A stretch of 64,000 nucleotides of DNA, from positions 186,001 through 250,000 of the forward strand of contig JAEMGR010000016.1 of NCBI GenBank assembly GCA_016458225.1, in the 5' to 3' direction. Positions within the stretch are counted from its first letter, which is position 1. Every line of letters starts with the position of its first letter. The translations under genes and the position numbers were made by a program. The stretch comes from Myxococcaceae bacterium JPH2 (lineage in GTDB: Bacteria > Myxococcota > Myxococcia > Myxococcales > Myxococcaceae). Of this stretch, positions 1-64,000 are shown in pieces. The notes under the pieces are model-generated. The model was not told the DNA's origin and searched no databases. It saw only the letters and a list, made by a program, of their open reading frames with translations.

Positions 1-1545
1 CTTGCCGCGCCGGTCCCGCAGCCTGTTGTTCTTCTTGTCGCGTGCCAGGAACCACAGGCACACCGGGATTTGCGTCGAGTAGAAGAGCTGGCCCGGCAGA
101 GCCACCATGCAGTCCACCAGGTCAGCCTCGATGATCGCCCGGCGGATCTCTCCTTCGCCGCTCTGGTTCGAGGACATGCTGCCGTTGGCGAGCACGAATC
201 CGGCCGTGCCAGTAGGGGCCAAGTGGTGAATGAAGTGCTGCACCCAGGCGAAGTTGGCGTTGCCGGCCGGCGGGACACCGAATTTCCACCGGACATCCTC
301 GCGCAGACGCTCCCCGCCCCAGTCGCTGTCGTTGAAGGGCGGGTTCGCCAGCACATAGTCGGCCTTGAGGTCCTTGTGCTGGTTCCGATGGAAGCTGTCG
401 GCGTTCTCCGGTCCGAGGTTCGCGTCGATGCCCCGGATCGCCAGGTTCATCTTCGCCAAGCGCCAGGTCGTGGGGTTCGACTCCTGCCCAAAGATGCTGA
501 TGTCCCCCAGCCTGCCACCATGCGCCTCCACGAACTTCTCGCTCTGCACGAACATGCCGCCTGACCCGCAGCAGGGGTCGTAGACGCGGCCCCGGTAGGG
601 CGCGAGCATCTCCACCAGCAGCTTCACGACGGGGCGCGGCGTGTAGAACTGGCCGCTGTTCTTGCCCTCGGCGCTGGCGAACTCCGAGAGGAAGTACTCG
701 TAGACCCGGCCAAGGATGTCCTTGCTGCGGTTCTCCCTGTCTCCGAGGCCGATGCTGCCGACGAGATCGATCAACTCACCGAGGCGCTGCTTGTCCAGTC
801 CCGGGCGTGCGTACTCCTTCGGCAGGACGCTCTTCAGGCTGGGGTTGTCACGCTCGATGGCGACCATTGCGTCGTCCACGAGCTTGCCGATAGTCGACTG
901 TTTCGCCTGCGCCTGGAGCTGAGCCCAACGGGCCTCTCTTGGTACCCAGAAGAAGTTCTCGGCCCGGTACTCGTCCGGGTCTTCGGGGTCTGCACCCTGG
1001 TCGGCTTCGGCCAGAAGCTGGGTCCGGCGCTCTTCGAAGGCATCGCTGACGTACTTGAGGAAGATCAGGCCGAGGACCACATGCTTGTACTCAGCGGCAT
1101 CGAGGTTGTTCCGGAGCTTGTCGGCCGCCTGCCAAAGGGTGGCCTCAAAGCCGAGATCGCCGCCGTTCTTCGAGGTGCGGGCCTGCTTACGTATTCCCGC
1201 TTGAGGCAGGGTGTCCACGGACACATCCTCAGCGGCAGGCCCAGCTTCGTCATCGGCTTCGCCGAGGTTCAGGATGCGCCGGACGAGAACCTCTTTCTCG
1301 CGACCACCTCGGTCCAGTCCCAGAGCTTCGCAGATGGACTGAAGCTCCTCGCGTTTGAGCAGGCCAAGCAGCTCCCCGAAGTCTACGGACCTGGACCGAA
1401 TGATGGCGTCGATGTGGTTCTCGGCCACTCGACGGTCACCGACATCTAGGCCGAAGTGGTCGGAAAGGCGGATGAGCCGGTCACGGGAGAGCTGTTCAAG
1501 CGCGGAACGACGTTGCTGCGGAGGTAGGCGGGACGAGAGATCCAT
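1..1545 (-). CDS. hsdM: Type I restriction-modification DNA methyltransferase subunit M (partial, C-terminus beyond left edge)
   Basis: The M subunit of a type I restriction-modification system; it methylates adenine N6 and is needed for both modification and restriction. Reading the minus strand leftwards gives 515 codons without a stop. A canonical HsdM N-domain starts near residue 137 ([17 protein letters not shown]), followed by the QFYTP segment, SAM-binding motif [11 protein letters not shown] (residues 323-332) and catalytic NPPF (401-404). The first 130 residues are an extra module with two SAP-like helical repeats (about 14-50 and 59-92), followed by an acidic linker. I chose ATG at 1545; the frame stays open back to a stop near 1708, with GTG at 1566 as an alternative. 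No clear ribosome-binding site is visible. hsdS and hsdR would be expected to the left, outside the window. The position next to two tRNA genes suggests acquired DNA. Confidence 0.9.
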
Positions 1546-1815
1546 CGGAGGTGGACCATACCGCACCGCACAACCTTCGAGCTGAGCCTCCAGCTTACGG
1601 GGCTTTCGCTTCTGCTCCGCAGTGCCGGACTTCGGGCGTCTGGCACCCCTGTGAGGGCTGACGTGATTGCCGCTGAGCCGGGGCCGACGGGTGCTGGATC
1701 GCGACTGGAACTAGGCTGATTCCATTCGAGGATCAGCCGGGGAGTGGAGCGGCGAGTTTCAGGGACGATTTCTGTACGTAATCGACCGAACTCCAGCGAA
1801 TCCCTATGAACGGTT

Positions 1816-1856
1816 CAGCCCCGTAAGCACCTGTGCTTCAGGTGCTTACGGGGCTG
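1816..1856 (-). terminator. 17-bp perfect inverted repeat, probable terminator of the tRNA pair
   Basis: The arms at 1816-1832 and 1840-1856 are perfectly complementary (CAGCCCCGTAAGCACCT) around a 7-nt loop. The hairpin lies 7 bp beyond the 3' end of tRNA-Glu on the strand the tRNAs are read from. No U-run follows on either strand, so termination is inferred from position and stem strength. The rest of the 317-bp stretch between hsdM and tRNA-Glu (1546-1862) holds no recognisable gene. Confidence 0.55.
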
Positions 1857-1862
1857 TTCCAG

Positions 1863-1935
1863 TGTCCCCGACGGGATTCGAACCCGTGTTACCGGCTTGA
1901 AAGGCCAGCGTCCTGGGCCTCTAGACGACGGGGAC
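1863..1935 (-). tRNA. tRNA-Glu (UUC)
   Basis: The minus strand folds as a cloverleaf: acceptor arm GTCCCCG/CGGGGAC, D-arm GTCTAGAGGCCCAGGAC, anticodon loop CTTTCAA giving anticodon TTC, and T-arm with GGTTCGAATCC. The discriminator base is A and no CCA is encoded. It lies 10 bp downstream of tRNA-Lys on the same strand, so the two are probably co-transcribed. Confidence 0.95.
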
Positions 1936-1945
1936 GACACGTACT

Positions 1946-2018
<73 letters not shown>

Positions 2019-2212
2019 GCACTATTCTTTTTTCGAAAACCTGCAGTCACGGGCCGCCTGCCCGACCGGCGACGCGCTTCCTACCAGCAGTGCCGCGGGA
2101 CTTCCACTGGCGTGCGCATGGCACCTTTCCTGACGGGGCAGGGAGGACTCCCGGTGAACGTCTCGGCCAATGCGGCCGCCGCGCTGTCACCCAGGGGCGG
2201 TATAGAAGGGGC

Positions 2213-2746
2213 ATGTCCCAGGACGCATCTCCCGACGAGCACGATGACCTCGACGAAGGCGCCGAGGCTGCTCCCTTCCGCCGCTACCTGACGCGCGCGG
2301 GCGCCGAGCGCATGCACCGGGAGCTGCTCCAACTCCTGAACGAAGCCCGGCCCAAGGTGACAGCCGAGGTCTCCGCCGCGGCTGCCCAGGGGGACCGCTC
2401 CGAGAACGCCGAGTACATCTACGGCAAGAAGCGCCTGCGGGAGATCGACCGGCGCATTCGCTTCCTCCAGCGCCGCCTGGACACGGCCACCATCGTCACC
2501 CCGGCTGAACAGACCGATCGCTCGAAAGTCTACTTCGGCGCCACTGTGACCCTGGAGGACGAAGACGGCGAGCGCACGACCTACCAGATAGTCGGCTCGG
2601 ATGAGATCGACGCCTCGGGAGGCCGCATCAGCGTCGAGTCCCCCATCGGCCGCGCGCTTCTGCGCAAGTCCCCAGGCGAGACGGTGGAGGTCCGCCGCCC
2701 ACGTGGGGAGATCGAACTCACCCTCGTCGAGATCCGCTACGATTGA
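2213..2746 (+). CDS. greB: Transcription elongation factor GreB
   Basis: GreA/GreB-family factor that binds the secondary channel of RNA polymerase and stimulates cleavage of backtracked transcripts. After a 25-residue acidic N-terminus, the coiled-coil domain carries the GreB signature SENAEYIYGKKRLREIDRRI, with the acidic tip residues, and the C-terminal FKBP-like domain contains GSDEID and a final EIxLxxVEIRYD. Length is 177 aa. ATG at 2213 is preceded by GAAGGGG at good spacing; an upstream in-frame start at 2090 would add an unconserved tail. The next gene begins 9 bp downstream, so the two are probably co-transcribed. Confidence 0.92.
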   Translation: MSQDASPDEHDDLDEGAEAAPFRRYLTRAGAERMHRELLQLLNEARPKVTAEVSAAAAQGDRSENAEYIYGKKRLREIDRRIRFLQRRLDTATIVTPAEQTDRSKVYFGATVTLEDEDGERTTYQIVGSDEIDASGGRISVESPIGRALLRKSPGETVEVRRPRGEIELTLVEIRYD

Positions 2747-2755
2747 GAAGACTCC

Positions 2756-3751
2756 ATGTCCCGGACGCAGCAGGTCAGCCCCGCCTTCCGCCGCATCTAT
2801 CAGCGCCTGCGCACGGCGGATCTCTCGGCGTCGTCGAGTGACGAACTCTCGCTCGAGGACCTGGGGCTGGAGCTGAACGCTCACCGGGCGAGCCTCGCGT
2901 TCGGCACGTACAGTCGCGAGGGCGTGGTGCATGCCCTGCGCGCGTACGGTCTCGTCCAGAGGGTCGAGGACCGGGTGGGGCCCTTGGAGCTGCGCCTCTC
3001 CAGCGAGGACCCGTTCCATCCTCGCCTGACGTTCTGGAGCCGTCGGTTCTACGCCCCCGTCGCGGATCTCGCCCTACGCCGGACCACGGGGGCTGAGATT
3101 GGATTGACGGGAACACTCGCCGAGACGGAGATTCTCTACCTCGACAGCATTCTGCTTCAGCACCCGGGTCGTCACTTCGATTGGACCCGGCCGCCCCTTC
3201 CTGGGCAGTCTCATCCGGGCCTCTCGTTGTCGAAGGAGATCCTGGAGATTCTCCTCCTGATGGCGACTCGCATCGGCGCCGAGGCCCTCGCGCTGACTCC
3301 CTCCACGTTCGCCGCCGCGTCAGTGTACGAGCGGACCTTTCGGTTCGTGGATGGCGCAGCGCAGGGGCGCTTCTCGGCCTTGCGCCGTGCGGGGCGACAG
3401 CGCCCGCGGTGGCTCCTCGCGTGGGCCGTGGAGCTGGGATGTCTGCGCGACAGCCAAGAGCAGCCCGCGCTCTTCACGCCGTTGCCCATGGTGACGCCGC
3501 TGTCACGGCGGATGGCCCGGCGCTTCGAGTCCCGCTCGTGGCGCGAGGCATATCGGCAGCACGCGGACGCGCTGTTGGCCATCGACGAGGAGGCCCTCCA
3601 GGCACGCTTCCCCTGGGAGCGGATGCCGCCTGGGCCGCCCCCCGAGCGGGTCGCGGAGATGCTTGGGTATGATCCGCTCGCTCCGCATCCTCGTCGGGCC
3701 GAGCCCGAGGTCAGACGGGACGCGGTCGCACGCTCTGGGCGTTCAACCTAG
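2756..3751 (+). CDS. Conserved hypothetical protein
   Basis: A 331-aa soluble protein with no signal peptide, membrane segment or catalytic motif that I recognise. It is rich in arginine and leucine, with a helical middle (about residues 145-215) and a proline-rich C-terminus. Codon usage matches the neighbours, and it starts 9 bp after greB, which supports co-transcription. Possible ribosome-binding site GAGAAG lies before the ATG. It may be a myxobacterial family of unknown function; I do not assign a role. Confidence 0.7.
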   Translation: MSRTQQVSPAFRRIYQRLRTADLSASSSDELSLEDLGLELNAHRASLAFGTYSREGVVHALRAYGLVQRVEDRVGPLELRLSSEDPFHPRLTFWSRRFYAPVADLALRRTTGAEIGLTGTLAETEILYLDSILLQHPGRHFDWTRPPLPGQSHPGLSLSKEILEILLLMATRIGAEALALTPSTFAAASVYERTFRFVDGAAQGRFSALRRAGRQRPRWLLAWAVELGCLRDSQEQPALFTPLPMVTPLSRRMARRFESRSWREAYRQHADALLAIDEEALQARFPWERMPPGPPPERVAEMLGYDPLAPHPRRAEPEVRRDAVARSGRST

Positions 3752-3914
3752 GGAGCCCGAACGCGGCACTCCTGCCGCGTGGACTTTCCGACAGCTCGCC
3801 TTTCGGACGGGAAGGCGGCTGCTTCCTCGTGAGGCGAAGCCTATATTGGACTCTCACCCCCGTCGCACGCCGTCAGCGGTCGCACCCGAACCTCGTCAGG
3901 TCGCGCCACCCACG

Positions 3915-5234
3915 ATGCGAAAGAACTTCATCCTCGACACGAACGTCCTGCTTCACGATCCCCGCAGCATCTACGGATTCAAGGACAACAACGTCATCAT
4001 CCCCATCTACGTGATCGAGGAGATTGATCAGTTCAAGCGCGATCTCTCCGAGCTGGGGCGCAACGCCCGCCTGGTGGCGCGCTACCTCGATTCGTTCCGT
4101 GCGGAGGGCTCGCTCAAGGAGGGGGTGCCGCTGCCGCACGGAGGCATGTTGCGCGTGTGCTTCTCGTCCCGCGAGCTGCCGCTCTCCATGGCGGACAGCA
4201 ACCTGATGGACAACCGCATCCTCGCGGTGGCCATCGACCTGATGGGCAAGGAGCCGGAGACCCAGGCGGTCTTCATCACCAAGGATACGAACCTCCGGAT
4301 CCGCGCGGACGCGCTCGGCCTCATCGCCGAGGACTACGACACCGAGCGGGTCGAGATCACCGAGCTGTACACCGGCTTCACCGAGCTGCTGGCGCCGCGA
4401 GACCAGGTGGATCAGCTCTACCGCCCCGGTGCCGAGGAGGAGATCGCCCAGGCCGACCGCCTCTTCCCCAACGAGCTGGTGCTGCTCAAGGACGAGACGA
4501 ATCCTTCCCATACCGCCATGGCGCGCTTCCACGGCCTCAAGGGGCGGCTCGTCCCGCTGGCGCGCCAGAGCAAGGAGGGCACCTGGGGCGTCCGGCCGCG
4601 CAACATGGAGCAGGCCTTCTGCTTGGATTTGCTGCTCAACGACGACATCAAGCTGGTCACCATCGTCGGCAAGGCGGGCACGGGCAAGACACTGCTCGCC
4701 ATCGCCGCGGGGCTCCAGAAGGTCACCGAGGAGGGGCTCTACCAGAAGCTGCTCGTCAGCCGGCCCATCTTCCCCTTGGGACGCGACATCGGCTATCTGC
4801 CCGGCAGCGTCGAGGAGAAGCTGAATCCCTGGATGCAGCCCATCTTCGACAACGTGGAGTTCTTGATGAACCTCAGCCGCGCGGACAAGAAGGCCGGCCG
4901 CGGCTACCACGAGCTGTTGGACCTGGGGTTGATGGAGATCGAGCCGCTCACGTACATCCGCGGCCGCAGCATCCCCAACCAGTACATCATCGTGGACGAG
5001 GCCCAGAACCTCACGCCGCACGAAGTGAAGACCATCATCACCCGCGTGGGTGACAACACGAAGATCATCCTCACGGGCGACCCGTTCCAGATCGACAACC
5101 CGTACGTGGACGCGACCAACAACGGACTGGTTCACGTGGTGAACCGGTTCAAGAGCGAGAAGATCGCGGGTCACATCACCATGGCCAAGGGTGAACGAAG
5201 CGCCCTGGCAGAGCTCGCGGCGAACCTCCTCTAG
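3915..5234 (+). CDS. PIN-domain PhoH-family ATPase (YlaK/PhoH2 type)
   Basis: Fusion of an N-terminal PIN nuclease domain and a C-terminal PhoH ATPase, 439 aa, the architecture linked to RNA unwinding and cleavage (PhoH2). The PIN domain opens with ILDTNVLLHDP (catalytic Asp8) and has further acidic residues at DSNLMDNRIL and FITKDTNLRIRA. The PhoH domain has Walker A GKAGTGKT (about 252-259), Walker B YIIVDEAQNLTP (about 358-369) and ILTGDPFQID. I chose ATG 3915 because it begins the PIN domain; the frame is open upstream to 3663, but that part is unconserved and overlaps the preceding gene. DUF493 follows after 32 bp. Confidence 0.92.
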   Translation: MRKNFILDTNVLLHDPRSIYGFKDNNVIIPIYVIEEIDQFKRDLSELGRNARLVARYLDSFRAEGSLKEGVPLPHGGMLRVCFSSRELPLSMADSNLMDNRILAVAIDLMGKEPETQAVFITKDTNLRIRADALGLIAEDYDTERVEITELYTGFTELLAPRDQVDQLYRPGAEEEIAQADRLFPNELVLLKDETNPSHTAMARFHGLKGRLVPLARQSKEGTWGVRPRNMEQAFCLDLLLNDDIKLVTIVGKAGTGKTLLAIAAGLQKVTEEGLYQKLLVSRPIFPLGRDIGYLPGSVEEKLNPWMQPIFDNVEFLMNLSRADKKAGRGYHELLDLGLMEIEPLTYIRGRSIPNQYIIVDEAQNLTPHEVKTIITRVGDNTKIILTGDPFQIDNPYVDATNNGLVHVVNRFKSEKIAGHITMAKGERSALAELAANLL

Positions 5235-5266
5235 CGGGCCGTTCGCCGCCACGCATCGAGAGCCTC

Positions 5267-5572
5267 ATGAAGAACGAATCCCCAGAGTCGCCAGTTCCTC
5301 CCGACGAGGAGAAGAAGCCGCTCATCGAGTACCCGTCGGTCTACACGTTCAAGGTCATGGGGGCTCAGGCTCCCGATTTCGCCGAGCACGTCCGTGAACT
5401 CTTCCGGCGGATGATGGGGTCGGAGATCTCTCCGGACTCGATCCACGAGCAGCCCAGCAGCAAGGGCAAGTACGTGTCGCTCAGCGTCTCGGTGTACCTG
5501 CTCTCCGAGGAGCAACGGCGCTCCATCTACGCCCAGCTCCACCAGGACAAGCGGATCGTCTACTACCTGTGA
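5267..5572 (+). CDS. DUF493 (YbeD-family) protein
   Basis: A 101-aa cytoplasmic protein of the YbeD/DUF493 family, a small ACT-like alpha/beta fold of unknown function. The family pattern is visible: IEYPSVYTFKVMG near residue 24, then the SKGKYVSLSVSVYLLSEEQ strand and a C-terminal DKRIVYYL. It follows the PhoH gene by 32 bp on the same strand, so it is probably in the same transcript. In E. coli ybeD lies between dacA and lipB, so the neighbourhood here gives no functional hint. Confidence 0.85.
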   Translation: MKNESPESPVPPDEEKKPLIEYPSVYTFKVMGAQAPDFAEHVRELFRRMMGSEISPDSIHEQPSSKGKYVSLSVSVYLLSEEQRRSIYAQLHQDKRIVYYL

Positions 5573-5660
5573 GGCGGGCAGGGTGGAGGCGCCTGTCGCG
5601 GGTCGGCTCGGGTGGTCCCCGGCTGGAAGTCCAGCCGGGGTGGGTATAAGAGGGAACCAC

Positions 5661-6422
5661 ATGAGCCTCGCTGTGCACTTCCCGCTGTATCAACCCGCCA
5701 GCGCCCAGCGCGCGTTCGGCACGGATGAGGCGACGCGCCGGTTCGCCAAGGTGGCGCAGCTCGAGCCGGGATCACGTGTCCTGGTGCTGGGCGCGGGTCC
5801 TGATGGTCGCGCGGCCCTGCTGCTGGCTCAAGAGCTGAACTGCGCGGTCGTGGCCGCGGACACGGACGATGGCCTGCTTGCCTCCGTGCGAGAACAAGCC
5901 CTGGCTCGCGGCGTCCTGGAGCGGGTCGAGCTTCGCAAGGTCTCACTGACCGCGCTGGACCTTCCCGAGGCGAGCTTCAATGCCATTCTGATCGCGGGGC
6001 GAGTGCCCTACGCGCTGACGGATGCACTGGGGCGGCTGCGCCCGCTGCTGGCGAAGCGAGGCCGGCTCGGTTTTACCTATCCGGCCCGGGTGGGGCGGCA
6101 CGCGCCCAAGGCAGCCCTCGACTTCTGGGAGCAGCGGCTCGGTGCTCCGTTGCTGGTCCCGCGCGAGCTGATGCAGACGATGGAGTCCGCTGGCTTCGAG
6201 CCCGAGGCCGCCGAGACGCTCCACGACTCTGAGCTGGACGCGCTCTACCAAGAGATGGAAGCCCACCTCGCAGAGATGTCCGCTGAGGAGGCGGCTCGCC
6301 CGCGCGCGGAGCTGGCCCTGCATCGCGAGCACAATGGCCGGACGGGGGCGAGCTATGCCTTCGTCGTGGGCCGCCGCAAGGAGCCGGGGGAGAAGCCGCC
6401 GGCCTCAAGGGATCGCGGCTGA
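5661..6422 (+). CDS. Class I SAM-dependent methyltransferase
   Basis: Predicted small-molecule or protein methyltransferase of 253 aa. A Rossmann glycine motif VLVLGAGPDGRAALLL (about residues 40-55) binds SAM, followed by an acidic end of strand 2 (VVAADTDDG) and a post-motif LDLPEASFNAILIAG, all typical of class I enzymes. ATG at 5661 has AGAGGGA upstream; an earlier in-frame start (5583) covers a GC-rich palindromic stretch that is not protein-like. It converges with the lipid-kinase gene. The substrate cannot be told from the sequence. Confidence 0.75.
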   Translation: MSLAVHFPLYQPASAQRAFGTDEATRRFAKVAQLEPGSRVLVLGAGPDGRAALLLAQELNCAVVAADTDDGLLASVREQALARGVLERVELRKVSLTALDLPEASFNAILIAGRVPYALTDALGRLRPLLAKRGRLGFTYPARVGRHAPKAALDFWEQRLGAPLLVPRELMQTMESAGFEPEAAETLHDSELDALYQEMEAHLAEMSAEEAARPRAELALHREHNGRTGASYAFVVGRRKEPGEKPPASRDRG

Positions 6423-6431
6423 CCTGGGCTG

Positions 6432-6457
6432 CTCCCGCCCGAAGCTCGGGGCGGGAG
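6432..6457. terminator. Hairpin between convergent genes
   Basis: CTCCCGCCC at 6432-6440 pairs perfectly with GGGCGGGAG at 6449-6457 around an 8-nt loop. It lies in the 45-bp gap where the methyltransferase and lipid-kinase genes converge. There is no U-tract, so it is a probable GC-rich, possibly bidirectional, terminator. Confidence 0.45.
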
Positions 6458-6467
6458 GCCCGGTGCC

Positions 6468-7553
6468 TCACTGCATGGCGCCGTGGAAGTCGAGCAACTC
6501 GATGGACTCGGGCGCCACGGCCAGGGTCACTTCGTCGCGGTAGCCCGCCGCGTCCCCACCCACCTGGAAGGGCATGGGGCGGTTGAACCGGATGGTGGCG
6601 CCCTGAGTGTGGAAGTCGTGGATGCCCTCGTGGTTCCACCGACCGTTCCAGAGCTTGTGGAGGTTGGTGAGGACCTGCGTGGGGGTCACCTGGCCGAGCC
6701 GCAGTTGCATGAAGCCCCGCCGCGCGCTGGCATGGGGGAACATCCGGAACCCATAGCCGTAGTAGGGCATGGTCCCCGCGGCGGCCATCATCACCTCGCC
6801 ACGGAAGAGCACCGCGCCGGGGGCGAGCGGCTCGCCCACGTCACGCCCGTCCGGTCCGATGCGATAGGCCTCGGAGGCGCCGTTGATGACCTCGCACTCC
6901 ACCTGGACGGAGCCCGTCAGGTAGTAGGGCACCGTCTTGAAGGCGACCGCGGAGAAGTAGCCGCCACCGCCGGTGAGCACGCTCTTGAGCATGCCCTTGC
7001 CCAGGCTCTCCTTCACCCAGATGTAGTCGTTGAGGATCTTCCCATCCACGCCCAGGCCCGCGAACGGAGCCCGCTGGCCATCCACCAGCAACAGGTCCAT
7101 GGCGCGGTGACCGGGGACCTCTCCCGCACGCGCGCGGAGCACGTCGTTCAGGATGCCGTCGCCGCGAGCCCCCGAGGCATTCACGTGCGCGGCGATGCCG
7201 TTGCCCGTTCCCAGCTTGAGGATGCCGAAGCGCGGCGCCTGCTGCCCCGCGAACCGTCCGCGAGGCCCCACCTGCTGGAGGACCTCATTCACGAAGCCCA
7301 TGAACGTGCCGTCGCCGCCACCCGTGAAGACCGTGGGGTACCCGCGCTCCAGGACGGTCTGGGCGATGCGGCGCGCATCCAGCTCCGAGCGAGAGAGGAA
7401 CAGGTCCTGCTCCGGAACCACGTGGGACAGCATCTTCACGACCCGGGCGTCGACCTTGCGCGCGTTGGCGTTCAGCATGACCGCGACCTTCGGCTCGGAC
7501 TCGGCCGCGGGGGCTCGACGGAGGTCCGGAGAGCGGAGGGGCTGAACCATCAT
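6468..7553 (-). CDS. Diacylglycerol-kinase-family lipid kinase
   Basis: A 361-aa protein with the DAGK/sphingosine-kinase/YegS catalytic domain. It probably phosphorylates a lipid hydroxyl with ATP at the inner face of the membrane. Evidence is the N-terminal VAVMLNANARK, the nucleotide loop VFTGGGDGTFMGFVNE near residue 80, and later KLGTGNGIA and GLGVDGKILNDY. It has no membrane segment. ATG at 7553 is favoured because GGAG lies 6 bp upstream; a TTG at 7565 is also in frame. Substrate specificity is not evident. Confidence 0.85.
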   Translation of the reverse strand: MMVQPLRSPDLRRAPAAESEPKVAVMLNANARKVDARVVKMLSHVVPEQDLFLSRSELDARRIAQTVLERGYPTVFTGGGDGTFMGFVNEVLQQVGPRGRFAGQQAPRFGILKLGTGNGIAAHVNASGARGDGILNDVLRARAGEVPGHRAMDLLLVDGQRAPFAGLGVDGKILNDYIWVKESLGKGMLKSVLTGGGGYFSAVAFKTVPYYLTGSVQVECEVINGASEAYRIGPDGRDVGEPLAPGAVLFRGEVMMAAAGTMPYYGYGFRMFPHASARRGFMQLRLGQVTPTQVLTNLHKLWNGRWNHEGIHDFHTQGATIRFNRPMPFQVGGDAAGYRDEVTLAVAPESIELLDFHGAMQ

Positions 7554-7868
7554 GATGGGCTCCAAGGAGGGGGGCAGGGAGGCTCGTGACGCGACGCTCG
7601 CCCCTTTGTGCAGTTTTCTCGCCAGTCGCTGACGCGGGGCGTTAGCGGGTGGGACTCACTGTGATTCCAGCGGGTTGCGAGGTTCGCTGGTCATCGGAGA
7701 GGGCTTGGGTTGCTACCGGCGGGTGACAGCGGTGTAGAGCGCGTTACGCACCCGTTCCGTGAAGGTGGCGGGCGGGTGACGTGGGGGACGAACCCGCCGA
7801 TGTGGACTGCGCGACGCCTTCACCAGCCCCACCTTCCCACCAGGAGGATCGGAAATCCCCTCGCTCGT

Positions 7869-7896
7869 TTGACACCGAGGGGTGGGTGGTTACGTT
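7869..7896 (+). promoter_or_regulatory. Candidate sigma-70-type promoter of dnaK
   Basis: A perfect -35 box TTGACA (7869-7874) is followed after 16 bp by a weak -10 match TACGTT (7891-7896), about 55 bp before the dnaK start. No CIRCE-type inverted repeat is present in the 400-bp gap 7554-7952, and I see no clear sigma-32 consensus. The remainder of that gap shows no gene. Confidence 0.4.
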
Positions 7897-7952
7897 GGGC
7901 GTACATCAGGACTTTGTAGGAAAACCGCAGTCATTTCCGGAGGATAGCAACC

Positions 7953-9863
<1,911 letters not shown>

Positions 9864-9914
9864 GTCGCTGAGCACCATCGTCGAGCCACGCGTGGCTCGC
9901 GCTTGAGCTGAGCT

Positions 9915-9949
9915 GAAGGCCGGTGTCCTCCTCGAGGGCGCCGGCCTTC
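9915..9949 (+). terminator. Rho-independent-like terminator of dnaK
   Basis: GAAGGCCGG (9915-9923) pairs with CCGGCCTTC (9941-9949), and the stem can extend inward with GU pairs. It is followed by CGTGTTCTTGG, a moderately T-rich tail. It lies 52 bp after the dnaK stop. The rest of the gap to 10118 shows no gene. Confidence 0.65.
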
Positions 9950-10118
9950 GTGTTCTTGGAGCGCTTGTGCGCGGTTGCTCTGCTTGCTTCCGCCGAGCGA
10001 GACGGTCGTGCGAGGGCCTGGACGTCCGAGCGTGACAACCCCTTGATTTCGCTCTCGGGGGCGGTGGTCCTCGCGCTGCAACGTGGGCCGGCACCTCGTT
10101 GTCTCGAAGGTGCCTGAC

Positions 10119-10985
10119 ATGTCCCGTATCGAGTCGTCGACCAACCCTGTGCTGCCGGAAACGCCACCGGCTGACGCTGTGCCCGTGCCGAGTTCATCGC
10201 TGCGTGGTTTCTCAAGCAGCTCCGTGTCGGAACGCAGCGACTCGGTTCGGAACTCCGTGGAAGTCTTTCGAGGCGAGATGCCCCATCCGAAGGCTGCGAC
10301 CGGTGGAGCCGAGAGGCCTCGGACTGGGGAGGGCAATCAGTTCGACTTCGCGATTGGTGGCATGTTTCCGCCCCGGCCCACGGGGAATCTGCGTGAGCAG
10401 GCCAAACAGGGCGCGTTGACGGCGATGCAATCGGAAGCGGCCGCAGCGAGCCAACTCCTGCGCGGTGGCGCCGCGGTGGATGCGTACGCGCGGCAGCATC
10501 TGAAGATGTTGGAGCCCAGCCCGCCCATCGCTGGGGCGCCAACGTCGCTGACGGACTATGCCAGCGTGGTTCCGGGTGTGTCGGCGGAGACGGCCTATCG
10601 GACGTTCGTGCGCGAGCCCAACGCCCTCTTTGGCGCGGCGGGCATCGTCCTGCGCCCGGCCACGACCTCCTTGGCGGATGGCGCCAAGTTGTTCCTCGAG
10701 GAGAAAGGGATGCCCCCGGTGTGGGCACCCATCTCCGTGCACCTCGACGCTCAGAAACGCACGGTGCACATCACCACCCTGGATGGCCATCCGCTGCGCG
10801 GTACCAACCGTTTCGTGTTCGAGGACGACGGTCGGGGCGGCACGCGTGTTCGCCAGTACTCAGCCTTCCAGGGTAGCTCCCCAGCCACGAGCGTGGGGCT
10901 CAAGCTGATGGACCCCATTGAACGGCAGCATGACATCTGGCGCAGCGTGCACGGGAAGCTCCATGACATGCTGCGGGCGCGCTGA
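10119..10985 (+). CDS. Hypothetical protein
   Basis: A 288-aa protein of unknown function. The first 65 residues are Ser/Pro-rich and probably disordered. The C-terminal half (about 145-288) looks like a compact alpha/beta domain with alternating strands (VHITTLDGHPLRGTNRFVFEDD, then TRVRQYSAFQGSS), which is reminiscent of SRPBCC/START-like lipid-binding folds; this is a guess from pattern only. No signal peptide is seen. ATG 10119 follows a weak GAAGGTG. The DCC oxidoreductase begins 25 bp downstream on the same strand. Confidence 0.65.
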   Translation: MSRIESSTNPVLPETPPADAVPVPSSSLRGFSSSSVSERSDSVRNSVEVFRGEMPHPKAATGGAERPRTGEGNQFDFAIGGMFPPRPTGNLREQAKQGALTAMQSEAAAASQLLRGGAAVDAYARQHLKMLEPSPPIAGAPTSLTDYASVVPGVSAETAYRTFVREPNALFGAAGIVLRPATTSLADGAKLFLEEKGMPPVWAPISVHLDAQKRTVHITTLDGHPLRGTNRFVFEDDGRGGTRVRQYSAFQGSSPATSVGLKLMDPIERQHDIWRSVHGKLHDMLRAR

Positions 10986-11010
10986 CATATCCATCCAGGA
11001 GAGGTGGTCC

Positions 11011-11418
11011 ATGACGCGACTTCAGACGACGGCGCCAGGCCATGATGTCGTCCTCTACGACGGGCATTGCCGCATCTGCAGTGGGGCAGCGCGGGAGATG
11101 AAGCGGCTGCTCGGAGGCCAGGGAACGGAGCTGCGTTCCTTTCGGGACGAAGGTGTTCTGGACTCATTCCCTGGCATCTCGGCGGATCGGTGCGAGCGGG
11201 CCATGCAACTGGTCCAGGCGGATGGTCGGGTGGTCGAAGGAGCCGAGGCCATTGTGCGTGCCCTGGGCCGTCGCCCCTTGGGGCGCTTGCTGTACGTCTA
11301 TTACGTGCCCGGTCTGCGGCAGGTCATCGACATGGCCTACCGGGTCTTCGCGCGGTATCGCTTTCGAATCGCCGGGCGGCAGTGCTCGGATGGGAGTTGT
11401 GCGGTGCACTTCAAATAG
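11011..11418 (+). CDS. DCC-family thiol-disulfide oxidoreductase
   Basis: A small 135-aa protein of the DCC (DUF393) family, named for its Asp-x-x-Cys-x-x-Cys start. Here VVLYDGHCRICSG places the cysteine pair at residues 20 and 23; a second pattern LGRLLYVYYVPGLRQVIDMAY is typical of the family's middle. Proposed role: redox exchange with an unknown partner. ATG 11011 is preceded by AGGAGAGG. It ends 62 bp before the MoxR gene. Confidence 0.82.
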   Translation: MTRLQTTAPGHDVVLYDGHCRICSGAAREMKRLLGGQGTELRSFRDEGVLDSFPGISADRCERAMQLVQADGRVVEGAEAIVRALGRRPLGRLLYVYYVPGLRQVIDMAYRVFARYRFRIAGRQCSDGSCAVHFK

Positions 11419-11480
11419 GCGGAGGAGGGCGGCTACCATGCCGCCCTCCACGTTGCTCCAGACGCCCCGTGACTCCTCTC

Positions 11481-14000
11481 ATGTCGACGTACCCGCAGGC
11501 TGCCCAGGCGTTTCGTCGCTTCTTTGGTGAACTCAGAGAGACGTTCCTCGAACGCGAGGCGGTCCTCACGCAGATTGAGCTGGCGCTGCTGTGTCGAGAG
11601 CATGTGCTCGTCGTGGGGCCTCCGGGAACGGCCAAGAGCGCCATCGCAAGCTCGGTGCTGGGCCGCATCACGGACGAGGCCTCTGGCCTCCCATCGCTTT
11701 TTTCCAAGCAGATCGCCGAGTCGACCGTGCAGGCGGACCTCATCGGTCCGGTGGACTTCAAGGTGCTCACGGAGACGGGCCGGACGGAGTACCTGACCGA
11801 GGAGGGCATGCTGGGTTCGGTGCATGCCTTCCTCGACGAGGTGTTCGATGGCCGGGACATGCTGCTGCGCTCCATCCTCAACGTCCTGTACGAGCGGGAG
11901 CTGAAGCACGGAAGGCGCGTGACGGTCGGGCGGACCGAATGCGTCATCATGACCAGCAATCGGTACCTCTCCGAGGTCCTTGCTCAGTCTCCCGAGCTCT
12001 TGTTGGCGTTCGCGGACCGGATGAGCTTCATCTGCTTCGTCCCGAAGGCGTTTGCCCGACGAGAGAGCCGGGCGGCGATGTTGCAGCGCTTCGTTGGCGG
12101 GGCTCGGCCCGACCTGAAGGCCGCTCTGACTTTGCAGCAACTGGACATGCTCCAGGCGCAAGTGGAGCGAGTCACCGTTCCAGGCCATGTCCTGGAGGGC
12201 GTGGAACTGCTGGCGGATGCGCTGGAACGCGTGCTGGTCGCGCAAGTCTCCAAGCTCCCCGACTACGTGCCCACCAAGTACTTCTCGCAGCGCTCCATTG
12301 TGAAGGCGATGTGGGCCCTCAAGGCTGCGGTGGTGCGCGATCAGATCTACCGGCGCCCGGACCGGGCGCTGGAAGCAACGGTAGAGGACCTGGATGCCCT
12401 GCGATGGTTCTTCTTGCTGGGCGGGCCGCATGGCGCCGAGACCGAGGCGTTGCTCAAGGCCTCGGTGGATCCTCGCGAGCGGGCACAGTTGGAGATTGTC
12501 CGACTTGAGCAGCGCGCTTTCGATGATGCACTGGCCCAGGTGCGTCAAGAGTTGGGCGGTGGTTTGGAGCGAGAGGCTGCGGCCCTGGCCGCGAGCGAGG
12601 ATGCCGCCAGCGTTGAGTCCCTGGGACGTGCGTGGCAGCCGGCGGCGGTTTCGCTCACGGCGAAGGGCCTGTTGGGCAAGCTTGTTCCAGGGCCTCGCCA
12701 TGCGCAGAACCGGACCCCACTCCTGGGCGCAGCGCGCTCGCTCGTTGCTGTGACAGAGCAGCGGCTGGCTCGCGGCATGTCTGCTCCCGGCGAGGGGCGA
12801 ATGGGCATGCCGCTGTTGGCCGCGGTTCGTGACGTCCTCGCGCTGTGCCGAGCTGTTCCCGAACTGCAATCCGTCTTTCCGAACCTGTGCGCATTCACGG
12901 CTCGGTTTCTGTCGCAGGCGCTCGAGTTGTGGGCACTGGCCGCGGAAGGGCTGGCCTTCGAGGATGGGTTCAAGGTCGACAGCGTGGTGGGGCTCGCGAG
13001 CAACCTGGAAGAAGAGTTCGGGATGACGAGCGAACTCGCGGCGATTCTCATGGAAGGGCTTCCAGAGGCCCAGATCCGTCTCCGTGAGGCGGACAGCGTG
13101 GCGCGAAAGCGGGTCGTCACGGCGCTGCGGCGACGGGTGGTCGTGGCCTATCAAGGGCAGCCTCAGAGAGCGCGGAAGGATCCGCTCGATGCGCTCACGG
13201 CCGATTCGCGCCGGCTCACCCAGATTGATCAGTCGCTCTTGTCGCTCGATGCGAGCCAGCCAGGGCTGAAACAGGAACTGCTTCGGCCACTCGGCGTGGC
13301 CTATGCGCGTGAAGTGCTGGGGTCGACGCCGTTCGATCGGCTTCAGCAATACGCTCGCGCGCTCCAGTCCGTCACCGAGAACCTTCGCCGTGAGGGCGTG
13401 GCTCCCGAGGCGCTCATCACCGAGTGCCGCGAACTCATCGAGATGCGCATCCGTGAGCATGCTGGTTCCTTGGCGCGACAGCCCGCGAGCACTCCTCCTG
13501 CTCCCGCTTCGGCACTGAACGGCGATGCGTACGCACACTATCGCGAGGAAGTGTCTGCTCGGGCGCTCGAAGGTGAGTTCTCAGCCCTGATCGGACTGGA
13601 GGGACTGCTCGCGCCAACCGATGGAGTCGCCTCGGGTGAGACTTTCTCCGAGAGCGTTCGCGACGCCGTCGCGCGGGCGGAGCTTGTCTTCCTTGCGTCT
13701 CGGGTCACGTACTTGCGGGGGTGGTTGTCGCAACTCCTCTCGGTGCTTCCGCCGCCTGAGTCGTTGACTGAGCGCACCGATGCGGAACGGACCTTCGACC
13801 GGCTCGTGCGCAGCCGCTTCCCGTTGCTGGCATTGAAGGAGGGGGAGCTGGTTCGTCTCCAGGCCGCGCTCGCGGTGCTGAGTGGCATCTCGGGCGAGGT
13901 AGGCGGTCGGGCGCGCGAGCTGGTCGCGATGCTGAAGCGCATGGATGAGGAGTTCGGCCAGTTCAGTCGGCACGTCCTGGAGCGGCGGACCGCGGCATGA
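11481..14000 (+). CDS. MoxR/RavA-type AAA+ ATPase
   Basis: An 839-aa protein with an N-terminal MoxR-type AAA+ module and a very long helical C-terminal region. Visible motifs are Walker A VVGPPGTAKSAI (about 41-52), ADLIGPVDFK, Walker B-like AFLDEVFDG, and sensor-1 VIMTSNR. MoxR ATPases act as chaperones together with VWA partners. The next gene encodes a VWA protein after 50 bp, so a RavA-ViaA-like pair is likely. The C-terminal 500 residues match no family I know and are much longer than in RavA (about 500 aa total). ATG 11481 is chosen as it begins the conserved part; there is no good ribosome-binding site. Confidence 0.85.
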   Translation: MSTYPQAAQAFRRFFGELRETFLEREAVLTQIELALLCREHVLVVGPPGTAKSAIASSVLGRITDEASGLPSLFSKQIAESTVQADLIGPVDFKVLTETGRTEYLTEEGMLGSVHAFLDEVFDGRDMLLRSILNVLYERELKHGRRVTVGRTECVIMTSNRYLSEVLAQSPELLLAFADRMSFICFVPKAFARRESRAAMLQRFVGGARPDLKAALTLQQLDMLQAQVERVTVPGHVLEGVELLADALERVLVAQVSKLPDYVPTKYFSQRSIVKAMWALKAAVVRDQIYRRPDRALEATVEDLDALRWFFLLGGPHGAETEALLKASVDPRERAQLEIVRLEQRAFDDALAQVRQELGGGLEREAAALAASEDAASVESLGRAWQPAAVSLTAKGLLGKLVPGPRHAQNRTPLLGAARSLVAVTEQRLARGMSAPGEGRMGMPLLAAVRDVLALCRAVPELQSVFPNLCAFTARFLSQALELWALAAEGLAFEDGFKVDSVVGLASNLEEEFGMTSELAAILMEGLPEAQIRLREADSVARKRVVTALRRRVVVAYQGQPQRARKDPLDALTADSRRLTQIDQSLLSLDASQPGLKQELLRPLGVAYAREVLGSTPFDRLQQYARALQSVTENLRREGVAPEALITECRELIEMRIREHAGSLARQPASTPPAPASALNGDAYAHYREEVSARALEGEFSALIGLEGLLAPTDGVASGETFSESVRDAVARAELVFLASRVTYLRGWLSQLLSVLPPPESLTERTDAERTFDRLVRSRFPLLALKEGELVRLQAALAVLSGISGEVGGRARELVAMLKRMDEEFGQFSRHVLERRTAA

Positions 14001-14050
14001 CTTCGCTTCGACGAGTGCACCGCGCCGTCGACGGGCAAGGGGCCTGAGTC

Positions 14051-16333
14051 GTGCTCTCGCGTCGACTCTCCGAGTTGCGCTCGCGCGTGGATGCGCTGCG
14101 GCAGCCTTCTGCCGGCGGAGCGATGCCGTGGGCGCTGTTGGGTCGCAGGCTTCGAGGTCCGGAGGACCTGTCGCTGCCGGTGCTGAGTGCGCTCGACAAG
14201 GCGTTGGATCGCGTCGGGGTGCACACGTCGGCGGATGCGCGCTTGTTGCGTCGTCTGGGGGTGAAGCGGGGAAGGGCGGGGGCGCTGGCCCAGGGACTTG
14301 AGGGACGTGCCGCTGAAGCCCTCGACGAGTATGCTCAGTGCGTGGCTCGCGCGGAGCGCTCGCACCGTGCTCGGGAACTGCCTGACGGAGCGCTTACGGC
14401 CATCGAGCGCGGCTTCGTTCAGCTGGCCCGCGCTGTGAGAGTGGCTGAGTTGTTTTCTCGCGAAGCCACGACCCGTGAAGGGAATGAGGCATTCGAAGTC
14501 TTCCCGCGCGCAGCGTCGACTTCGTACGTTCGCCCGCCGGCGAGTGCACGCCTCGCGGTCGCCGAGGTTCTCGCGGAGCGGGCTCGCTCGAACGTCAGTG
14601 ATGTGGCGCAGAAGCGGCGCGATCTCGACGTGGCCCATGAGTTGTTGCTCCGGCTGGGGTTGGAGGATGACCGCGAGCGAGGCATGGCGCTGCGCAATGA
14701 AGTGGCAGAGGCGCGTGAGCGCGTTCGGATGGGCCCCGTCACGCGCTCGTTGGGCGAGCTGATTCAGGAGGTGCGCACGCGGGCTCGGACTGAACCTCGG
14801 GTGGCGTACTCGGCGCTGCGGGGATTGTATGAGACCGCGCTGGAGGCTGGGGATGCGCAGCTCGCCGCGGTGGCTCGTGGGGCTCTGGTTCCTCTCCTGC
14901 CCGCGGAGTCGAAGCTGACGACGATGGTCGAGCAGGCGGAGCGGGAGACGCTCTCTCGATGGTTGGGAGAGGCCCCTCGCGAGACTCCTGTGTCCCCGGA
15001 GGGGCGGAAAGAGCTGGGGGGCGCGGATGATCTCCTCGCGGACCTGGCGTTCTCACTGAAGCCAGAGCAGCTCGCGACCTTCGAGCTTGCCGCGGGATGT
15101 GCTCGGTACTTTGACGTCGAGGACACGCTGTCCGCCGAGGTGGTCGAGGAGTCTCCTGCCTCGGCTCGGCCGAAGCCTCGTCGCGTGCCCTATCCCACGC
15201 AGCGGATGAGCTTCGAGACGACGGGCAGCCTGCACGACGTGCAGCACTTCGTCGTCACGGATCCACGGCTGTTGCTGCATGACCTCGCGGCGCACCGACA
15301 GCTCGTTCGTGCGTATCTGGAGGAGGTTCCTCCCCGCCGCTCGAAGAAGGTGAAGCGCACCGCGGTTCGCGTCTACGTGTGCGACGCGTCCGGGTCCATG
15401 CATGGCGCGCGTGCTCGGTTCCGCGACGCCCTCATCATCGCGGAGCTCAACAACCTGCGCGTGAAGGCCCGGCGCGGCGAGCCCTTCGACCCCATCTACT
15501 TCAGCTTCTTCAACGACATTCCCACCGAGTTGGCCCGCGTGGACACGTCGAGCGAGGCGACTCGGCAGATTGAGAAGTTGTTCCGTCTCTCGCCCGCGGA
15601 GGGGCAGACGGACATCTCGCTGGCACTGCTGTCCGCGTTCGATTCCATCCGAGCCGCGCAGGGCAAGGACCCCTATCTCGCTCGGGCCACCGTGGTCCTG
15701 GTCACCGATGGCGAGGACCGGGTGGACCTCGAACTCATCCGCCGGATGCGCGCGCCCATCGATGCGCTCGACATCGCGCTGAGCTTCATCTCGTTGGGAG
15801 AAGAGAACCCCGACCTCAAGTCCCTGGTCCTGGAGCAGCGGGCCGCGGGTGGGCGCGCCTTCTATCACCAGCTTTCGGATGAGGAGATCCGCTGGGCCCG
15901 CACCGAGTTCGACACGCCCTGGCACACGCTGCTTCCTCGCGAGGTGGAGGCCACCGCCGAGGCGCTGGATGCGCTCGCCCCGCATCTGGAGGCGCTGGAG
16001 GCCGTGGCGGCCAAGCGGGATGCGCCAGCGGTCGTGGCCGTGGAGGCATCGTTCGACGCGCTGTTCCCCGAGCATCCCGCGCGGTCGCTCTCGGGCGAGC
16101 TGCCTGGCTCGGAGACGGTTGCTCGGGTGCGGGACATCTTGGAGGCGCTGGCGGAGGCGGCCTCGCTCGCTCCCGCGGACCAGCGCGCGACTGAGAGCGT
16201 CGTGCTCTTGCAGCACCTCCTCACGGTCTATGGGCTCTCGTCGGGGCGCTACCTGACGGTGCTGTCGGCCGGTGGTCAGCCGGTGGCCGAGGCCCTCGCG
16301 CGGGTCCGCTTGTTGTGTCGGCCATTCGGATAG
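14051..16333 (+). CDS. VWA-domain protein, partner of the MoxR ATPase
   Basis: A 760-aa protein whose C-terminal part holds a von Willebrand factor A domain with a complete MIDAS: VCDASGSMHG (DxSxS, about residue 449), a later Thr in GQTDISLAL and Asp in VVLVTDGEDRVD. The N-terminal 400 residues are helical and rich in Ala/Arg. It lacks a signal peptide, so it is cytoplasmic, like ViaA. It starts with GTG 50 bp after the AAA+ gene and ends 18 bp before the coiled-coil gene, so the three probably form an operon. Confidence 0.85.
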   Translation: MLSRRLSELRSRVDALRQPSAGGAMPWALLGRRLRGPEDLSLPVLSALDKALDRVGVHTSADARLLRRLGVKRGRAGALAQGLEGRAAEALDEYAQCVARAERSHRARELPDGALTAIERGFVQLARAVRVAELFSREATTREGNEAFEVFPRAASTSYVRPPASARLAVAEVLAERARSNVSDVAQKRRDLDVAHELLLRLGLEDDRERGMALRNEVAEARERVRMGPVTRSLGELIQEVRTRARTEPRVAYSALRGLYETALEAGDAQLAAVARGALVPLLPAESKLTTMVEQAERETLSRWLGEAPRETPVSPEGRKELGGADDLLADLAFSLKPEQLATFELAAGCARYFDVEDTLSAEVVEESPASARPKPRRVPYPTQRMSFETTGSLHDVQHFVVTDPRLLLHDLAAHRQLVRAYLEEVPPRRSKKVKRTAVRVYVCDASGSMHGARARFRDALIIAELNNLRVKARRGEPFDPIYFSFFNDIPTELARVDTSSEATRQIEKLFRLSPAEGQTDISLALLSAFDSIRAAQGKDPYLARATVVLVTDGEDRVDLELIRRMRAPIDALDIALSFISLGEENPDLKSLVLEQRAAGGRAFYHQLSDEEIRWARTEFDTPWHTLLPREVEATAEALDALAPHLEALEAVAAKRDAPAVVAVEASFDALFPEHPARSLSGELPGSETVARVRDILEALAEAASLAPADQRATESVVLLQHLLTVYGLSSGRYLTVLSAGGQPVAEALARVRLLCRPFG

Positions 16334-16351
16334 GCTCGTCGCGGGAGCGCC

Positions 16352-16918
16352 ATGTTCGGTTTCTGGAAGAAGAAGGCGCCTGTGGCGCCGGTGAGTCCGC
16401 TGGCCACGTTCGATTCGCTCATCGAGGGCCTGGAGCGCCAGGGCTCGGAGGTGCGCAAGTCGGCGGCCACCCTGCTGGCCTTGAAGGGGGACTTGAGTCG
16501 CTCCGTGGAGCGATACACCCGCCGGCTGGAGGACATCGCCTCGCGACGGCTCACGGCGGAGACCCGGGGCGATGCGCGCGGGGTGGAGGTGCTGGAGCGA
16601 GATCGGGCTCAGGCCGAGCAGCTCCGCGCCGCCGCGCGCGCCTCACTCGAACGCGTGGAGCAGGATTCCCGGCTGTTGCTCGAGGCCGCGGCGGAGCTGG
16701 GGGCTCGCGTGGTGGAGCTTCGCTCGGAGCGAGAGAGTGCTTCGGCGCGCATCGCGGCGGGTGGTGTCGTCACCGAGGCGCTGCGGGCACGGGTGCAGCG
16801 CTTCGAGCAGGTGCTCGCGCTCGAAGCGGCCCGCGACGAGGTCGAGAAGGCGCACGCCCTGGCGGAGATCTACCGAGAGGAGCAGCGCTCCGGCCCAGAG
16901 CGGACGCCCGCGGATTGA
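16352..16918 (+). CDS. Coiled-coil protein of the MoxR-VWA operon
   Basis: A 188-aa, highly charged, almost wholly helical protein with long heptad stretches from residue 25 to 175. It begins MFGFWKKKAP, a short basic/hydrophobic tip that could touch a membrane. It resembles PspA/Vipp1-like coiled coils in composition, but I cannot establish homology. Being the third gene of the MoxR-VWA group, it may be a substrate or scaffold of that chaperone pair (inference). Confidence 0.65.
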   Translation: MFGFWKKKAPVAPVSPLATFDSLIEGLERQGSEVRKSAATLLALKGDLSRSVERYTRRLEDIASRRLTAETRGDARGVEVLERDRAQAEQLRAAARASLERVEQDSRLLLEAAAELGARVVELRSERESASARIAAGGVVTEALRARVQRFEQVLALEAARDEVEKAHALAEIYREEQRSGPERTPAD

Positions 16919-16989
16919 CTCCTCGGGAGGATGGGGCGCGGGGCCGTCCGTGAGTTCCGGGCGGCGCGTTCCATCCCGCGGCGCGTGGA

Positions 16990-17871
16990 TCAGGTGCGGC
17001 GCGCCGTCTGGTGCAGCTCGAGGACGATGTTGCCGCCCTTGAAGAGGCGGACCGCGCCCGAGGTCTGGCTGACCACCAGCGCGATGCAGTCCGTGGTGGA
17101 GGTGATGCCGGCTGCGGCCGCGTGGCGTGCTCCCAGCCCCAAGGGAATCTTCACCGAGTCGTCGGTGGCCGACAGGTAGCGCCCCGCCGCGAGCACGACA
17201 CCATCCTCGCGGATGACGAACGCGCCATCGAGCACGGAGAAGTTCTTGATGGCCTCGCGAATCTTGGGGTCCAGCACGTTCCGTTCCGCCTCGGACAGGC
17301 CCTGGAATGGATTGATGGTCATCTGGCGGCTCTTCTCCAGGACCGTCGTGTGGTCGCCAATCGTGATGATGGTCCCGATGGGGTGACCCTCGAAGCCCTC
17401 CTGGCCAATCTGGAGCGCGAGCTGGATGAGGGCGTCCACGACCTGGGAGTTGAACTCCTCCCCGAGCTTCACGCCCTCGATGGCCAGCCGGTCATCGAGG
17501 GAGCCTCCGATGCGCATCTGCATGAGCGTGTCAGGGGGGCGTCCTACCTTCCCCGTCATGCACAAGACGAGATCGCCTTCCTTGAACGCTCCCTGGGAGA
17601 GCGCGGACACGAGCGCCACCTTCACTCGCTCTGTCCGCGAATAGTCATAGGCGGGAATCACCAGGGCTCGGAACTTCTTCGCCAGAAGTTCCTGCGCGAG
17701 CTTGTCCAGGGTTACCGCGTAGACGAGCTTCTTGCGCGCCTGCCTTCCCCGGAGTTCCTCAGTAGGGATGGGCGTGTCGCAGATGTAGAGGAAGTGATCG
17801 ACGTCCGGCTTGCCGGCCAGCGCGAGGACCGAGCGCAAGAATTCCCGATCGAACTTCGTGTTCTCGCTCAA
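16990..17871 (-). CDS. Diadenylate cyclase, DacZ-like (pyruvate-kinase-like domain plus DAC domain)
   Basis: Predicted to make c-di-AMP from two ATP. The C-terminal DAC domain (about 165-285) carries the DGA motif (215-217, LDGAFVI) and a GARHA motif at 247-251 where the family usually has GTRHR, followed by AGITSTTDCIALVVSQTSGAVRLFKGG. The N-terminal half (about 45-125) resembles the alpha/beta C-domain of pyruvate kinase (KFRALVIPAYDYSRTER, GDLVLCMTGKVG). That two-domain order is the DacZ class best known from archaea. There are no membrane segments. The gene is divergent from dksA, sharing a 126-bp intergenic region. The replaced second arginine leaves activity uncertain. Confidence 0.8.
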   Translation of the reverse strand: MSENTKFDREFLRSVLALAGKPDVDHFLYICDTPIPTEELRGRQARKKLVYAVTLDKLAQELLAKKFRALVIPAYDYSRTERVKVALVSALSQGAFKEGDLVLCMTGKVGRPPDTLMQMRIGGSLDDRLAIEGVKLGEEFNSQVVDALIQLALQIGQEGFEGHPIGTIITIGDHTTVLEKSRQMTINPFQGLSEAERNVLDPKIREAIKNFSVLDGAFVIREDGVVLAAGRYLSATDDSVKIPLGLGARHAAAAGITSTTDCIALVVSQTSGAVRLFKGGNIVLELHQTARRT

Positions 17872-17910
17872 GCTGTCCCTCCGTTACCGCCGGATCCGGG
17901 TCAGGTCACC

Positions 17911-17938
17911 TTGACACTGCCCACCGCATGAATAAAGC
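17911..17938 (+). promoter_or_regulatory. Candidate sigma-70-type promoter of dksA
   Basis: TTGACA at 17911-17916, a 16-bp spacer, then TAAAGC (17933-17938) inside an AT-rich AATAAAGCTTT patch. It lies about 60 bp before the dksA start. A T7 run (about 17949-17956) sits in the presumed leader. Confidence 0.4.
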
Positions 17939-17997
17939 TTTCGGGCCCTTTTTTTGAGGGTAGGGCCTCTTCCCCTCGCCGCACCGGAGCACTCGCT

Positions 17998-18360
17998 GTG
18001 AACCAGAAAGATCTCAAGCGTTACAAGAAGATGCTCGAGGACAGCAAGACGAGCCTGATCGAGAGCGCCAAGAAAACCCTGGTAGAGGAGTCCTCCTTCG
18101 ATACGGACGACCTGCCGGATGAGATCGACCTGGCGTCTTCCGAGTACGCGCAGTCGATGGTGTTCCGCCTGCGTGACCGGGAGAAGTTCCTCCTGCAGAA
18201 GATTGAGAAGGCGCTCGTTCGCATCGAGGACGGGACCTTCGGCATCTGCGAGCGTTGCGAGGAGGACATCTCGCCCAAGCGCCTGGAGGCGCGTCCCGTG
18301 ACGACCCTGTGCATCCGTTGCAAGGAGGAGCAGGAGAAGAAGGAGAAGTCGTACGGGTGA
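17998..18360 (+). CDS. dksA: RNA polymerase-binding protein DksA
   Basis: Secondary-channel cofactor of RNA polymerase that works with (p)ppGpp. The 120-aa protein has an N-terminal coiled coil whose tip keeps the functional DxxDxA motif (D41, D44, A46) and a C-terminal C4 zinc finger (C84, C87, C105, C108). GTG start. The rel gene 4 kb away makes the alarmone for which it is the usual partner. It is divergent from the diadenylate-cyclase gene and converges with the FHA gene. Confidence 0.92.
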   Translation: MNQKDLKRYKKMLEDSKTSLIESAKKTLVEESSFDTDDLPDEIDLASSEYAQSMVFRLRDREKFLLQKIEKALVRIEDGTFGICERCEEDISPKRLEARPVTTLCIRCKEEQEKKEKSYG

Positions 18361-18370
18361 GCAGGACGTT

Positions 18371-18403
18371 GGGGCCGCGCGGCGCCATGCACCGTGCGGC
18401 CCC
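18371..18403. terminator. Hairpin between dksA and the FHA gene
   Basis: GGGGCCGC (18371-18378) pairs with GCGGCCCC (18396-18403) in the 53-bp convergent gap. No U-run follows. Probable bidirectional terminator. Confidence 0.4.
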
Positions 18404-18413
18404 GCCTCGAGGC

Positions 18414-19181
18414 TCAGGCCGCCGCGGCTTGAATCTCGACCCGCAGCAGCTGACGTCCGATGAGGAAGTGGTCCCCGTTGTCCACGAACGTGGGGCCCGC
18501 CAGCCGGATGAAGGTGCCGTTGGACGAACCCACGTCCCGCACCATGAGTCGATCCCCTCTCACAGTGAGTGAGGCGTGCCGGCCGGACACGAAGCCGTCC
18601 GTGGGGAAGGTGAGTTCGCCTTGCTCTCGACCCAGCAGGTTGTCCCCCTCGCGCAGGGGGAAGGCCGCGCCGCGCAGGCCGCCCTCGAGGAGCTGCACGA
18701 GGCGGAGGCGGTAGCCCGGATCCGGTGAGCCCCAGACCTGGGTGCCTCCGGGGCCCAGGGCGGGCGCGGGGATGGGCTCCAGCACCATGCGCTGACGTCC
18801 GAGGCGCAGCTCGCCGCCTGTGGGCAGCTCGCGCTCCTGGCGCAGGCGGACGAAGACGCCGTTGGCGCCGCCCACGTCCTCCACCGCGAGCCGGGAGCCG
18901 GAGAAGAAGAAGCGCGCCTGCACCGGCATGATGAACGGATCATCGTTGAGGGCGATGTCCGCCTGCATCCCGCAGGTGAGCGTGTCGCGCTGCATGCGCA
19001 CGAGGGACTCGGGGCCGCCGTCGGCGCGCACGACGCGGATGGAGACTTGAGGCCGGGAGGAGACGGCCGCGACGGCCATCACCATCGTGCCGGAACGCAG
19101 CGGCGAGCCGCAGGCGCGGCACACGGTGGCGTCCCGAGGGTTCTCGGTGTCACAGCGGGGGCAATATTCCACGGCGTCCAT
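18414..19181 (-). CDS. Zinc-ribbon protein with two FHA domains
   Basis: A 255-aa soluble signalling protein. An N-terminal zinc ribbon (C7, C10, C21, C24) is followed by two FHA phosphothreonine-binding domains, roughly 55-130 and 160-245. The second is canonical (NLLGRE, SGRHASL, VRDVGSSNGTFI); the first is degenerate (VQARFFF, VEDVGGANGVFV). It is divergent from the Ser/Thr kinase gene, and another FHA protein lies on the other side of that kinase, so the three may form one phospho-signalling module (inference). Confidence 0.88.
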   Translation of the reverse strand: MDAVEYCPRCDTENPRDATVCRACGSPLRSGTMVMAVAAVSSRPQVSIRVVRADGGPESLVRMQRDTLTCGMQADIALNDDPFIMPVQARFFFSGSRLAVEDVGGANGVFVRLRQERELPTGGELRLGRQRMVLEPIPAPALGPGGTQVWGSPDPGYRLRLVQLLEGGLRGAAFPLREGDNLLGREQGELTFPTDGFVSGRHASLTVRGDRLMVRDVGSSNGTFIRLAGPTFVDNGDHFLIGRQLLRVEIQAAAA

Positions 19182-19293
19182 GGGAGTCTCCGCGTTCTAG
19201 CAGGGGTGGGCCGACGATGGGGGCACTACGCGTGGCTTGCTCGTGACCCGAGCGACGTGGTGAAGTCCCGGCCCCACCTCACGGGACGCTGAC

Positions 19294-20988
19294 TTGCTCT
19301 GCCCCTCCTGCGGCGCTGACGCCCAAGATTCCTCCCGGTACTGCCCCGCCTGCGGGGCGACACTCGTGCGCGCGCCGGAAGGCGACGAGTACGTGGGCAA
19401 GACCATCGCCCACAAATACCGCGTCGAGGCCCTCATCGGCGAAGGGGGAATGGGCCGCGTGTTCCGGGCCCGGCAGATCGCGCTCGACAAGGTGGTGGTG
19501 CTGAAGGTGCTGCGCCACACGCTGTTGTCGGATGAGCGCACCGTGGCGCGCTTCCAGCGCGAGGCCAAGGCCGCCAGCCGCCTCAACCACCCCAACTCCA
19601 TCAGCGTGCTGGACTTCGGTCAGGCCGAGGACGGCGCGCTCTTCATCGCGATGGAGTACGTCGCCGGCCAGGACCTGCACCAGATCCTCAGCCGTGAGTG
19701 GCCGCTGGCCGAGAGCCGCGTCGCGCGCATCGTCAACCAGGTGCTGAGCGCGCTGTCCGACGCCCACGGCGCGGGGGTCATCCACCGGGATCTCAAGCCC
19801 GAGAACATCATGGTGGAGCAGCGGCGCAACGAGCCGGACTTCGTCAAGGTGCTCGACTTCGGCATCGCGAAGATCACCGACTCCCAGGACGACGGTCCCG
19901 CCCTCACGCGCGCGGGCTTCGTCTGCGGCACCCCCGAGTACATGTCGCCGGAGCAGGCGCGGGGCGCGCAGCTCGACCATCGCTCGGATCTGTATGCGGT
20001 GGGCGTCATCCTCTACCAGCTGATGACGGGTCTGCTGCCCTTCGAGTCGGACTCCGCGGTGGGCTTCGCGACGAAGCACCTCACGGAGGAGCCGCCCGCG
20101 CCGACGAAGCGTCGCCCGGATGCGCGCATCAGTCCCGCGATGGAGCGGCTCATCCTCCGCGCGCTCTCCAAGAACCCGGATGATCGCCCCGCCAACGCCG
20201 AGGCGTTCAAGGCGGAGCTGGCCGCGGTGGACAAGGAGCGCCGTCGCGCGGACGCCGCGCCCCGCCGGCCGCAGCCCTCCAACGTGCTGGCGCCGTTGCC
20301 GCGCAAGGCCCTGGCCCCCAACGCACAGTCGCACGACACCCAGGATGCGAGCGCGCGCAGCTGGAATGATCAGACGGTGGAGGCCACGGTCCGCGCGCTC
20401 CCCGACGTGCTAGCGCCGTTGCCCGCGGGGGCGGCCGAGATGTCCGCCGGGCGCGAGCGCACCGACTCGATGGTGGCCACCAACCCCGGCGGAGGGGGAG
20501 GGGGCCTGTCGTTGTTCTTCAAGGCCCTCACCCTGATGCTCGTCATCGGGACGGTGGGGTTCTTCGTCTACTACTTCTATTTCATGGGCAGCTCGAGCAG
20601 CGGGCCGGACGCGCCCTACGCGCTGCCCCGCAACGCGCCGGTGCCGCTGACTGGCGGCGAGCCGGACCCCGAGCGTCCCCTGTACGAGCAGGAGATCCCC
20701 AACACCGCCCGCAACGTGGATCGCGCGCGGCAGCGTAGCCTGGATGGAGACCGGGCCCTGGCCGCCAAGGACCTGGGGCTCGCGACGTCCATGTACAAGG
20801 AGGCGTTCCAGCTCAATCCGGATCCCGAGCTGGCCCTCAAGCTGGGCGAGCTGTACTGGCAGCGGGAGAACCTGGGCGAGGCGCGTGGTTGGTGGACGCG
20901 CCACCTGCGCGATGCGTCCGACTCGAAGGCGCGGACGTACATCGAGGAGCGGCTCGGCGGGCCGGTGGTGGCCGCTCCCGAGCCGTAA
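19294..20988 (+). CDS. Membrane Ser/Thr protein kinase with zinc ribbon
   Basis: A 564-aa Hanks-type kinase. A zinc ribbon (C3, C6, C17, C20) precedes the kinase domain (about 38-310) with GEGGMGRVF, catalytic Lys in VVVLKVLR, HRDLKPENIM, DFG, and GTPEYMSPEQ, so it should be active. A Pro/Ala linker leads to one membrane span (about 412-432) and a C-terminal domain with TPR-like helices (about 490-560) outside the membrane. The start is TTG at 19294, placing the first zinc-ribbon cysteines at the N-terminus. Flanked by FHA genes; it converges with the second with a 7-bp gap. Confidence 0.93.
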   Translation: MLCPSCGADAQDSSRYCPACGATLVRAPEGDEYVGKTIAHKYRVEALIGEGGMGRVFRARQIALDKVVVLKVLRHTLLSDERTVARFQREAKAASRLNHPNSISVLDFGQAEDGALFIAMEYVAGQDLHQILSREWPLAESRVARIVNQVLSALSDAHGAGVIHRDLKPENIMVEQRRNEPDFVKVLDFGIAKITDSQDDGPALTRAGFVCGTPEYMSPEQARGAQLDHRSDLYAVGVILYQLMTGLLPFESDSAVGFATKHLTEEPPAPTKRRPDARISPAMERLILRALSKNPDDRPANAEAFKAELAAVDKERRRADAAPRRPQPSNVLAPLPRKALAPNAQSHDTQDASARSWNDQTVEATVRALPDVLAPLPAGAAEMSAGRERTDSMVATNPGGGGGGLSLFFKALTLMLVIGTVGFFVYYFYFMGSSSSGPDAPYALPRNAPVPLTGGEPDPERPLYEQEIPNTARNVDRARQRSLDGDRALAAKDLGLATSMYKEAFQLNPDPELALKLGELYWQRENLGEARGWWTRHLRDASDSKARTYIEERLGGPVVAAPEP

Positions 20989-20995
20989 GGCTCCG

Positions 20996-22168
20996 CTAGC
21001 CCAGCGTCTCCACCTGGACGACGTGCTGGCCCAGGCGAACGCGATCGCCGGGCCGCAGCGGCCGCTCGACCATGGGCGGCACGCGGACGTAGGTGCCCAG
21101 TCCTCCCGAGAGGTCGCGCAGGAGCGCGCCCATGGGTGTGGGGCTCAGCTCGCAGTGCCGACCCGACATGCCCTCGTCATTGGGATAGGACAGGTCGCAG
21201 TGCGCCTGCCCGAGCGTGAGCAGCGGCGCGGCCGTCACGACTGCTCGGCCAGCGCGACCGCCCATGAGGACTTCCTCCACGCCGTACACCGCTTGCCCCA
21301 GCGGCACGGGGGCACCGTAGATGGCCGGCCGGCCCGAAATGGGCGCCGGTGCATCCGCGCGACCCGTGAAGCGGAACAGGCGCTGGCCGGCGCTGAACAG
21401 CGCGCGAGGCACCAGCGCCTCGGTGCTGGAGATGGTGACGTAGACGCCGGACGCGCTCGTCTCGTCTCGAACGAACAGCGCCCCCTCCTTCACGAGGAAG
21501 GTGGCGTGCAGCGGCGACACGAAGACGTCATCCGCGAAGAGGATGGCGCCGCGCTGGCGGCCCACCACGCAGCCGGTGACCGGGAGCTTGTAGCGCTGGC
21601 CACGCATGGAGCCCGCGATGACGGCCAGTCCGAACCGCGAAGCCACCGGGGCTGGCCGTGCCGGCGCGGCGGCAGGGGCGGTGCCCGGGCGGTTGGGCAG
21701 GGCGCTGTCGGGCACGGGCGGGGGCGGCCGGGTGTTCGCCGGCGCCGTGGGCGTCCGACCCGGAGGCGCGGGCTGAGGTGCCGCGGGGGCCTGGGCGGGG
21801 CCCAGCACGGGCGGTGCGGTGCGCGCGGGCGTCCGGGGCTCGAGGGCGAGGCCTGCCGCCGCGGTGGGGGGCGGCGTCCGAGCGGACGGCCTCATGCCTG
21901 GCGGCACGGCGCTTGGGGGCGGCGGAGGGGTCGGGGGTGCGGTGGGCTCGCCCGCTCGGGGGAAGGTGGCGACCGCGACAGGCCGTCCCGCTGGGGCGGG
22001 CGGGGGCGCGGCGGGGCGTGGAGGGGTCCCCGCTGGCGCCACGGGCCTGGCTGCGGGGGCCGAGACGAGTGCCTGGCTGCACAGGGCGCAGGCCGCCGAG
22101 CGAGGCGGATTGAGGCCGTCACAGTTCGGGCACACCACGGGAAGTGCGGACAGCAGGAGCTGTGACAT
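20996..22168 (-). CDS. Zinc-ribbon, proline-rich, double FHA protein
   Basis: A 390-aa protein: zinc ribbon (C13, C16, C27, C30), a long Pro/Ala linker (about 35-150), and two FHA-like domains (about 155-235 and 290-385). The first has VVGRQRGAILFADDVFVSPLHATF and the second DEGMSGRHCELSP, DLSGGLGTYVRV. It ends 7 bp from the kinase gene in the convergent direction. Likely a phosphothreonine reader for that kinase; the partner is inferred from position only. Confidence 0.85.
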   Translation of the reverse strand: MSQLLLSALPVVCPNCDGLNPPRSAACALCSQALVSAPAARPVAPAGTPPRPAAPPPAPAGRPVAVATFPRAGEPTAPPTPPPPPSAVPPGMRPSARTPPPTAAAGLALEPRTPARTAPPVLGPAQAPAAPQPAPPGRTPTAPANTRPPPPVPDSALPNRPGTAPAAAPARPAPVASRFGLAVIAGSMRGQRYKLPVTGCVVGRQRGAILFADDVFVSPLHATFLVKEGALFVRDETSASGVYVTISSTEALVPRALFSAGQRLFRFTGRADAPAPISGRPAIYGAPVPLGQAVYGVEEVLMGGRAGRAVVTAAPLLTLGQAHCDLSYPNDEGMSGRHCELSPTPMGALLRDLSGGLGTYVRVPPMVERPLRPGDRVRLGQHVVQVETLG

Positions 22169-22330
22169 GGGCGGGGGGCGAATCTATTGGCGCGTAAAAC
22201 GTCGGGTCAATGAAAGCAAATGCGCCGGCACTGGGCTGGCCGCATGCGGTCCGGTCACTCGGGGCCGCAAATCGACCCCGGGGCAACATTGCCCCTCATG
22301 ATTTCGGCAGTTACGATTGCCAACGCCTCG

Positions 22331-24553
<2,223 letters not shown>

Positions 24554-24631
24554 CGGCGCGCGGTTGTGCTACAGGGCCCCGGAAACCCGCGGCCCCCGCT
24601 TGGGGCGCCGCTTCACTCCGAGGTGCGCTCC

Positions 24632-25018
24632 ATGGCTCGCAAAGTCATCCATTCCGACCAGGCCCCCAAGGCCATTGGCCCGTACTCGCAGGCCGTCCAG
24701 GTGGAGGCGGGGAAGATGACGTTCCTCTCCGGCCAGATTCCCCTGGACCCCGCCACCATGGAGATGGTCCAGGGCGACGTCGTCGCGCAGGCCGAGCGGG
24801 TGATGGAGAACCTGAAGGCCGTGCTCGCCGCCGCGGGCTGTGACTTCTCCCACGTGGTGCGCTGCACCATCTTCCTCACCGACCTGGGTGACTTCGCCCG
24901 GGTGAACGAGGTCTACGGCCGCTACTTCACCGGCGCTCCGCCGGCGCGCGCGACGGTGCAGGTGGCCGCGCTGCCGCGTGGCTCGAAGGTGGAAATCGAC
25001 GCCATCGCCGTCTCCTGA
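24632..25018 (+). CDS. ridA: RidA-family enamine/imine deaminase
   Basis: A 128-aa YjgF/YER057c/UK114 protein that hydrolyses reactive 2-aminoacrylate-type enamines made by PLP enzymes. Family motifs are APKAIGPYSQAV at the start, FLSGQIPLDP, and the C-terminal PPARATVQVAALPRGSKVEIDAIA with the conserved Arg and Glu. It follows the rel gene by 78 bp on the same strand, and a terminator follows. Confidence 0.93.
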   Translation: MARKVIHSDQAPKAIGPYSQAVQVEAGKMTFLSGQIPLDPATMEMVQGDVVAQAERVMENLKAVLAAAGCDFSHVVRCTIFLTDLGDFARVNEVYGRYFTGAPPARATVQVAALPRGSKVEIDAIAVS

Positions 25019-25040
25019 GTTCCCCACGCCCGGAAACACG

Positions 25041-25075
25041 AAGGCCGTCGGCTCCGAGTGGAGTCCGACGGCCTT
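25041..25075. terminator. Bidirectional terminator after ridA
   Basis: AAGGCCGTCGG (25041-25051) pairs perfectly with CCGACGGCCTT (25065-25075). Short T-containing tails follow on both strands (GTGCTTTC and CGTGTTTCC). It lies between the convergent ridA and DsbA genes. Confidence 0.65.
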
Positions 25076-25107
25076 GTGCTTTCAACGGATGCGAGGGGAG
25101 GGGACGA

Positions 25108-27096
25108 CTACTTGGCGTCCGCCGCCACCGCGCCGCCCGCCTTCTTCAGCTCCTCGTCGATGACGCGCTTGAAGGCCTCGAGCGGCTGCGCGCCGACGAG
25201 GGGGCGGCCGTTGATGAAGAAGCTGGGCGTGGCGCTGGCGCCCACCGCGGCGCCGGCGGCCATGTCCGCCTCGATCTGCTTGTCGAACTTGTTGCTGTCC
25301 ATGGCCGCCTTGAACTTGGCCATGTTGAGGCCAATCTCCTGGGCGTACTTGTCCAGCGAGGCGCGGTCGAGCGCGCGCTGGTTGGCGAACAGCTTGTCGT
25401 GCATCTCCCAGAACTTGCCCTGCTCGTGGGCCGCCATGGACGCCTGCGCGGCGGGCTTCGCGTTCGGGTGCATGGGCAGGGGCTGGTGCTTGAAGGCGAA
25501 CTTCACCTTGCCCTTGTAGTCCTGCTCGAGCTGGTGGAGCGTCGGGATGACGCGGCCACAGAACGGGCACTCGAAGTCGGACCAGGCGACGAGCGTGACA
25601 GGGGCGCCCTTCGGGCCCTTCACCGGCGCCTCACCCAGCTCGATCTTCTGCACGGCGCCCTCGGGCGGCGCGCCCGCGGAAGGGGCCGACGGAGCGGCCG
25701 GAGCCGCCGCGACGTTGTCCGCGTTCAGCTTCGTGTAGAGGTCCTCCGGCTTCGTGCCGGCGGCGAGCGCCTTGTCGGCCTTGGCGATCTCCTCGTCGAT
25801 CATCGTCTTGAAGGCCTCGAAGGGCTGCGCACCGACGATCTGACGGCCGTTCACGAAGAAGGTCGGGGTGCCGTTGGCGCCCACCACGTTGCCGGCGGCG
25901 ATGTCCGACTCGATCTTCGTGTTGAACTTGTTGGTGGAGACGGCGGCCTTGAACTTCGCCATGTCCAGCTTCAGCTCCTGGGCGTACTTCTCCAGGGAGG
26001 CGCCATCGAGCGCGCGCTGGTTGGCGAACAGCTTGTCGTGCATCTCCCAGAACTTGCCCTGCTCATGCGCGGCCATGGCGGCCATGGCGGCCGGCTTGGC
26101 GCTGGCGTGGAAGGAGAGCGGCTGGTTGCGCCACACGATGCGCACGTCCTTCGGGTACGTCTCCTTGATCTTCTGCACCGTGGGCATCACGCGGCCGCAG
26201 AACGGGCACTCGAAGTCGGACCACTCGACGATGGTGACCTTGGCGTTGGACGGGCCGAACACGGGCGAGTCCGAGGGCACGTCCACCTTGAACACGGTGG
26301 GGCCGGCCGGCTGACCCTGCTGCGGGCGGGACGGGGCGCGCTCCAGGCCCTTCTCGATGGTCTTCGCGTACACCTGCGAGGCGGGCACGCCGCTCTTCAC
26401 GAGCGCCTCGGCCTTGGTCATCTCCTCGTCGATGAGCGCCTTGAAGTTCTCGATGGGCTGCGCGCCGGACAGGAAGCGGCCGTTGATGAAGAAGGCCGGG
26501 GTGCCGTTGGCGCCGAACTGCGAGGACGCCGAGGAGTCCTTGGCGATGATGTCCGCCAGCTTGGGGCTGGCCATGTCGCTCTTCCACTTCTCGAGGTTGA
26601 GCCCCAACTGGGTCGCGTACTTCTCCAGGTCCGCGTCCTCGATGCTCTTCTGGTTCGCGAAGAGCATGTCGTGCATCTCCCAGTACTTGCCCTGCTCACC
26701 GGCGGCGAGCGCGGCGAGCGCGGCCGGCCGGGCGCGCGGGTGGAAGGAGAGCGGGTTCTGCCGCATGACGACGCGCAGCTTGCTGCCGTAGTCGTCCTCG
26801 AGCTTCTTCACCGTCACATGCGCGCGGCTACAGAACGGGCACTGGTAGTCGGAGAACTCGACGATGGTGACGAGCGCGTTCTCGCCGCCTCGCACGGGAG
26901 ATCCCTCGATGGGGACCTTGAACACCGTCGGATCCACGGGGCGCGCGTTCGGCCGGGCAGCGGCCTGGGCGGCGGGCGTGTTGCTCGTGCTCTTCGAGGC
27001 GTTGGTGGCGCGGCCGCCAACGAACCCGAGCACCAGGCCCACCAGCAGGGCCACGATGACATGGGGCTTCATGGGTTGGATTTGCTCCTTCGCCAT
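25108..27096 (-). CDS. Membrane-anchored protein with three DsbA-like thioredoxin domains
   Basis: A 662-aa protein with three tandem DsbA-family domains, each of about 190 residues and each with a CPFC active site: C86/C89, C297/C300 and C510/C513. Domain segments are strongly alike (EQGKFWEMHDKLFANQRALD occurs in two of them) and each ends with a GTPxFFxNGR or equivalent cis-Pro loop. A single N-terminal membrane span (about 10-28) suggests an anchored, periplasm-facing oxidoreductase or isomerase. Linkers are Ala/Pro-rich. ATG 27096 begins just before the membrane span; the frame extends to 27264, but that stretch is not signal-like. Confidence 0.88.
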   Translation of the reverse strand: MAKEQIQPMKPHVIVALLVGLVLGFVGGRATNASKSTSNTPAAQAAARPNARPVDPTVFKVPIEGSPVRGGENALVTIVEFSDYQCPFCSRAHVTVKKLEDDYGSKLRVVMRQNPLSFHPRARPAALAALAAGEQGKYWEMHDMLFANQKSIEDADLEKYATQLGLNLEKWKSDMASPKLADIIAKDSSASSQFGANGTPAFFINGRFLSGAQPIENFKALIDEEMTKAEALVKSGVPASQVYAKTIEKGLERAPSRPQQGQPAGPTVFKVDVPSDSPVFGPSNAKVTIVEWSDFECPFCGRVMPTVQKIKETYPKDVRIVWRNQPLSFHASAKPAAMAAMAAHEQGKFWEMHDKLFANQRALDGASLEKYAQELKLDMAKFKAAVSTNKFNTKIESDIAAGNVVGANGTPTFFVNGRQIVGAQPFEAFKTMIDEEIAKADKALAAGTKPEDLYTKLNADNVAAAPAAPSAPSAGAPPEGAVQKIELGEAPVKGPKGAPVTLVAWSDFECPFCGRVIPTLHQLEQDYKGKVKFAFKHQPLPMHPNAKPAAQASMAAHEQGKFWEMHDKLFANQRALDRASLDKYAQEIGLNMAKFKAAMDSNKFDKQIEADMAAGAAVGASATPSFFINGRPLVGAQPLEAFKRVIDEELKKAGGAVAADAK

Positions 27097-27301
27097 CGGT
27101 CCGGCTGCGGACGCCAAGCGGGTGTCAGTGTGTGTGGTGTGGAGGAAGGCGGGGGTACTTAACAGAGGGATTTCGAGAACCGCAAGCCATGCGGGAGCGC
27201 TCGCGGCTGCCGCGTCCAGGCCCCCAAGGGGCCGGAAACTGACCGCTTTTCGAAAATATTCCACCTCGGCGGCGAAGGGGGGCGCATGACAGACTCACCC
27301 C

Positions 27302-27535
27302 ATGGAAGCAGCCGTGCGTGTGGATACCTCCGGCGCGTTCTGCCCGGTGCCCATCCTCGAGATTGCCAAGGCGATGCGCCGCGTGGCGCCCGGGACGCTG
27401 GTGGAACTCATCTCCACGGACGTGGGCTTGGAAGCGGATCTCCCCGCGTGGTGCGAGGCGACCGGCCACCTGCTCGTTCGCTTGGAGCGCCGAGGCACCC
27501 ACCACTACGTCGGGTGGGTGCGCAAGGCAGGGTGA
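27302..27535 (+). CDS. TusA/SirA-family sulfur-carrier protein
   Basis: A 77-aa protein with the TusA fold and its CPVPILEIAKAM signature; Cys14 is the expected persulfide residue. Such proteins pass sulfur for tRNA thiolation, molybdopterin or other pathways; the exact one is unclear. It is divergent from the DsbA-repeat gene (205-bp gap, no gene seen) and converges with the ABC ATPase, only 10 bp apart. Confidence 0.85.
   Translation: MEAAVRVDTSGAFCPVPILEIAKAMRRVAPGTLVELISTDVGLEADLPAWCEATGHLLVRLERRGTHHYVGWVRKAG
27495..27521 (+). terminator. Hairpin inside the 3' end of the TusA-like gene
   Basis: GCACCCACC (27495-27503) pairs with GGTGGGTGC (27513-27521) around a 9-nt loop, within the last codons of the TusA-like gene. 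Because the convergent ABC gene ends 10 bp further on, a terminator could only be placed inside coding sequence. No U-run follows. Confidence 0.3.
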
Positions 27536-27545
27536 GCCCGCGACT

Positions 27546-28460
27546 TCAGACCAGCTGAAGCACGCGATCCTCCAGCCGCTGGCCCCGGCTGACGCCGAGG
27601 ATGAGCACGCCGTGGTGGATCAGGTGGCCCACGACACGGCTGATGACCTGCTCGGGAGGGTGTGCTTGTCCCTCGAAGCGCACGAGCAGCACGCCCGGGG
27701 ACTCCATGCGCGCGGCCGTGACGCCGGGCATGGCCGTCAGCTCGGGGAGGATGACGTCGCCCTGGGCGATCTGCACGCGGAACTCCGCGCCCTGGCCCGT
27801 CAGCTCCGTCATGGTGCCGGCCTTGGCCAGTGTGCCCTTGTCGAGGATGGCGGCCGCGTCGCACAGCTCCTCCAGCTCCTGGAGGTTGTGGCTGGAGACG
27901 ACCACCGTCTGCTTCTGGCCGCGCATGTCCTTGATGACCTGCCGCACCTGGGCGGCGATGCGCGGATCCAATCCGGCGGTGGGTTCATCCAGGAGAACCA
28001 GCGGCGGGCGGCCCATCAGCGCCTGCGCCATGGACGCGCGCTTGGCCATGCCGTGGCTCAGCGCCTGGGTCTGCACCGACCACGCTTCCGTGAGGCCCAC
28101 TTTCTCCAAAGCGCCGCGCGCTTCGGTCTCCGGCTGTTCAAGACCAGACAGTTTGGCCCAGTACGTGAGCAGGGCACCGACCTCCCAGCCGGGCGGAAGC
28201 ACGGCGTCCTGGGGCAGGGCGCCCAGGACGCGCTTGAGGGCTCCGGGCGACGTCGGGTCCACACCCATCACCTGGAGCGAGCCCTCGGACGGATAGAGGT
28301 AGCCGCACATCATGGAGAAGGTCGTCGTCTTGCCGGCGCCGTTGGGGCCGATGAGTCCGTAGACCTCTCCGCGGCGCACCTGGAGGCTCACCGCCTTGAC
28401 GGCGACCTTGGGGCCGAAGCGCTTGGTGACGTTGAACAGCTCGATGGCCAACTCGCTCAC
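27546..28460 (-). CDS. ABC transporter ATP-binding protein
   Basis: A 304-aa ATPase of the ABC-2 exporter type. It has Walker A GPNGAGKT (38-45), Walker B LVLLDEPTAGLDP and the H-loop VVSSHN. The signature is LSHGM instead of LSGGQ, a tolerated variant in this class. A C-terminal extension of about 80 residues follows the ATPase core. It overlaps the permease gene by 4 bp and is translated after it, so the two make one exporter. Substrate unknown. Confidence 0.92.
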   Translation of the reverse strand: MSELAIELFNVTKRFGPKVAVKAVSLQVRRGEVYGLIGPNGAGKTTTFSMMCGYLYPSEGSLQVMGVDPTSPGALKRVLGALPQDAVLPPGWEVGALLTYWAKLSGLEQPETEARGALEKVGLTEAWSVQTQALSHGMAKRASMAQALMGRPPLVLLDEPTAGLDPRIAAQVRQVIKDMRGQKQTVVVSSHNLQELEELCDAAAILDKGTLAKAGTMTELTGQGAEFRVQIAQGDVILPELTAMPGVTAARMESPGVLLVRFEGQAHPPEQVISRVVGHLIHHGVLILGVSRGQRLEDRVLQLV

Positions 28461-29323
28461 AGGTCCCTCGCGCGCAGGACGCCGTGGGCGCCCAGGAGGA
28501 AGACGAGCGCGAACGCGGCATAGGCCGCGCCACTCGCGCCGAACTCAGACAGTTGCGGGTGCAGGAGATTGCCCGCGTAGTACGACGGCGACAGGTAGCG
28601 CACGAAGCGCATCGGGTTGGTGTCCGCCACCCCGCGCCCGATGGTGTCCATCAGCCAGAAGACGAAGAGCAGGACGAAGTTGAAGACGAGGCTCACGGCC
28701 GGCAGCCGGAACAGGCTGGAGCACAGCGCGGTGAGCGCCACGTACGCCAGCGAGAACACCACCGCCGCCAACCAGAACTTCACCAGGTTCAGCACCAGCA
28801 TCGCGGCGCTGAAGTCCGGGTTCGTCATCCGCGCGTAGATGAAGATGGCCAGGTCCACGACGAGCACGAGCCCCACCAGGAGCGTGGCCTGCGCCAGGAA
28901 CTTGCCCGTCAGCACCGACGAGCGCCGCGCGCGCACCGTGAGGAAGCGGATGGAGCGCGGGCCCACTTCACCGCTGAGCTGATCAAACCCCATCAGCGCC
29001 ACGTAGGCCGGCAAGAAGAAGAGGGTGACCTTGAAGACGATGAGCACCACGAGAGGCACTTGCGACAAGGCCTCCATCATCGCGGCGTCGTTGCTGGTGA
29101 GGATGCCCAGCATCCCCTTGTGCATTTCCTCCGCGGCGCGCGCCGACGCCTCTGCGTCCGCGCCCACTTCCGCCAGCTTCGCGTTCACCTGGGCCTGGAT
29201 CTCCCGCGTGGCATAGCCGACGACGAGCAGCACCAGGGCCGAGAACATGCTGTAGAGCCCGAGGAGGACCACGACGCGGCCGCTTCGTACGGCTCGGCGC
29301 AGCTCGGCGCTCCAAATCACCAC
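28457..29323 (-). CDS. ABC-2 type permease
   Basis: Membrane partner of the adjacent ABC ATPase, with about six hydrophobic spans: one near the N-terminus (VVVLLGLYSMFSALVLLVVGY), one after a helical periplasmic loop (VVLIVFKVTLFFLPAYVALMG), then four more. The start is uncertain: no ATG occurs early in the frame. GTG 29323 is chosen (GAGA upstream), giving 288 aa; GTG 29320 and TTG 29344 are alternatives. The frame is open to 29443, but that would overlap the divergent PBP gene. Confidence 0.85.
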   Translation of the reverse strand: MVIWSAELRRAVRSGRVVVLLGLYSMFSALVLLVVGYATREIQAQVNAKLAEVGADAEASARAAEEMHKGMLGILTSNDAAMMEALSQVPLVVLIVFKVTLFFLPAYVALMGFDQLSGEVGPRSIRFLTVRARRSSVLTGKFLAQATLLVGLVLVVDLAIFIYARMTNPDFSAAMLVLNLVKFWLAAVVFSLAYVALTALCSSLFRLPAVSLVFNFVLLFVFWLMDTIGRGVADTNPMRFVRYLSPSYYAGNLLHPQLSEFGASGAAYAAFALVFLLGAHGVLRARDL

Positions 29324-29437
29324 TGTCTCTTTGAATCCGTCCAAGATGGGCGCGGACCCTAGCAGACGGGAAAGCGGACGTGGACAGCGCGCCGGGAGCG
29401 AATAGGATCCCCCCGCCCCCCGAACCCCCCGAGCACG

Positions 29438-30910
29438 ATGCACCGTCGCCTCTTCGCCGTCCCCGCGCTCCTGGTTCCCTTCGCGCTCCTCCTCGGTGCC
29501 ACGGAGCCCGCTCCGTCACCGAGTTCACCCCGAGTCGAGCCCCTGGCCGTGGTCGATGCGGGTGCTGTGACGGAACGGAGCCAGGACGCAGGAGCGGCGC
29601 AGGCTTCCTCCGCGGCGGAGGCGGCGGCTACCGCGGGGCGAAGTCTGGATTCAGGTGTGTCTCCGGAGTCCTCGGCGGTGGCCGTCGCGGATGCGGGACT
29701 GCCGGTGGGAGGCCGCCTGGCCGCTGGGGGAGCTGGCGCGGACGCGGGGACGCTCGCGATGCTGGGGCTCGTGCCTCCGTCGGCGGTGCCGTCGCGCGAG
29801 AAGGCGCCTCCGCTGCTCAAGGTCCAGGGGCTGCCTCATGCTGTTGACCTCCTCGCCCGCGCGAAGCTGGAGGGTGAGCAACTGGTGGTGAAGGAGGGGA
29901 AGGGCGCGAAGGCGCGGGCGCTGACCATCGATCCGGTGCTCCAGGCCGCGCTCACGCAGATTCTTCGGACGTATGAAGTGCCGTTCGGCGCGGCGGTGGT
30001 GCTGGAACCCGCCACGGGCCGGGTGTTGGCCATGGCCGAGCACTCGCAATCGCGGCCGGACCTGCGCGGGCTGGCGGTGCGCGCGGCGTTCCCCGCGGCG
30101 AGCATCTTCAAGCTCGTCACCGGCAGCGCGCTGCTGGAGGCGGGCGTGACGCCCGAGACCGAGGAGTGCTTCCACGGCGGCAAGCGGCGCCTGTCCGAGA
30201 AGCACCTGGAGGACAGCGAGCGCGACGGCGCATGTCTGTCGTTGGCGCTGGCCATGGGCAAGAGCGCCAACGTCATCTTCGCGAAGATGACGCACAAGCA
30301 CCTGAGCGTGGACGTCCTGCGGCGCATGGCCGCGCGCTTCCACTTCAATCGGGAGATTCCCTTCGCGGTCCCCACCGACGTGTCCTTGGCCGCGATCCCC
30401 GAGGACGAGTTCGGACTGGCCAACACCGGCGCGGGCTTCGGTGACGTGTTCCTGTCGCCGCTGCACGGCGCGCTGCTGGCCGCCGTGGCCGCCAATGGAG
30501 GCCGCTGGGTGGACCCCGTCCTGTTCGAGCCCGACGTCACGACGCCTCCGCCCGAGGGCGAGGCGGTGCTCACGCCCACCACCGCGCGCGCCCTCACCGC
30601 GATGATGGAGGAGACGGTCACGCACGGCACCGCGCGCCACATCTTCCGGGAGCGGGGCTTCCGCGTGGATGGCGCGGTGGGCAAGACGGGCACATTGGCG
30701 GATCGCGAGCCGTTCCACGACTACTCGTGGTTCGTGGGCTTCGCGCCCAAGGAGCATCCACGCGTCGCTGTGGCGGCGCTGGTGGTGAATGATCCGAAGT
30801 GGCGGATCCGCGGCTCGTACCTGGGCCGCGAGGCGCTGCGCCTGGGCCTGGAGCGAGTGCCCGCGCCGGTGGAGCTCACCGCGCCGGCCTCGGCGGCGGG
30901 CAAGCACTGA
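29438..30910 (+). CDS. Penicillin-binding protein transpeptidase
   Basis: A 490-aa exported peptidoglycan transpeptidase. A signal sequence (about 1-21) leads to a low-complexity Ala/Ser/Gly linker, then the penicillin-binding domain with all three motifs: SIFK (Ser222-Lys225), SAN (about 276-278) and KTG (416-418). There is no N-terminal dimerisation or glycosyltransferase domain, so it is shorter than ordinary class B PBPs; a specialised D,D-transpeptidase or carboxypeptidase is possible. It converges with the DUF4388 gene with a 4-bp gap. Confidence 0.87.
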   Translation: MHRRLFAVPALLVPFALLLGATEPAPSPSSPRVEPLAVVDAGAVTERSQDAGAAQASSAAEAAATAGRSLDSGVSPESSAVAVADAGLPVGGRLAAGGAGADAGTLAMLGLVPPSAVPSREKAPPLLKVQGLPHAVDLLARAKLEGEQLVVKEGKGAKARALTIDPVLQAALTQILRTYEVPFGAAVVLEPATGRVLAMAEHSQSRPDLRGLAVRAAFPAASIFKLVTGSALLEAGVTPETEECFHGGKRRLSEKHLEDSERDGACLSLALAMGKSANVIFAKMTHKHLSVDVLRRMAARFHFNREIPFAVPTDVSLAAIPEDEFGLANTGAGFGDVFLSPLHGALLAAVAANGGRWVDPVLFEPDVTTPPPEGEAVLTPTTARALTAMMEETVTHGTARHIFRERGFRVDGAVGKTGTLADREPFHDYSWFVGFAPKEHPRVAVAALVVNDPKWRIRGSYLGREALRLGLERVPAPVELTAPASAAGKH

Positions 30911-30914
30911 GGCT

Positions 30915-32093
30915 TCAGCGCGGAGTGAGCTGCAAGAGCCCCGCGTCCACGAAGCCCTGGAAGAACTTCAGCGCCTCCAACTCCTGGAGCGGCGACACGT
31001 GGACGATGGCGGCGACGTCGCGCCGGCCATCCACGCGCGACAGGAGATAGCGCTCGGGCGCGGACAGCGGCGTCGACTTGAGCTGCGCGGGCGTCACCAG
31101 CAAGCCGGGCACGCGCCCGGGCTCCATCAGCTCCTTGCGCAGCAGCGTCAGCAGCTTCGCCTCGGCGGACTTGAGCAGCGCGGTGGATGCAGGGGAGGGC
31201 GACATCTCGTGCGCGCGGCGCGCCAGGGCTTCGCCGTCTCGCAGGTTGCCCGCGTCGATGAACATCTGCGCGGCCTGGAGCACCTCGTCGGATGAGGACT
31301 CCGAGCCGATGACTCCGTCGCTGGGCGCGTCCTCGTCCTCCACGACGACGACGGGGCCGGAGGCTCGCACGGGCGCGGCCTCGGGCGGCTCGTCCGACAC
31401 CTTCACCGCGTCCAGGCGATAGAGCGCATAGAGGCGCTGATAGAGGAAGAAGTCCGTGGCGTGCATCGCCATGGCGATGCCGTCGATGGAGAGGCCCTCC
31501 TTGATGTGCTGGACGATGCGCTCGTCCACGCCGCCGGGCTTGCGCTCGGGCAGCTTGCGCTCGTCCACCGTCAGGCGCACGCCGCCCATTGGGAACACGG
31601 CGCGGATGGCCTCCCACGCGGTTTCGCGGAACTCTCCCTCGCGGTGCACGTCCAGCAGGTCCACGCGGATGTCGAGGCCCTCGATGTCGGGCGCGTCGTC
31701 CGCGGCCTCGAAGGCGAAGTCGCCGTCCTGCCAGGGGAACGCGTCCAGCAGCATCTCGCGGAACTTGTGGCTCAGCGTGTTGCGCACCGTGGACTCGGGC
31801 ACCAGGCCCGTCATCACCAGGATCTTCCCGAGGAAGATGCGCGTCTCGGCCTGCGTGGCGAAGGCCTTCTCCAACTGGTCCTCCGTCAGGTGCCCCATGT
31901 TGATGAGGAACTGACCGAAGAACTCGCGCGCCTGATTGGAGCTGGCGCTGGTGACGTGGCCCTCGCTCAGCGCGAACTGCTTGCGCACGTCCCCCCGCTC
32001 CAGCCTCAGGGTGCCTGTGGCGCGGCGATTCCCGAGATGGACGACGAGGTCCTTGAGGGGCATCGTCGAGAAGTCACCAGACAGGCCACGCAT
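30915..32093 (-). CDS. DUF4388-domain protein
   Basis: A 392-aa cytoplasmic protein. The N-terminus (about 1-100) is a DUF4388 domain, MRGLSGDFSTMPLKDLVVHL with TGTLRLERGDVRKQFALSEG, as found beside myxobacterial signalling and motility proteins. The middle is helical, and the C-terminal part (about 300-392) resembles the tail repeated in such proteins (LLSRVDGRRDVAAIV, LEALKFFQGFVDAGLL). I chose ATG 32093 because it starts DUF4388; the frame is open to 32963 but overlaps the divergent glutaredoxin gene. Function unknown. Confidence 0.8.
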   Translation of the reverse strand: MRGLSGDFSTMPLKDLVVHLGNRRATGTLRLERGDVRKQFALSEGHVTSASSNQAREFFGQFLINMGHLTEDQLEKAFATQAETRIFLGKILVMTGLVPESTVRNTLSHKFREMLLDAFPWQDGDFAFEAADDAPDIEGLDIRVDLLDVHREGEFRETAWEAIRAVFPMGGVRLTVDERKLPERKPGGVDERIVQHIKEGLSIDGIAMAMHATDFFLYQRLYALYRLDAVKVSDEPPEAAPVRASGPVVVVEDEDAPSDGVIGSESSSDEVLQAAQMFIDAGNLRDGEALARRAHEMSPSPASTALLKSAEAKLLTLLRKELMEPGRVPGLLVTPAQLKSTPLSAPERYLLSRVDGRRDVAAIVHVSPLQELEALKFFQGFVDAGLLQLTPR

Positions 32094-32114
32094 CGAACGC
32101 CCATCCTGCAACGC

Positions 32115-32393
32115 ATGAGAGTCGATATCTACTCGAAACCCAATTGCTCCCTCTGCGAGAAGGCGAGGGTCGTGGTCGAGGAGGTGCGTGCTCGCATCCC
32201 CTTCGAGCTGCGGATCCTCAGCATCCTCGAGGACCCTGAGCTTCTGACCCGCTGGCGTTACGAAATCCCCGTGGTGGTCATCGACGGGGTGCCCGCCTTC
32301 ACGCTCCAGGTGGATGCCGAGTCCCTGGAAGCCCGGGTGCGTGAGGCAATGGGTGGCATACCCGTTGCTAAATCGCTCGCCCGGGATGGGTAG
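32115..32393 (+). CDS. Glutaredoxin-like protein (DUF836)
   Basis: A 92-aa thioredoxin-fold protein with active site CSLC (C11, C14) in the first strand-helix turn, VDIYSKPNCSLCEKAR, and the cis-Pro loop YEIPVVVIDG, as in small DUF836/glutaredoxin-like proteins. It is divergent from the DUF4388 gene with only 21 bp between starts, so promoters overlap the genes. The partner is unknown. Confidence 0.82.
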   Translation: MRVDIYSKPNCSLCEKARVVVEEVRARIPFELRILSILEDPELLTRWRYEIPVVVIDGVPAFTLQVDAESLEARVREAMGGIPVAKSLARDG

Positions 32394-32517
32394 GGCCGCG
32401 CCCTTCACCTGGAAATCCAGGGGGATGCACGCCGTGGAGGAGGGGGAGGGGCTGTAATTCCGGGCGGCGGGCGGAGGGCATCGTGGGTCAAAAAGTGCTG
32501 TCGGGGAGGGCGCGACG

Positions 32518-33471
32518 GTGGGTGTGAGACACAAGCGCGTGGGGCGGGCGGGACAGCCTCCCACGGTGCTGCTGGTCGAGCCCCGGGCTGACGCCCTGGA
32601 GCGGACCCGGGCCCTGCTGGGGGAGGCGGGGTTCCGGGTGGTTCCCGTGACGCGTTTCGACGCGGCGGCGCCCCTGTTCGAAGTGGTGCGTCCGGACGCC
32701 GCGCTGTTGGCCGCGCAGGCGCCGGACTTCGCGGCGGTGCAGGTGGCGAGGCGGCTGCGGCAGATCAGCCGAGGCACGGTGCCGTTGATGTACCTGGTGG
32801 ATCCACACGACCCCGAGGCGTGGCGGCACTGCCTGCAGAAAGGGCAGTGCGTGGACGTGGCGCCGCGCTCGGGGAGTGGGGACGAGCTGCCCATGAAGCT
32901 GCATGCGCAGCTGCGCTTGAAGCAGGCGGTGGAGCGCGCGGCGGTGGGCGAGGAGTCGAGCACCGCGCTGGCGCTGCATGACGCGGTGACGGGGCTCTAC
33001 AACCGACCGTTCCTGCTCGCGTTGATCGGCTTGGAGATGCGGCGCGCGGAGCGCTACGGCGGCAACTTCAGCGTGCTGACGGCGCGGGTGGATGGCTGGG
33101 CATCGTTCCGCAAGGAGTATGGGCGGGGGATGGCGGAGCGGCTGCTCGTGTACTGCGCGGTGGTGTTGGGGCAGACGGTGCGGGAGGCGGACGCGGTGGC
33201 GCGCGTGGGCGAATGCGAGTTCGCCGTGCTGCTGCCGGGGACGCCCACGGAGACGGTGCAGGACGTGGTGGCCCGGGTGGGGGCTCGATTCGACGCGGCG
33301 CGCTTCCAGGTGGAGGGGCGCGTGGTGCAGACGGCGCTGGGGTTGGGGGCGGTGAGCTTCCCAGACACGGTGGGCACGCCCATGCAGTTGCTGAGCGCTG
33401 CCCTCCAGACGCTGCGCCGCACGCGCGAGATTCGGCGGGCCGCCGGGGCACCGACCCGGCTGTCCGTGTGA
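32518..33471 (+). CDS. Receiver-like protein with degenerate GGDEF domain
   Basis: A 317-aa regulator. Residues about 15-130 look like a response-regulator receiver (VLLVEPRADALERTRALL) without a clear phospho-accepting Asp. The C-terminal part (about 145-300) is a diguanylate-cyclase fold (HDAVTGLYNRPFLLALIG) in which GGDEF is replaced by GECEF (231-235), so cyclase activity is unlikely; it may bind nucleotide or act as a docking domain. GTG 32518 has GGAGGG upstream. It ends 18 bp before the NtrC-type gene, so it probably acts with it. Confidence 0.82.
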   Translation: MGVRHKRVGRAGQPPTVLLVEPRADALERTRALLGEAGFRVVPVTRFDAAAPLFEVVRPDAALLAAQAPDFAAVQVARRLRQISRGTVPLMYLVDPHDPEAWRHCLQKGQCVDVAPRSGSGDELPMKLHAQLRLKQAVERAAVGEESSTALALHDAVTGLYNRPFLLALIGLEMRRAERYGGNFSVLTARVDGWASFRKEYGRGMAERLLVYCAVVLGQTVREADAVARVGECEFAVLLPGTPTETVQDVVARVGARFDAARFQVEGRVVQTALGLGAVSFPDTVGTPMQLLSAALQTLRRTREIRRAAGAPTRLSV

Positions 33472-33489
33472 GGAAGGCGGGAGGGTTCG

Positions 33490-35133
33490 ATGCACAGGGC
33501 GAGCGGAGGCGAGGGGATGGATCGGATCGCGGTACTGGTGGTCGATGACGAGGAGTCGGTGCGCACCTTTCTGTCCGAGCTGCTGGGCAGCGCGGGATAT
33601 CAGGTGCGCTGTGCCGCCAGCGGGGCCCAGGCCTTGGAGATGCTCTCGGGCGGCTCCTTTGACGCCATGCTCCTGGATGTGGTGATGCCGGAGCTGAGTG
33701 GACTGGACGTGCTGCGACGCTATCGCAGCTCAGGGGGCAGCGCGCCGGTCATCGTGCTCAGCGCGCTGGCGGGCGCGGACGACGCGGTGCGCGCGATGAA
33801 GATGGGGGCCAGCGATTACCTGTCGAAGCCGTTCGGGAATGACGAACTCCAGGATGTGCTGTCGCGAGCCCTGGGGCCTCGTGTCCCCGAGCGTGCGGGA
33901 GCCGGAGGGGGGCGGGCACTGGCGGCGACCTCGGACTCGGGCGTGGATGCTCGAGCGCTCATTTCCAATTCTTCTTCCATGCGCCGGGCGCGCGCGCTCG
34001 TCGAGCGCATCGCGGACACCGATGTGCCGGTGTTGCTCTTGGGCGAGTCCGGCACGGGCAAGGAGGTCATCGCCCGGGAGATTCACGCGCGCAGTCAGCG
34101 ACGCGGCCGGCCCTTCATCAAGGTCAACTGCGCCGCGCTGCCGGGTGAGTTGCTGGAGAGCGAGCTGTTCGGCCATGAGCGCGGGGCCTTCACGGGCGCC
34201 ACCGCGGAGAAGCCAGGCAAGTTCGAGCTGGCGGATCAGGGCACCATCTTCCTGGACGAGATTGGTGAGATGGCCATCCGCCTCCAGGCCAAGCTGCTCC
34301 AGGTGCTCCAGGACGAGGAGTTCTTCCGCGTCGGTGGCAAGAAGAGTGTCCGGGTGGACAGCCGCGTCGTCGTGGCCACGAACCGCGACCTGGAGAAGGA
34401 GATCGCCCTCGGCAACTTCCGCGAGGACCTGTACTACCGCCTCAATGTCGTGGCCATCCGACTGCCTCCGTTGCGTGAGCGCAAAGAGGATGTGCTGCCC
34501 CTCACGGATCACTTCCTGAAGAAGTACGGCCGCAACTTCATCCACGCCGCGTCGGAGCTGCCCTCGGAGGTGCTCCATGCGTTCGCCGACTATGACTGGC
34601 CCGGCAACGTGCGCGAGCTGGAGAACATGGTCCGGCGGCTGTGCGTGCTGAAGGACCCAACGCTGGTGCTCGATGAGTTGCATGCGGCGAGTCGCAGCCC
34701 CGCGAGCGCGCCCTCGCTGCCCACCGCGTATGGCGGCGACGATGGCACGCCTCTGCCGCGCGCCGAGGAGCCGGCTCGCGCGCCCGTGAGCCCCGGTGTG
34801 CAGGTGCTGGAGATGCCCGCGCGGGGTGGGGCTTCGGGGAGTGGTGTCCCCGAGCCGGTGGTGAACGCGGTCGTGCCGCCGACTCGTTACGCGAATCCGT
34901 TCGATGCGCCCCAGCCTCCGCCTCCACCTCCGCCTGCCGGGGAGCTGTCGCTCAAGGACATTGGCAAGCGCGCGGCGATGCTGGCCGAGCGCGAGGCCAT
35001 CCTCGTGATGCTCCAGCGCACGGCCTGGAACAAGCGGCGCGCCGCGACCAAGCTGCGGATCAGCTACAAGGCGCTGCTCTACAAAATCAAGGAGTGCGGC
35101 ATCGTCGACCCGCGCGCGAGCGCTGAGTTCTGA
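33490..35133 (+). CDS. NtrC-family sigma-54-dependent response regulator
   Basis: Activates sigma-54 RNA polymerase on phosphorylation. The receiver domain has VVDDEES, phospho-acceptor Asp63 (LLDVVMP) and Lys in LSKPF. The AAA+ domain has GESGTGKE, the sigma-54-contacting GAFTGA loop and LDEIGEM, all intact. A long Pro-rich linker precedes a Fis-type helix-turn-helix (KRRAATKLRISYKALLYKI). 547 aa. ATG 33490 has GGGAGGG; ATG 33517 is an alternative. No histidine kinase is adjacent. Confidence 0.93.
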   Translation: MHRASGGEGMDRIAVLVVDDEESVRTFLSELLGSAGYQVRCAASGAQALEMLSGGSFDAMLLDVVMPELSGLDVLRRYRSSGGSAPVIVLSALAGADDAVRAMKMGASDYLSKPFGNDELQDVLSRALGPRVPERAGAGGGRALAATSDSGVDARALISNSSSMRRARALVERIADTDVPVLLLGESGTGKEVIAREIHARSQRRGRPFIKVNCAALPGELLESELFGHERGAFTGATAEKPGKFELADQGTIFLDEIGEMAIRLQAKLLQVLQDEEFFRVGGKKSVRVDSRVVVATNRDLEKEIALGNFREDLYYRLNVVAIRLPPLRERKEDVLPLTDHFLKKYGRNFIHAASELPSEVLHAFADYDWPGNVRELENMVRRLCVLKDPTLVLDELHAASRSPASAPSLPTAYGGDDGTPLPRAEEPARAPVSPGVQVLEMPARGGASGSGVPEPVVNAVVPPTRYANPFDAPQPPPPPPPAGELSLKDIGKRAAMLAEREAILVMLQRTAWNKRRAATKLRISYKALLYKIKECGIVDPRASAEF

Positions 35134-35175
35134 CGCCGACTTGCGCGCGGAGCCCGAGCCCGCTATCGCGCGGGC

Positions 35176-35982
35176 ATGTCGCCTCCACTGGTGTTGCTGG
35201 GCTCGGGGTACACGCTGACGCGCCTTGCCGTGGCGGAAGCCTCGGCGGGCCGCGAGGTCCTGGCCGCGACGCGTGACCCGGACCGGCGCGCGCGGCTTAC
35301 TCAGGCGGGGGCTCGCGTGGGCTCGCTGGAGGCGGCGCTCTTGCTGGCGCCCGGCGCGCACGTGGTCGTGTCGCTGCCTCCAGAGGCGGGGCTCGATGCG
35401 CGGGTCGCCGAGGTGCTCGCGACGGCGCCTCCCGCGCGGCTGGTCTACCTGTCCTCCACGGGCGTGTATGGATCCGCGCGGGGCCAGGTGGACGAGGACA
35501 CCGCGGTGGACCCCTCGACGCCCATGTCTCGGGGGCGGCTGGAGGCCGAGGCGCGCTATCTCGCGGTGGGCGCCGTGGTGCTGCGCATCGCGGGCATCTA
35601 CGGGCCGGGTCGTGGTGCCCATCTGCGGCTGCGCACCGGGGCGTTGCGGCTTCCCGAGTCGGGGGGAGGGCGGCTCAGTCGCATTCACGTGGACGATCTG
35701 GGCCGGGCCATCCACGTCGTGCTGGAGCGCGGTGTCCCAGGCGCCGTCTACTGCGTGGCCGATGACCGGCCCGCCACGCTCGCGCAGACGGTGGGCTGGC
35801 TCTGCGAGCGCCTGGGGCTGCCGCTCCCTTCGACGGTCCCGCTGGCGCAGATGCACGAGTCGCTGCGCGGCGACCGCGCCATCTCCGCCGCGCGCTTGAA
35901 GGCGCTCGGCTGGGCGCCTCTGCATCCGGACTTCGAGGCTGGCTTCACTGCTGTCTTGGAGGAAGAGTCCCGGTGCGACTGA
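35176..35982 (+). CDS. NAD-dependent epimerase/dehydratase-like protein (YeeZ type)
   Basis: A 268-aa atypical extended SDR. It has a Rossmann start VLLGSGYTLTRLAV, LVYLSSTGVYG and a later VLRIAGIYGPGR, but no clear catalytic YxxxK (the position reads MSRGRLEAE). Such YeeZ-like proteins often have no proven substrate. The last residues (VLEEESRCD) lie in DNA that resembles the repeated start region of the GNAT gene downstream. Confidence 0.78.
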   Translation: MSPPLVLLGSGYTLTRLAVAEASAGREVLAATRDPDRRARLTQAGARVGSLEAALLLAPGAHVVVSLPPEAGLDARVAEVLATAPPARLVYLSSTGVYGSARGQVDEDTAVDPSTPMSRGRLEAEARYLAVGAVVLRIAGIYGPGRGAHLRLRTGALRLPESGGGRLSRIHVDDLGRAIHVVLERGVPGAVYCVADDRPATLAQTVGWLCERLGLPLPSTVPLAQMHESLRGDRAISAARLKALGWAPLHPDFEAGFTAVLEEESRCD

Positions 35983-36092
35983 CCGCCGCGGTGACCCTGT
36001 GGCGGCTTCGCTCCGCGGACGCTGATCCGGTTCATGCGCCGTGCGAGAGCGCCCACGCTTTCGGAAGAGTCCTCGAGGAGGATGCCCGGTGA
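35973..36092 (+). pseudogene. Truncated duplicate of the GNAT gene's N-terminus
   Basis: A 39-codon frame starting at GTG 35973 and ending in TGA at 36090. Its product aligns with the start of the downstream GNAT: AVTLWRLRSADADPV against AVTLRRLRPDEAEQV, then ESAHAFGRVLEEDAR against ESAHSFGSLPEEDAA, with a five-residue gap. The DNA before both starts is also alike (GAGGAAGAGTCCCGGTG and GAGGAGGATGCCCGGTG, 116 bp apart). The stop codon overlaps the GTG of the intact gene. A remnant of tandem duplication. Confidence 0.6.
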
Positions 36093-36613
36093 GTTCGACG
36101 GATGCCGTGACCCTGCGACGACTTCGCCCCGATGAAGCCGAGCAGGTTCGTGCCCTGCGCCAGCGCGCGCTGCGCGAGAGCGCCCACTCCTTCGGCTCTC
36201 TTCCCGAGGAGGATGCTGCCTTGCCCATCGAGGAGATGCGCGCGCGGCTCGGGGCGGGGGCACCGGAGGAGCGGGTCGCGGTGGGCGCGTTCCTCGCGGG
36301 CTCGCTGGTGGGCGTGGTCGGGCTGCGGCGCGAGGGGCGCCACAAGACCCGGCACAAGGCCACCGTGTGGGGCATGTACGTGGCGCCCGAGGCCCGCGGG
36401 ACGGGCTTGGGTCGGCGCCTGCTGCTGGCCCTGATCGAAGAGGGGCGGCGGATGCCCGGCGTGGAGCGGCTGCTGCTCGCGGTGGTCGCGGACAACGTGG
36501 CGGCCCGCTCGCTCTACCTGTCGCTGGGGTTCGAGCCGTATGGCCTGGAGCGCCGCGCCCTGCGCATGGGGGACACCTACCTCGACGAGGAGTTCATGGT
36601 GCTCTCCCTCTGA
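36089..36613 (+). CDS. GNAT-family N-acetyltransferase
   Basis: A 174-aa single-domain GNAT. It has the acetyl-CoA-binding motif A with MYVAPEARGTGLGRRLL (R/QxxGxG/A loop) and a late NVAARSLYLSLGFEPYG typical of the family's motif B. The GTG start at 36089 has GAGGAGG 7 bp upstream. Acceptor unknown. It is preceded by a truncated copy of its own N-terminus. Confidence 0.85.
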   Translation: MSSTDAVTLRRLRPDEAEQVRALRQRALRESAHSFGSLPEEDAALPIEEMRARLGAGAPEERVAVGAFLAGSLVGVVGLRREGRHKTRHKATVWGMYVAPEARGTGLGRRLLLALIEEGRRMPGVERLLLAVVADNVAARSLYLSLGFEPYGLERRALRMGDTYLDEEFMVLSL

Positions 36614-36715
36614 CAGTAGGGAGCGTGGACGGGGCCGGTGACACTCCCGGCCCGCCCTGGTGTTCGTTTGGGCGTGTGAGGGCGCTGATCCCCCGCGCGA
36701 GACCAGGAGAACACC

Positions 36716-36817
36716 GTGGATTCCACACATGAGCCGGGGGAGACGCAGGTGGGCGAAGGGGCCGAGGCAGGCCGCCAGGTCTCGGGTCCGCGCTGTCTGG
36801 GTCGGGAGGTCGCCTGA
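36716..36817 (+). CDS. Possible 33-aa small protein or leader before the caspase operon
   Basis: GTG at 36716 follows AGGAGA at 5-bp spacing and opens 33 codons, ending 3 bp before the ATG of the next gene. The product is acidic to neutral and Gly/Glu-rich (HEPGETQVGEGAEAGRQ) with no known motif. It may be a leader peptide, the remains of a larger gene, or not translated. The rest of 36614-36715 shows no gene. Confidence 0.35.
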   Translation: MDSTHEPGETQVGEGAEAGRQVSGPRCLGREVA

Positions 36818-36820
36818 GCC

Positions 36821-37624
36821 ATGGTCGCCCACACGCCGGAGTGGTTACTGGAGCGCATCGCCCTGAACGAGCTGCCCGCCTCTCACGTCGCCGCTCGCAC
36901 CCGCCTCCTGGCCGAGCTGGATGGCCCCGCTCGGTTGGCCCGATTGGAGGAGGACTCCCGCCGCACCCTGGAGCGCTTCGCGCCCGCCCAGGTGGCCGCT
37001 GAAGTGGAGCGCCGCCGCCGAACCCAGGCGCTCGCCGCCGAGCGCGCGACCGTGGCGCACCCTTGGTTCGGCTCGCTGACCCTGGGCTTTCCCGTGGCGG
37101 CGTGCCTGGTCCTCCTGGTCCTGAGCGCCTCGCGCGACCTGACGCCCGAGACGCGCGCCACCGGAGTCTCGCCGCTGGAGTGGGAGACGGTGCGCATCAA
37201 GGGCGCGGCCCGGCTGCTCGTCCACCGCCAGGGCGCGCGCGAGCCCGAATCGCTGTCGAACCACTCCCAGGCGCACCGTGGGGACCTGTTGCAGCTGAGC
37301 TACTTGTCCGGTGGCCGCCGCCATGGTGCCGTGGTGTCCCTGGACGGTCGGGGCGCGGTGACGCTGCACTTCCCCGAGCGTCTCACGGGCTCCACCGCGC
37401 TCAAGGCGGGGGAGGCCGTGTCCCTGCCGAACGCGTACGAGCTGGATGACGCCCCCTCGTTCGAGCGCTTCGTCTTCGTGACGAGTGATTCGCCGGTCGA
37501 CGTCGCAGCCGTGCTAGAGGCGGCACGCCGGGTGGCGCAGCAGCCGCAGTCCGCGCGTGAAGTGCGCCTCCCTCTGCCAGAATCGCTGGCCCAGACGTCT
37601 TTCACATTGGAAAAGGTGCCGTGA
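36821..37624 (+). CDS. Anti-sigma-like/DUF4384-type single-span membrane protein
   Basis: A 267-aa protein: cytoplasmic helical N-terminus (TPEWLLERIALNELP, then Arg/Glu-rich helices to 78) like anti-sigma factors but lacking zinc-binding His/Cys; one membrane span (about 84-102); and a periplasmic beta-rich domain with GDLLQLSYLSGG and GAVVSLDGRGAVTLHFP, which resembles DUF4384. Its stop codon overlaps the ATG of the caspase gene (TGATG), so the two are translationally coupled. No sigma-factor gene is adjacent. Assignment is by pattern only. Confidence 0.65.
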   Translation: MVAHTPEWLLERIALNELPASHVAARTRLLAELDGPARLARLEEDSRRTLERFAPAQVAAEVERRRRTQALAAERATVAHPWFGSLTLGFPVAACLVLLVLSASRDLTPETRATGVSPLEWETVRIKGAARLLVHRQGAREPESLSNHSQAHRGDLLQLSYLSGGRRHGAVVSLDGRGAVTLHFPERLTGSTALKAGEAVSLPNAYELDDAPSFERFVFVTSDSPVDVAAVLEAARRVAQQPQSAREVRLPLPESLAQTSFTLEKVP

Positions 37625-39849
37625 TGCGCTGGCTCCCCTGGACCTTCCTCTTGCTTCCCTGGCTCGCCTCGGCGGCCCCCAACGAGCCCTCGGGCGTGAC
37701 GGTGCGCCGCTTCGCGCTGTTGGTCGGCGTCAACGATGGCGGCACGAACCGCCTGCCGCTGCGCTACGCGGCGTCGGATGCGCGCGCCTTCGGGGACGTC
37801 CTGGTGGAGCTGGGCGGCGTGCAGCCCGCGGATCGGATCCTCCTGGTGGACAGCGACCGCGCGGGGCTGGTGGATGCGCTGCGGCGCTTCTCAGACCGCG
37901 TGAAGGCGGCTCGCGGGGCGGGGCGGACCGAGGCGCTCATCTACTACTCGGGCCACTCGGACGAGGAGGGCCTGCTGCTGAAGAATGATCGCTTCGGCTA
38001 CTCGGAGCTGCGCAAGGCGCTGGAGGCGCTGCCCGCCGATGTGCGCATCGCCATCCTCGACTCGTGCGCGTCCGGCACCCTGGCGCGACAGAAGGGGGGC
38101 GTGCTGCGTCCCGCGTTCCTCGTGGACGCGTCGTCGGCCGTGCGGGGCCACGCCATCCTCACGTCGTCCTCCGAGGACGAGGTGTCCCAGGAGTCGGATC
38201 GCATCGGCGGCTCGTTCTTCACGCACAACCTGGTGTCGGGCCTGCGCGGCGCGGCGGACTCCACGGGGGACGGCCGCGTGACGCTGCACGAGGCCTACCA
38301 GTTCGCCTTCCACGAGACGCTCGCGCGCACGGAGAAGACGCGCGCGGGCGCGCAGCACCCGGCCTATGACATCGAGCTGGCGGGCACGGGCGACCTGGTG
38401 ATGACGGACCTGCGCGCCACGTCCGCCGCGCTCGTGCTGGAGGATGGTCTCGAGGGGCGCATGTTCGTGCGCGACGAGCCCGGCCGGCTCGTGGTGGAGC
38501 TGAACAAGCTGGCGGGTCGCTCGACCGAGCTGGGCCTCCAGCCCGGGCGCTATGTCATCACCCGTGAGCGCCGGGGCGAGGGCTCCGAGGCGGCCATCGT
38601 GGTGCGCGAGGGCGCGCGCGCGGCGCTCGCGGACGCGGACTTCCACGCCGTCACGGGTGAGCTGACGGCCCTTCGCGGCGGTCCCGCGGTGGGCGGTCCC
38701 GTTGCCGCCGGTGCGGTGGATGCGCCGCAGCAGGCCGCGCCGCGTCAGCAGACCTTCCTCAACCTGGGCATCGCCCCTGGGGTTCAGACGAACGACATGA
38801 TGGGGGGCGGCGAGCGAGACAACTCGGTGTCCTTCTCACTGGGCGTGGCGCGCATGTCGCGGCTGGATGGCGTGGGGCTGGCGCTGGGCGGCAACTGGGC
38901 CACGGAATCGATGCGCGGCGTGATGCTGGGCCTGGGCGGCAACTACTCGGAGGGCGATGCCTCGGGCGTGATGCTCGGCGTGGGCGCCAACTGGGTGCGT
39001 GGCCGGATTGACGGCGTTCAGGCCTCCTCGGGCGTGAACATGGCGGGCAAGGGCGGCTCGGCGTACCAGCTCTCCTCGGGCGCCAACATCTCTGGAGGGT
39101 CGCTGCGCGGCGCGCAGTTGGGCGCGGGGGCCAACTGGATCGAGGGGGACCTCTCCGGTGTGCAGCTCTCCGCGGGCGTCAACATGGTGCGCGGCCACAT
39201 GAAGGGCATCCAGGGGGCCGCGGGCCTGAGCTGGGCGGACACCGCCGAGGGCATGCAGTTGTCCATCGTCAACGTGGGCACGGACGTGTCGGGCGCGCAG
39301 GTGGGCCTCATCAACATCGCGGGGAAGATGCGCGGCCTGCAGCTCGGCGTCGTCAACGTGGCCACCGACATGGAGGGCGTGCCCGTGGGCCTGCTGAGCA
39401 TCGCGCAGAACGGGCAGTTCCACCTGGAGGTGTTCGGCAGCGACATCAACCCCGGCAACGTGTCCCTCAAGCTGGGCAGCCGGACCTTCTACACGACGCT
39501 CGTCGCGGGCATCGGGGACATGCCGGGCCAGAAGCGTCACTGGACGCTCGGTCTGGGGCTCGGCGCGCACCTGCCGCTGACCGACCGCCTCTTCGCGGAC
39601 GTGGATGTCATCTCCCACAACGTCTTCGGTCTCGAGGAGGGGTGGGACTCCAACCGGCTGCTCCATCAGGCGCGGCTGATCGGCGGCTGGCAGCTCACCT
39701 CGCACCTGGCGCTCATCGGCGGCCCGACCTTCAACGTCCTTCACGCCACGAGCGGCCAGACGGTGGGGCACATCAGTCGGCTGGCGAGCGAAGCAGGCAC
39801 GCGGAAGGTGGTGCTGTGGCCGGGCGTGCAGCTCGGCTTGCGCATCTGA
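37624..39849 (+). CDS. Exported caspase-fold (C14) peptidase fused to a surface-repeat domain
   Basis: A 741-aa protein with a signal peptide (about 1-18), then a caspase/metacaspase-like domain (about 27-255) in which the catalytic dyad is intact: His111 in YYSGHSDEEG and Cys148 in ILDSCASG. A beta-rich spacer follows (265-395). Residues about 403-610 contain about nine or ten repeats of roughly 21 residues of the form GVQLxxGxNxxxGxxxG, like the LA_2272-type surface repeats. The last 130 residues look like outer-membrane beta strands (WTLGLGLGAHLPL). The peptidase is thus predicted to be at the cell surface or in the periplasm. Coupled to the preceding membrane protein. Confidence 0.82.
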   Translation: MRWLPWTFLLLPWLASAAPNEPSGVTVRRFALLVGVNDGGTNRLPLRYAASDARAFGDVLVELGGVQPADRILLVDSDRAGLVDALRRFSDRVKAARGAGRTEALIYYSGHSDEEGLLLKNDRFGYSELRKALEALPADVRIAILDSCASGTLARQKGGVLRPAFLVDASSAVRGHAILTSSSEDEVSQESDRIGGSFFTHNLVSGLRGAADSTGDGRVTLHEAYQFAFHETLARTEKTRAGAQHPAYDIELAGTGDLVMTDLRATSAALVLEDGLEGRMFVRDEPGRLVVELNKLAGRSTELGLQPGRYVITRERRGEGSEAAIVVREGARAALADADFHAVTGELTALRGGPAVGGPVAAGAVDAPQQAAPRQQTFLNLGIAPGVQTNDMMGGGERDNSVSFSLGVARMSRLDGVGLALGGNWATESMRGVMLGLGGNYSEGDASGVMLGVGANWVRGRIDGVQASSGVNMAGKGGSAYQLSSGANISGGSLRGAQLGAGANWIEGDLSGVQLSAGVNMVRGHMKGIQGAAGLSWADTAEGMQLSIVNVGTDVSGAQVGLINIAGKMRGLQLGVVNVATDMEGVPVGLLSIAQNGQFHLEVFGSDINPGNVSLKLGSRTFYTTLVAGIGDMPGQKRHWTLGLGLGAHLPLTDRLFADVDVISHNVFGLEEGWDSNRLLHQARLIGGWQLTSHLALIGGPTFNVLHATSGQTVGHISRLASEAGTRKVVLWPGVQLGLRI

Positions 39850-39968
39850 ATAGGTGCCATCAGTCCGAGTCGGGGGGGCGCCTTTCCATCCGGCCTTCTC
39901 CGGTGTCAGGCTCGCGAACCCGGTCGCGCTCCCGCGCGGCCATCGCCACCCTGTCCCGAGGGGTCACG

Positions 39969-40538
39969 ATGTCGTCCAAGTCGTTGTTCGCGGCCTATAG
40001 CGAGGGCGTTCACCGCTCCATGGCCGGCAGCCATGAGGCCGCGATCCAGGCGTTCGACAAGGTCCTGGCCGAGGACCCCAGTCACTTTCCAGCGCTGACC
40101 GCGAAGGCGTCGTCGCTGAAGCAGCTCGGTCGGACCCCCGAGGCGCTGCGCTGCTTTCAGCGCGCCATCGAGCTGGAGCCGACCCTGGCGGATCCGCACC
40201 GCGACGCCGCCCTCTGTCAGTTGGAGCTGGGAGAGCCCGAGGCGGGCGCGGCCCTCATGGAGCGCGCCGTCCAGCTCAACAGCGCCCCGGGCTACCGCGA
40301 GGCCGCCGCCGTCGAGGTCTACACGGTGGGCAACGCCTTGCTGACCCAGGGCCCTCGGCGTCCGGACAAGGCGCGCTATCGCCTGGCTCGGCAGGTCTTC
40401 GAGCTGGCGCTGGAGCTGTCCCCCGCCTACGTGGAAGCCGCCAAGGCGCTGTCGGATGTGTGGGCGCACCTGGGCGACACGGCCCAGCGCGACCACTATG
40501 CGCAGCTCGCCAGTCGGCTGCGCCCGGCGGGAGCCTGA
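39969..40538 (+). CDS. TPR-repeat protein
   Basis: A 189-aa soluble protein with about four tetratricopeptide repeats. Clear units are AAIQAFDKVLAEDPSHFPALTAKASSL and EALRCFQRAIELEPTLADPHRDAA, then a final unit near ALELSPAYVEAAKALSDV. Such repeats mediate protein contacts; the partner is unknown. ATG 39969 begins the conserved part. Lies between the caspase gene and aroF, same strand, with gaps above 100 bp. Confidence 0.82.
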   Translation: MSSKSLFAAYSEGVHRSMAGSHEAAIQAFDKVLAEDPSHFPALTAKASSLKQLGRTPEALRCFQRAIELEPTLADPHRDAALCQLELGEPEAGAALMERAVQLNSAPGYREAAAVEVYTVGNALLTQGPRRPDKARYRLARQVFELALELSPAYVEAAKALSDVWAHLGDTAQRDHYAQLASRLRPAGA

Positions 40539-40715
40539 GCCGCCGGGAATCCTCCCGCCTGCTCCGCGTGTTGCCCCGTCCCCGCCCGGCCATTCCGGCG
40601 ACCTTCGCGCGCACGCGCGGGGCCGGAGGGCGGGGCGTTGCCCGGGTGTTACAGCGCACTCGCCCCTCATTTTCTGGCCGGCCCGCCGAGGCCGCCCCAC
40701 AGGAGAGAAGCCCGT

Positions 40716-41858
40716 ATGATCGTGATGCTCGAGCCGGATTCCCCCGAGTCCGTCGTGTCCGCAGTCCTCCAGGTCGTCTCGCAGTACAAGGGCGTGACGC
40801 CTCGGACGCATGTCATCTCCGGGGCGGAGTCCACCATCACGGAGATCTACCTGCTGGGCTCCACGGCGCAGGTTCCCGTGGAGGCGTTCCAGCAGCTCGC
40901 GGGCGTGCGGCAGGTGGTCCGCGTGTCGCAGAAGTACCGGATGATCGGCCGGCACAGTGGCCAGCGCGTCACGACGGGCTTCGAGTACAACGGCGTCACC
41001 TTCGATGACCGCTCGGTGAACATCTTCGCGGGCCTGTGCGCGGTGGACACGCCGCAGAGCGTGGACGCGATGATGGCGGCGCTCGCTCGCTGCGGCATCC
41101 AGACGACGCGCATGGGCGCGTACAAGCCGCGCACGAACCCGTACGAGTTCCAGGGCCTGGGTGCGTCCTGCCTCCCCTGGGTGTTCGAGTCGGCGGGCCG
41201 GCATGGCGTGAAGGTCGTCGCGATGGAGGTGACGCACCCGCGCCACATCGACGAGATCCGCGACGCGCTGGAGAAGGCCGGCAACCCCACGGGCGTCATG
41301 CTCCAGGTGGGCACGCGCAACGCGCAGAACTTCGAGCTGCTCAAGAGCATCGGCCAGCAGCGTGAGTTCCCCGTGCTCTTCAAGCGCGGCATGGGCATCA
41401 CCCTGGAGGAGTCCCTCAACGCGTGCGAGTACGTGGCGAGCGAGGGCAACGCGAAGATCATCTTCTGCCTTCGCGGCGTGAAGACGCACCTGGGCGACCC
41501 GCACCGCAACATGGTGGACTTCGCACACGTGCCCGTGGTGCGCCGCCTCACGCGCCTGCCGGTGTGCGTGGATCCGTCGCACGCCATCGGTCGCGCCGAG
41601 GCGCCGCCGGACGGGCTGCCGGACATCTTCCACGCGATTGGCCAGGGCATCATCGCGGGCGCCTCCATGGTGTTGGTGGACTTCCACCCGCAGCCCGAGG
41701 CCGCGCTGTGCGATGGCCCGCAGGCCCTGCGCCTGGAGCAGCTCAAGGCGCTCCAGCGCTACGTGCAGATCGTCCGTGGCGCCTATGACGAGGTCGTCGC
41801 GAACGGCGATGGCATGGGCAGCGAGTCGCGTGCCCCGGCCCTCGCGGTCGCGCGCTAG
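40716..41858 (+). CDS. aroF: 3-deoxy-7-phosphoheptulonate (DAHP) synthase, class I-beta
   Basis: First step of the shikimate pathway: condenses phosphoenolpyruvate and erythrose 4-phosphate. The 380-aa protein has an N-terminal ferredoxin/ACT-like domain (MIVMLEPDSPESVVSAV), as in Thermotoga-type enzymes, then the TIM barrel with GAYKPRTNPYEFQGLG, KRGMG, IIFCLRG, and a metal-binding CVDPSHAIGR. ATG 40716 has AGGAGAG upstream. It converges on a pair of prephenate-dehydratase genes (3-bp gap), so the whole group serves phenylalanine synthesis. Confidence 0.93.
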   Translation: MIVMLEPDSPESVVSAVLQVVSQYKGVTPRTHVISGAESTITEIYLLGSTAQVPVEAFQQLAGVRQVVRVSQKYRMIGRHSGQRVTTGFEYNGVTFDDRSVNIFAGLCAVDTPQSVDAMMAALARCGIQTTRMGAYKPRTNPYEFQGLGASCLPWVFESAGRHGVKVVAMEVTHPRHIDEIRDALEKAGNPTGVMLQVGTRNAQNFELLKSIGQQREFPVLFKRGMGITLEESLNACEYVASEGNAKIIFCLRGVKTHLGDPHRNMVDFAHVPVVRRLTRLPVCVDPSHAIGRAEAPPDGLPDIFHAIGQGIIAGASMVLVDFHPQPEAALCDGPQALRLEQLKALQRYVQIVRGAYDEVVANGDGMGSESRAPALAVAR

Positions 41859-41861
41859 GCG

Positions 41862-42686
41862 TCACCCCGTCGCGTAGCCGCCGAGCACCCGAAGCGAGGT
41901 GCTCGCGGCGCGCGCGTCCCGCAGTGCGGCGAGGAGTCGCGGCGAGTCCTCCGCCGCCTCCACGTCCATCAGCCACACGGCGCGCCAGGTGTCGGCTCCC
42001 GGGCGCGGGAAGAGTCCCGTGACGATGAGGTCCCGCGAGGCGAAGGCGCCCAGCACATCGCGCAGGCCCCGCGCGGTGTCGTTCACGCTCACGCACAGCG
42101 TCGTCTTGCGCCGCGTGCCCACGTTCGGTGGCGGCGCGCGCCCCAGCACAAGGAACCGCGTGGCGTTGTCCGGCGAGTCCTCGATGCCCTCCGCCAGCAC
42201 CGTCAGGCCGTAGCGCCGCGCGGCGGCAAGGCTGGCGATGGCGGCCGTGCGCGGTGGGCGCTCTTGCGCGACACGCTTCGCGGCCGCCGCGGTGTTGGAC
42301 TCAGGCACGGGATGCAGGCCCTGGGTGCGCAGGTAGCTCGCGCACTGGGCCAGCGCTTGCGGATGGGAGAGGACTCGCTCGAGGTCCGCGAGCGCGAGAC
42401 CGGGCGGCGCGAGCAGACAATGGCGCACGCGCAGCACCCACTCCCCCGCGAGCGGTGGCTGGAACTCCAGCAGCAGATCCAGGTTGTCCACCACGGGGCC
42501 GGCGATGGCGTTCTCCACCGGCACCACGCCTCCATCCACGCGCCCTTGCGCCACGGCCTCGAAGACCGCGCGGAAGGTGGGGTGGGGCAGGGCGTTCACG
42601 TCCGCGCCGAAGAGCGCGCGCGTGGCTTCCTCGCCGAATGCGCCGAACTCGCCCTGGAAGGCGATGCGTGGAGACGCATCAGGCAT
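41862..42686 (-). CDS. Second prephenate dehydratase (monofunctional, altered regulatory motifs)
   Basis: Converts prephenate to phenylpyruvate. The 274-aa protein has a dehydratase domain (FQGEFGAFGEEA, PVENAIAGPV, DNATRFLVLG with the catalytic Thr-Arg-Phe) and a C-terminal ACT domain. It lacks a chorismate mutase domain. The phenylalanine-binding motifs of the ACT domain are degraded: GALV reads ARGLRDVLGAF and ESRP reads LFPRP. It overlaps the upstream pheA by 8 bp, so the two are coupled. Confidence 0.88.
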   Translation of the reverse strand: MPDASPRIAFQGEFGAFGEEATRALFGADVNALPHPTFRAVFEAVAQGRVDGGVVPVENAIAGPVVDNLDLLLEFQPPLAGEWVLRVRHCLLAPPGLALADLERVLSHPQALAQCASYLRTQGLHPVPESNTAAAAKRVAQERPPRTAAIASLAAARRYGLTVLAEGIEDSPDNATRFLVLGRAPPPNVGTRRKTTLCVSVNDTARGLRDVLGAFASRDLIVTGLFPRPGADTWRAVWLMDVEAAEDSPRLLAALRDARAASTSLRVLGGYATG

Positions 42687-43821
42687 CGCGCTGCTCCGCG
42701 CGTGGGTAGGTGCCCAGCACGCGCAGCGACGAGGTCAACGGCCGCAGGTCCTCCAGCACCGCGGTGAGCGCGGCCGATGCGGCGTGGCCCTCGACGTCCA
42801 GATAGAAGCGGTACTTCCACGGCGCGCCTGGGATGGGCCGGGACTCGAGCTTGGTGAGGTTGACGCCGCGCTCGGTGATTCGCTGGAGCACCTGTCCGAG
42901 CGCGCCCGGCTTGTGCTCCAGCACCGCGAGCAGTGATGTCTTGCACGGGACATCGGGCGCGAGCGGCGTGGCCTCTCGGCCCACCTCGACGAACCGCGTG
43001 TAGTCCAGCGCGGGTTGCAGGTCGCTGGAGAGCAGCTCCAGGCCGAAGCGCTGCGCGGCGGACTCGCTGGCGATGGCCGCCGCGCTCCGGTCGTGCTTCT
43101 CCGCCACCTTCCTTGCTGCTCCCGCGGTGTCCGTCTCGGGGACGAGCTTCGCGTGGGGCAGGTGGGTGCGCAGGAAGGACTCGCACTGCTCCAGCGCTTG
43201 CGGATGGGAGTGCACCTCGCGCACGTCCTCGATGCGTGTCCCCGGCAGCACGAGCAGGCGGTGATCCACCTGGCTCACCAGCTCCGCGGTGATGACCACG
43301 CCGCCCTCGGCGAGCACGTCGTAGGTCTCGTTCATGCTGCCCGCGGTCGTGTTCTCGATGGGCAACAGCACGAAGTCCTGCTCGCCGCTGCGCAGGGCCT
43401 GGACGGCCTCGCGGGCGAGGTTGAAGCCGGTGAGGAGCACGCCGCCCGGTCGGCCCGTGTACCGCTGGCGCGCGGCGAGGTGGCTGTACGAGCCCTCGAC
43501 GCCCAGGTAGCCCACGCGAAGAGGCGTGGTGTCCAGCCGGGCCACGAGCCCCTGCTGCCGCGCCACCGACATGTCCAGCAGCAGGCGGTAGATGCGCTCC
43601 ACCTCGTGCGGATCCAGGCCGTGGCTCGCGGCGCGAGCGCGCACCTTGCGCAGCAGCAGGTCCTCGCGGTGCGGATCGCGAAAGGGCCAGGCCGCCGCGA
43701 GCTTCGTCCGGGCCACATCCTCCGCCACCGCCATGCGGCGACGAAAGGCATCGAGGATCTCCTCGTCGATCCGCTCGATGGCCGCGCGCAGTGCTTCCAG
43801 GTTGGGATTGTCCTTCATCAT
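42679..43821 (-). CDS. pheA: Chorismate mutase/prephenate dehydratase (P-protein)
   Basis: Bifunctional enzyme of phenylalanine synthesis, 380 aa. An AroQ-type chorismate mutase domain (about 1-90; LRAAIERIDEEILDAFRRRM) is followed by a prephenate dehydratase domain (YLGVEGSYSHLAARQ, PIENTTAGSMNE, LDYTRFVEVG) and an ACT domain with intact KPGAL and LESRPIPG motifs, so it should be inhibited by phenylalanine. First gene of a two-gene operon with the second dehydratase. The 265-bp gap to the permease gene upstream shows no gene and should hold both promoters. Confidence 0.94.
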   Translation of the reverse strand: MMKDNPNLEALRAAIERIDEEILDAFRRRMAVAEDVARTKLAAAWPFRDPHREDLLLRKVRARAASHGLDPHEVERIYRLLLDMSVARQQGLVARLDTTPLRVGYLGVEGSYSHLAARQRYTGRPGGVLLTGFNLAREAVQALRSGEQDFVLLPIENTTAGSMNETYDVLAEGGVVITAELVSQVDHRLLVLPGTRIEDVREVHSHPQALEQCESFLRTHLPHAKLVPETDTAGAARKVAEKHDRSAAAIASESAAQRFGLELLSSDLQPALDYTRFVEVGREATPLAPDVPCKTSLLAVLEHKPGALGQVLQRITERGVNLTKLESRPIPGAPWKYRFYLDVEGHAASAALTAVLEDLRPLTSSLRVLGTYPRAEQRDA

Positions 43822-44086
43822 CGCACGATAGGGATTGCGTCAGGAGGTCAGGGAGGTTGAAGCCCGAGAGCCCGACCGAGGCCCTCCTCGCACCGATGCC
43901 AGGTCGGCGGGCGACTTCACACGACCCATGACAGGCCGTGGGGCGCGCGTCCGCGAGGCGGGGGTTCGTCGAGCGGTGGGGGCCATCGGGCCGGGAGTAT
44001 GCCGACTTTCCGAGGGACTGTTCAGCAGTGAGTAGCCCTTCCCCGCGCGCGTCCCCTCCGCGCACGGGCCAGACCATGCTGGCGCC

Positions 44087-45553
44087 ATGGCCCCCTCCGA
44101 GCGTCAGCTCCAGGACGACGCCGATCAGCTCCAGCGCCTCGGCTACGCGCAGCAGTTGCTGCGGAGCATGGGCGGGTTCTCCAACTTCGCGGTGTCCTTC
44201 TCCATCATCTCCATCCTCACCGGCGCGGTGACGCTCTACGGCCACGGCTTGCGCTTCGGTGGGCCCTTCGTCATGGGCGTGGGCTGGCCCCTGGTGGCGG
44301 TGATGACGTTGTCGGTGGCGGCGAGTCTGGCGCAGCTCGCCTCGTCGTTCCCCACCGCGGGCGCCCTGTACCACTGGGCCGCGATGCTGGGCGGGCCGCG
44401 CGTGGGCTTCTTCACCGCGTGGCTCAACACCTTGGGGCAGTTCGCCATCACCGCGGGCATCGACTACGGACTCGCCGAGTTCGTCGCGGACATGCTCTCG
44501 GGGACGCGCGACCGGTGGCACGTGCTGCCGCTGTACGTCGTCATCCTCGTATCCCACGCGGTGCTCAACCACGTGGGCGTGCGCGTCGTCGCGTGGCTCA
44601 ACGATGTGTCCGCCTGGTATCACCTCGTCGGCGTGGGCGTGCTCATCGGCGCGTTGGCGCTCCTGGCGCCGCGTCAGCCGCTGGACTTCCTCTTCACCCG
44701 CGCGAGCGCCGAGACACCGCTCTACGCGTACGGCTTCCTCATCGGGCTCCTGCAGGCGCAGTGGACGTTCACGGGCTACGACGCCAGCGCGCACATCTCC
44801 GAGGAGACGGTGGACCCCACGCGCAATGCCCCCTGGGGCATCTTCCTGTCGGTCGCGGTCAGCGCGGTGGTGGGGCAGGTGCTCCTGGCCGTCGTGACGC
44901 TCGCCATCCATGACCTGCCCGCGGCGGTCGCCGCGCCCAATCCGTTCCTCTTCGTGCTGACGCACGCGCTGGGGCCCACGCTCGGCAATGCGCTCGTGTG
45001 GCTGGCCATCGGGGCCATGTGGTTCTGCGGCTTGTCATCGGTGACGTCGAACTCGCGCATGCTGTTCGCCTTCGCGCGAGACGGCGGCCTGCCGATGTCG
45101 GGCCCGCTGGCCAGCGTGTCGCCGCGCTTCCGCAGTCCCGCCGTGGCGGTGTGGGTGTCCGTGGCCATGGCCTTCGTCGTGGCGCTGTGGAGCGAGGCCT
45201 ACGCGGCGATGGTGGCGCTCAGCACCCTGGCGCTCTACGCGTCCTACGCGCTGCCGGTGTGGATGGGGTGGCGCGCGCGCCGCGCGGGGACGTGGTCGCA
45301 TCGCGGTCCCTGGGACCTGGGGCGCGCGTCCTCGTTCGTGAACGGCGTGGCGCTGGGTTGGTGCGGCGTGGTGATGGTGCTCTTCATGCTGCCGCCCAAC
45401 CAACTCGCCGGCTACACCTTCGCGGGAGCGCTGGCGGTGCTGGGCCTCTACTGGTGGCGCGTGCAGCGCCACCGCTTCACTGGACCCAAGGTCAGCCTGG
45501 TCACCCTGCCGAGCGAGCGGGCGCCTTCGGGAGCGCCGTCTTCCCCAGCTTGA
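44087..45553 (+). CDS. APC-superfamily amino-acid permease
   Basis: A 488-aa inner-membrane transporter with about twelve hydrophobic spans. The N-terminal pattern GFSNFAVSFSIISILTG and the FTGYDASAHISEET segment are typical of the amino acid-polyamine-organocation superfamily (GabP/amino-acid-transporter branch). Substrate not evident. ATG 44087. Its last 53 bp overlap the end of the convergent EVE gene. Confidence 0.9.
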   Translation: MAPSERQLQDDADQLQRLGYAQQLLRSMGGFSNFAVSFSIISILTGAVTLYGHGLRFGGPFVMGVGWPLVAVMTLSVAASLAQLASSFPTAGALYHWAAMLGGPRVGFFTAWLNTLGQFAITAGIDYGLAEFVADMLSGTRDRWHVLPLYVVILVSHAVLNHVGVRVVAWLNDVSAWYHLVGVGVLIGALALLAPRQPLDFLFTRASAETPLYAYGFLIGLLQAQWTFTGYDASAHISEETVDPTRNAPWGIFLSVAVSAVVGQVLLAVVTLAIHDLPAAVAAPNPFLFVLTHALGPTLGNALVWLAIGAMWFCGLSSVTSNSRMLFAFARDGGLPMSGPLASVSPRFRSPAVAVWVSVAMAFVVALWSEAYAAMVALSTLALYASYALPVWMGWRARRAGTWSHRGPWDLGRASSFVNGVALGWCGVVMVLFMLPPNQLAGYTFAGALAVLGLYWWRVQRHRFTGPKVSLVTLPSERAPSGAPSSPA

Positions 45554-45950
45554 GCACGAGCTTGAAGTGCTCGGTGGGGACGGGCGTCACGCTGAGGCGG
45601 CTGCGGGTGACGAGCGGGAAGTCCTTGAGCGCGGCGGTGGCCTTGACCGTGGCCAGCGTCACCGGGCTCGAGAACGCGACGACGGGGCCTACGTCCACCG
45701 AGGCCCAGTCCTCGCCGGGCGCGGTGGCGTCGGGGCCGGGCTCGGAGAGCACCGTGGCCACGCCGACGACGGCCTTGTCCTCATTGGAGTGGTAGTAGAG
45801 GCACAGGTCGCCGGGCTTCATCGCCCGCAGGTTGTTGCGCGCCTCGAAGCTGCGCACGCCGGTCCAGGCCGTGCGGCCCTCTCGCTGAAGCTGCGCGAAC
45901 GGATAGACCGAGGGTTCGCTCTTGATGAGCCAGTACTGGGGTTTCGCCAT
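45501..45950 (-). CDS. EVE-domain protein (thymocyte nuclear protein 1 family)
   Basis: A 149-aa EVE protein, PUA-like fold, thought to bind modified nucleobases. It opens with the family pattern YWLIKSEPSVYPFAQL and has WTGVRSFEARNNLRAMKPGDLCLYYHS. It overlaps the convergent permease gene by 53 bp; the overlap covers the Ala/Pro-rich C-terminal tails of both proteins. Confidence 0.9.
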   Translation of the reverse strand: MAKPQYWLIKSEPSVYPFAQLQREGRTAWTGVRSFEARNNLRAMKPGDLCLYYHSNEDKAVVGVATVLSEPGPDATAPGEDWASVDVGPVVAFSSPVTLATVKATAALKDFPLVTRSRLSVTPVPTEHFKLVLKLGKTALPKAPARSAG

Positions 45951-46037
45951 GGCGGCGCAACATAGAGCAGGCTCGGGCCCGCTTCGCCAGCGCCACCGCG
46001 CGGCCCCGGAGCTTGGGACTCCGGGGCCCCGTGCGGC

Positions 46038-46232
46038 TCAAGCCTGCTTGGCCATTCCGTTGGCCGGCGCCGCCGCCTTCGTGTGGAACAGCGCGCTGAC
46101 GCCGTAGAGCGTCAACCCCACGCCGCCCACCACCGCGGCCTCGATGTGGGCCCCGAGCGCGGCGCCCATCAGCGCCATCACCCCCGCGCCCAACGTGAAG
46201 ACCACACCCATTGCTCCCGCTGCCTTCCCCAT
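46038..46232 (-). CDS. Small two-span membrane protein
   Basis: A 64-aa hydrophobic protein: MGKAAGAMGVVFTLGAG starts a first membrane segment (about 5-30) and AAVVGGVGLTLYGVSALF makes a second (about 31-50). ATG 46232 has GGAGG 6 bp upstream, which supports translation. No family recognised. It is divergent from the exo operon. Confidence 0.6.
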   Translation of the reverse strand: MGKAAGAMGVVFTLGAGVMALMGAALGAHIEAAVVGGVGLTLYGVSALFHTKAAAPANGMAKQA

Positions 46233-46416
46233 CCCCGGCCTCCTCTGCGCGCGTTCCAGGAGCCCTTGCCCCTTGCGTCGGTTGGACGGTGTTTCAAGGC
46301 GCATGCCTTGCGTTTCCCCCCGGAAGTGGGAACGCGCGGGGCGTTGCGTGGGAACTCCGCTTCCATGACAGGGGTGCGGAGAGGATGAACGCGGCGGGTG
46401 AAGGACGGCATCGCAG

Positions 46417-46436
46417 GTCGGAAATTTTTTCCCGAC
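46417..46436. promoter_or_regulatory. AT-rich imperfect palindrome upstream of exoA
   Basis: GTCGG and CCGAC flank an AAATTTTTTC core, the only strongly AT-rich patch in the 385-bp gap 46233-46617. It lies about 90 bp before the sigma-54 promoter, a usual distance for an activator or developmental regulator site. Binding protein unknown. Confidence 0.3.
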
Positions 46437-46507
46437 GCCGTGGACGTCGCCTGGAGAGGCACGCCGTAACCCATGACGATCCATGGCCTTTCCCTGTCGA
46501 CGCGAGA

Positions 46508-46523
46508 TGGCACACGCGCTGCT
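46508..46523 (+). promoter_or_regulatory. Sigma-54 (-24/-12) promoter of the exo operon
   Basis: TGGCAC, 5 bp, then CTGCT: GG at 46509-46510 and GC at 46521-46522 are separated by exactly 10 bp, one base off the consensus TGGCAC-N5-TTGCT. It lies about 95 bp before the exoA start and implies control by an NtrC-type activator. Confidence 0.65.
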
Positions 46524-46617
46524 AAGGCCAGCCGCCGGAAGCGTGGCGCCCGGTGGGGGTGGCCCCGGAGATGTGGCGCGCGCGCGACGGCTGGGGACGC
46601 AAGAGGGAGAGCGGACG

Positions 46618-47190
46618 ATGGGCAAGAAGAGCGCGGGGTTCTGGGTGATGGTCGGGGTGCTCCTCCTGTCAGGGTGCGCGCATGACCGAGGCTTGAAGGT
46701 GGACAACTCGGATCAGCCCTTCCGCATTGGCCGCGAGGACGTGCTGGACGTGGCGGTGTGGAGAGACCCGGAGCTGTCGCGCACCGTGCCCGTGCGGCCC
46801 GACGGCTTCATCTCCATGCCCATGGTGGGCGAGGTCGTCGCGGCGGGGAAGACGCCCACGGAGCTGGCCGAGGCCCTCAAGGAGGGACTCAAGCCCTTCG
46901 TGCAGGAGCCGCGCGTGACGGTCATCGTCCGCGAGGTCAACAGCAGCCGCGTCTTCGTCACCGGTGAAGTGACGCACCCCGGGGCGTATCCGCTGCGAGG
47001 CCGCGTGTCGCTCTTGCAGGCCATCGCGCTGGCGGGCGGCTTCACCGACTTCGCGAACTCGGATGGCATCACGGTCATCCGCACGGACGGCAAGGGCGGG
47101 CAGATTCCGGTGCGCTACAGCGACCTGCTGTCACCGGATGGGGGACAGGACGTGGTGTTGCGTCCGGGGGACACCATCGTCGTTCCCTGA
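46618..47190 (+). CDS. exoA: ExoA-like outer-membrane polysaccharide export lipoprotein (OPX/Wza family)
   Basis: Forms the exit for spore-coat polysaccharide. A lipoprotein signal ends at LLLSGC (Cys20), then a poly-export domain (RIGREDVLDVAVWRDPELS, PVRPDGFISMPMVGEV) and a SLBB domain (VFVTGEVTHPGAYPLRG, LLQAIALAGGF). At 190 aa it lacks the C-terminal barrel helix of E. coli Wza. It is the first gene of the exo operon; in M. xanthus the equivalent gene is also called fdgA and depends on FruA. Confidence 0.9.
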   Translation: MGKKSAGFWVMVGVLLLSGCAHDRGLKVDNSDQPFRIGREDVLDVAVWRDPELSRTVPVRPDGFISMPMVGEVVAAGKTPTELAEALKEGLKPFVQEPRVTVIVREVNSSRVFVTGEVTHPGAYPLRGRVSLLQAIALAGGFTDFANSDGITVIRTDGKGGQIPVRYSDLLSPDGGQDVVLRPGDTIVVP

Positions 47191-47262
47191 GGCCAGGGAG
47201 CGCGGCGGCAGGCGAGGCGTGGTGGTCGGGCGACGGCGGGCGTGAGGGGACGGAGGGCGACG

Positions 47263-48411
47263 GTGAGGGGCGAGTGGAAGAGGGCGGTGGTGGTGTGCGC
47301 GCTGCTCGGCGCGCCGGCCGTGCACGCATCGAGCGTGGTGCAGCCTCGGCTCCGGCTGATGGCCGAGGAGCGCTTCGACGACGACCTGCAGGTCGGGCCC
47401 ATGGCGACGGGCGGTCAGCTGATGACCAAGTTCTCGCCGCAGCTGGGCGTGAACGTGAAGGACGAGCGCTCCGAGGTCGATGCGTTCTACGCCGGCGATG
47501 TGCTCGCGCGGCATGGCTCGGGCAAGGTGACGTTGGACCACCGGGTGGGCCTCGAGGGACAGCACTGGCTGTCGCGTCGGTTCAAGGTGGATGGCGCCGC
47601 GCGGGTGTTCCGGGTGACGGACCCCACGTCGCTGCCGCGCGCGGGCCTGGCGTGGCTGGACGCGCCGACGTTCTATGCGCAGGCCCGGCTGGGCCTCATG
47701 GCGCGGCTGACCCAGCGGATGGACCTGCACGCGGGCTACGCGTTCGAGACGACGCGCGTGCTCGAGCCGGGCCGGCTGGGCGGCTCCTCGCACGCTCCCA
47801 ACCTGGAACTCTGGTACCACGCCACGCGCCGGCTGAGCCTGGGCGCGCAGTACCGCTACCAGGGCTTCTTGTATGCGGGCCGCGACAGCCAGTCTCACGG
47901 CGCGTTCGCCATGCTGCGCTACCGGCTGTCTCGTCCCATGACGCTCACGCTGCAGGGCGGGCCCGTGGAGTACGTGGCGCCCGCGGGACAGCAGGGCGGC
48001 GTGTTGCCTCGGGTGCAGTTGGAGCTGGCGCGCCACGGCGAGCGCTTCGATGTGGGCGCCACGGTGGGGCATGACCTGGTGGGCGCGACGGGCTTCGTCG
48101 GCGCGGTGTGGGCGGACTACGCGTCCATGGTGGTGAACCACCGGTTCTCCGCGCCGCTGTCCGCGTTCGTCTTGGGCAGCTACTTCCGCAACGGGCGGGC
48201 GCCGGACCAGTTCTACGGCGAATGGAAGAACACGGTCCACGTGGCCCAGGGCTACGCGGTGGGCGCTGGCGTCGAGTACCGGCTGCGTCGCGGCCTGTCG
48301 ATGCAGGGCGCGTTCAATCGCATCGAGCAGGTCGGCGTGGCCAACGCGGTGGAGGCAGGGGACCTCACGCGCAACGTGCTGGCGGCCCGGCTCATTTACA
48401 CGGCTTGGTAG
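47263..48411 (+). CDS. exoB: ExoB-like outer-membrane beta-barrel protein
   Basis: A 382-aa protein with a signal peptide (cleaved near AVHA-SS) and many amphipathic strands ending in an aromatic Trp, as outer-membrane barrels do (LAARLIYTAW). It sits between exoA and exoC; since this ExoA lacks a membrane helix, this barrel may form the outer-membrane channel (inference). GTG 47263 with GGAGGG upstream is preferred over GTG 47242. Confidence 0.82.
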   Translation: MRGEWKRAVVVCALLGAPAVHASSVVQPRLRLMAEERFDDDLQVGPMATGGQLMTKFSPQLGVNVKDERSEVDAFYAGDVLARHGSGKVTLDHRVGLEGQHWLSRRFKVDGAARVFRVTDPTSLPRAGLAWLDAPTFYAQARLGLMARLTQRMDLHAGYAFETTRVLEPGRLGGSSHAPNLELWYHATRRLSLGAQYRYQGFLYAGRDSQSHGAFAMLRYRLSRPMTLTLQGGPVEYVAPAGQQGGVLPRVQLELARHGERFDVGATVGHDLVGATGFVGAVWADYASMVVNHRFSAPLSAFVLGSYFRNGRAPDQFYGEWKNTVHVAQGYAVGAGVEYRLRRGLSMQGAFNRIEQVGVANAVEAGDLTRNVLAARLIYTAW

Positions 48412-48442
48412 CAGTCAGCGGGAACGGGAGGAGGAGCGGAAC

Positions 48443-49855
48443 ATGGAGCGTGGGATGACGGCGGACCAGCTGCTGGCGGCTCTCTGGCGCCGGAAGGCCC
48501 TGGTGGGAGCGATCACGGTGGCGGTCTTCATGGTGGGCGCGGCCATCGTATGGACCCGTCCGAGCATGTACGAGGCGACGGTGGTGGTGCGCGTGGAGCC
48601 GCAGCGGCCCGCCGAGGAGATGGTGCAGCACACGGTGAGCGAACTCATCGAGCAGCGCCTGCTCACGGTGCGCCAGGAGCTGCTGGCCCGGCCCGTGCTC
48701 CAGGAGGCCATCGAGGAGATGAACCTCTATCCGGACATCGTCTCGGAGAAGGGGATGGAGCCCGCGGTGGAGCAGATGCGCAAGGACCTCACCGTGCACG
48801 TGGAGGGGGAGACGTCCTTCGAGCTGACGTACGCCAGCCGGGATCCGCAGGTGGCGGCGCAGGTGGCCAACCGGCTGCCGGCCATCTTCTCCGAGGCGAC
48901 GCTGAAGATTCGCCAGGCGCAGGCCTCGCGCGCCACGCAGTTGTTCCGGGACGAGCTGGGCTCCATGGGCAAGGCGGTGTCCGCGTGGGAGACGAAGATC
49001 ACCCGCTTCAAGGTGGACCACCTGGGGGAGCTGCCCGAGCAGATGGAGATGAACATGCGCGGCCTGGAGCGCATCAGCGCGCTCATGCAGACGCGCTCCG
49101 AGGAGCTGCGCGTGGCGGAGGCCCGGCGCTCGGACCTGGCGCGCGCGCACAACGCGGTGGACAGCGAGGCGGGCCGGTTGGAGGTCGCGCAGGACGGGCT
49201 GTCGCGGCAGCTCGTCAACGCGCGCACCCAGTGGACGGACGACCACCCGGAAATCAAGCGCATGCAGAAGGAGCTCGAGGACCTGACCACGCGCCGCAGG
49301 GACGCCGAGGGGCGCATGTGGGCCGAGCGGCAGGAGCGCACCCGGGTGGGCTCGCTCATCACCAACGTGCAGAAGGAGATCGAGGACCTTCAGCGGCAGG
49401 CCGAGGCGTACCAGAAGCGGCTCGACAACACGCCGCGCTGGGCCCAGGAGCTGGCGGTGATGAACCGGGACTACGAGATTGCCCGGACGAAGTACCAGAG
49501 CGTGGTGAGCCGCAAGGTGGAGGCGGAGATCGCCGAGGAGCTGGAGGCGAAGAGCGCGCGCAGCCTCTTCAACGTCATCTCCCCCGCGGGCGCGCCGGTG
49601 ACGCCCGCGCGGCCGGATCGCCTGAGCGGCATGCTCATCGCGCTGGTCGCGGCGCTGGGCGTGGGCCTGCTCACGGGCTCCGTGCTGGAGATGCGCGACG
49701 ACAGCCTCCGCGACGGGCTCGAGGTGCGGCAGCGCCTGACGCTCCCGGTGCTGGCGGTGGTTCCGAACATGCAGGGCAAGACGGAGAAGCGGGTGTTGCT
49801 GCCCGCGTCGTCTGGCGGTCGCAACAACGTGTCAGCCCCCACCTCGTTGAACTGA
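48443..49855 (+). CDS. exoC: ExoC-like chain-length determinant (Wzz/polysaccharide co-polymerase)
   Basis: A 470-aa inner-membrane protein that governs polysaccharide chain length and works with the tyrosine kinase. Two membrane spans (about 19-38 and 398-416) enclose a long periplasmic coiled coil (about 155-350). The Pro-rich ISPAGAPVTPARPDRL before the second span is typical. The kinase domain is a separate gene (next), as in Gram-positive systems. Confidence 0.9.
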   Translation: MERGMTADQLLAALWRRKALVGAITVAVFMVGAAIVWTRPSMYEATVVVRVEPQRPAEEMVQHTVSELIEQRLLTVRQELLARPVLQEAIEEMNLYPDIVSEKGMEPAVEQMRKDLTVHVEGETSFELTYASRDPQVAAQVANRLPAIFSEATLKIRQAQASRATQLFRDELGSMGKAVSAWETKITRFKVDHLGELPEQMEMNMRGLERISALMQTRSEELRVAEARRSDLARAHNAVDSEAGRLEVAQDGLSRQLVNARTQWTDDHPEIKRMQKELEDLTTRRRDAEGRMWAERQERTRVGSLITNVQKEIEDLQRQAEAYQKRLDNTPRWAQELAVMNRDYEIARTKYQSVVSRKVEAEIAEELEAKSARSLFNVISPAGAPVTPARPDRLSGMLIALVAALGVGLLTGSVLEMRDDSLRDGLEVRQRLTLPVLAVVPNMQGKTEKRVLLPASSGGRNNVSAPTSLN

Positions 49856-49884
49856 CGCGCTGGGAAAAGGACGGAGGACGGAAG

Positions 49885-50622
49885 ATGGATCAGACCATGG
49901 AGCGGGCGGGGAACTTCCTGCCCCGCGTGGACGACAGCTCGGCGTCGCCCAACTCGGTGGACCGTCGGGTGGTGACGCTGACGGCACCCGCCTCGGCGGC
50001 GGCGGAGCAGTACCGGAGCCTGTATTACCGGCTGGAGCGGATGCGGGAGCTGCGGCCGATGAAGGTCATCGCGCTGACCTCGGCCATGCCGGGCGAGGGC
50101 AAGACGGTGACGAGCGTCAACCTGGCGCTCGCGGCGGCGCGGGCCAATCCAGAGCGGCGCATCCTGCTGGTGGACGCGGACCTCCGGCGCGGGGGCGTGG
50201 CGGGCACGCTGGGCATGCGCAACAAGGGCGGGCTCGCGGAGCTGTTGGCCGGGGAGTGCGAGGTGCGCGACGTGGTGCGGCGCTTCAGCTCCACGAAGCT
50301 GGCGGTCATCTCCGCGGGCACGACGCCGGAGGAGCCCACGCAGGTGTTGGCGAGCGCCCGGATGAAGCAGTTCCTCAAGGGCGTGCGGGATGGCTTCGAT
50401 GAGGTGTACGTGGACCTGCCGCCCACGCTGCCGTTCGCGGATGCGGGCATCCTGGGCCATCAGGCGGACGGGTTGCTGATGGTCATCCGGGCGAACGTCA
50501 CGCCCACCAAGGCGGTGAACCAGGCGGTGGAGCAGTTGGGTGGCGCGCCGCTGCTCGGGTGCGTGCTGAACGGGGCGGAGGCGGCGAGCACCCCGTACCT
50601 GAAGAACTACGTGAAGCGGTAG
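49885..50622 (+). CDS. exoD: ExoD-like bacterial tyrosine (BY) kinase
   Basis: A 245-aa cytoplasmic BY-kinase. Walker A SAMPGEGKTVTSVN (Lys73), Walker A' ILLVDADLRR and Walker B VYVDLPPTL are present. The usual C-terminal Tyr cluster is short: only two Tyr occur in STPYLKNYVKR. It is activated by the ExoC-type protein upstream. The M. xanthus counterpart is also called BtkA. ATG 49885 follows GGAGG. Confidence 0.9.
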   Translation: MDQTMERAGNFLPRVDDSSASPNSVDRRVVTLTAPASAAAEQYRSLYYRLERMRELRPMKVIALTSAMPGEGKTVTSVNLALAAARANPERRILLVDADLRRGGVAGTLGMRNKGGLAELLAGECEVRDVVRRFSSTKLAVISAGTTPEEPTQVLASARMKQFLKGVRDGFDEVYVDLPPTLPFADAGILGHQADGLLMVIRANVTPTKAVNQAVEQLGGAPLLGCVLNGAEAASTPYLKNYVKR

Positions 50623-50702
50623 CACTCGGACTCCCGCCCTCCCGACAGGGGAGGGGGGAGTGGCGGGACCAGCGGCGGACGGCGGGCGGGTCGGGGGAGC
50701 AA

Positions 50703-52070
50703 GTGCTTCGGGTCTTCCATCACTATTTCTCAGCCAAGAAACTCACGTTCTTTCTCGCGGAGAGTTCGGCGATCGCCCTGGCGTGCGTGGCCGGGGCCGC
50801 GGTGTGCGCGGCGCTCCTCGCTCCCGCCGGGACGCGCCCGCCTTTCTCGGTGATGTGGCCCACGCTCGTGGGGCTGGGCGCCGCGTTCGTCGTCACCTTC
50901 CAGTTCACGCTGTACTTGTTGGACTTGTATGACCTGCGCATCGCCGCGGAGGACCGCGTGCGCGGCTACCGCTTCCTCAAGGCGGCGGGCGTGACGGCGA
51001 TGCTGGCGGGGCTGGCCATGTTGGTGCTGCCGCTCGCGTTGCCGGTGCGGCTGCCTCCCGGGACGTTGTTGGGCGGCGCCATGGGCGCGCTCGCGGGGAC
51101 GCTGGTGGTGCGCGTGTCCATCCGCGCATTGGTGGGTGCCCCGGATGCGGTGCTGCTCGTCGGGGATGGCTTGAAGGCCCTGGCGGTGGTGGGCGCCATC
51201 GAGGCGGGCGGTGAGGGCGGCTTCCGCGTGGTGGGGATGGTGGACCCAAGGCAGGCGTCCGAGCCGCTGGAGGAGGTGGCTCGCCGGCTGGACGCGGCCT
51301 ACGTGGTGCAAGCCGCGGACGACATGCGTGGCGCCAACTGGGTGGAGGCGCTGCTGCGGTGCCGACTGGAGGGGCGGCGCGTGTACGACGCCGCGGGCTT
51401 CTGCGAGCGCGTGCTGCGGCGCATCCCGGTGCAGTTCCTGCGCGCCAGCGACTTCGCGTTCGCGGATGAACTCACCATGTCGTCGATGCGGCGGGGCTTC
51501 AAGCGCGCGTTCGACATCGCGGTGTCGGCGGTGCTGTTGCTCGCGGCTTCCCCCTTCCTGTTGTTCGTGTCGCTGGCCATCAAGCTCGACTCGCGCGGGC
51601 CCGTCTTCTATCGGCAGGAGCGCGTGGGGCTGGCGGGCGGCTCGTATCGGCTGTGGAAGTTCCGCAGCATGCGCACGGACGCGGAGAAGGATGGCGCGGT
51701 CTGGGCTCGGGCCAATGACGACCGGGTGACGCGCGTGGGCCGCTTCATCCGCCGCACGCGCGTGGACGAGATTCCGCAGGTGTTCAACGTCCTGCTGGGC
51801 GACATGAGCTTCGTGGGGCCGAGGCCGGAGCGGCCTGTCTTCGTGGCACAGCTCAAGCAACAGATTCCGTTCTACGGGCTGCGCGAGGCCGTCAAGCCAG
51901 GCATCACCGGCTGGGCGCAGATTCGCTATCCCTATGGCGCGTCGGTGGAAGACGCGCGCAACAAGCTGGAGTTCGACCTCTACTACGTGAAGAACGGCTC
52001 GTTGTTCCTCGACATGGGAATCATCTTCCACACGGTGAGGCACGTGTTGCTCGGTCGAGGCGCGAGGTAG
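50703..52070 (+). CDS. exoE: ExoE-like polyprenyl glycosyl-1-phosphate transferase
   Basis: Starts repeat-unit synthesis by moving a sugar-1-phosphate to undecaprenyl phosphate. The 455-aa protein has four N-terminal membrane spans, a Rossmann-like middle (AVLLVGDGLKALAVVG) and a C-terminal WbaP-type domain with KRAFDIAVSAVLLLAASP, RVGLAGGSYRLWKFRSM and VFNVLLGDMSFVGPRPERP. GTG 50703 follows GGGGGAG. Confidence 0.93.
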   Translation: MLRVFHHYFSAKKLTFFLAESSAIALACVAGAAVCAALLAPAGTRPPFSVMWPTLVGLGAAFVVTFQFTLYLLDLYDLRIAAEDRVRGYRFLKAAGVTAMLAGLAMLVLPLALPVRLPPGTLLGGAMGALAGTLVVRVSIRALVGAPDAVLLVGDGLKALAVVGAIEAGGEGGFRVVGMVDPRQASEPLEEVARRLDAAYVVQAADDMRGANWVEALLRCRLEGRRVYDAAGFCERVLRRIPVQFLRASDFAFADELTMSSMRRGFKRAFDIAVSAVLLLAASPFLLFVSLAIKLDSRGPVFYRQERVGLAGGSYRLWKFRSMRTDAEKDGAVWARANDDRVTRVGRFIRRTRVDEIPQVFNVLLGDMSFVGPRPERPVFVAQLKQQIPFYGLREAVKPGITGWAQIRYPYGASVEDARNKLEFDLYYVKNGSLFLDMGIIFHTVRHVLLGRGAR

Positions 52071-52132
52071 TCAGGGTGGATGTCCGTGCTCGCGAGGGCC
52101 GGACCGTGGTGGCTGGGGAGGGGGGAAGAAGC

Positions 52133-53215
52133 ATGGTGGAAATGGACGTGGATGCGCCGCTCCCGGACGCCTGGAGTGACGAAGACACCCGGCGGCGGCA
52201 CCACTCACAAGAGCGCAACGAGCTGTTGCAGGCGCCGACGGATCGCCCGACGCGCATCGTGGCCATGGGGGGCGGTACAGGCCTGCCGATGGTCCTGAGA
52301 GGGTTGGCGCGGCGCGCGCTGCCCAAGTCGGATGACCCCGGGGTGGACATCACCGCGGTGGTGACCATGAGCGACGATGGGGGGAGCTCGGGCCGGCTGC
52401 GGCGCCTGCACGGCGCGCTGCCTCCCGGAGACATTCGCAACTGTCTGGTGGCGCTGGCGGGCGGCAAGAGCGCGCTCAAGGAAGTCTTTCAATATCGCTT
52501 TGGCGGCGCGCGGGGCCTGGCCGGACACGCGGTGGGCAACCTGCTCATCGCCGCGCTGGCGGAGCTCAAGGGGGACTTCCTGGAGGCGGTGCGGGTGTCC
52601 GCGCAGATGCTGGGGGCGAGGGGGCAGGTGCTGCCGTGCACGCTGGCCTCGGTGCAGTTGGTGGCGCAGATGCACGACCGCACGGAGGTGGTGGGCGAGC
52701 GGAACATCTGCCGCGCGCAGGGCCGGGTGCTCCGGGTCAGCCTGAGCCCTCGCTCGCCGCCGCCCGCGGATGGACTGTTGGAGGCCATCCACGCGGCGGA
52801 CCTCGTGGCCATCGGTCCGGGCTCGCTGTACTCGAGCGTGCTGCCGAACCTGCTGGTGGACGGGGTGGCGCAGGCGCTGCGCGAGTCGCGGGCCCTCAAG
52901 GTGCTGGTGTCCAACCTGATGACCCAGCCAGGCGAGACGGACGGCATGACGTGCAGGGACCACGTGCAGTCGGTGCTGGAGCACGTGGGGCCGGTGCTCG
53001 ACGCGGTGCTCATCAACGCGCACCTGCCCGCCGAGGACGCGATGAAGCGCTATGGGCTGCGTGGCTCGTATGTCGTCGAGTCCAGTCACCGCGAGCTGCT
53101 CGCGCTGGGCGTGGTGCCCGTGCAGGCAGACCTCCTGCGCGAGGGGTCCAAGATCCGACACGACAGTCGCAAGGTCGCGTCGTGTCTCCTGAAGATGGCG
53201 CGCAGCGGGTTGTAG
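52133..53215 (+). CDS. exoF: ExoF-like YvcK/CofD-family protein
   Basis: A 360-aa YvcK-like protein: AMGGGTGLPMVLRGL, VVTMSDDGGSSGRLR, PPGDIRNCLVAL, and GPGSLYSSVLPNLLV are all family motifs. YvcK binds UDP-sugars and regulates cell-wall metabolism; CofD makes F420. Its place inside a polysaccharide operon suggests a sugar-nucleotide sensor or enzyme role. ATG 52133 (GGGGAAGAAGC upstream) is preferred over GTG 52076. Confidence 0.88.
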   Translation: MVEMDVDAPLPDAWSDEDTRRRHHSQERNELLQAPTDRPTRIVAMGGGTGLPMVLRGLARRALPKSDDPGVDITAVVTMSDDGGSSGRLRRLHGALPPGDIRNCLVALAGGKSALKEVFQYRFGGARGLAGHAVGNLLIAALAELKGDFLEAVRVSAQMLGARGQVLPCTLASVQLVAQMHDRTEVVGERNICRAQGRVLRVSLSPRSPPPADGLLEAIHAADLVAIGPGSLYSSVLPNLLVDGVAQALRESRALKVLVSNLMTQPGETDGMTCRDHVQSVLEHVGPVLDAVLINAHLPAEDAMKRYGLRGSYVVESSHRELLALGVVPVQADLLREGSKIRHDSRKVASCLLKMARSGL

Positions 53216-53247
53216 CGATGCCGGCCCGTCACCACCTTGGGGGCGCC

Positions 53248-54372
53248 ATGACCACTGATGCCAGAGCACTGAGCCCCGCCCCCACCGTTGTCGAAGTTGT
53301 CGACCGGGCCGCGTTCATGGCCCTGGAGTCGGAGTGGAACGCCTTGGTCGAGGCGACGGGGCATGAGCTGTTCTACCGGCACGAGTTCGTGCGCATCTGG
53401 CTGGATAACTTCGCGGCGGACGGACGGCTGCGCGTGTTGATTCTGCGGGACGCGGACGGAGTGTTGTCCGCGGTGCTGCCGTTGAGGGAGGAGCGGGCCA
53501 CGCTTCATGGCGTGCCCGTTCGTCAGCTCTCCAGCACGGCGAATGCCCACTCGTGCCGGTTCGACCTGGTGGCGCGCGAGCCCGAGCAGGCCGCAGCGGT
53601 CTTCATCGCGCACCTGCGGGGGGTGCGCGGCTGGGATGTGCTTCGGCTGACGGACGTCCCGGACGGCGGGGGTGGCTTCCGCCTGCTGGATGCCGCTCGG
53701 CGCTCGGGCCTGCACGTGGGCGAGTGGGCGTCGCTTCACTCGCCCTACATTCCGTTGCCCGCGAAGCGCGAGGTGTACTTCGAGGGGCTGCCCGCGAAGT
53801 TCAAGGCCAACTGCCGCCGCCGGCGCCGCAAGCTCGAGGAGAAGGGCCACGTCACGTTCGAAGTGGTGACGGGCGGGCTCGAGCTGGACGGAGCCTTGGA
53901 GCAAGGCTTCGCGCTGGAGCAGAGCGGGTGGAAGGGCACGCGGGGCACGGCCATGGCCCAGGACCCGCGCACGCGGGGCTTCTACACGGAGCTGGCGCGC
54001 GACGCGTCGTTTCGCGGGCAACTGCGGCTGTACTTCCTGAAGCTGGATGGGAAGCCCGTGGCGTTCCACTTCGGCTTGCAGCACGACGGCCGCTACTTCC
54101 TGCTCAAGCCCGGCTACGACGAGCGGCTGGGGGACTGCAGCCCCGGACAGCTCCTCATGGAGGACGTGGTGGGCGCGTGCATGGATCAGGGCCTGCGCGA
54201 GTTCGACTTCCTGGGGCCGGACATGACCTGGAAGCGCGACTGGACGGACAAGGTGCGGCGGCACAGCTGGCTGTACCTCTTCAACGACACCCCCTTCTGC
54301 CGGGCGCTGTGGGCGGCGAAGTTCCGGTGGATCCCCGCGGCGAAGGAGGTCGTGTCGCGATGGAAGCGCTGA
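53248..54372 (+). CDS. exoG: ExoG-like GNAT/FemAB-type acyltransferase
   Basis: A 374-aa protein with the double-GNAT (BioF2/FemAB-like) pattern: WNALVEATGHELFYRHEFVR at the start, then FKANCRRRRRKLEEKG and LYFLKLDGKPVAFHFGLQHDGRYFLLKPGYD. It probably acylates a sugar of the coat polysaccharide. Its end overlaps the exoH start by 13 bp. ExoI is a second member of the same family. Confidence 0.85.
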   Translation: MTTDARALSPAPTVVEVVDRAAFMALESEWNALVEATGHELFYRHEFVRIWLDNFAADGRLRVLILRDADGVLSAVLPLREERATLHGVPVRQLSSTANAHSCRFDLVAREPEQAAAVFIAHLRGVRGWDVLRLTDVPDGGGGFRLLDAARRSGLHVGEWASLHSPYIPLPAKREVYFEGLPAKFKANCRRRRRKLEEKGHVTFEVVTGGLELDGALEQGFALEQSGWKGTRGTAMAQDPRTRGFYTELARDASFRGQLRLYFLKLDGKPVAFHFGLQHDGRYFLLKPGYDERLGDCSPGQLLMEDVVGACMDQGLREFDFLGPDMTWKRDWTDKVRRHSWLYLFNDTPFCRALWAAKFRWIPAAKEVVSRWKR

Positions 54373-55538
54373 ATCCCTCTGGCAGGCTCTACGTTCCGGC
54401 TCTGCCCACGCTCTGGCCGCGCATGCTGATGGCGCGCGTGCGTCCTGGAGCCCACCCGCCCTTTGCCTCGCCCAACGTTCGTTACTTCTATTTCGCGCGC
54501 AACGCCGTCTGGCTCACGGTGAAGATGCTGGGCCTGGACGCGGGCGAGGTGCTCATGCCCGCCTACCACCACGGGGTGGAGGTGGAGGCGCTCGTGGACG
54601 CGGGGGCCACGCCGCGCTTCTACCGCGTGGGCAAGCACTGGGACGTAGACCTGGAGGACGTGGCCCGGCGCGTGGGTCCGAAGACGAAGGCGCTCTACCT
54701 CATCCACTACGCGGGCTTCCCCGGTCCGGTGGCGCAGATGCGGCGCCTGGCGGATCAGCACGGCATCCCGCTCATCGAGGACTGCGCGCTGTCGCTCCTG
54801 TCCTCGGATGGCGCGGTGCCCTTGGGGACCACGGGGGACGTGGGCATCTTCTGTCTGTACAAGACGCTGCCCGTGCCCAATGGCGGGGCGCTCGTCGTGA
54901 ATGGGCCGCGGCAGTACAGCCTGCCGGAGCCTCCCGCGCCTCCGTTGGCCTCGACCTTCAGCCACACCGCCTCGGCGCTGCTCCAGAACCTGGAGCTGCG
55001 CGGCGGATTCGTGGGCCGGGGACTGCGGCGCCTGGCGCGCGCGGTGGGCCGAGGCACCGTGCGGGCCGCGAGCATCGAGCGGGTGGCCACGGGCACGCAG
55101 CACTTCGACCGCCGCCATGTGGACCTGGGCATGAGCCCGCTGACGAAGCGCATCGCGCTGTCGCAAGACCTGGATGGCATCGTCGAGGCGCGGCGCCGCA
55201 ACTACTTCTTCCTGTTGGGGCGCCTTCGGGACGTGTCGCCGCCGCTGTTCAATCAGCTTCCGCCCGGGGCCTGCCCACTCTTCTATCCGCTCGTCGTGCA
55301 CGACAAGGCGGAGATGATGGCGCGGCTGCATGCGCGAGGAATCGACGCCATCGACTTCTGGCGGCGCTTCCATCCCGCGTGCGACCCCGCCGAGTTCCCC
55401 GAGGTGGCGCAGCTTCGCCGCGACATCATCGAGGTGCCGTGCCACCAGGACCTGTCTCCCGAGGTGATGGCGGACGTAGCGCAGGCGGTGCGGGAGGCGG
55501 TGACCGCGGACCAACGCACGCGCAAGCGCGCGGGCTGA
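54360..55538 (+). CDS. exoH: ExoH-like DegT/DnrJ-family aminotransferase
   Basis: PLP-dependent sugar aminotransferase of 392 aa. It has MPAYHHGVEVEALVDAGATP, IEDCALSLLSSD and the PLP-lysine segment IFCLYKTLPVPNGG. It probably makes an amino sugar which ExoG/ExoI then acylate (inference). ATG 54360 with GGAGG upstream overlaps exoG. Confidence 0.9.
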   Translation: MEALNPSGRLYVPALPTLWPRMLMARVRPGAHPPFASPNVRYFYFARNAVWLTVKMLGLDAGEVLMPAYHHGVEVEALVDAGATPRFYRVGKHWDVDLEDVARRVGPKTKALYLIHYAGFPGPVAQMRRLADQHGIPLIEDCALSLLSSDGAVPLGTTGDVGIFCLYKTLPVPNGGALVVNGPRQYSLPEPPAPPLASTFSHTASALLQNLELRGGFVGRGLRRLARAVGRGTVRAASIERVATGTQHFDRRHVDLGMSPLTKRIALSQDLDGIVEARRRNYFFLLGRLRDVSPPLFNQLPPGACPLFYPLVVHDKAEMMARLHARGIDAIDFWRRFHPACDPAEFPEVAQLRRDIIEVPCHQDLSPEVMADVAQAVREAVTADQRTRKRAG

Positions 55539-55604
55539 GCGGGCATGTCGAGGGTGAGTGGGGAGAGGATTTCTCTCCGGGTCGGGTGGAGTGGAGGCTA
55601 GACG

Positions 55605-56807
55605 GTGATCCGCGAAGACGAAGTGAGATCGGGCCCGCAGTCCGCGCCGTGGTTGGACGTGGCGGCGCTCAGCAACCTGTCGGAGCTGGCGGGGATGCGC
55701 GCTGCGTGGGACGAGCTGCTGGATGCCAGCAACGCGGGACCCTTCAGCGCATGGGAGTGGCTCTATCCGTGGTGCCGGCGCATCGTCCCGGACGTGCGCC
55801 CGCTGGTGCTGACCGCGAAGGACCGGAGCGGGAGATTGATGGGGCTCTTGCCCCTGCGGCTGGAGCAGCGCTGGGTGGCGGGGATGCGCGTGCGCCGGCT
55901 GGGCTTCCTCGGCGAGACGCACGTGGGCAGCGACTACTTGGACGTGGTGGCGCGCCGGGGCCACGAGGCCGAGGTGGCTCGCGCCTTCTTCCAGGTGCTC
56001 CACGGGCTGCGCGAAGAGTGGGACGTGCTGGACCTGACGGACCTGCGCGAGGACTCCGCGACGCCGGGAGTCCTGCGGGAGCTGTTCGGTCCGCTCGAGG
56101 TCCTCCAGCGCGAGCGCTTCATCTGTCCCTACGAGACGCTCACCCCGCAGGAGCCCTTTGATGCGTTCCTCCGGCGCGGCAGCCGTCGGGACAACTACCT
56201 GCGGCGCCGCAAGTGGCTGGAGAAGCAGGAGGGCTATCGCATCGAGCGCTCCGAGGATCCGGGGCAGCTCGCGGGCCCGATGACGGACTTCTTCCGCCTG
56301 CACGCGGCGCGGTGGCGCGCGGATGGCGGCTCGCAGGGAATCAAGGGCTCGGGCGTGGAGGCGTTCCACCGGGATGCCACGCAGTTGCTCGCGGAGCGCG
56401 GCCGGCTGCGGCTGTACACGATGAAGGTGGGCGGGCGCGCGGTGGCCTCGGTGTACGGGCTCGTGCACGCGGGCACGTTCGTCTACTTCCAGTCGGGGTA
56501 CGACCCTCGCTGGCACAACCGCAGCGTGGGCCTGGTGCTGGTGGGCGAGACGTTCAAGGACGCCCTGGCCTCGGGTCTCACCGAGTACGACTTCCTGCGC
56601 GGCACCGAGCCCTACAAGTCCGAGTGGGTGAGCCAACGTCGGCGCACCATCGCGGTGCGCGTGCACGGCGCCATGCGGGTGGGGCGCTGGTACACGCGCA
56701 CGGAAGGCTGGGCGCGCCGCTTCCGCGATGGCTTGAAGCAGGTGCTGCCGGCGGACGTGGTGGAGCGCATCCGCCGCGAACGTCGGCGCCGCGCGGCGGT
56801 GCACTGA
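55605..56807 (+). CDS. exoI: ExoI-like GNAT/FemAB-type acyltransferase
   Basis: A 400-aa double-GNAT protein: WDELLDASNAGPFSAWEWLYPW at the start and LYTMKVGGRAVASVYGLVHAGTFVYFQSGYD late, like ExoG. Last gene of the exo operon. GTG 55605 has GGAGG 8 bp upstream. A pair of hairpins follows. Confidence 0.87.
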   Translation: MIREDEVRSGPQSAPWLDVAALSNLSELAGMRAAWDELLDASNAGPFSAWEWLYPWCRRIVPDVRPLVLTAKDRSGRLMGLLPLRLEQRWVAGMRVRRLGFLGETHVGSDYLDVVARRGHEAEVARAFFQVLHGLREEWDVLDLTDLREDSATPGVLRELFGPLEVLQRERFICPYETLTPQEPFDAFLRRGSRRDNYLRRRKWLEKQEGYRIERSEDPGQLAGPMTDFFRLHAARWRADGGSQGIKGSGVEAFHRDATQLLAERGRLRLYTMKVGGRAVASVYGLVHAGTFVYFQSGYDPRWHNRSVGLVLVGETFKDALASGLTEYDFLRGTEPYKSEWVSQRRRTIAVRVHGAMRVGRWYTRTEGWARRFRDGLKQVLPADVVERIRRERRRRAAVH

Positions 56808-56815
56808 GCTGCACG

Positions 56816-56868
56816 GTGGGCGCTCTCGAGCGCCCACGTCTTCGCGAAGCGGGCGCTAACGAGCGCCC
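56816..56868. terminator. Twin hairpins at the exoI/ccmI convergence
   Basis: Two hairpins with the same stem: 56816-56837 (GTGGGCGCT, loop CTCG) and 56851-56868 (GGGCGCT, loop AACG). The second covers the ccmI stop codon. Likely bidirectional terminator between convergent operons; no U-run. Confidence 0.5.
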
Positions 56869-56883
56869 ACTTCGCCGCGAAGC
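56818..56883. repeat. 33-bp tandem repeat, two copies
   Basis: Copies at 56818-56850 and 56851-56883 both start GGGCGCT, share CGAGCGCCCAC and end CGCGAAGC, with about six differences. The second copy codes for the last residues of the ccmI product (LRGEVGAR); the first would code LREDVGARER in the same frame beyond the stop. Confidence 0.7.
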
Positions 56884-57821
56884 TGGCTGATGGCCGCGCC
56901 GAGCTGGGGCGGCTGCATGTTGCGAGGCACTTCGACGGAGAACCGCTCGAAGTGCTCCAGCGCCAGGGCCTTGTCTCCTCGGCGCAGCGCGAGGCTGCCC
57001 AGGAAGATGAGCGCCTCCTGCGAGTCCGGCCAGGTGTTGACCAGCGTGGTCAGCTCCTTCTCGGCGCCCTCCAGGTCTCCGTGCGCGGCGGCGCGCAGGA
57101 CGCCCCGGTGCACGCGCAGCTCCACGCTGAAGGGGTCCGCGGCGAGGCCCTTGTCCGTCACCTTCATGGCCTCCTCGAACTGCTGCGCGCGGATGAGTTC
57201 GTGGCTCAGGAGGGACGCGGCCTCCACGTCGCCCGGGTTGGAGGCCAGGCGCTCGCGGGCCTCGTTGAGGGCGGGATCCTCGCGCGGGGCCATGGGGGCC
57301 TCGGCCTGGGCCGCGTTGCCCATGGCGCCGGGCATCTTCCCGGTGGCCATCTGCCCGTCGCTGCGCGGCTGCTGCTCGGAGACGAGCAGGTAGCCCAGGC
57401 CTCCGAAGAACGTCACCACGCCCGCGCCCCACAGCGCGCCCACGAGCTGCGGGTTGCGCGCGGCCCAGCCCGTGGGGGCAGGCCGGGCGGCGGCGGGGCG
57501 CTCGGCGGCGGCGGTGTCCTGGGCGCGGCGCGCGTGCTCATCGCGGGCGCGCAGGGCGGCAGCGGCCTCCTTCTCCAAGCGGGACTTCTCCGCGGCGTAG
57601 CGCTCTTCGCCCAGGTGGTGCTTGTCGGACTCGAGGGCGCGGAGCTGATCGATGAGCGACTGCGCGCGCTGGGACAGGTCATCCTGCACGCCGTCGCGCG
57701 GGGCATCCGCGTTCGGCGTGGCGCTGCGCTTGCGCTGCATCAGCAGCCAGGCGGCCGCGGCCACGAAGGCCACGACGAGGACGATGATTCCGGGCAACCA
57801 GTTCGTGGGCTGCGGCTGCAT
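56856..57821 (-). CDS. ccmI: CcmI/CycH-like cytochrome c maturation TPR protein
   Basis: A 321-aa membrane protein with two spans (about 9-28 and 127-146) separated by a coiled coil, and a C-terminal TPR domain (about 190-310), as in CcmI, which holds apocytochrome c for haem ligation. Last gene of the leftward ccm operon, starting 3 bp after ccmH. Confidence 0.85.
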   Translation of the reverse strand: MQPQPTNWLPGIIVLVVAFVAAAAWLLMQRKRSATPNADAPRDGVQDDLSQRAQSLIDQLRALESDKHHLGEERYAAEKSRLEKEAAAALRARDEHARRAQDTAAAERPAAARPAPTGWAARNPQLVGALWGAGVVTFFGGLGYLLVSEQQPRSDGQMATGKMPGAMGNAAQAEAPMAPREDPALNEARERLASNPGDVEAASLLSHELIRAQQFEEAMKVTDKGLAADPFSVELRVHRGVLRAAAHGDLEGAEKELTTLVNTWPDSQEALIFLGSLALRRGDKALALEHFERFSVEVPRNMQPPQLGAAISQLRGEVGAR

Positions 57822-57824
57822 GGG

Positions 57825-58331
57825 CTAGCGCTCCAGCTCGCGGCGCACGGCCGCGAGGTACGGGTCGACGTCCTCCGTCGCGGGCGCGGGGGCCGGCGTG
57901 ACGGGGACTTCAGGCGAGGGCTCGGCGGACGCGGCCACGGCGGGCTCGCGCTTGAGCTGTTTCAGGATGAGGACGAGGCCTCCCGCGACGAGCGCGACAG
58001 GCCCCAGCCAGACGAACCAGTTGAACCCCTCCGCGCGGGGCTCGAGCAGGACCCACTCGCCGTAGCGGGCGACGAAGTAGTCCATCACCTCGGCGTCGCT
58101 CTTTCCCTCGGCCACCAGCTCCCGGACCTTGTCGAGCTGGGCACGGGCCATGGACGACGGGCTGTCTGACACGGACAAGCCCTGGCACACCGCGCAGCGC
58201 AGGTGCTTGCCCAGCGATTGGACGCGGGCCTCCAGCGGCGGGGCGAGCGGGTCGCTCGCGGCCTGCTGGGGGGCGAACTGGCCGGTGGCCAGCCCAAGGG
58301 CGAGGGTCAGCGAGAGGAGGGCGGAGGTCAT
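57825..58331 (-). CDS. ccmH: CcmH/CycL-like apocytochrome c thiol oxidoreductase
   Basis: A 168-aa protein with a signal peptide, the CcmH signature LRCAVCQGLSVSDS (Cys46, Cys49), and one C-terminal membrane span (about 105-122). It reduces the apocytochrome CxxCH for haem attachment with CcmG. Followed after 3 bp by ccmI. A cytoplasmic Pro/Ala-rich tail follows the span. Confidence 0.92.
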   Translation of the reverse strand: MTSALLSLTLALGLATGQFAPQQAASDPLAPPLEARVQSLGKHLRCAVCQGLSVSDSPSSMARAQLDKVRELVAEGKSDAEVMDYFVARYGEWVLLEPRAEGFNWFVWLGPVALVAGGLVLILKQLKREPAVAASAEPSPEVPVTPAPAPATEDVDPYLAAVRRELER

Positions 58332-58705
58332 CGGGGCTCCCGGGAGCGCTCCCTACGTACCGCTGTCCGCCGGGTGTTGGACAGCGAAACCTGGGCGGGC
58401 CGTGAGGCCAGCCACCCGTCCAGGCGGAAGGCCGGAGGCGCGCCGGGGCGGCGATGGAGACGGGCATCCCCCGCGCGTCGGCGCCGTGCTCGGACTGTCC
58501 ATGGGCTTCCCCCCTACCTGGGCCGGACGTCGAGGCGTCGCGGCGGAGGCGAGGGTAGTGGCGCATGGGGAATTCCCCAGCAGGTGTCCCCGCGCGCACG
58601 GGCGCATCTGTTGGTTGGAGAAAGTGGAGGAGACCTGTCAGGTCCCCCAGCGGACTCGGAGGGCGCCAGGAAGGGCAGCGAGCCGTCGGCCGCTGGATGG
58701 CGGCT
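58332..58705. other. 374-bp stretch without a recognised gene inside the ccm operon
   Basis: Lies between the zinc-ribbon gene and ccmH, both read leftwards. It contains a perfect 13-bp palindrome GACCTGTCAGGTC (58632-58644) and no frame with convincing coding character. It could hold an internal promoter for ccmH-ccmI. Confidence 0.4.
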
Positions 58706-59881
58706 TCAGCCTTCCTCGGTGTCCATCTCGGGTGGCGGCGCGCTCTCCTCGCGAGCCATGGCGAGCCGCAGCGCGAGGAAGCCCACCGCGCCCAGGCCGA
58801 ACACGAAGGCGATGGGGCCCAGCGCGATGCGCATGTTCACGAGCGCCCACAGCAGGCACACGCCCACGGCGCCCGCGGGGACGAAGCGCAGCCACGCGGG
58901 CCTCGCCACGTCGTCGTGCAGCGCGGCGAGGAGCAGCACGGCGAGCAGCGCCAGCTCGGGCACCAGCGAGCCGGGCAGATCCCAACCCGCGTCCATCGCG
59001 TCGAATCCCCCGGCGCTGTACAGCGAGTCATCCGAGGCGCGCGGCGGCTCCACCACGCGCAGCTCGGGAGGCACCGAGCCACGCCCCGGCACCGGCGCGT
59101 TGCTCACCGTGGCGCTGCCGCTCGCGCCCCGCGTCCACGGCAGGTACATCGTGCCCAGGCACAGGGCCACGCCCGCCAGGGCCACCACGGCCGGGAAGCG
59201 CACCAGCCGCTGCGGCTCGAAGTAGCGCCCCACGCCATCGGGCCCCGCGTACACCTTGCGGTACTGATCGTGCGCGACGAGTCCCGCCCCCGCGATCCAC
59301 AAGAGCGGCGTGAAGCCGAGGCTCAGCGAGCGCAGCGCCAGCGCGGCCAGGAGCAGGGCGTAGCCCGCGGCGACCTCGGAGCGCATCAGCGTGAGGGGCA
59401 CCCACTCCACCCAACCCGGCCGCTCCCCCGCGACGCGCAGCTCGCGCGCCACCAGCACGACGCCACCGAGCACCGCCAGCGCGCCGCCGGCGATTCCCAC
59501 GCTGGAGAAGAACGGGAGGATGCCCAGCACCACCGCGCACGTCACCAGCCCCACGCCCACGATGCTGGGCGAGTGTGCCGGCACGTCCCTTAGCCACCGG
59601 GGCCCGTCGAAGGGGAGGGGGTTGGCGCCAGGGTTGGTGTCCTCGCCTTCGTCGACGGGAGCCATGCCCGGCCGAGCCGCGCCCACCTGGGAGGGGCGCG
59701 CGTGCTCCTCGGCCTCTTCGATGATCTCCGAGGCGTAGGCCGGCTCCTCGACGGGGCGGGCCGCGCGGATCGCCGTGCGCGTGCGGGTGGGCGCCTGCGA
59801 CACCGGCATCTTCGCGCCGCAGTTCTCGCAGTACTTCAACCGTGCGTCCGTCGCGTTCTCGCCGCACTCCGGGCACCGCAT
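58706..59881 (-). CDS. Zinc-ribbon multi-span membrane protein
   Basis: A 391-aa protein with an N-terminal zinc ribbon (C3, C6, C18, C21), a charged linker to about 100, and about eight hydrophobic spans with a periplasmic loop near 265-310. No family recognised. It lies between ccmG and ccmH, in the same direction; whether it takes part in cytochrome maturation is unknown. ATG 59881 begins the ribbon. Confidence 0.75.
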   Translation of the reverse strand: MRCPECGENATDARLKYCENCGAKMPVSQAPTRTRTAIRAARPVEEPAYASEIIEEAEEHARPSQVGAARPGMAPVDEGEDTNPGANPLPFDGPRWLRDVPAHSPSIVGVGLVTCAVVLGILPFFSSVGIAGGALAVLGGVVLVARELRVAGERPGWVEWVPLTLMRSEVAAGYALLLAALALRSLSLGFTPLLWIAGAGLVAHDQYRKVYAGPDGVGRYFEPQRLVRFPAVVALAGVALCLGTMYLPWTRGASGSATVSNAPVPGRGSVPPELRVVEPPRASDDSLYSAGGFDAMDAGWDLPGSLVPELALLAVLLLAALHDDVARPAWLRFVPAGAVGVCLLWALVNMRIALGPIAFVFGLGAVGFLALRLAMAREESAPPPEMDTEEG

Positions 59882-60039
59882 GCTGGCCGACCTCGTCGCA
59901 GGGAAGGGGACCATCGCGGCCGCCCTCATCGCGGAACGGTTGGCTTACTCGGATTCTGAGCGGGAATCGAGGCGCCTCGCGCACCCGCGCTGGGCGACGG
60001 CCCTGGGTAGGGACGCGTCGCACCTCGCGCGGGGCGGGG

Positions 60040-60594
60040 TCAGTGCGACTCTGGGGCCGGCGTGGCGGTGGCCTGGGCCGTCAGCTGCTGCAGTCGCGTC
60101 GTGAGCGTCTGCGGGTCGATGGGGCCCACGTGCTTGCCGTGAATGATGCCGTTCGGATCGATGAAGTACGTCTCCGGCACGCCCGCGACGCCGTAGTCCA
60201 CGGCCATGCGCGAGCGGGGGTCCACGAGCTGCGGGAAGCTGGCGCCCATGCGGGAGAGGAACTCGCGCGCGTTGTCCTCGGTGTCCTCGAAGACGACGCC
60301 GAGGAACACCGCCTGCGAGCCGTACTCGCGCGCCCCCCACTCCAGCACCGGGTGCTCCTGCTGGCAGGGCCCGCACCACGACGCCCAGAAGTTGAGCACC
60401 ACGGGGCGGCCCTTGAGCTCCTCCAGGCTGACGCGCTCACCAGTGTCGAGCGCGCGCAGGGTGAAGGCCGGAGCCGGCTTGCCCTTGAGCATGAAGGGCA
60501 CCTCGTGCGGATCCCGCCCGAAGCCCTTGAAGAGGACGAACAGCAGCGCCGCGCACACCGCCACGAAGCCGAGCGTGTACTGCCAGCGCTTCAT
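60040..60594 (-). CDS. ccmG: CcmG/DsbE-like thiol:disulfide oxidoreductase
   Basis: A 184-aa membrane-anchored thioredoxin of the TlpA/CcmG type: one N-terminal span (about 7-24), active site [15 protein letters not shown] (Cys74, Cys77) and cis-Pro GVPETYFID with the CcmG-type [12 protein letters not shown]. It supplies reducing power to CcmH/apocytochrome. It overlaps the end of ccmF by 4 bp. Confidence 0.93.
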
Positions 60595-62615
60595 GCGGCA
60601 CCTCGCTCGGCGTCACCCGCGACGGGCGGACCCGCGCCCACCACCGGCGCGGGACGGGCCGCCACCGCGGCGGAGCGGCGCTGCGGCCACAGCGCGATGA
60701 GCGTGCCCACCAGCAGGAGCGGGATGCTGTACCAGATCCACCCCACCAGCGGGAAAACCCACACGTTGAAGCTCGCGGTACCGGCCTGCTCGCTGAAGGC
60801 CATGAGCGACATGTAGAAGTCTTCTTTGACGGACTCGCGCACCGCGGGCGTGCCGATGGGGTCCGTGCTGCGCTCGTAGTAGTTCATCCGAGGCCGCAGC
60901 TCCGCCACCGAGCCGTTGGGCGCCGTCACCTCGACGCGCGCCGCGACGAAGGTGCGGTGGGGCTCCTCGCCGCTGGACAGGCCCAGGTACTTCATCTGGT
61001 AGCCGCCCAGGTTCATCGTCTGGCCCAGCCGGAGCGTGCCGGACGTGTGCTCCACGTACGACGACGACGCGGCCACCGCGACGATGATGACCACGATGCC
61101 CAGGTGCACCACGTAGCCGCCGAAGCGCCGGCGCGCCTTGCTCGCCGCCGTGACGAGCGCCGTGCCCAGGCCTTCCTTGCGCTCGCGCATGCGCACCGTC
61201 ACCGGCAGCGCCAGCTCGCGCAGGGTGACGACGGTGACGAAGCCCGCCAGGCCGAACGTGAGCAGCGGGTAGACGCCGCGCAGCCCCGCCGCGAGGCACG
61301 CCCCCGTCACCACGAGGCCCACGAGGGTGGGGATGATGAACTGCTGGCGCAGCGTGGCCTTGTCCGGCGTGCCCCAGGGCAGCACCGGGCCCACGCCCAT
61401 GAGGAAGAGCACCGCGATGCCACCCGGCACCGCCATCTTGTTGAAGTACGGCTCGCCCACGCTCACGCGGATGCCGCGCACCGCCTCGGACACGAGCGGG
61501 TAGAGCGTGCCCAAGAGCACCGTGAAGGTGATGGCCACGAACACCAGGTTGTTCACCAGGATGCTCGCCTCGCGCGAGGCCAGCGACGTCAGCCGCCCCT
61601 CGGGGATGAGCAGGTGCCCGCGCGCGGCCAGCAGGCCAATGCACACCACCAGCAGCACCGCGATGAACACCAGGAACGTGGGCCCGATGTCCGACTGGGT
61701 GAAGGAGTGCACCGAGTTGAAGATGCCCGAGCGCGTCATGAACGTGCCCAGGATGGTGAGCACGAAGCTGGCGAGCGCGAGGCTCAGCGTCCACAGCTTC
61801 AGCATCCGCTTGCGCTCCTGCACCATCGTCGAGTGCATGAACGCCGTCGCCGTCAGCCACGGGAGGAAGGACGCGTTCTCCACCGGATCCCACGCCCAGT
61901 AGCCGCCCCAGCCCAGCACCGCGTACGCCCACCACGAGCCGAGGATGATGCCCACCGAGAGGAACAGCCAGGCGACCATCGTCCAGCGCCGCAGGGGCGC
62001 CATCCACGCCTCGCCAATCTCGCCGCGCAGGAGGCCCGCCACCGCGACGCCGAAGGGCACCGTCATGCCCACGTAGCCCGAGTACAGCATGGGCGGGTGG
62101 ATGATCATCAGCACGTGGTTCTGCAGGAGCGCGTTGGGGCCCGGCCCGTCCGCGGGCACCGGCGACATGGCGCCCCAGGGGTTGGCCGGCCCGGCGATGA
62201 GGAACGCGAAGAACACGCCCACCGCCAGCATGGTGCCCAGCGCCAGGGACATGTACCGGGCGTGCTCGCGGCGATGGATCCACGCGAAGGCGCCCACGTA
62301 GACGGCCATGATGAAGCCCCAGAAGAGGATGGACCCCTCCAGGGCGCTCCACAGCGACACCACCGTGTACACGAGCGGCGTGGCGCGGCTGCCCACCTGG
62401 GCCACGTACTTCACGCTGAAGTCATGCGTGACGAGCGCGTACACCATCGTGGCGTTCGCACCCACCATGCAGGCGCAGAAGCCCCAGACGGCGCGCATCA
62501 CCCAGGGGAAGCCCGCCTCGGTGCGGCGCATGCCGGTGACGAGCCCCACCACCGCGCCGAAGGCCGCGAACGCCAGGCCTCCGAGCACCAGGGCATTTCC
62601 AATCGCGCCGTTCAC
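60591..62615 (-). CDS. ccmF: CcmF cytochrome c haem lyase subunit
   Basis: A 674-aa inner-membrane protein with about fifteen spans, and the WWD haem-binding signature [19 protein letters not shown]. It attaches haem from CcmE to apocytochrome c. GTG 62615 overlaps the ccmE stop (GTGA), so translation is coupled; the longer frame to 62666 lies inside ccmE. Length matches the family (about 650-670 aa). Confidence 0.96.
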
Positions 62616-63097
62616 TTCGCCCCCGTCGCGGCGGCGGTGGTGTTCTCCGACAGCGTCTCCTGCCACTGCCGCGGAGCCTCGCCCTCCTTGGGGGCGCGGT
62701 ACTCGTTGGAGTGGTTCACCATCAGCCGGTTCGAGCTGAAGACGCCCGAGCGGTCATACGTGCCCTCCACCACGACGCCGATCTTCTCGCGGAACATCTG
62801 CGGCGGCGTCTCCGTGGAGCGCACGAGCACGCTCTGCGCTTCGGGCTTGGGCCCGTCCGCCACGCGGAACTCGAGCGTGGTGTGCTGGGCGTTCCACTGG
62901 ATGCTGCCCGGCTGCACCACGCCGCCCAGGCGGATGGTGGCCGAGTAGGCCTTCTCGCCGTTGGACAGGAGCTCCGAGGGGCTCCAGTAATAGACGAGGT
63001 TGTCGCCGATGTTGCCGAAGGCCACGAAGGCCAGACCGCTGCCGGCGACCAGCAGGGCCACCACGGCGACGAGTCGGTTGCGAAGGGCGGGCGTCAT
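62612..63097 (-). CDS. ccmE: CcmE haem chaperone
   Basis: A 161-aa membrane-anchored protein. The haem-binding HxxxY is present as NHSNEY (His129, Tyr133), matching His130/Tyr134 of E. coli CcmE. An N-terminal span (about 8-27) and GVVQPGSIQWNAQH and VEGTYDRSGVF are family features. Lies between ccmD and ccmF. Confidence 0.95.
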   Translation of the reverse strand: MTPALRNRLVAVVALLVAGSGLAFVAFGNIGDNLVYYWSPSELLSNGEKAYSATIRLGGVVQPGSIQWNAQHTTLEFRVADGPKPEAQSVLVRSTETPPQMFREKIGVVVEGTYDRSGVFSSNRLMVNHSNEYRAPKEGEAPRQWQETLSENTTAAATGAK

Positions 63098-63103
63098 GGG
63101 GGC

Positions 63104-63289
63104 TTACTCCTTGGAACCAGGCGGGGTGCGGGGACGGCGCATCCACAGCGAGAGCGCGTACAGGGCCAGGGCCGCCCAGGTGATGCCATACGAGGTCCAC
63201 ACGTAGCCCCAGCCGCCCTGGATGCGGCCCGCGCCCACGGGGTTCGCGGCGGCCTGGGCCAGCACCAACAGTGTCGAGAGCGAGGTCAT
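63104..63289 (-). CDS. ccmD: CcmD-like small membrane protein
   Basis: A 61-aa protein with one membrane span (about 32-49: GITWAALALYALSLW) and a basic tail RRPRTPP, the pattern of CcmD, which helps release holo-CcmE. Assigned mainly from its place between ccmC and ccmE; it is divergent in sequence. Confidence 0.75.
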   Translation of the reverse strand: MTSLSTLLVLAQAAANPVGAGRIQGGWGYVWTSYGITWAALALYALSLWMRRPRTPPGSKE

Positions 63290-63290
63290 G

Positions 63291-64000
63291 TCAGGCCACC
63301 ACCTTGGGAGTGCCGCTGTTGCCGCGCGTGGCGGGGTCGTCGGTCGGGAGCGCCTCGGGCAGCGCGACCTCCGCGTTCCGATCCGCCAGCGCGATGAGGT
63401 AGCGGCGCGAGATGAAGACGATCATCAGCGCCAGGAACGCGAACGCGCTCACCCGCAGGGGGAGCACCATCAGCGGATCCACCGTCTTGGGGCTCGACTG
63501 GACCTGATGGAGGCTGCGCCACCAGCGCACGCTGAACCAGACGATGGGCACGTCCACCGCCGCGATGATGCCCACCACCGCGCTCCAGACGGCGCGCTTC
63601 TCCGGATCCTCCACGAAGCGGCGCAGCGCCAGGTAGCCCACGTACGCCACCAGCATGATGGCCGCCGTGGTGATGCGCGGATCCCACGTCCAGTACACGC
63701 CCCAGGTCGGCCGGCCCCAGATGCTGCCCAGGAGCACGCCCACCGTGCCGAACAGGAGGCCCACCTCGGCGCTCGCCTCGGCCATGGCGTCCGTCTTCCA
63801 ACTCGGCTTGAACAGGTACGTCACCGAGCAGCAGAAGTTCAGCGTCAGCGCCAAGAGCGCCATCCACACCGCCGGGACGTGCACGTACATGATGCGCTGC
63901 ACGTCGCCCATCTCCCGGTCAGGAGGCGCCCAGAACAATCCCAGGTAGGCGCCCGCCGCGAGCAGCACCACGGCCACCACCGGCAGCACCCTGTGCAGTT
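63291..64000 (-). CDS. ccmC: CcmC haem exporter subunit (partial, start beyond right edge)
   Basis: Membrane protein that loads haem onto CcmE. In-window frame of 236 codons with six spans and the WWD motif GVYWTWDPRITTAAIML. The sequence begins LHRVLPVVAVVLLAAG, close to the usual N-terminus; the first residues probably lie outside, although GTG 63989 could serve as a start. The ccmD start lies just after its stop. ccmA/ccmB would be expected to the right. Confidence 0.93.
   Translation of the reverse strand, partial: LHRVLPVVAVVLLAAGAYLGLFWAPPDREMGDVQRIMYVHVPAVWMALLALTLNFCCSVTYLFKPSWKTDAMAEASAEVGLLFGTVGVLLGSIWGRPTWGVYWTWDPRITTAAIMLVAYVGYLALRRFVEDPEKRAVWSAVVGIIAAVDVPIVWFSVRWWRSLHQVQSSPKTVDPLMVLPLRVSAFAFLALMIVFISRRYLIALADRNAEVALPEALPTDDPATRGNSGTPKVVA

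Follow-up and report, generated by a model that had tools for sequence, protein, structure and literature searches.

Introduction

The association of caspase homologues with sigma factors in bacteria has been noticed from two sides. In M. xanthus, four of five metacaspase operons contain sigma-70 genes (Asplund-Samuelsson, 2012; PMC3501461), and the same combination is reported there for Anaeromyxobacter, Haliangium, Sorangium, Ralstonia, and Fibrobacter, while ECF54 sigma factors are described with CHAT-protease neighbours and the involvement of a caspase-like protease in their control has been proposed (PMC8999054). Orthocaspases of cyanobacteria and Rhizobiales carry another domain, DUF4384, fused to them in cis (PMC8283722, PMC6426788), which supports a partnership between DUF4384 and caspases. 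Export of caspases, taken as unusual for prokaryotes in the sequence-only reading from which this work started, is not especially rare (PMC3501461). Here, we characterize a myxobacterial gene pair encoding an anti-sigma-like membrane protein and an exported caspase-fold protein, which is probably a satellite, devoid of its own sigma gene, of an ECF sigma/anti-sigma/exported-caspase envelope circuit, controlled in trans by a single sigma factor.

Organization of the Locus

The window analyzed, a 64,000-nucleotide stretch (G000:C16:186001-250000), comes from the 9.0 Mb genome of a soil myxobacterium close to Citreicoccus inhibens (L050; 91-95% identity). Both genes were found at the coordinates proposed earlier and overlap by TGATG. 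The features of the locus, numbered from the first letter of the window, are as follows:

36638..36664, + strand: predicted ECF-type promoter GTGACA-N15-GGTGTT, exact match to GTRACA-N15-GGTGTT
36716..36817, + strand: 33-codon frame, read as a leader, sharing its reading frame with the anti-sigma gene (sequence)
36821..37624, + strand: P0002, anti-sigma-like membrane protein, 267 aa (ECF sigma genes adjoining or overlapping the paralogues; AlphaFold2 model)
36821..37054, + strand: N-terminal four-helix anti-sigma-like domain of P0002, aa 1-78 (AlphaFold2 helices 7-78)
37088..37132, + strand: single transmembrane helix of P0002, aa 90-104 (AlphaFold2 and sequence)
37211..37615, + strand: periplasmic DUF4384-like beta-sandwich of P0002, aa 131-265 (Pfam, below cut-off; AlphaFold2)
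37624..39849, + strand: P0001, exported caspase-fold/LA_2272 protein, 741 aa
37702..38337, + strand: caspase domain of P0001, aa 27-238 (Pfam C14; invariant columns; profile alignment to metacaspase-1 and metacaspase-4)
37954-37956, + strand: His111 codon (invariant column)
38065-38067, + strand: Cys148 codon (invariant column)
38818..39387, + strand: LA_2272-type beta repeats of P0001, aa 399-588 (NCBIfam NF047436; AlphaFold2)
39394..39843, + strand: C-terminal eight-strand barrel-like domain of P0001, aa 591-740 (AlphaFold2 strands; Foldseek)

The 33-codon frame indeed exists, but the suggestion that it is a gene starting the operon was abandoned: it shares the reading frame of the anti-sigma gene, from which one TGA separates it, in relatives from g5 (L089/L090) the corresponding start runs directly into the anti-sigma ORF, and as a separate frame it is not conserved outside Citreicoccus. 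Neither the frame compared with Pfam nor the leader searched for structured RNA in Rfam gave a match. It is better read as a probable leader or lost N-terminal extension.

The Exported Caspase-Fold Protein

The caspase assignment of P0001 relies on the Pfam Peptidase_C14 profile (E 2.7e-13, 50.6 bits versus a cut-off of 21.4, residues 28-248) and on Foldseek matches to metacaspases (probability 1.0, E 3e-3) and caspases, high in probability though with E values over 1e-3. Both members of the His111/Cys148 dyad, noted at the outset as intact behind a signal peptide, are invariant in 45 relatives. Asp52 and Asp146, the S1 aspartates brought into register with metacaspase-4 by profile alignment, are likewise invariant in 45 sequences, and from the pocket roles known for metacaspase-4 we take them to be the positions of a basic-P1 pocket. 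The AlphaFold2 model built from 45 sequences (mean pLDDT 80) begins with the caspase domain (27-238), continues with a small beta domain at 259-335 and a linker modelled as disordered, and ends with the beta repeats and eight C-terminal strands. About ten repeats with a period of 16 and then 14 residues occupy positions 399-588 with pLDDT above 90, and NF047436 (LA_2272) exceeds its cut-off (35.9 bits versus 25) in three stretches, in agreement with the earlier description of some ten LA_2272-like repeats and barrel-like strands. For the C-terminus, Foldseek returned outer-membrane barrels with probability 1.0 but E values of only about 0.01-0.06.

An eight-strand barrel leaves its N-terminus in the periplasm. 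The even number of strands in the model therefore suggests that the caspase domain would be periplasmic, anchored to the outer membrane and facing the DUF4384-like domain of its partner. Of the initial proposal that the caspase resides outside the membrane, at the surface, export stands by virtue of the signal peptide, and surface location is the weaker part. The barrel-like C-terminus, the family name of the surface repeats, and export would also suit an autotransporter-like protein displaying its caspase through the barrel against prey or neighbours; this we regard as improbable, given the periplasmic N-terminus expected for eight strands, the predicted periplasmic location of the partner domain, and the lack of a linker helix threaded through the barrel in the model. 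Still less credit, close to none, is given to an anti-phage or programmed-death module. The caspase fold speaks for it, and the nearest NCBIfam model is the EACC1-associated caspase, far under its cut-off (66 versus 140 bits). The defence-system reading was dropped since no PADLOC defence HMM gave a match, and the export of the protein, its syntenic core locus, and its envelope regulon (below) also argue against it.

The Anti-Sigma-Like Membrane Protein

The layout first proposed for P0002, an anti-sigma-like N-terminus, one span, and a DUF4384-like domain, agrees with the AlphaFold2 model and with the sigma-linked paralogues, which support its prediction as anti-sigma-like. The N-terminal helices (7-78) have pLDDT mostly above 80 and the beta-sandwich above 92; L10, R12, and L39 are invariant in 55 sequences. 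DUF4384 (PF14326) scores 20.7 bits (E 4.6e-4), which is below the Pfam cut-off of 27 bits, and we consider the match probably real; among paralogues, the copy in L013 gives 21.3 bits and that in L009 no match. The zinc motif HX3CX2C, typical of the ZAS subset, is absent from P0002, whose helices contain no Cys, while the L013 paralogue carries it (zf-HC2, 18.2 bits, under the cut-off of that model). No solved anti-sigma structure matched P0002 in Foldseek, solved relatives appearing as chance matches only.

Two Paralogous Loci and the Lost Sigma Gene

The absence of a sigma factor gene next to the pair, pointed out in the sequence-only reading, was confirmed by tblastn, which also detected no sigma remnant between the promoter and the anti-sigma gene of the window. 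An eroding sigma gene was seen in another genome (L102). Within its own genome, the pair has a paralogous operon (locus B, the window pair being locus A):

G000:C3:~591,600-595,300: locus B (L009), paralogous operon of ECF sigma, P0002-like, and caspase-repeat genes with overlapping ends
G000:C3:594721-595191: sigma gene of locus B (Pfam Sigma70_r2 and r4)

Locus A, defined by synteny and not by tree, lies between an epimerase gene upstream and TPR and DAHP synthase genes downstream; synteny of the pair extends over Citreicoccus, Myxococcus, and Pyxidicoccus, and all these copies lack the sigma gene. Flanked by those epimerase and TPR genes, the locus A of genus g3 still holds it. The tree of anti-sigma proteins supports clade B (99/96), and the A copies are not all joined. 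The best reading of these sequence comparisons is that A and B are ancient duplicates, of which A probably lost the sigma gene and kept the promoter, making the window pair what apparently remains of an ECF sigma/anti-sigma/caspase operon with three genes. The initial view that any sigma target is encoded elsewhere is correct as to the lack of adjacency but incomplete, because the likely target is the lone surviving paralogous sigma at locus B. As for the claim of a conserved module, which hinged on the two genes staying neighbours and on the C-terminal half modelling as a surface or barrel domain, it stands: the genes are adjacent across the family, and this half models as repeats plus a barrel-like domain.

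Reciprocal loss emerged when the sigma, anti-sigma, and caspase genes were sought in 96 genomes of the family. In g19 (Myxococcus/Pyxidicoccus, as identified by identical sequences), locus A comprises anti-sigma and caspase and locus B sigma and anti-sigma in 26 of 27 genomes, the third gene of B in Myxococcus being reduced to a signal peptide and barrel domain. Four g3 genomes present the mirror image, with sigma and anti-sigma at A and anti-sigma and caspase at B, and two further g3 genomes have a full locus A only. In g1 (Citreicoccus), A consists of anti-sigma and caspase and B is complete; most genomes of g5-g8 have only B, which is complete. Every one of the 67 family genomes possessing any sigma of this subfamily has exactly one; the module-bearing genomes without a detected sigma are few and their assemblies heavily fragmented. 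The events behind these counts amount to about three sigma losses and about three caspase losses, some six events rather than dozens. The reciprocity could be plain dosage reduction.

A Predicted Shared Promoter and Regulon

The motif GTRACA-N15-GGTGTT precedes the coding start of locus-B sigma genes by 39-48 bases at 14 of 14 loci (12 exact, two with one mismatch) and locus-A sigma genes by 40-43 bases (6/6). It is exact before all sigma-less anti-sigma genes examined, both of A (32/32, i.e., 29/29 in Citreicoccus plus Myxococcus and 3/3 in g5) and of B (2/2, g3), and occurs also before trios in one Deltaproteobacterial MAG and in MAGs of Latescibacterota and Gemmatimonadota. None of the seven zinc-type trios has it, and shuffled upstream regions always differ from it by at least two mismatches. 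In the window's genome, 16 exact matches were found and none for the reversed pattern; 12 relatives have 3-15 each, with 0-1 in controls. For 15 of the 16 own sites, a gene on the same strand begins within 330 bp downstream (P ~3e-12, with 14% expected by chance for each site). The density of matches is 0.75/Mb in 13 sigma-bearing and 0.076/Mb in 14 sigma-lacking family genomes, a ten-fold contrast with P 4.7e-6 uncorrected for relatedness. By this correlation, the motif may be assigned to the sigma factor of the subfamily.

Its matches, some 15 sites, delineate a predicted envelope regulon to which further caspase and LA_2272 genes belong. Besides loci A and B, predicted targets in the window's genome comprise an operon for ExbB/ExbD/TonB/TonB-dependent receptor/lipoprotein/caspase (L129/L010), a stand-alone LA_2272 protein, two DUF2807 proteins, a TonB_C/plug protein, a penicillin amidase, a cytochrome-c-like protein, and two response regulators. 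DUF2807 (lipoproteins), LA_2272, and the ExbB operon recur in other genera, and several sites seen in this genome singly may be due to chance.

Since the same promoter also precedes caspase and LA_2272 genes that stand alone, with no anti-sigma beside them, the caspase could be a mere output of the regulon, acting in envelope proteolysis, maturation, autolysis, or predation, with a different site-1 protease cutting the anti-sigma. We hold this for a real possibility, although somewhat short of an even chance. It agrees with locus B of Myxococcus, where sigma and anti-sigma are kept with a barrel fragment only, but a caspase acting in trans could still serve there, and the anti-sigma persists beside caspases of the A and B type even after sigma loss.

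Selection on the Anti-Sigma Domain

In comparison of the window with C. inhibens, the anti-sigma domain has pN/pS 0.14 and is still constrained. In sigma-less Myxococcus copies, the ratio of its nonsynonymous divergence to that of the DUF domain is 1.38, compared with 0.78 and 0.77 in copies that have the sigma gene; relative to the DUF domain it evolves about 1.8 times faster without the sigma gene. Selection on the domain in these Myxococcus copies appears relaxed, not absent, and sigma binding may be weakening. This acceleration is the main point in favor of P0002 being just a membrane scaffold or inhibitor of the caspase, which binds no sigma, has a vestigial helical domain, and is merely transcribed by the sigma. 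The clean disappearance of the sigma gene from the window locus, the constant retention of the anti-sigma gene next to the caspase, and the known DUF4384-caspase fusions fit this explanation as well. Nevertheless, 29 sigma-less copies have a helical domain of full length that evolves below the neutral rate, and the P0002 proteins of Citreicoccus species share 95% identity. We consider the scaffold explanation unlikely.

Searched with its profile, the anti-sigma family turned up in 111 of the 195 genomes of Myxococcota and in 45 of 90 genera, which indicates that it is old and common in this phylum. The sigma-less arrangement was mapped within the family of the window; an orthologue in M. xanthus is found in L056.

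A Proposed Model of the Split Circuit

Common ancestry with sigma-bearing operons, a retained promoter, one sigma per genome, and an envelope regulon, all of them established or strongly supported, are the ground for the satellite model. According to it, the lone sigma encoded at B would transcribe A, B, and the envelope regulon from GTRACA-N15-GGTGTT. P0002 would sit in the inner membrane, its cytoplasmic helical domain holding the locus-B sigma and its DUF4384-like domain exposed in the periplasm toward the caspase, which would be tethered to the outer membrane by the C-terminal barrel. Disturbance of the envelope would alter the contact of the caspase or barrel with the DUF4384-like domain, possibly through cleavage after a basic residue, and the sigma thereby freed would direct the synthesis of further anti-sigma and caspase in a closed loop. 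We infer that the anti-sigma of locus A still holds the sigma of locus B, and that the caspase or its barrel may signal to the DUF4384-like domain or cleave it; the latter contact is suggested by persistent adjacency of the genes and by the published cis fusions. A more specific variant, considered possible but rather doubtful, assigns to the caspase the role of envelope sensor and site-1 protease cleaving the DUF4384-like domain of anti-sigmas at two unlinked loci, i.e., one sigma under two checkpoints. If true, it would mean a regulatory, non-death role for caspase homologues from Myxococcota to Latescibacterota under the same promoter.

The present analysis links a defined set of caspase homologues to a single ECF sigma, for which a promoter and a regulon are predicted. 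A sigma/anti-sigma unit can evidently split between two loci through reciprocal gene loss with the promoter persisting, which calls for caution with "orphan" anti-sigma genes, being neither automatically dead nor of unknown target.

Comparison With Known Systems

Among the texts searched for caspases with anti-sigma factors or DUF4384 with sigma factors, only PMC3501461 and the remark on ECF54 came up; no description of a DUF4384/anti-sigma partner was found there. Against these texts, the split, the promoter, and the regulon appear new, while sigma-metacaspase operons have been known since 2012 (PMC3501461). For these operons, the available portion of that paper mentions neither an anti-sigma/DUF4384 partner, nor sigma-less split copies, nor a promoter or regulon, and the window locus differs from them in lacking the sigma gene itself. 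With ECF54 the module shares the combination of an ECF sigma with a caspase-like protease, but ECF54 is described as having no anti-sigma factor and CHAT belongs to a different caspase-fold family (PMC8999054). P0001 resembles orthocaspases and metacaspases (C14B) in its HC dyad, S1 aspartates, and C14 fold; unlike them it adds a signal peptide, LA_2272 repeats, and a predicted outer-membrane barrel-like C-terminus, and the DUF4384-like domain, fused to the caspase in some of them (PMC8283722, PMC6426788), is provided here in trans on the anti-sigma protein. Finally, the predicted membrane anti-sigma with cytoplasmic helices and periplasmic sensor, the autoregulated operon, and the envelope regulon are features in common with RseA/sigma-E and ECF pairs in general, whereas an exported caspase-fold protein being both regulon member and putative partner, and one sigma with its anti-sigma encoded at two loci, set the present module apart from that type.

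Variants of the sigma/anti-sigma/caspase arrangement

Caspase and repeats have been lost 3′ of the anti-sigma gene from locus B of Myxococcus, the paralogous ECF sigma operon (L093, L095-L098, and L121), and a conserved, exported protein of about 200 aa is encoded there as a stand-alone gene; it is an eight-strand barrel, which may itself serve as a sensor. Myxococcus-type loci with full synteny also occur in records labelled "Comamonas sp. KCTC 72670" (L053, BNCN01000010.1; L063, BNCN01000015.1), probably reflecting a wrong label or contamination.

Further arrangements are as follows:
G000:C5, ~923,100-931,040 (L129/L010, own genome): ExbB-ExbD-TonB-receptor-lipoprotein-caspase(LA_2272) operon with the GTRACA-N15-GGTGTT promoter
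G000:C8, 4660-7561 of L013 (own genome): second, distinct trio of ECF sigma, zinc-motif anti-sigma and exported caspase
G040, 5789-5994 of L102: decaying sigma gene, fragments matching residues 1-50 and 109-153 only

The promoter likewise lies about 6 kb 5′ of the orthologous caspase of the ExbB operon in Myxococcus genomes and is absent from the L013 trio, whose anti-sigma factor combines the zinc motif with a DUF4384-like domain and whose caspase is devoid of LA_2272 repeats. The sigma fragments of L102 adjoin an intact anti-sigma/caspase pair. Another conserved site, GTAACACTGSRCGTGCCASGCGGTGTT, is repeated across family genomes without the sigma factor of the locus A/B type (G009:C1226, G012:C74, G013:C244, G043:C46, and G046:C97) and is probably unrelated to that factor.

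Beyond the phylum, Latescibacterota and Gemmatimonadota MAGs (L070-L076) encode caspase-repeat proteins of 37-38% identity, accompanied, in those loci having upstream sequence, by sigma and anti-sigma genes and the identical promoter.
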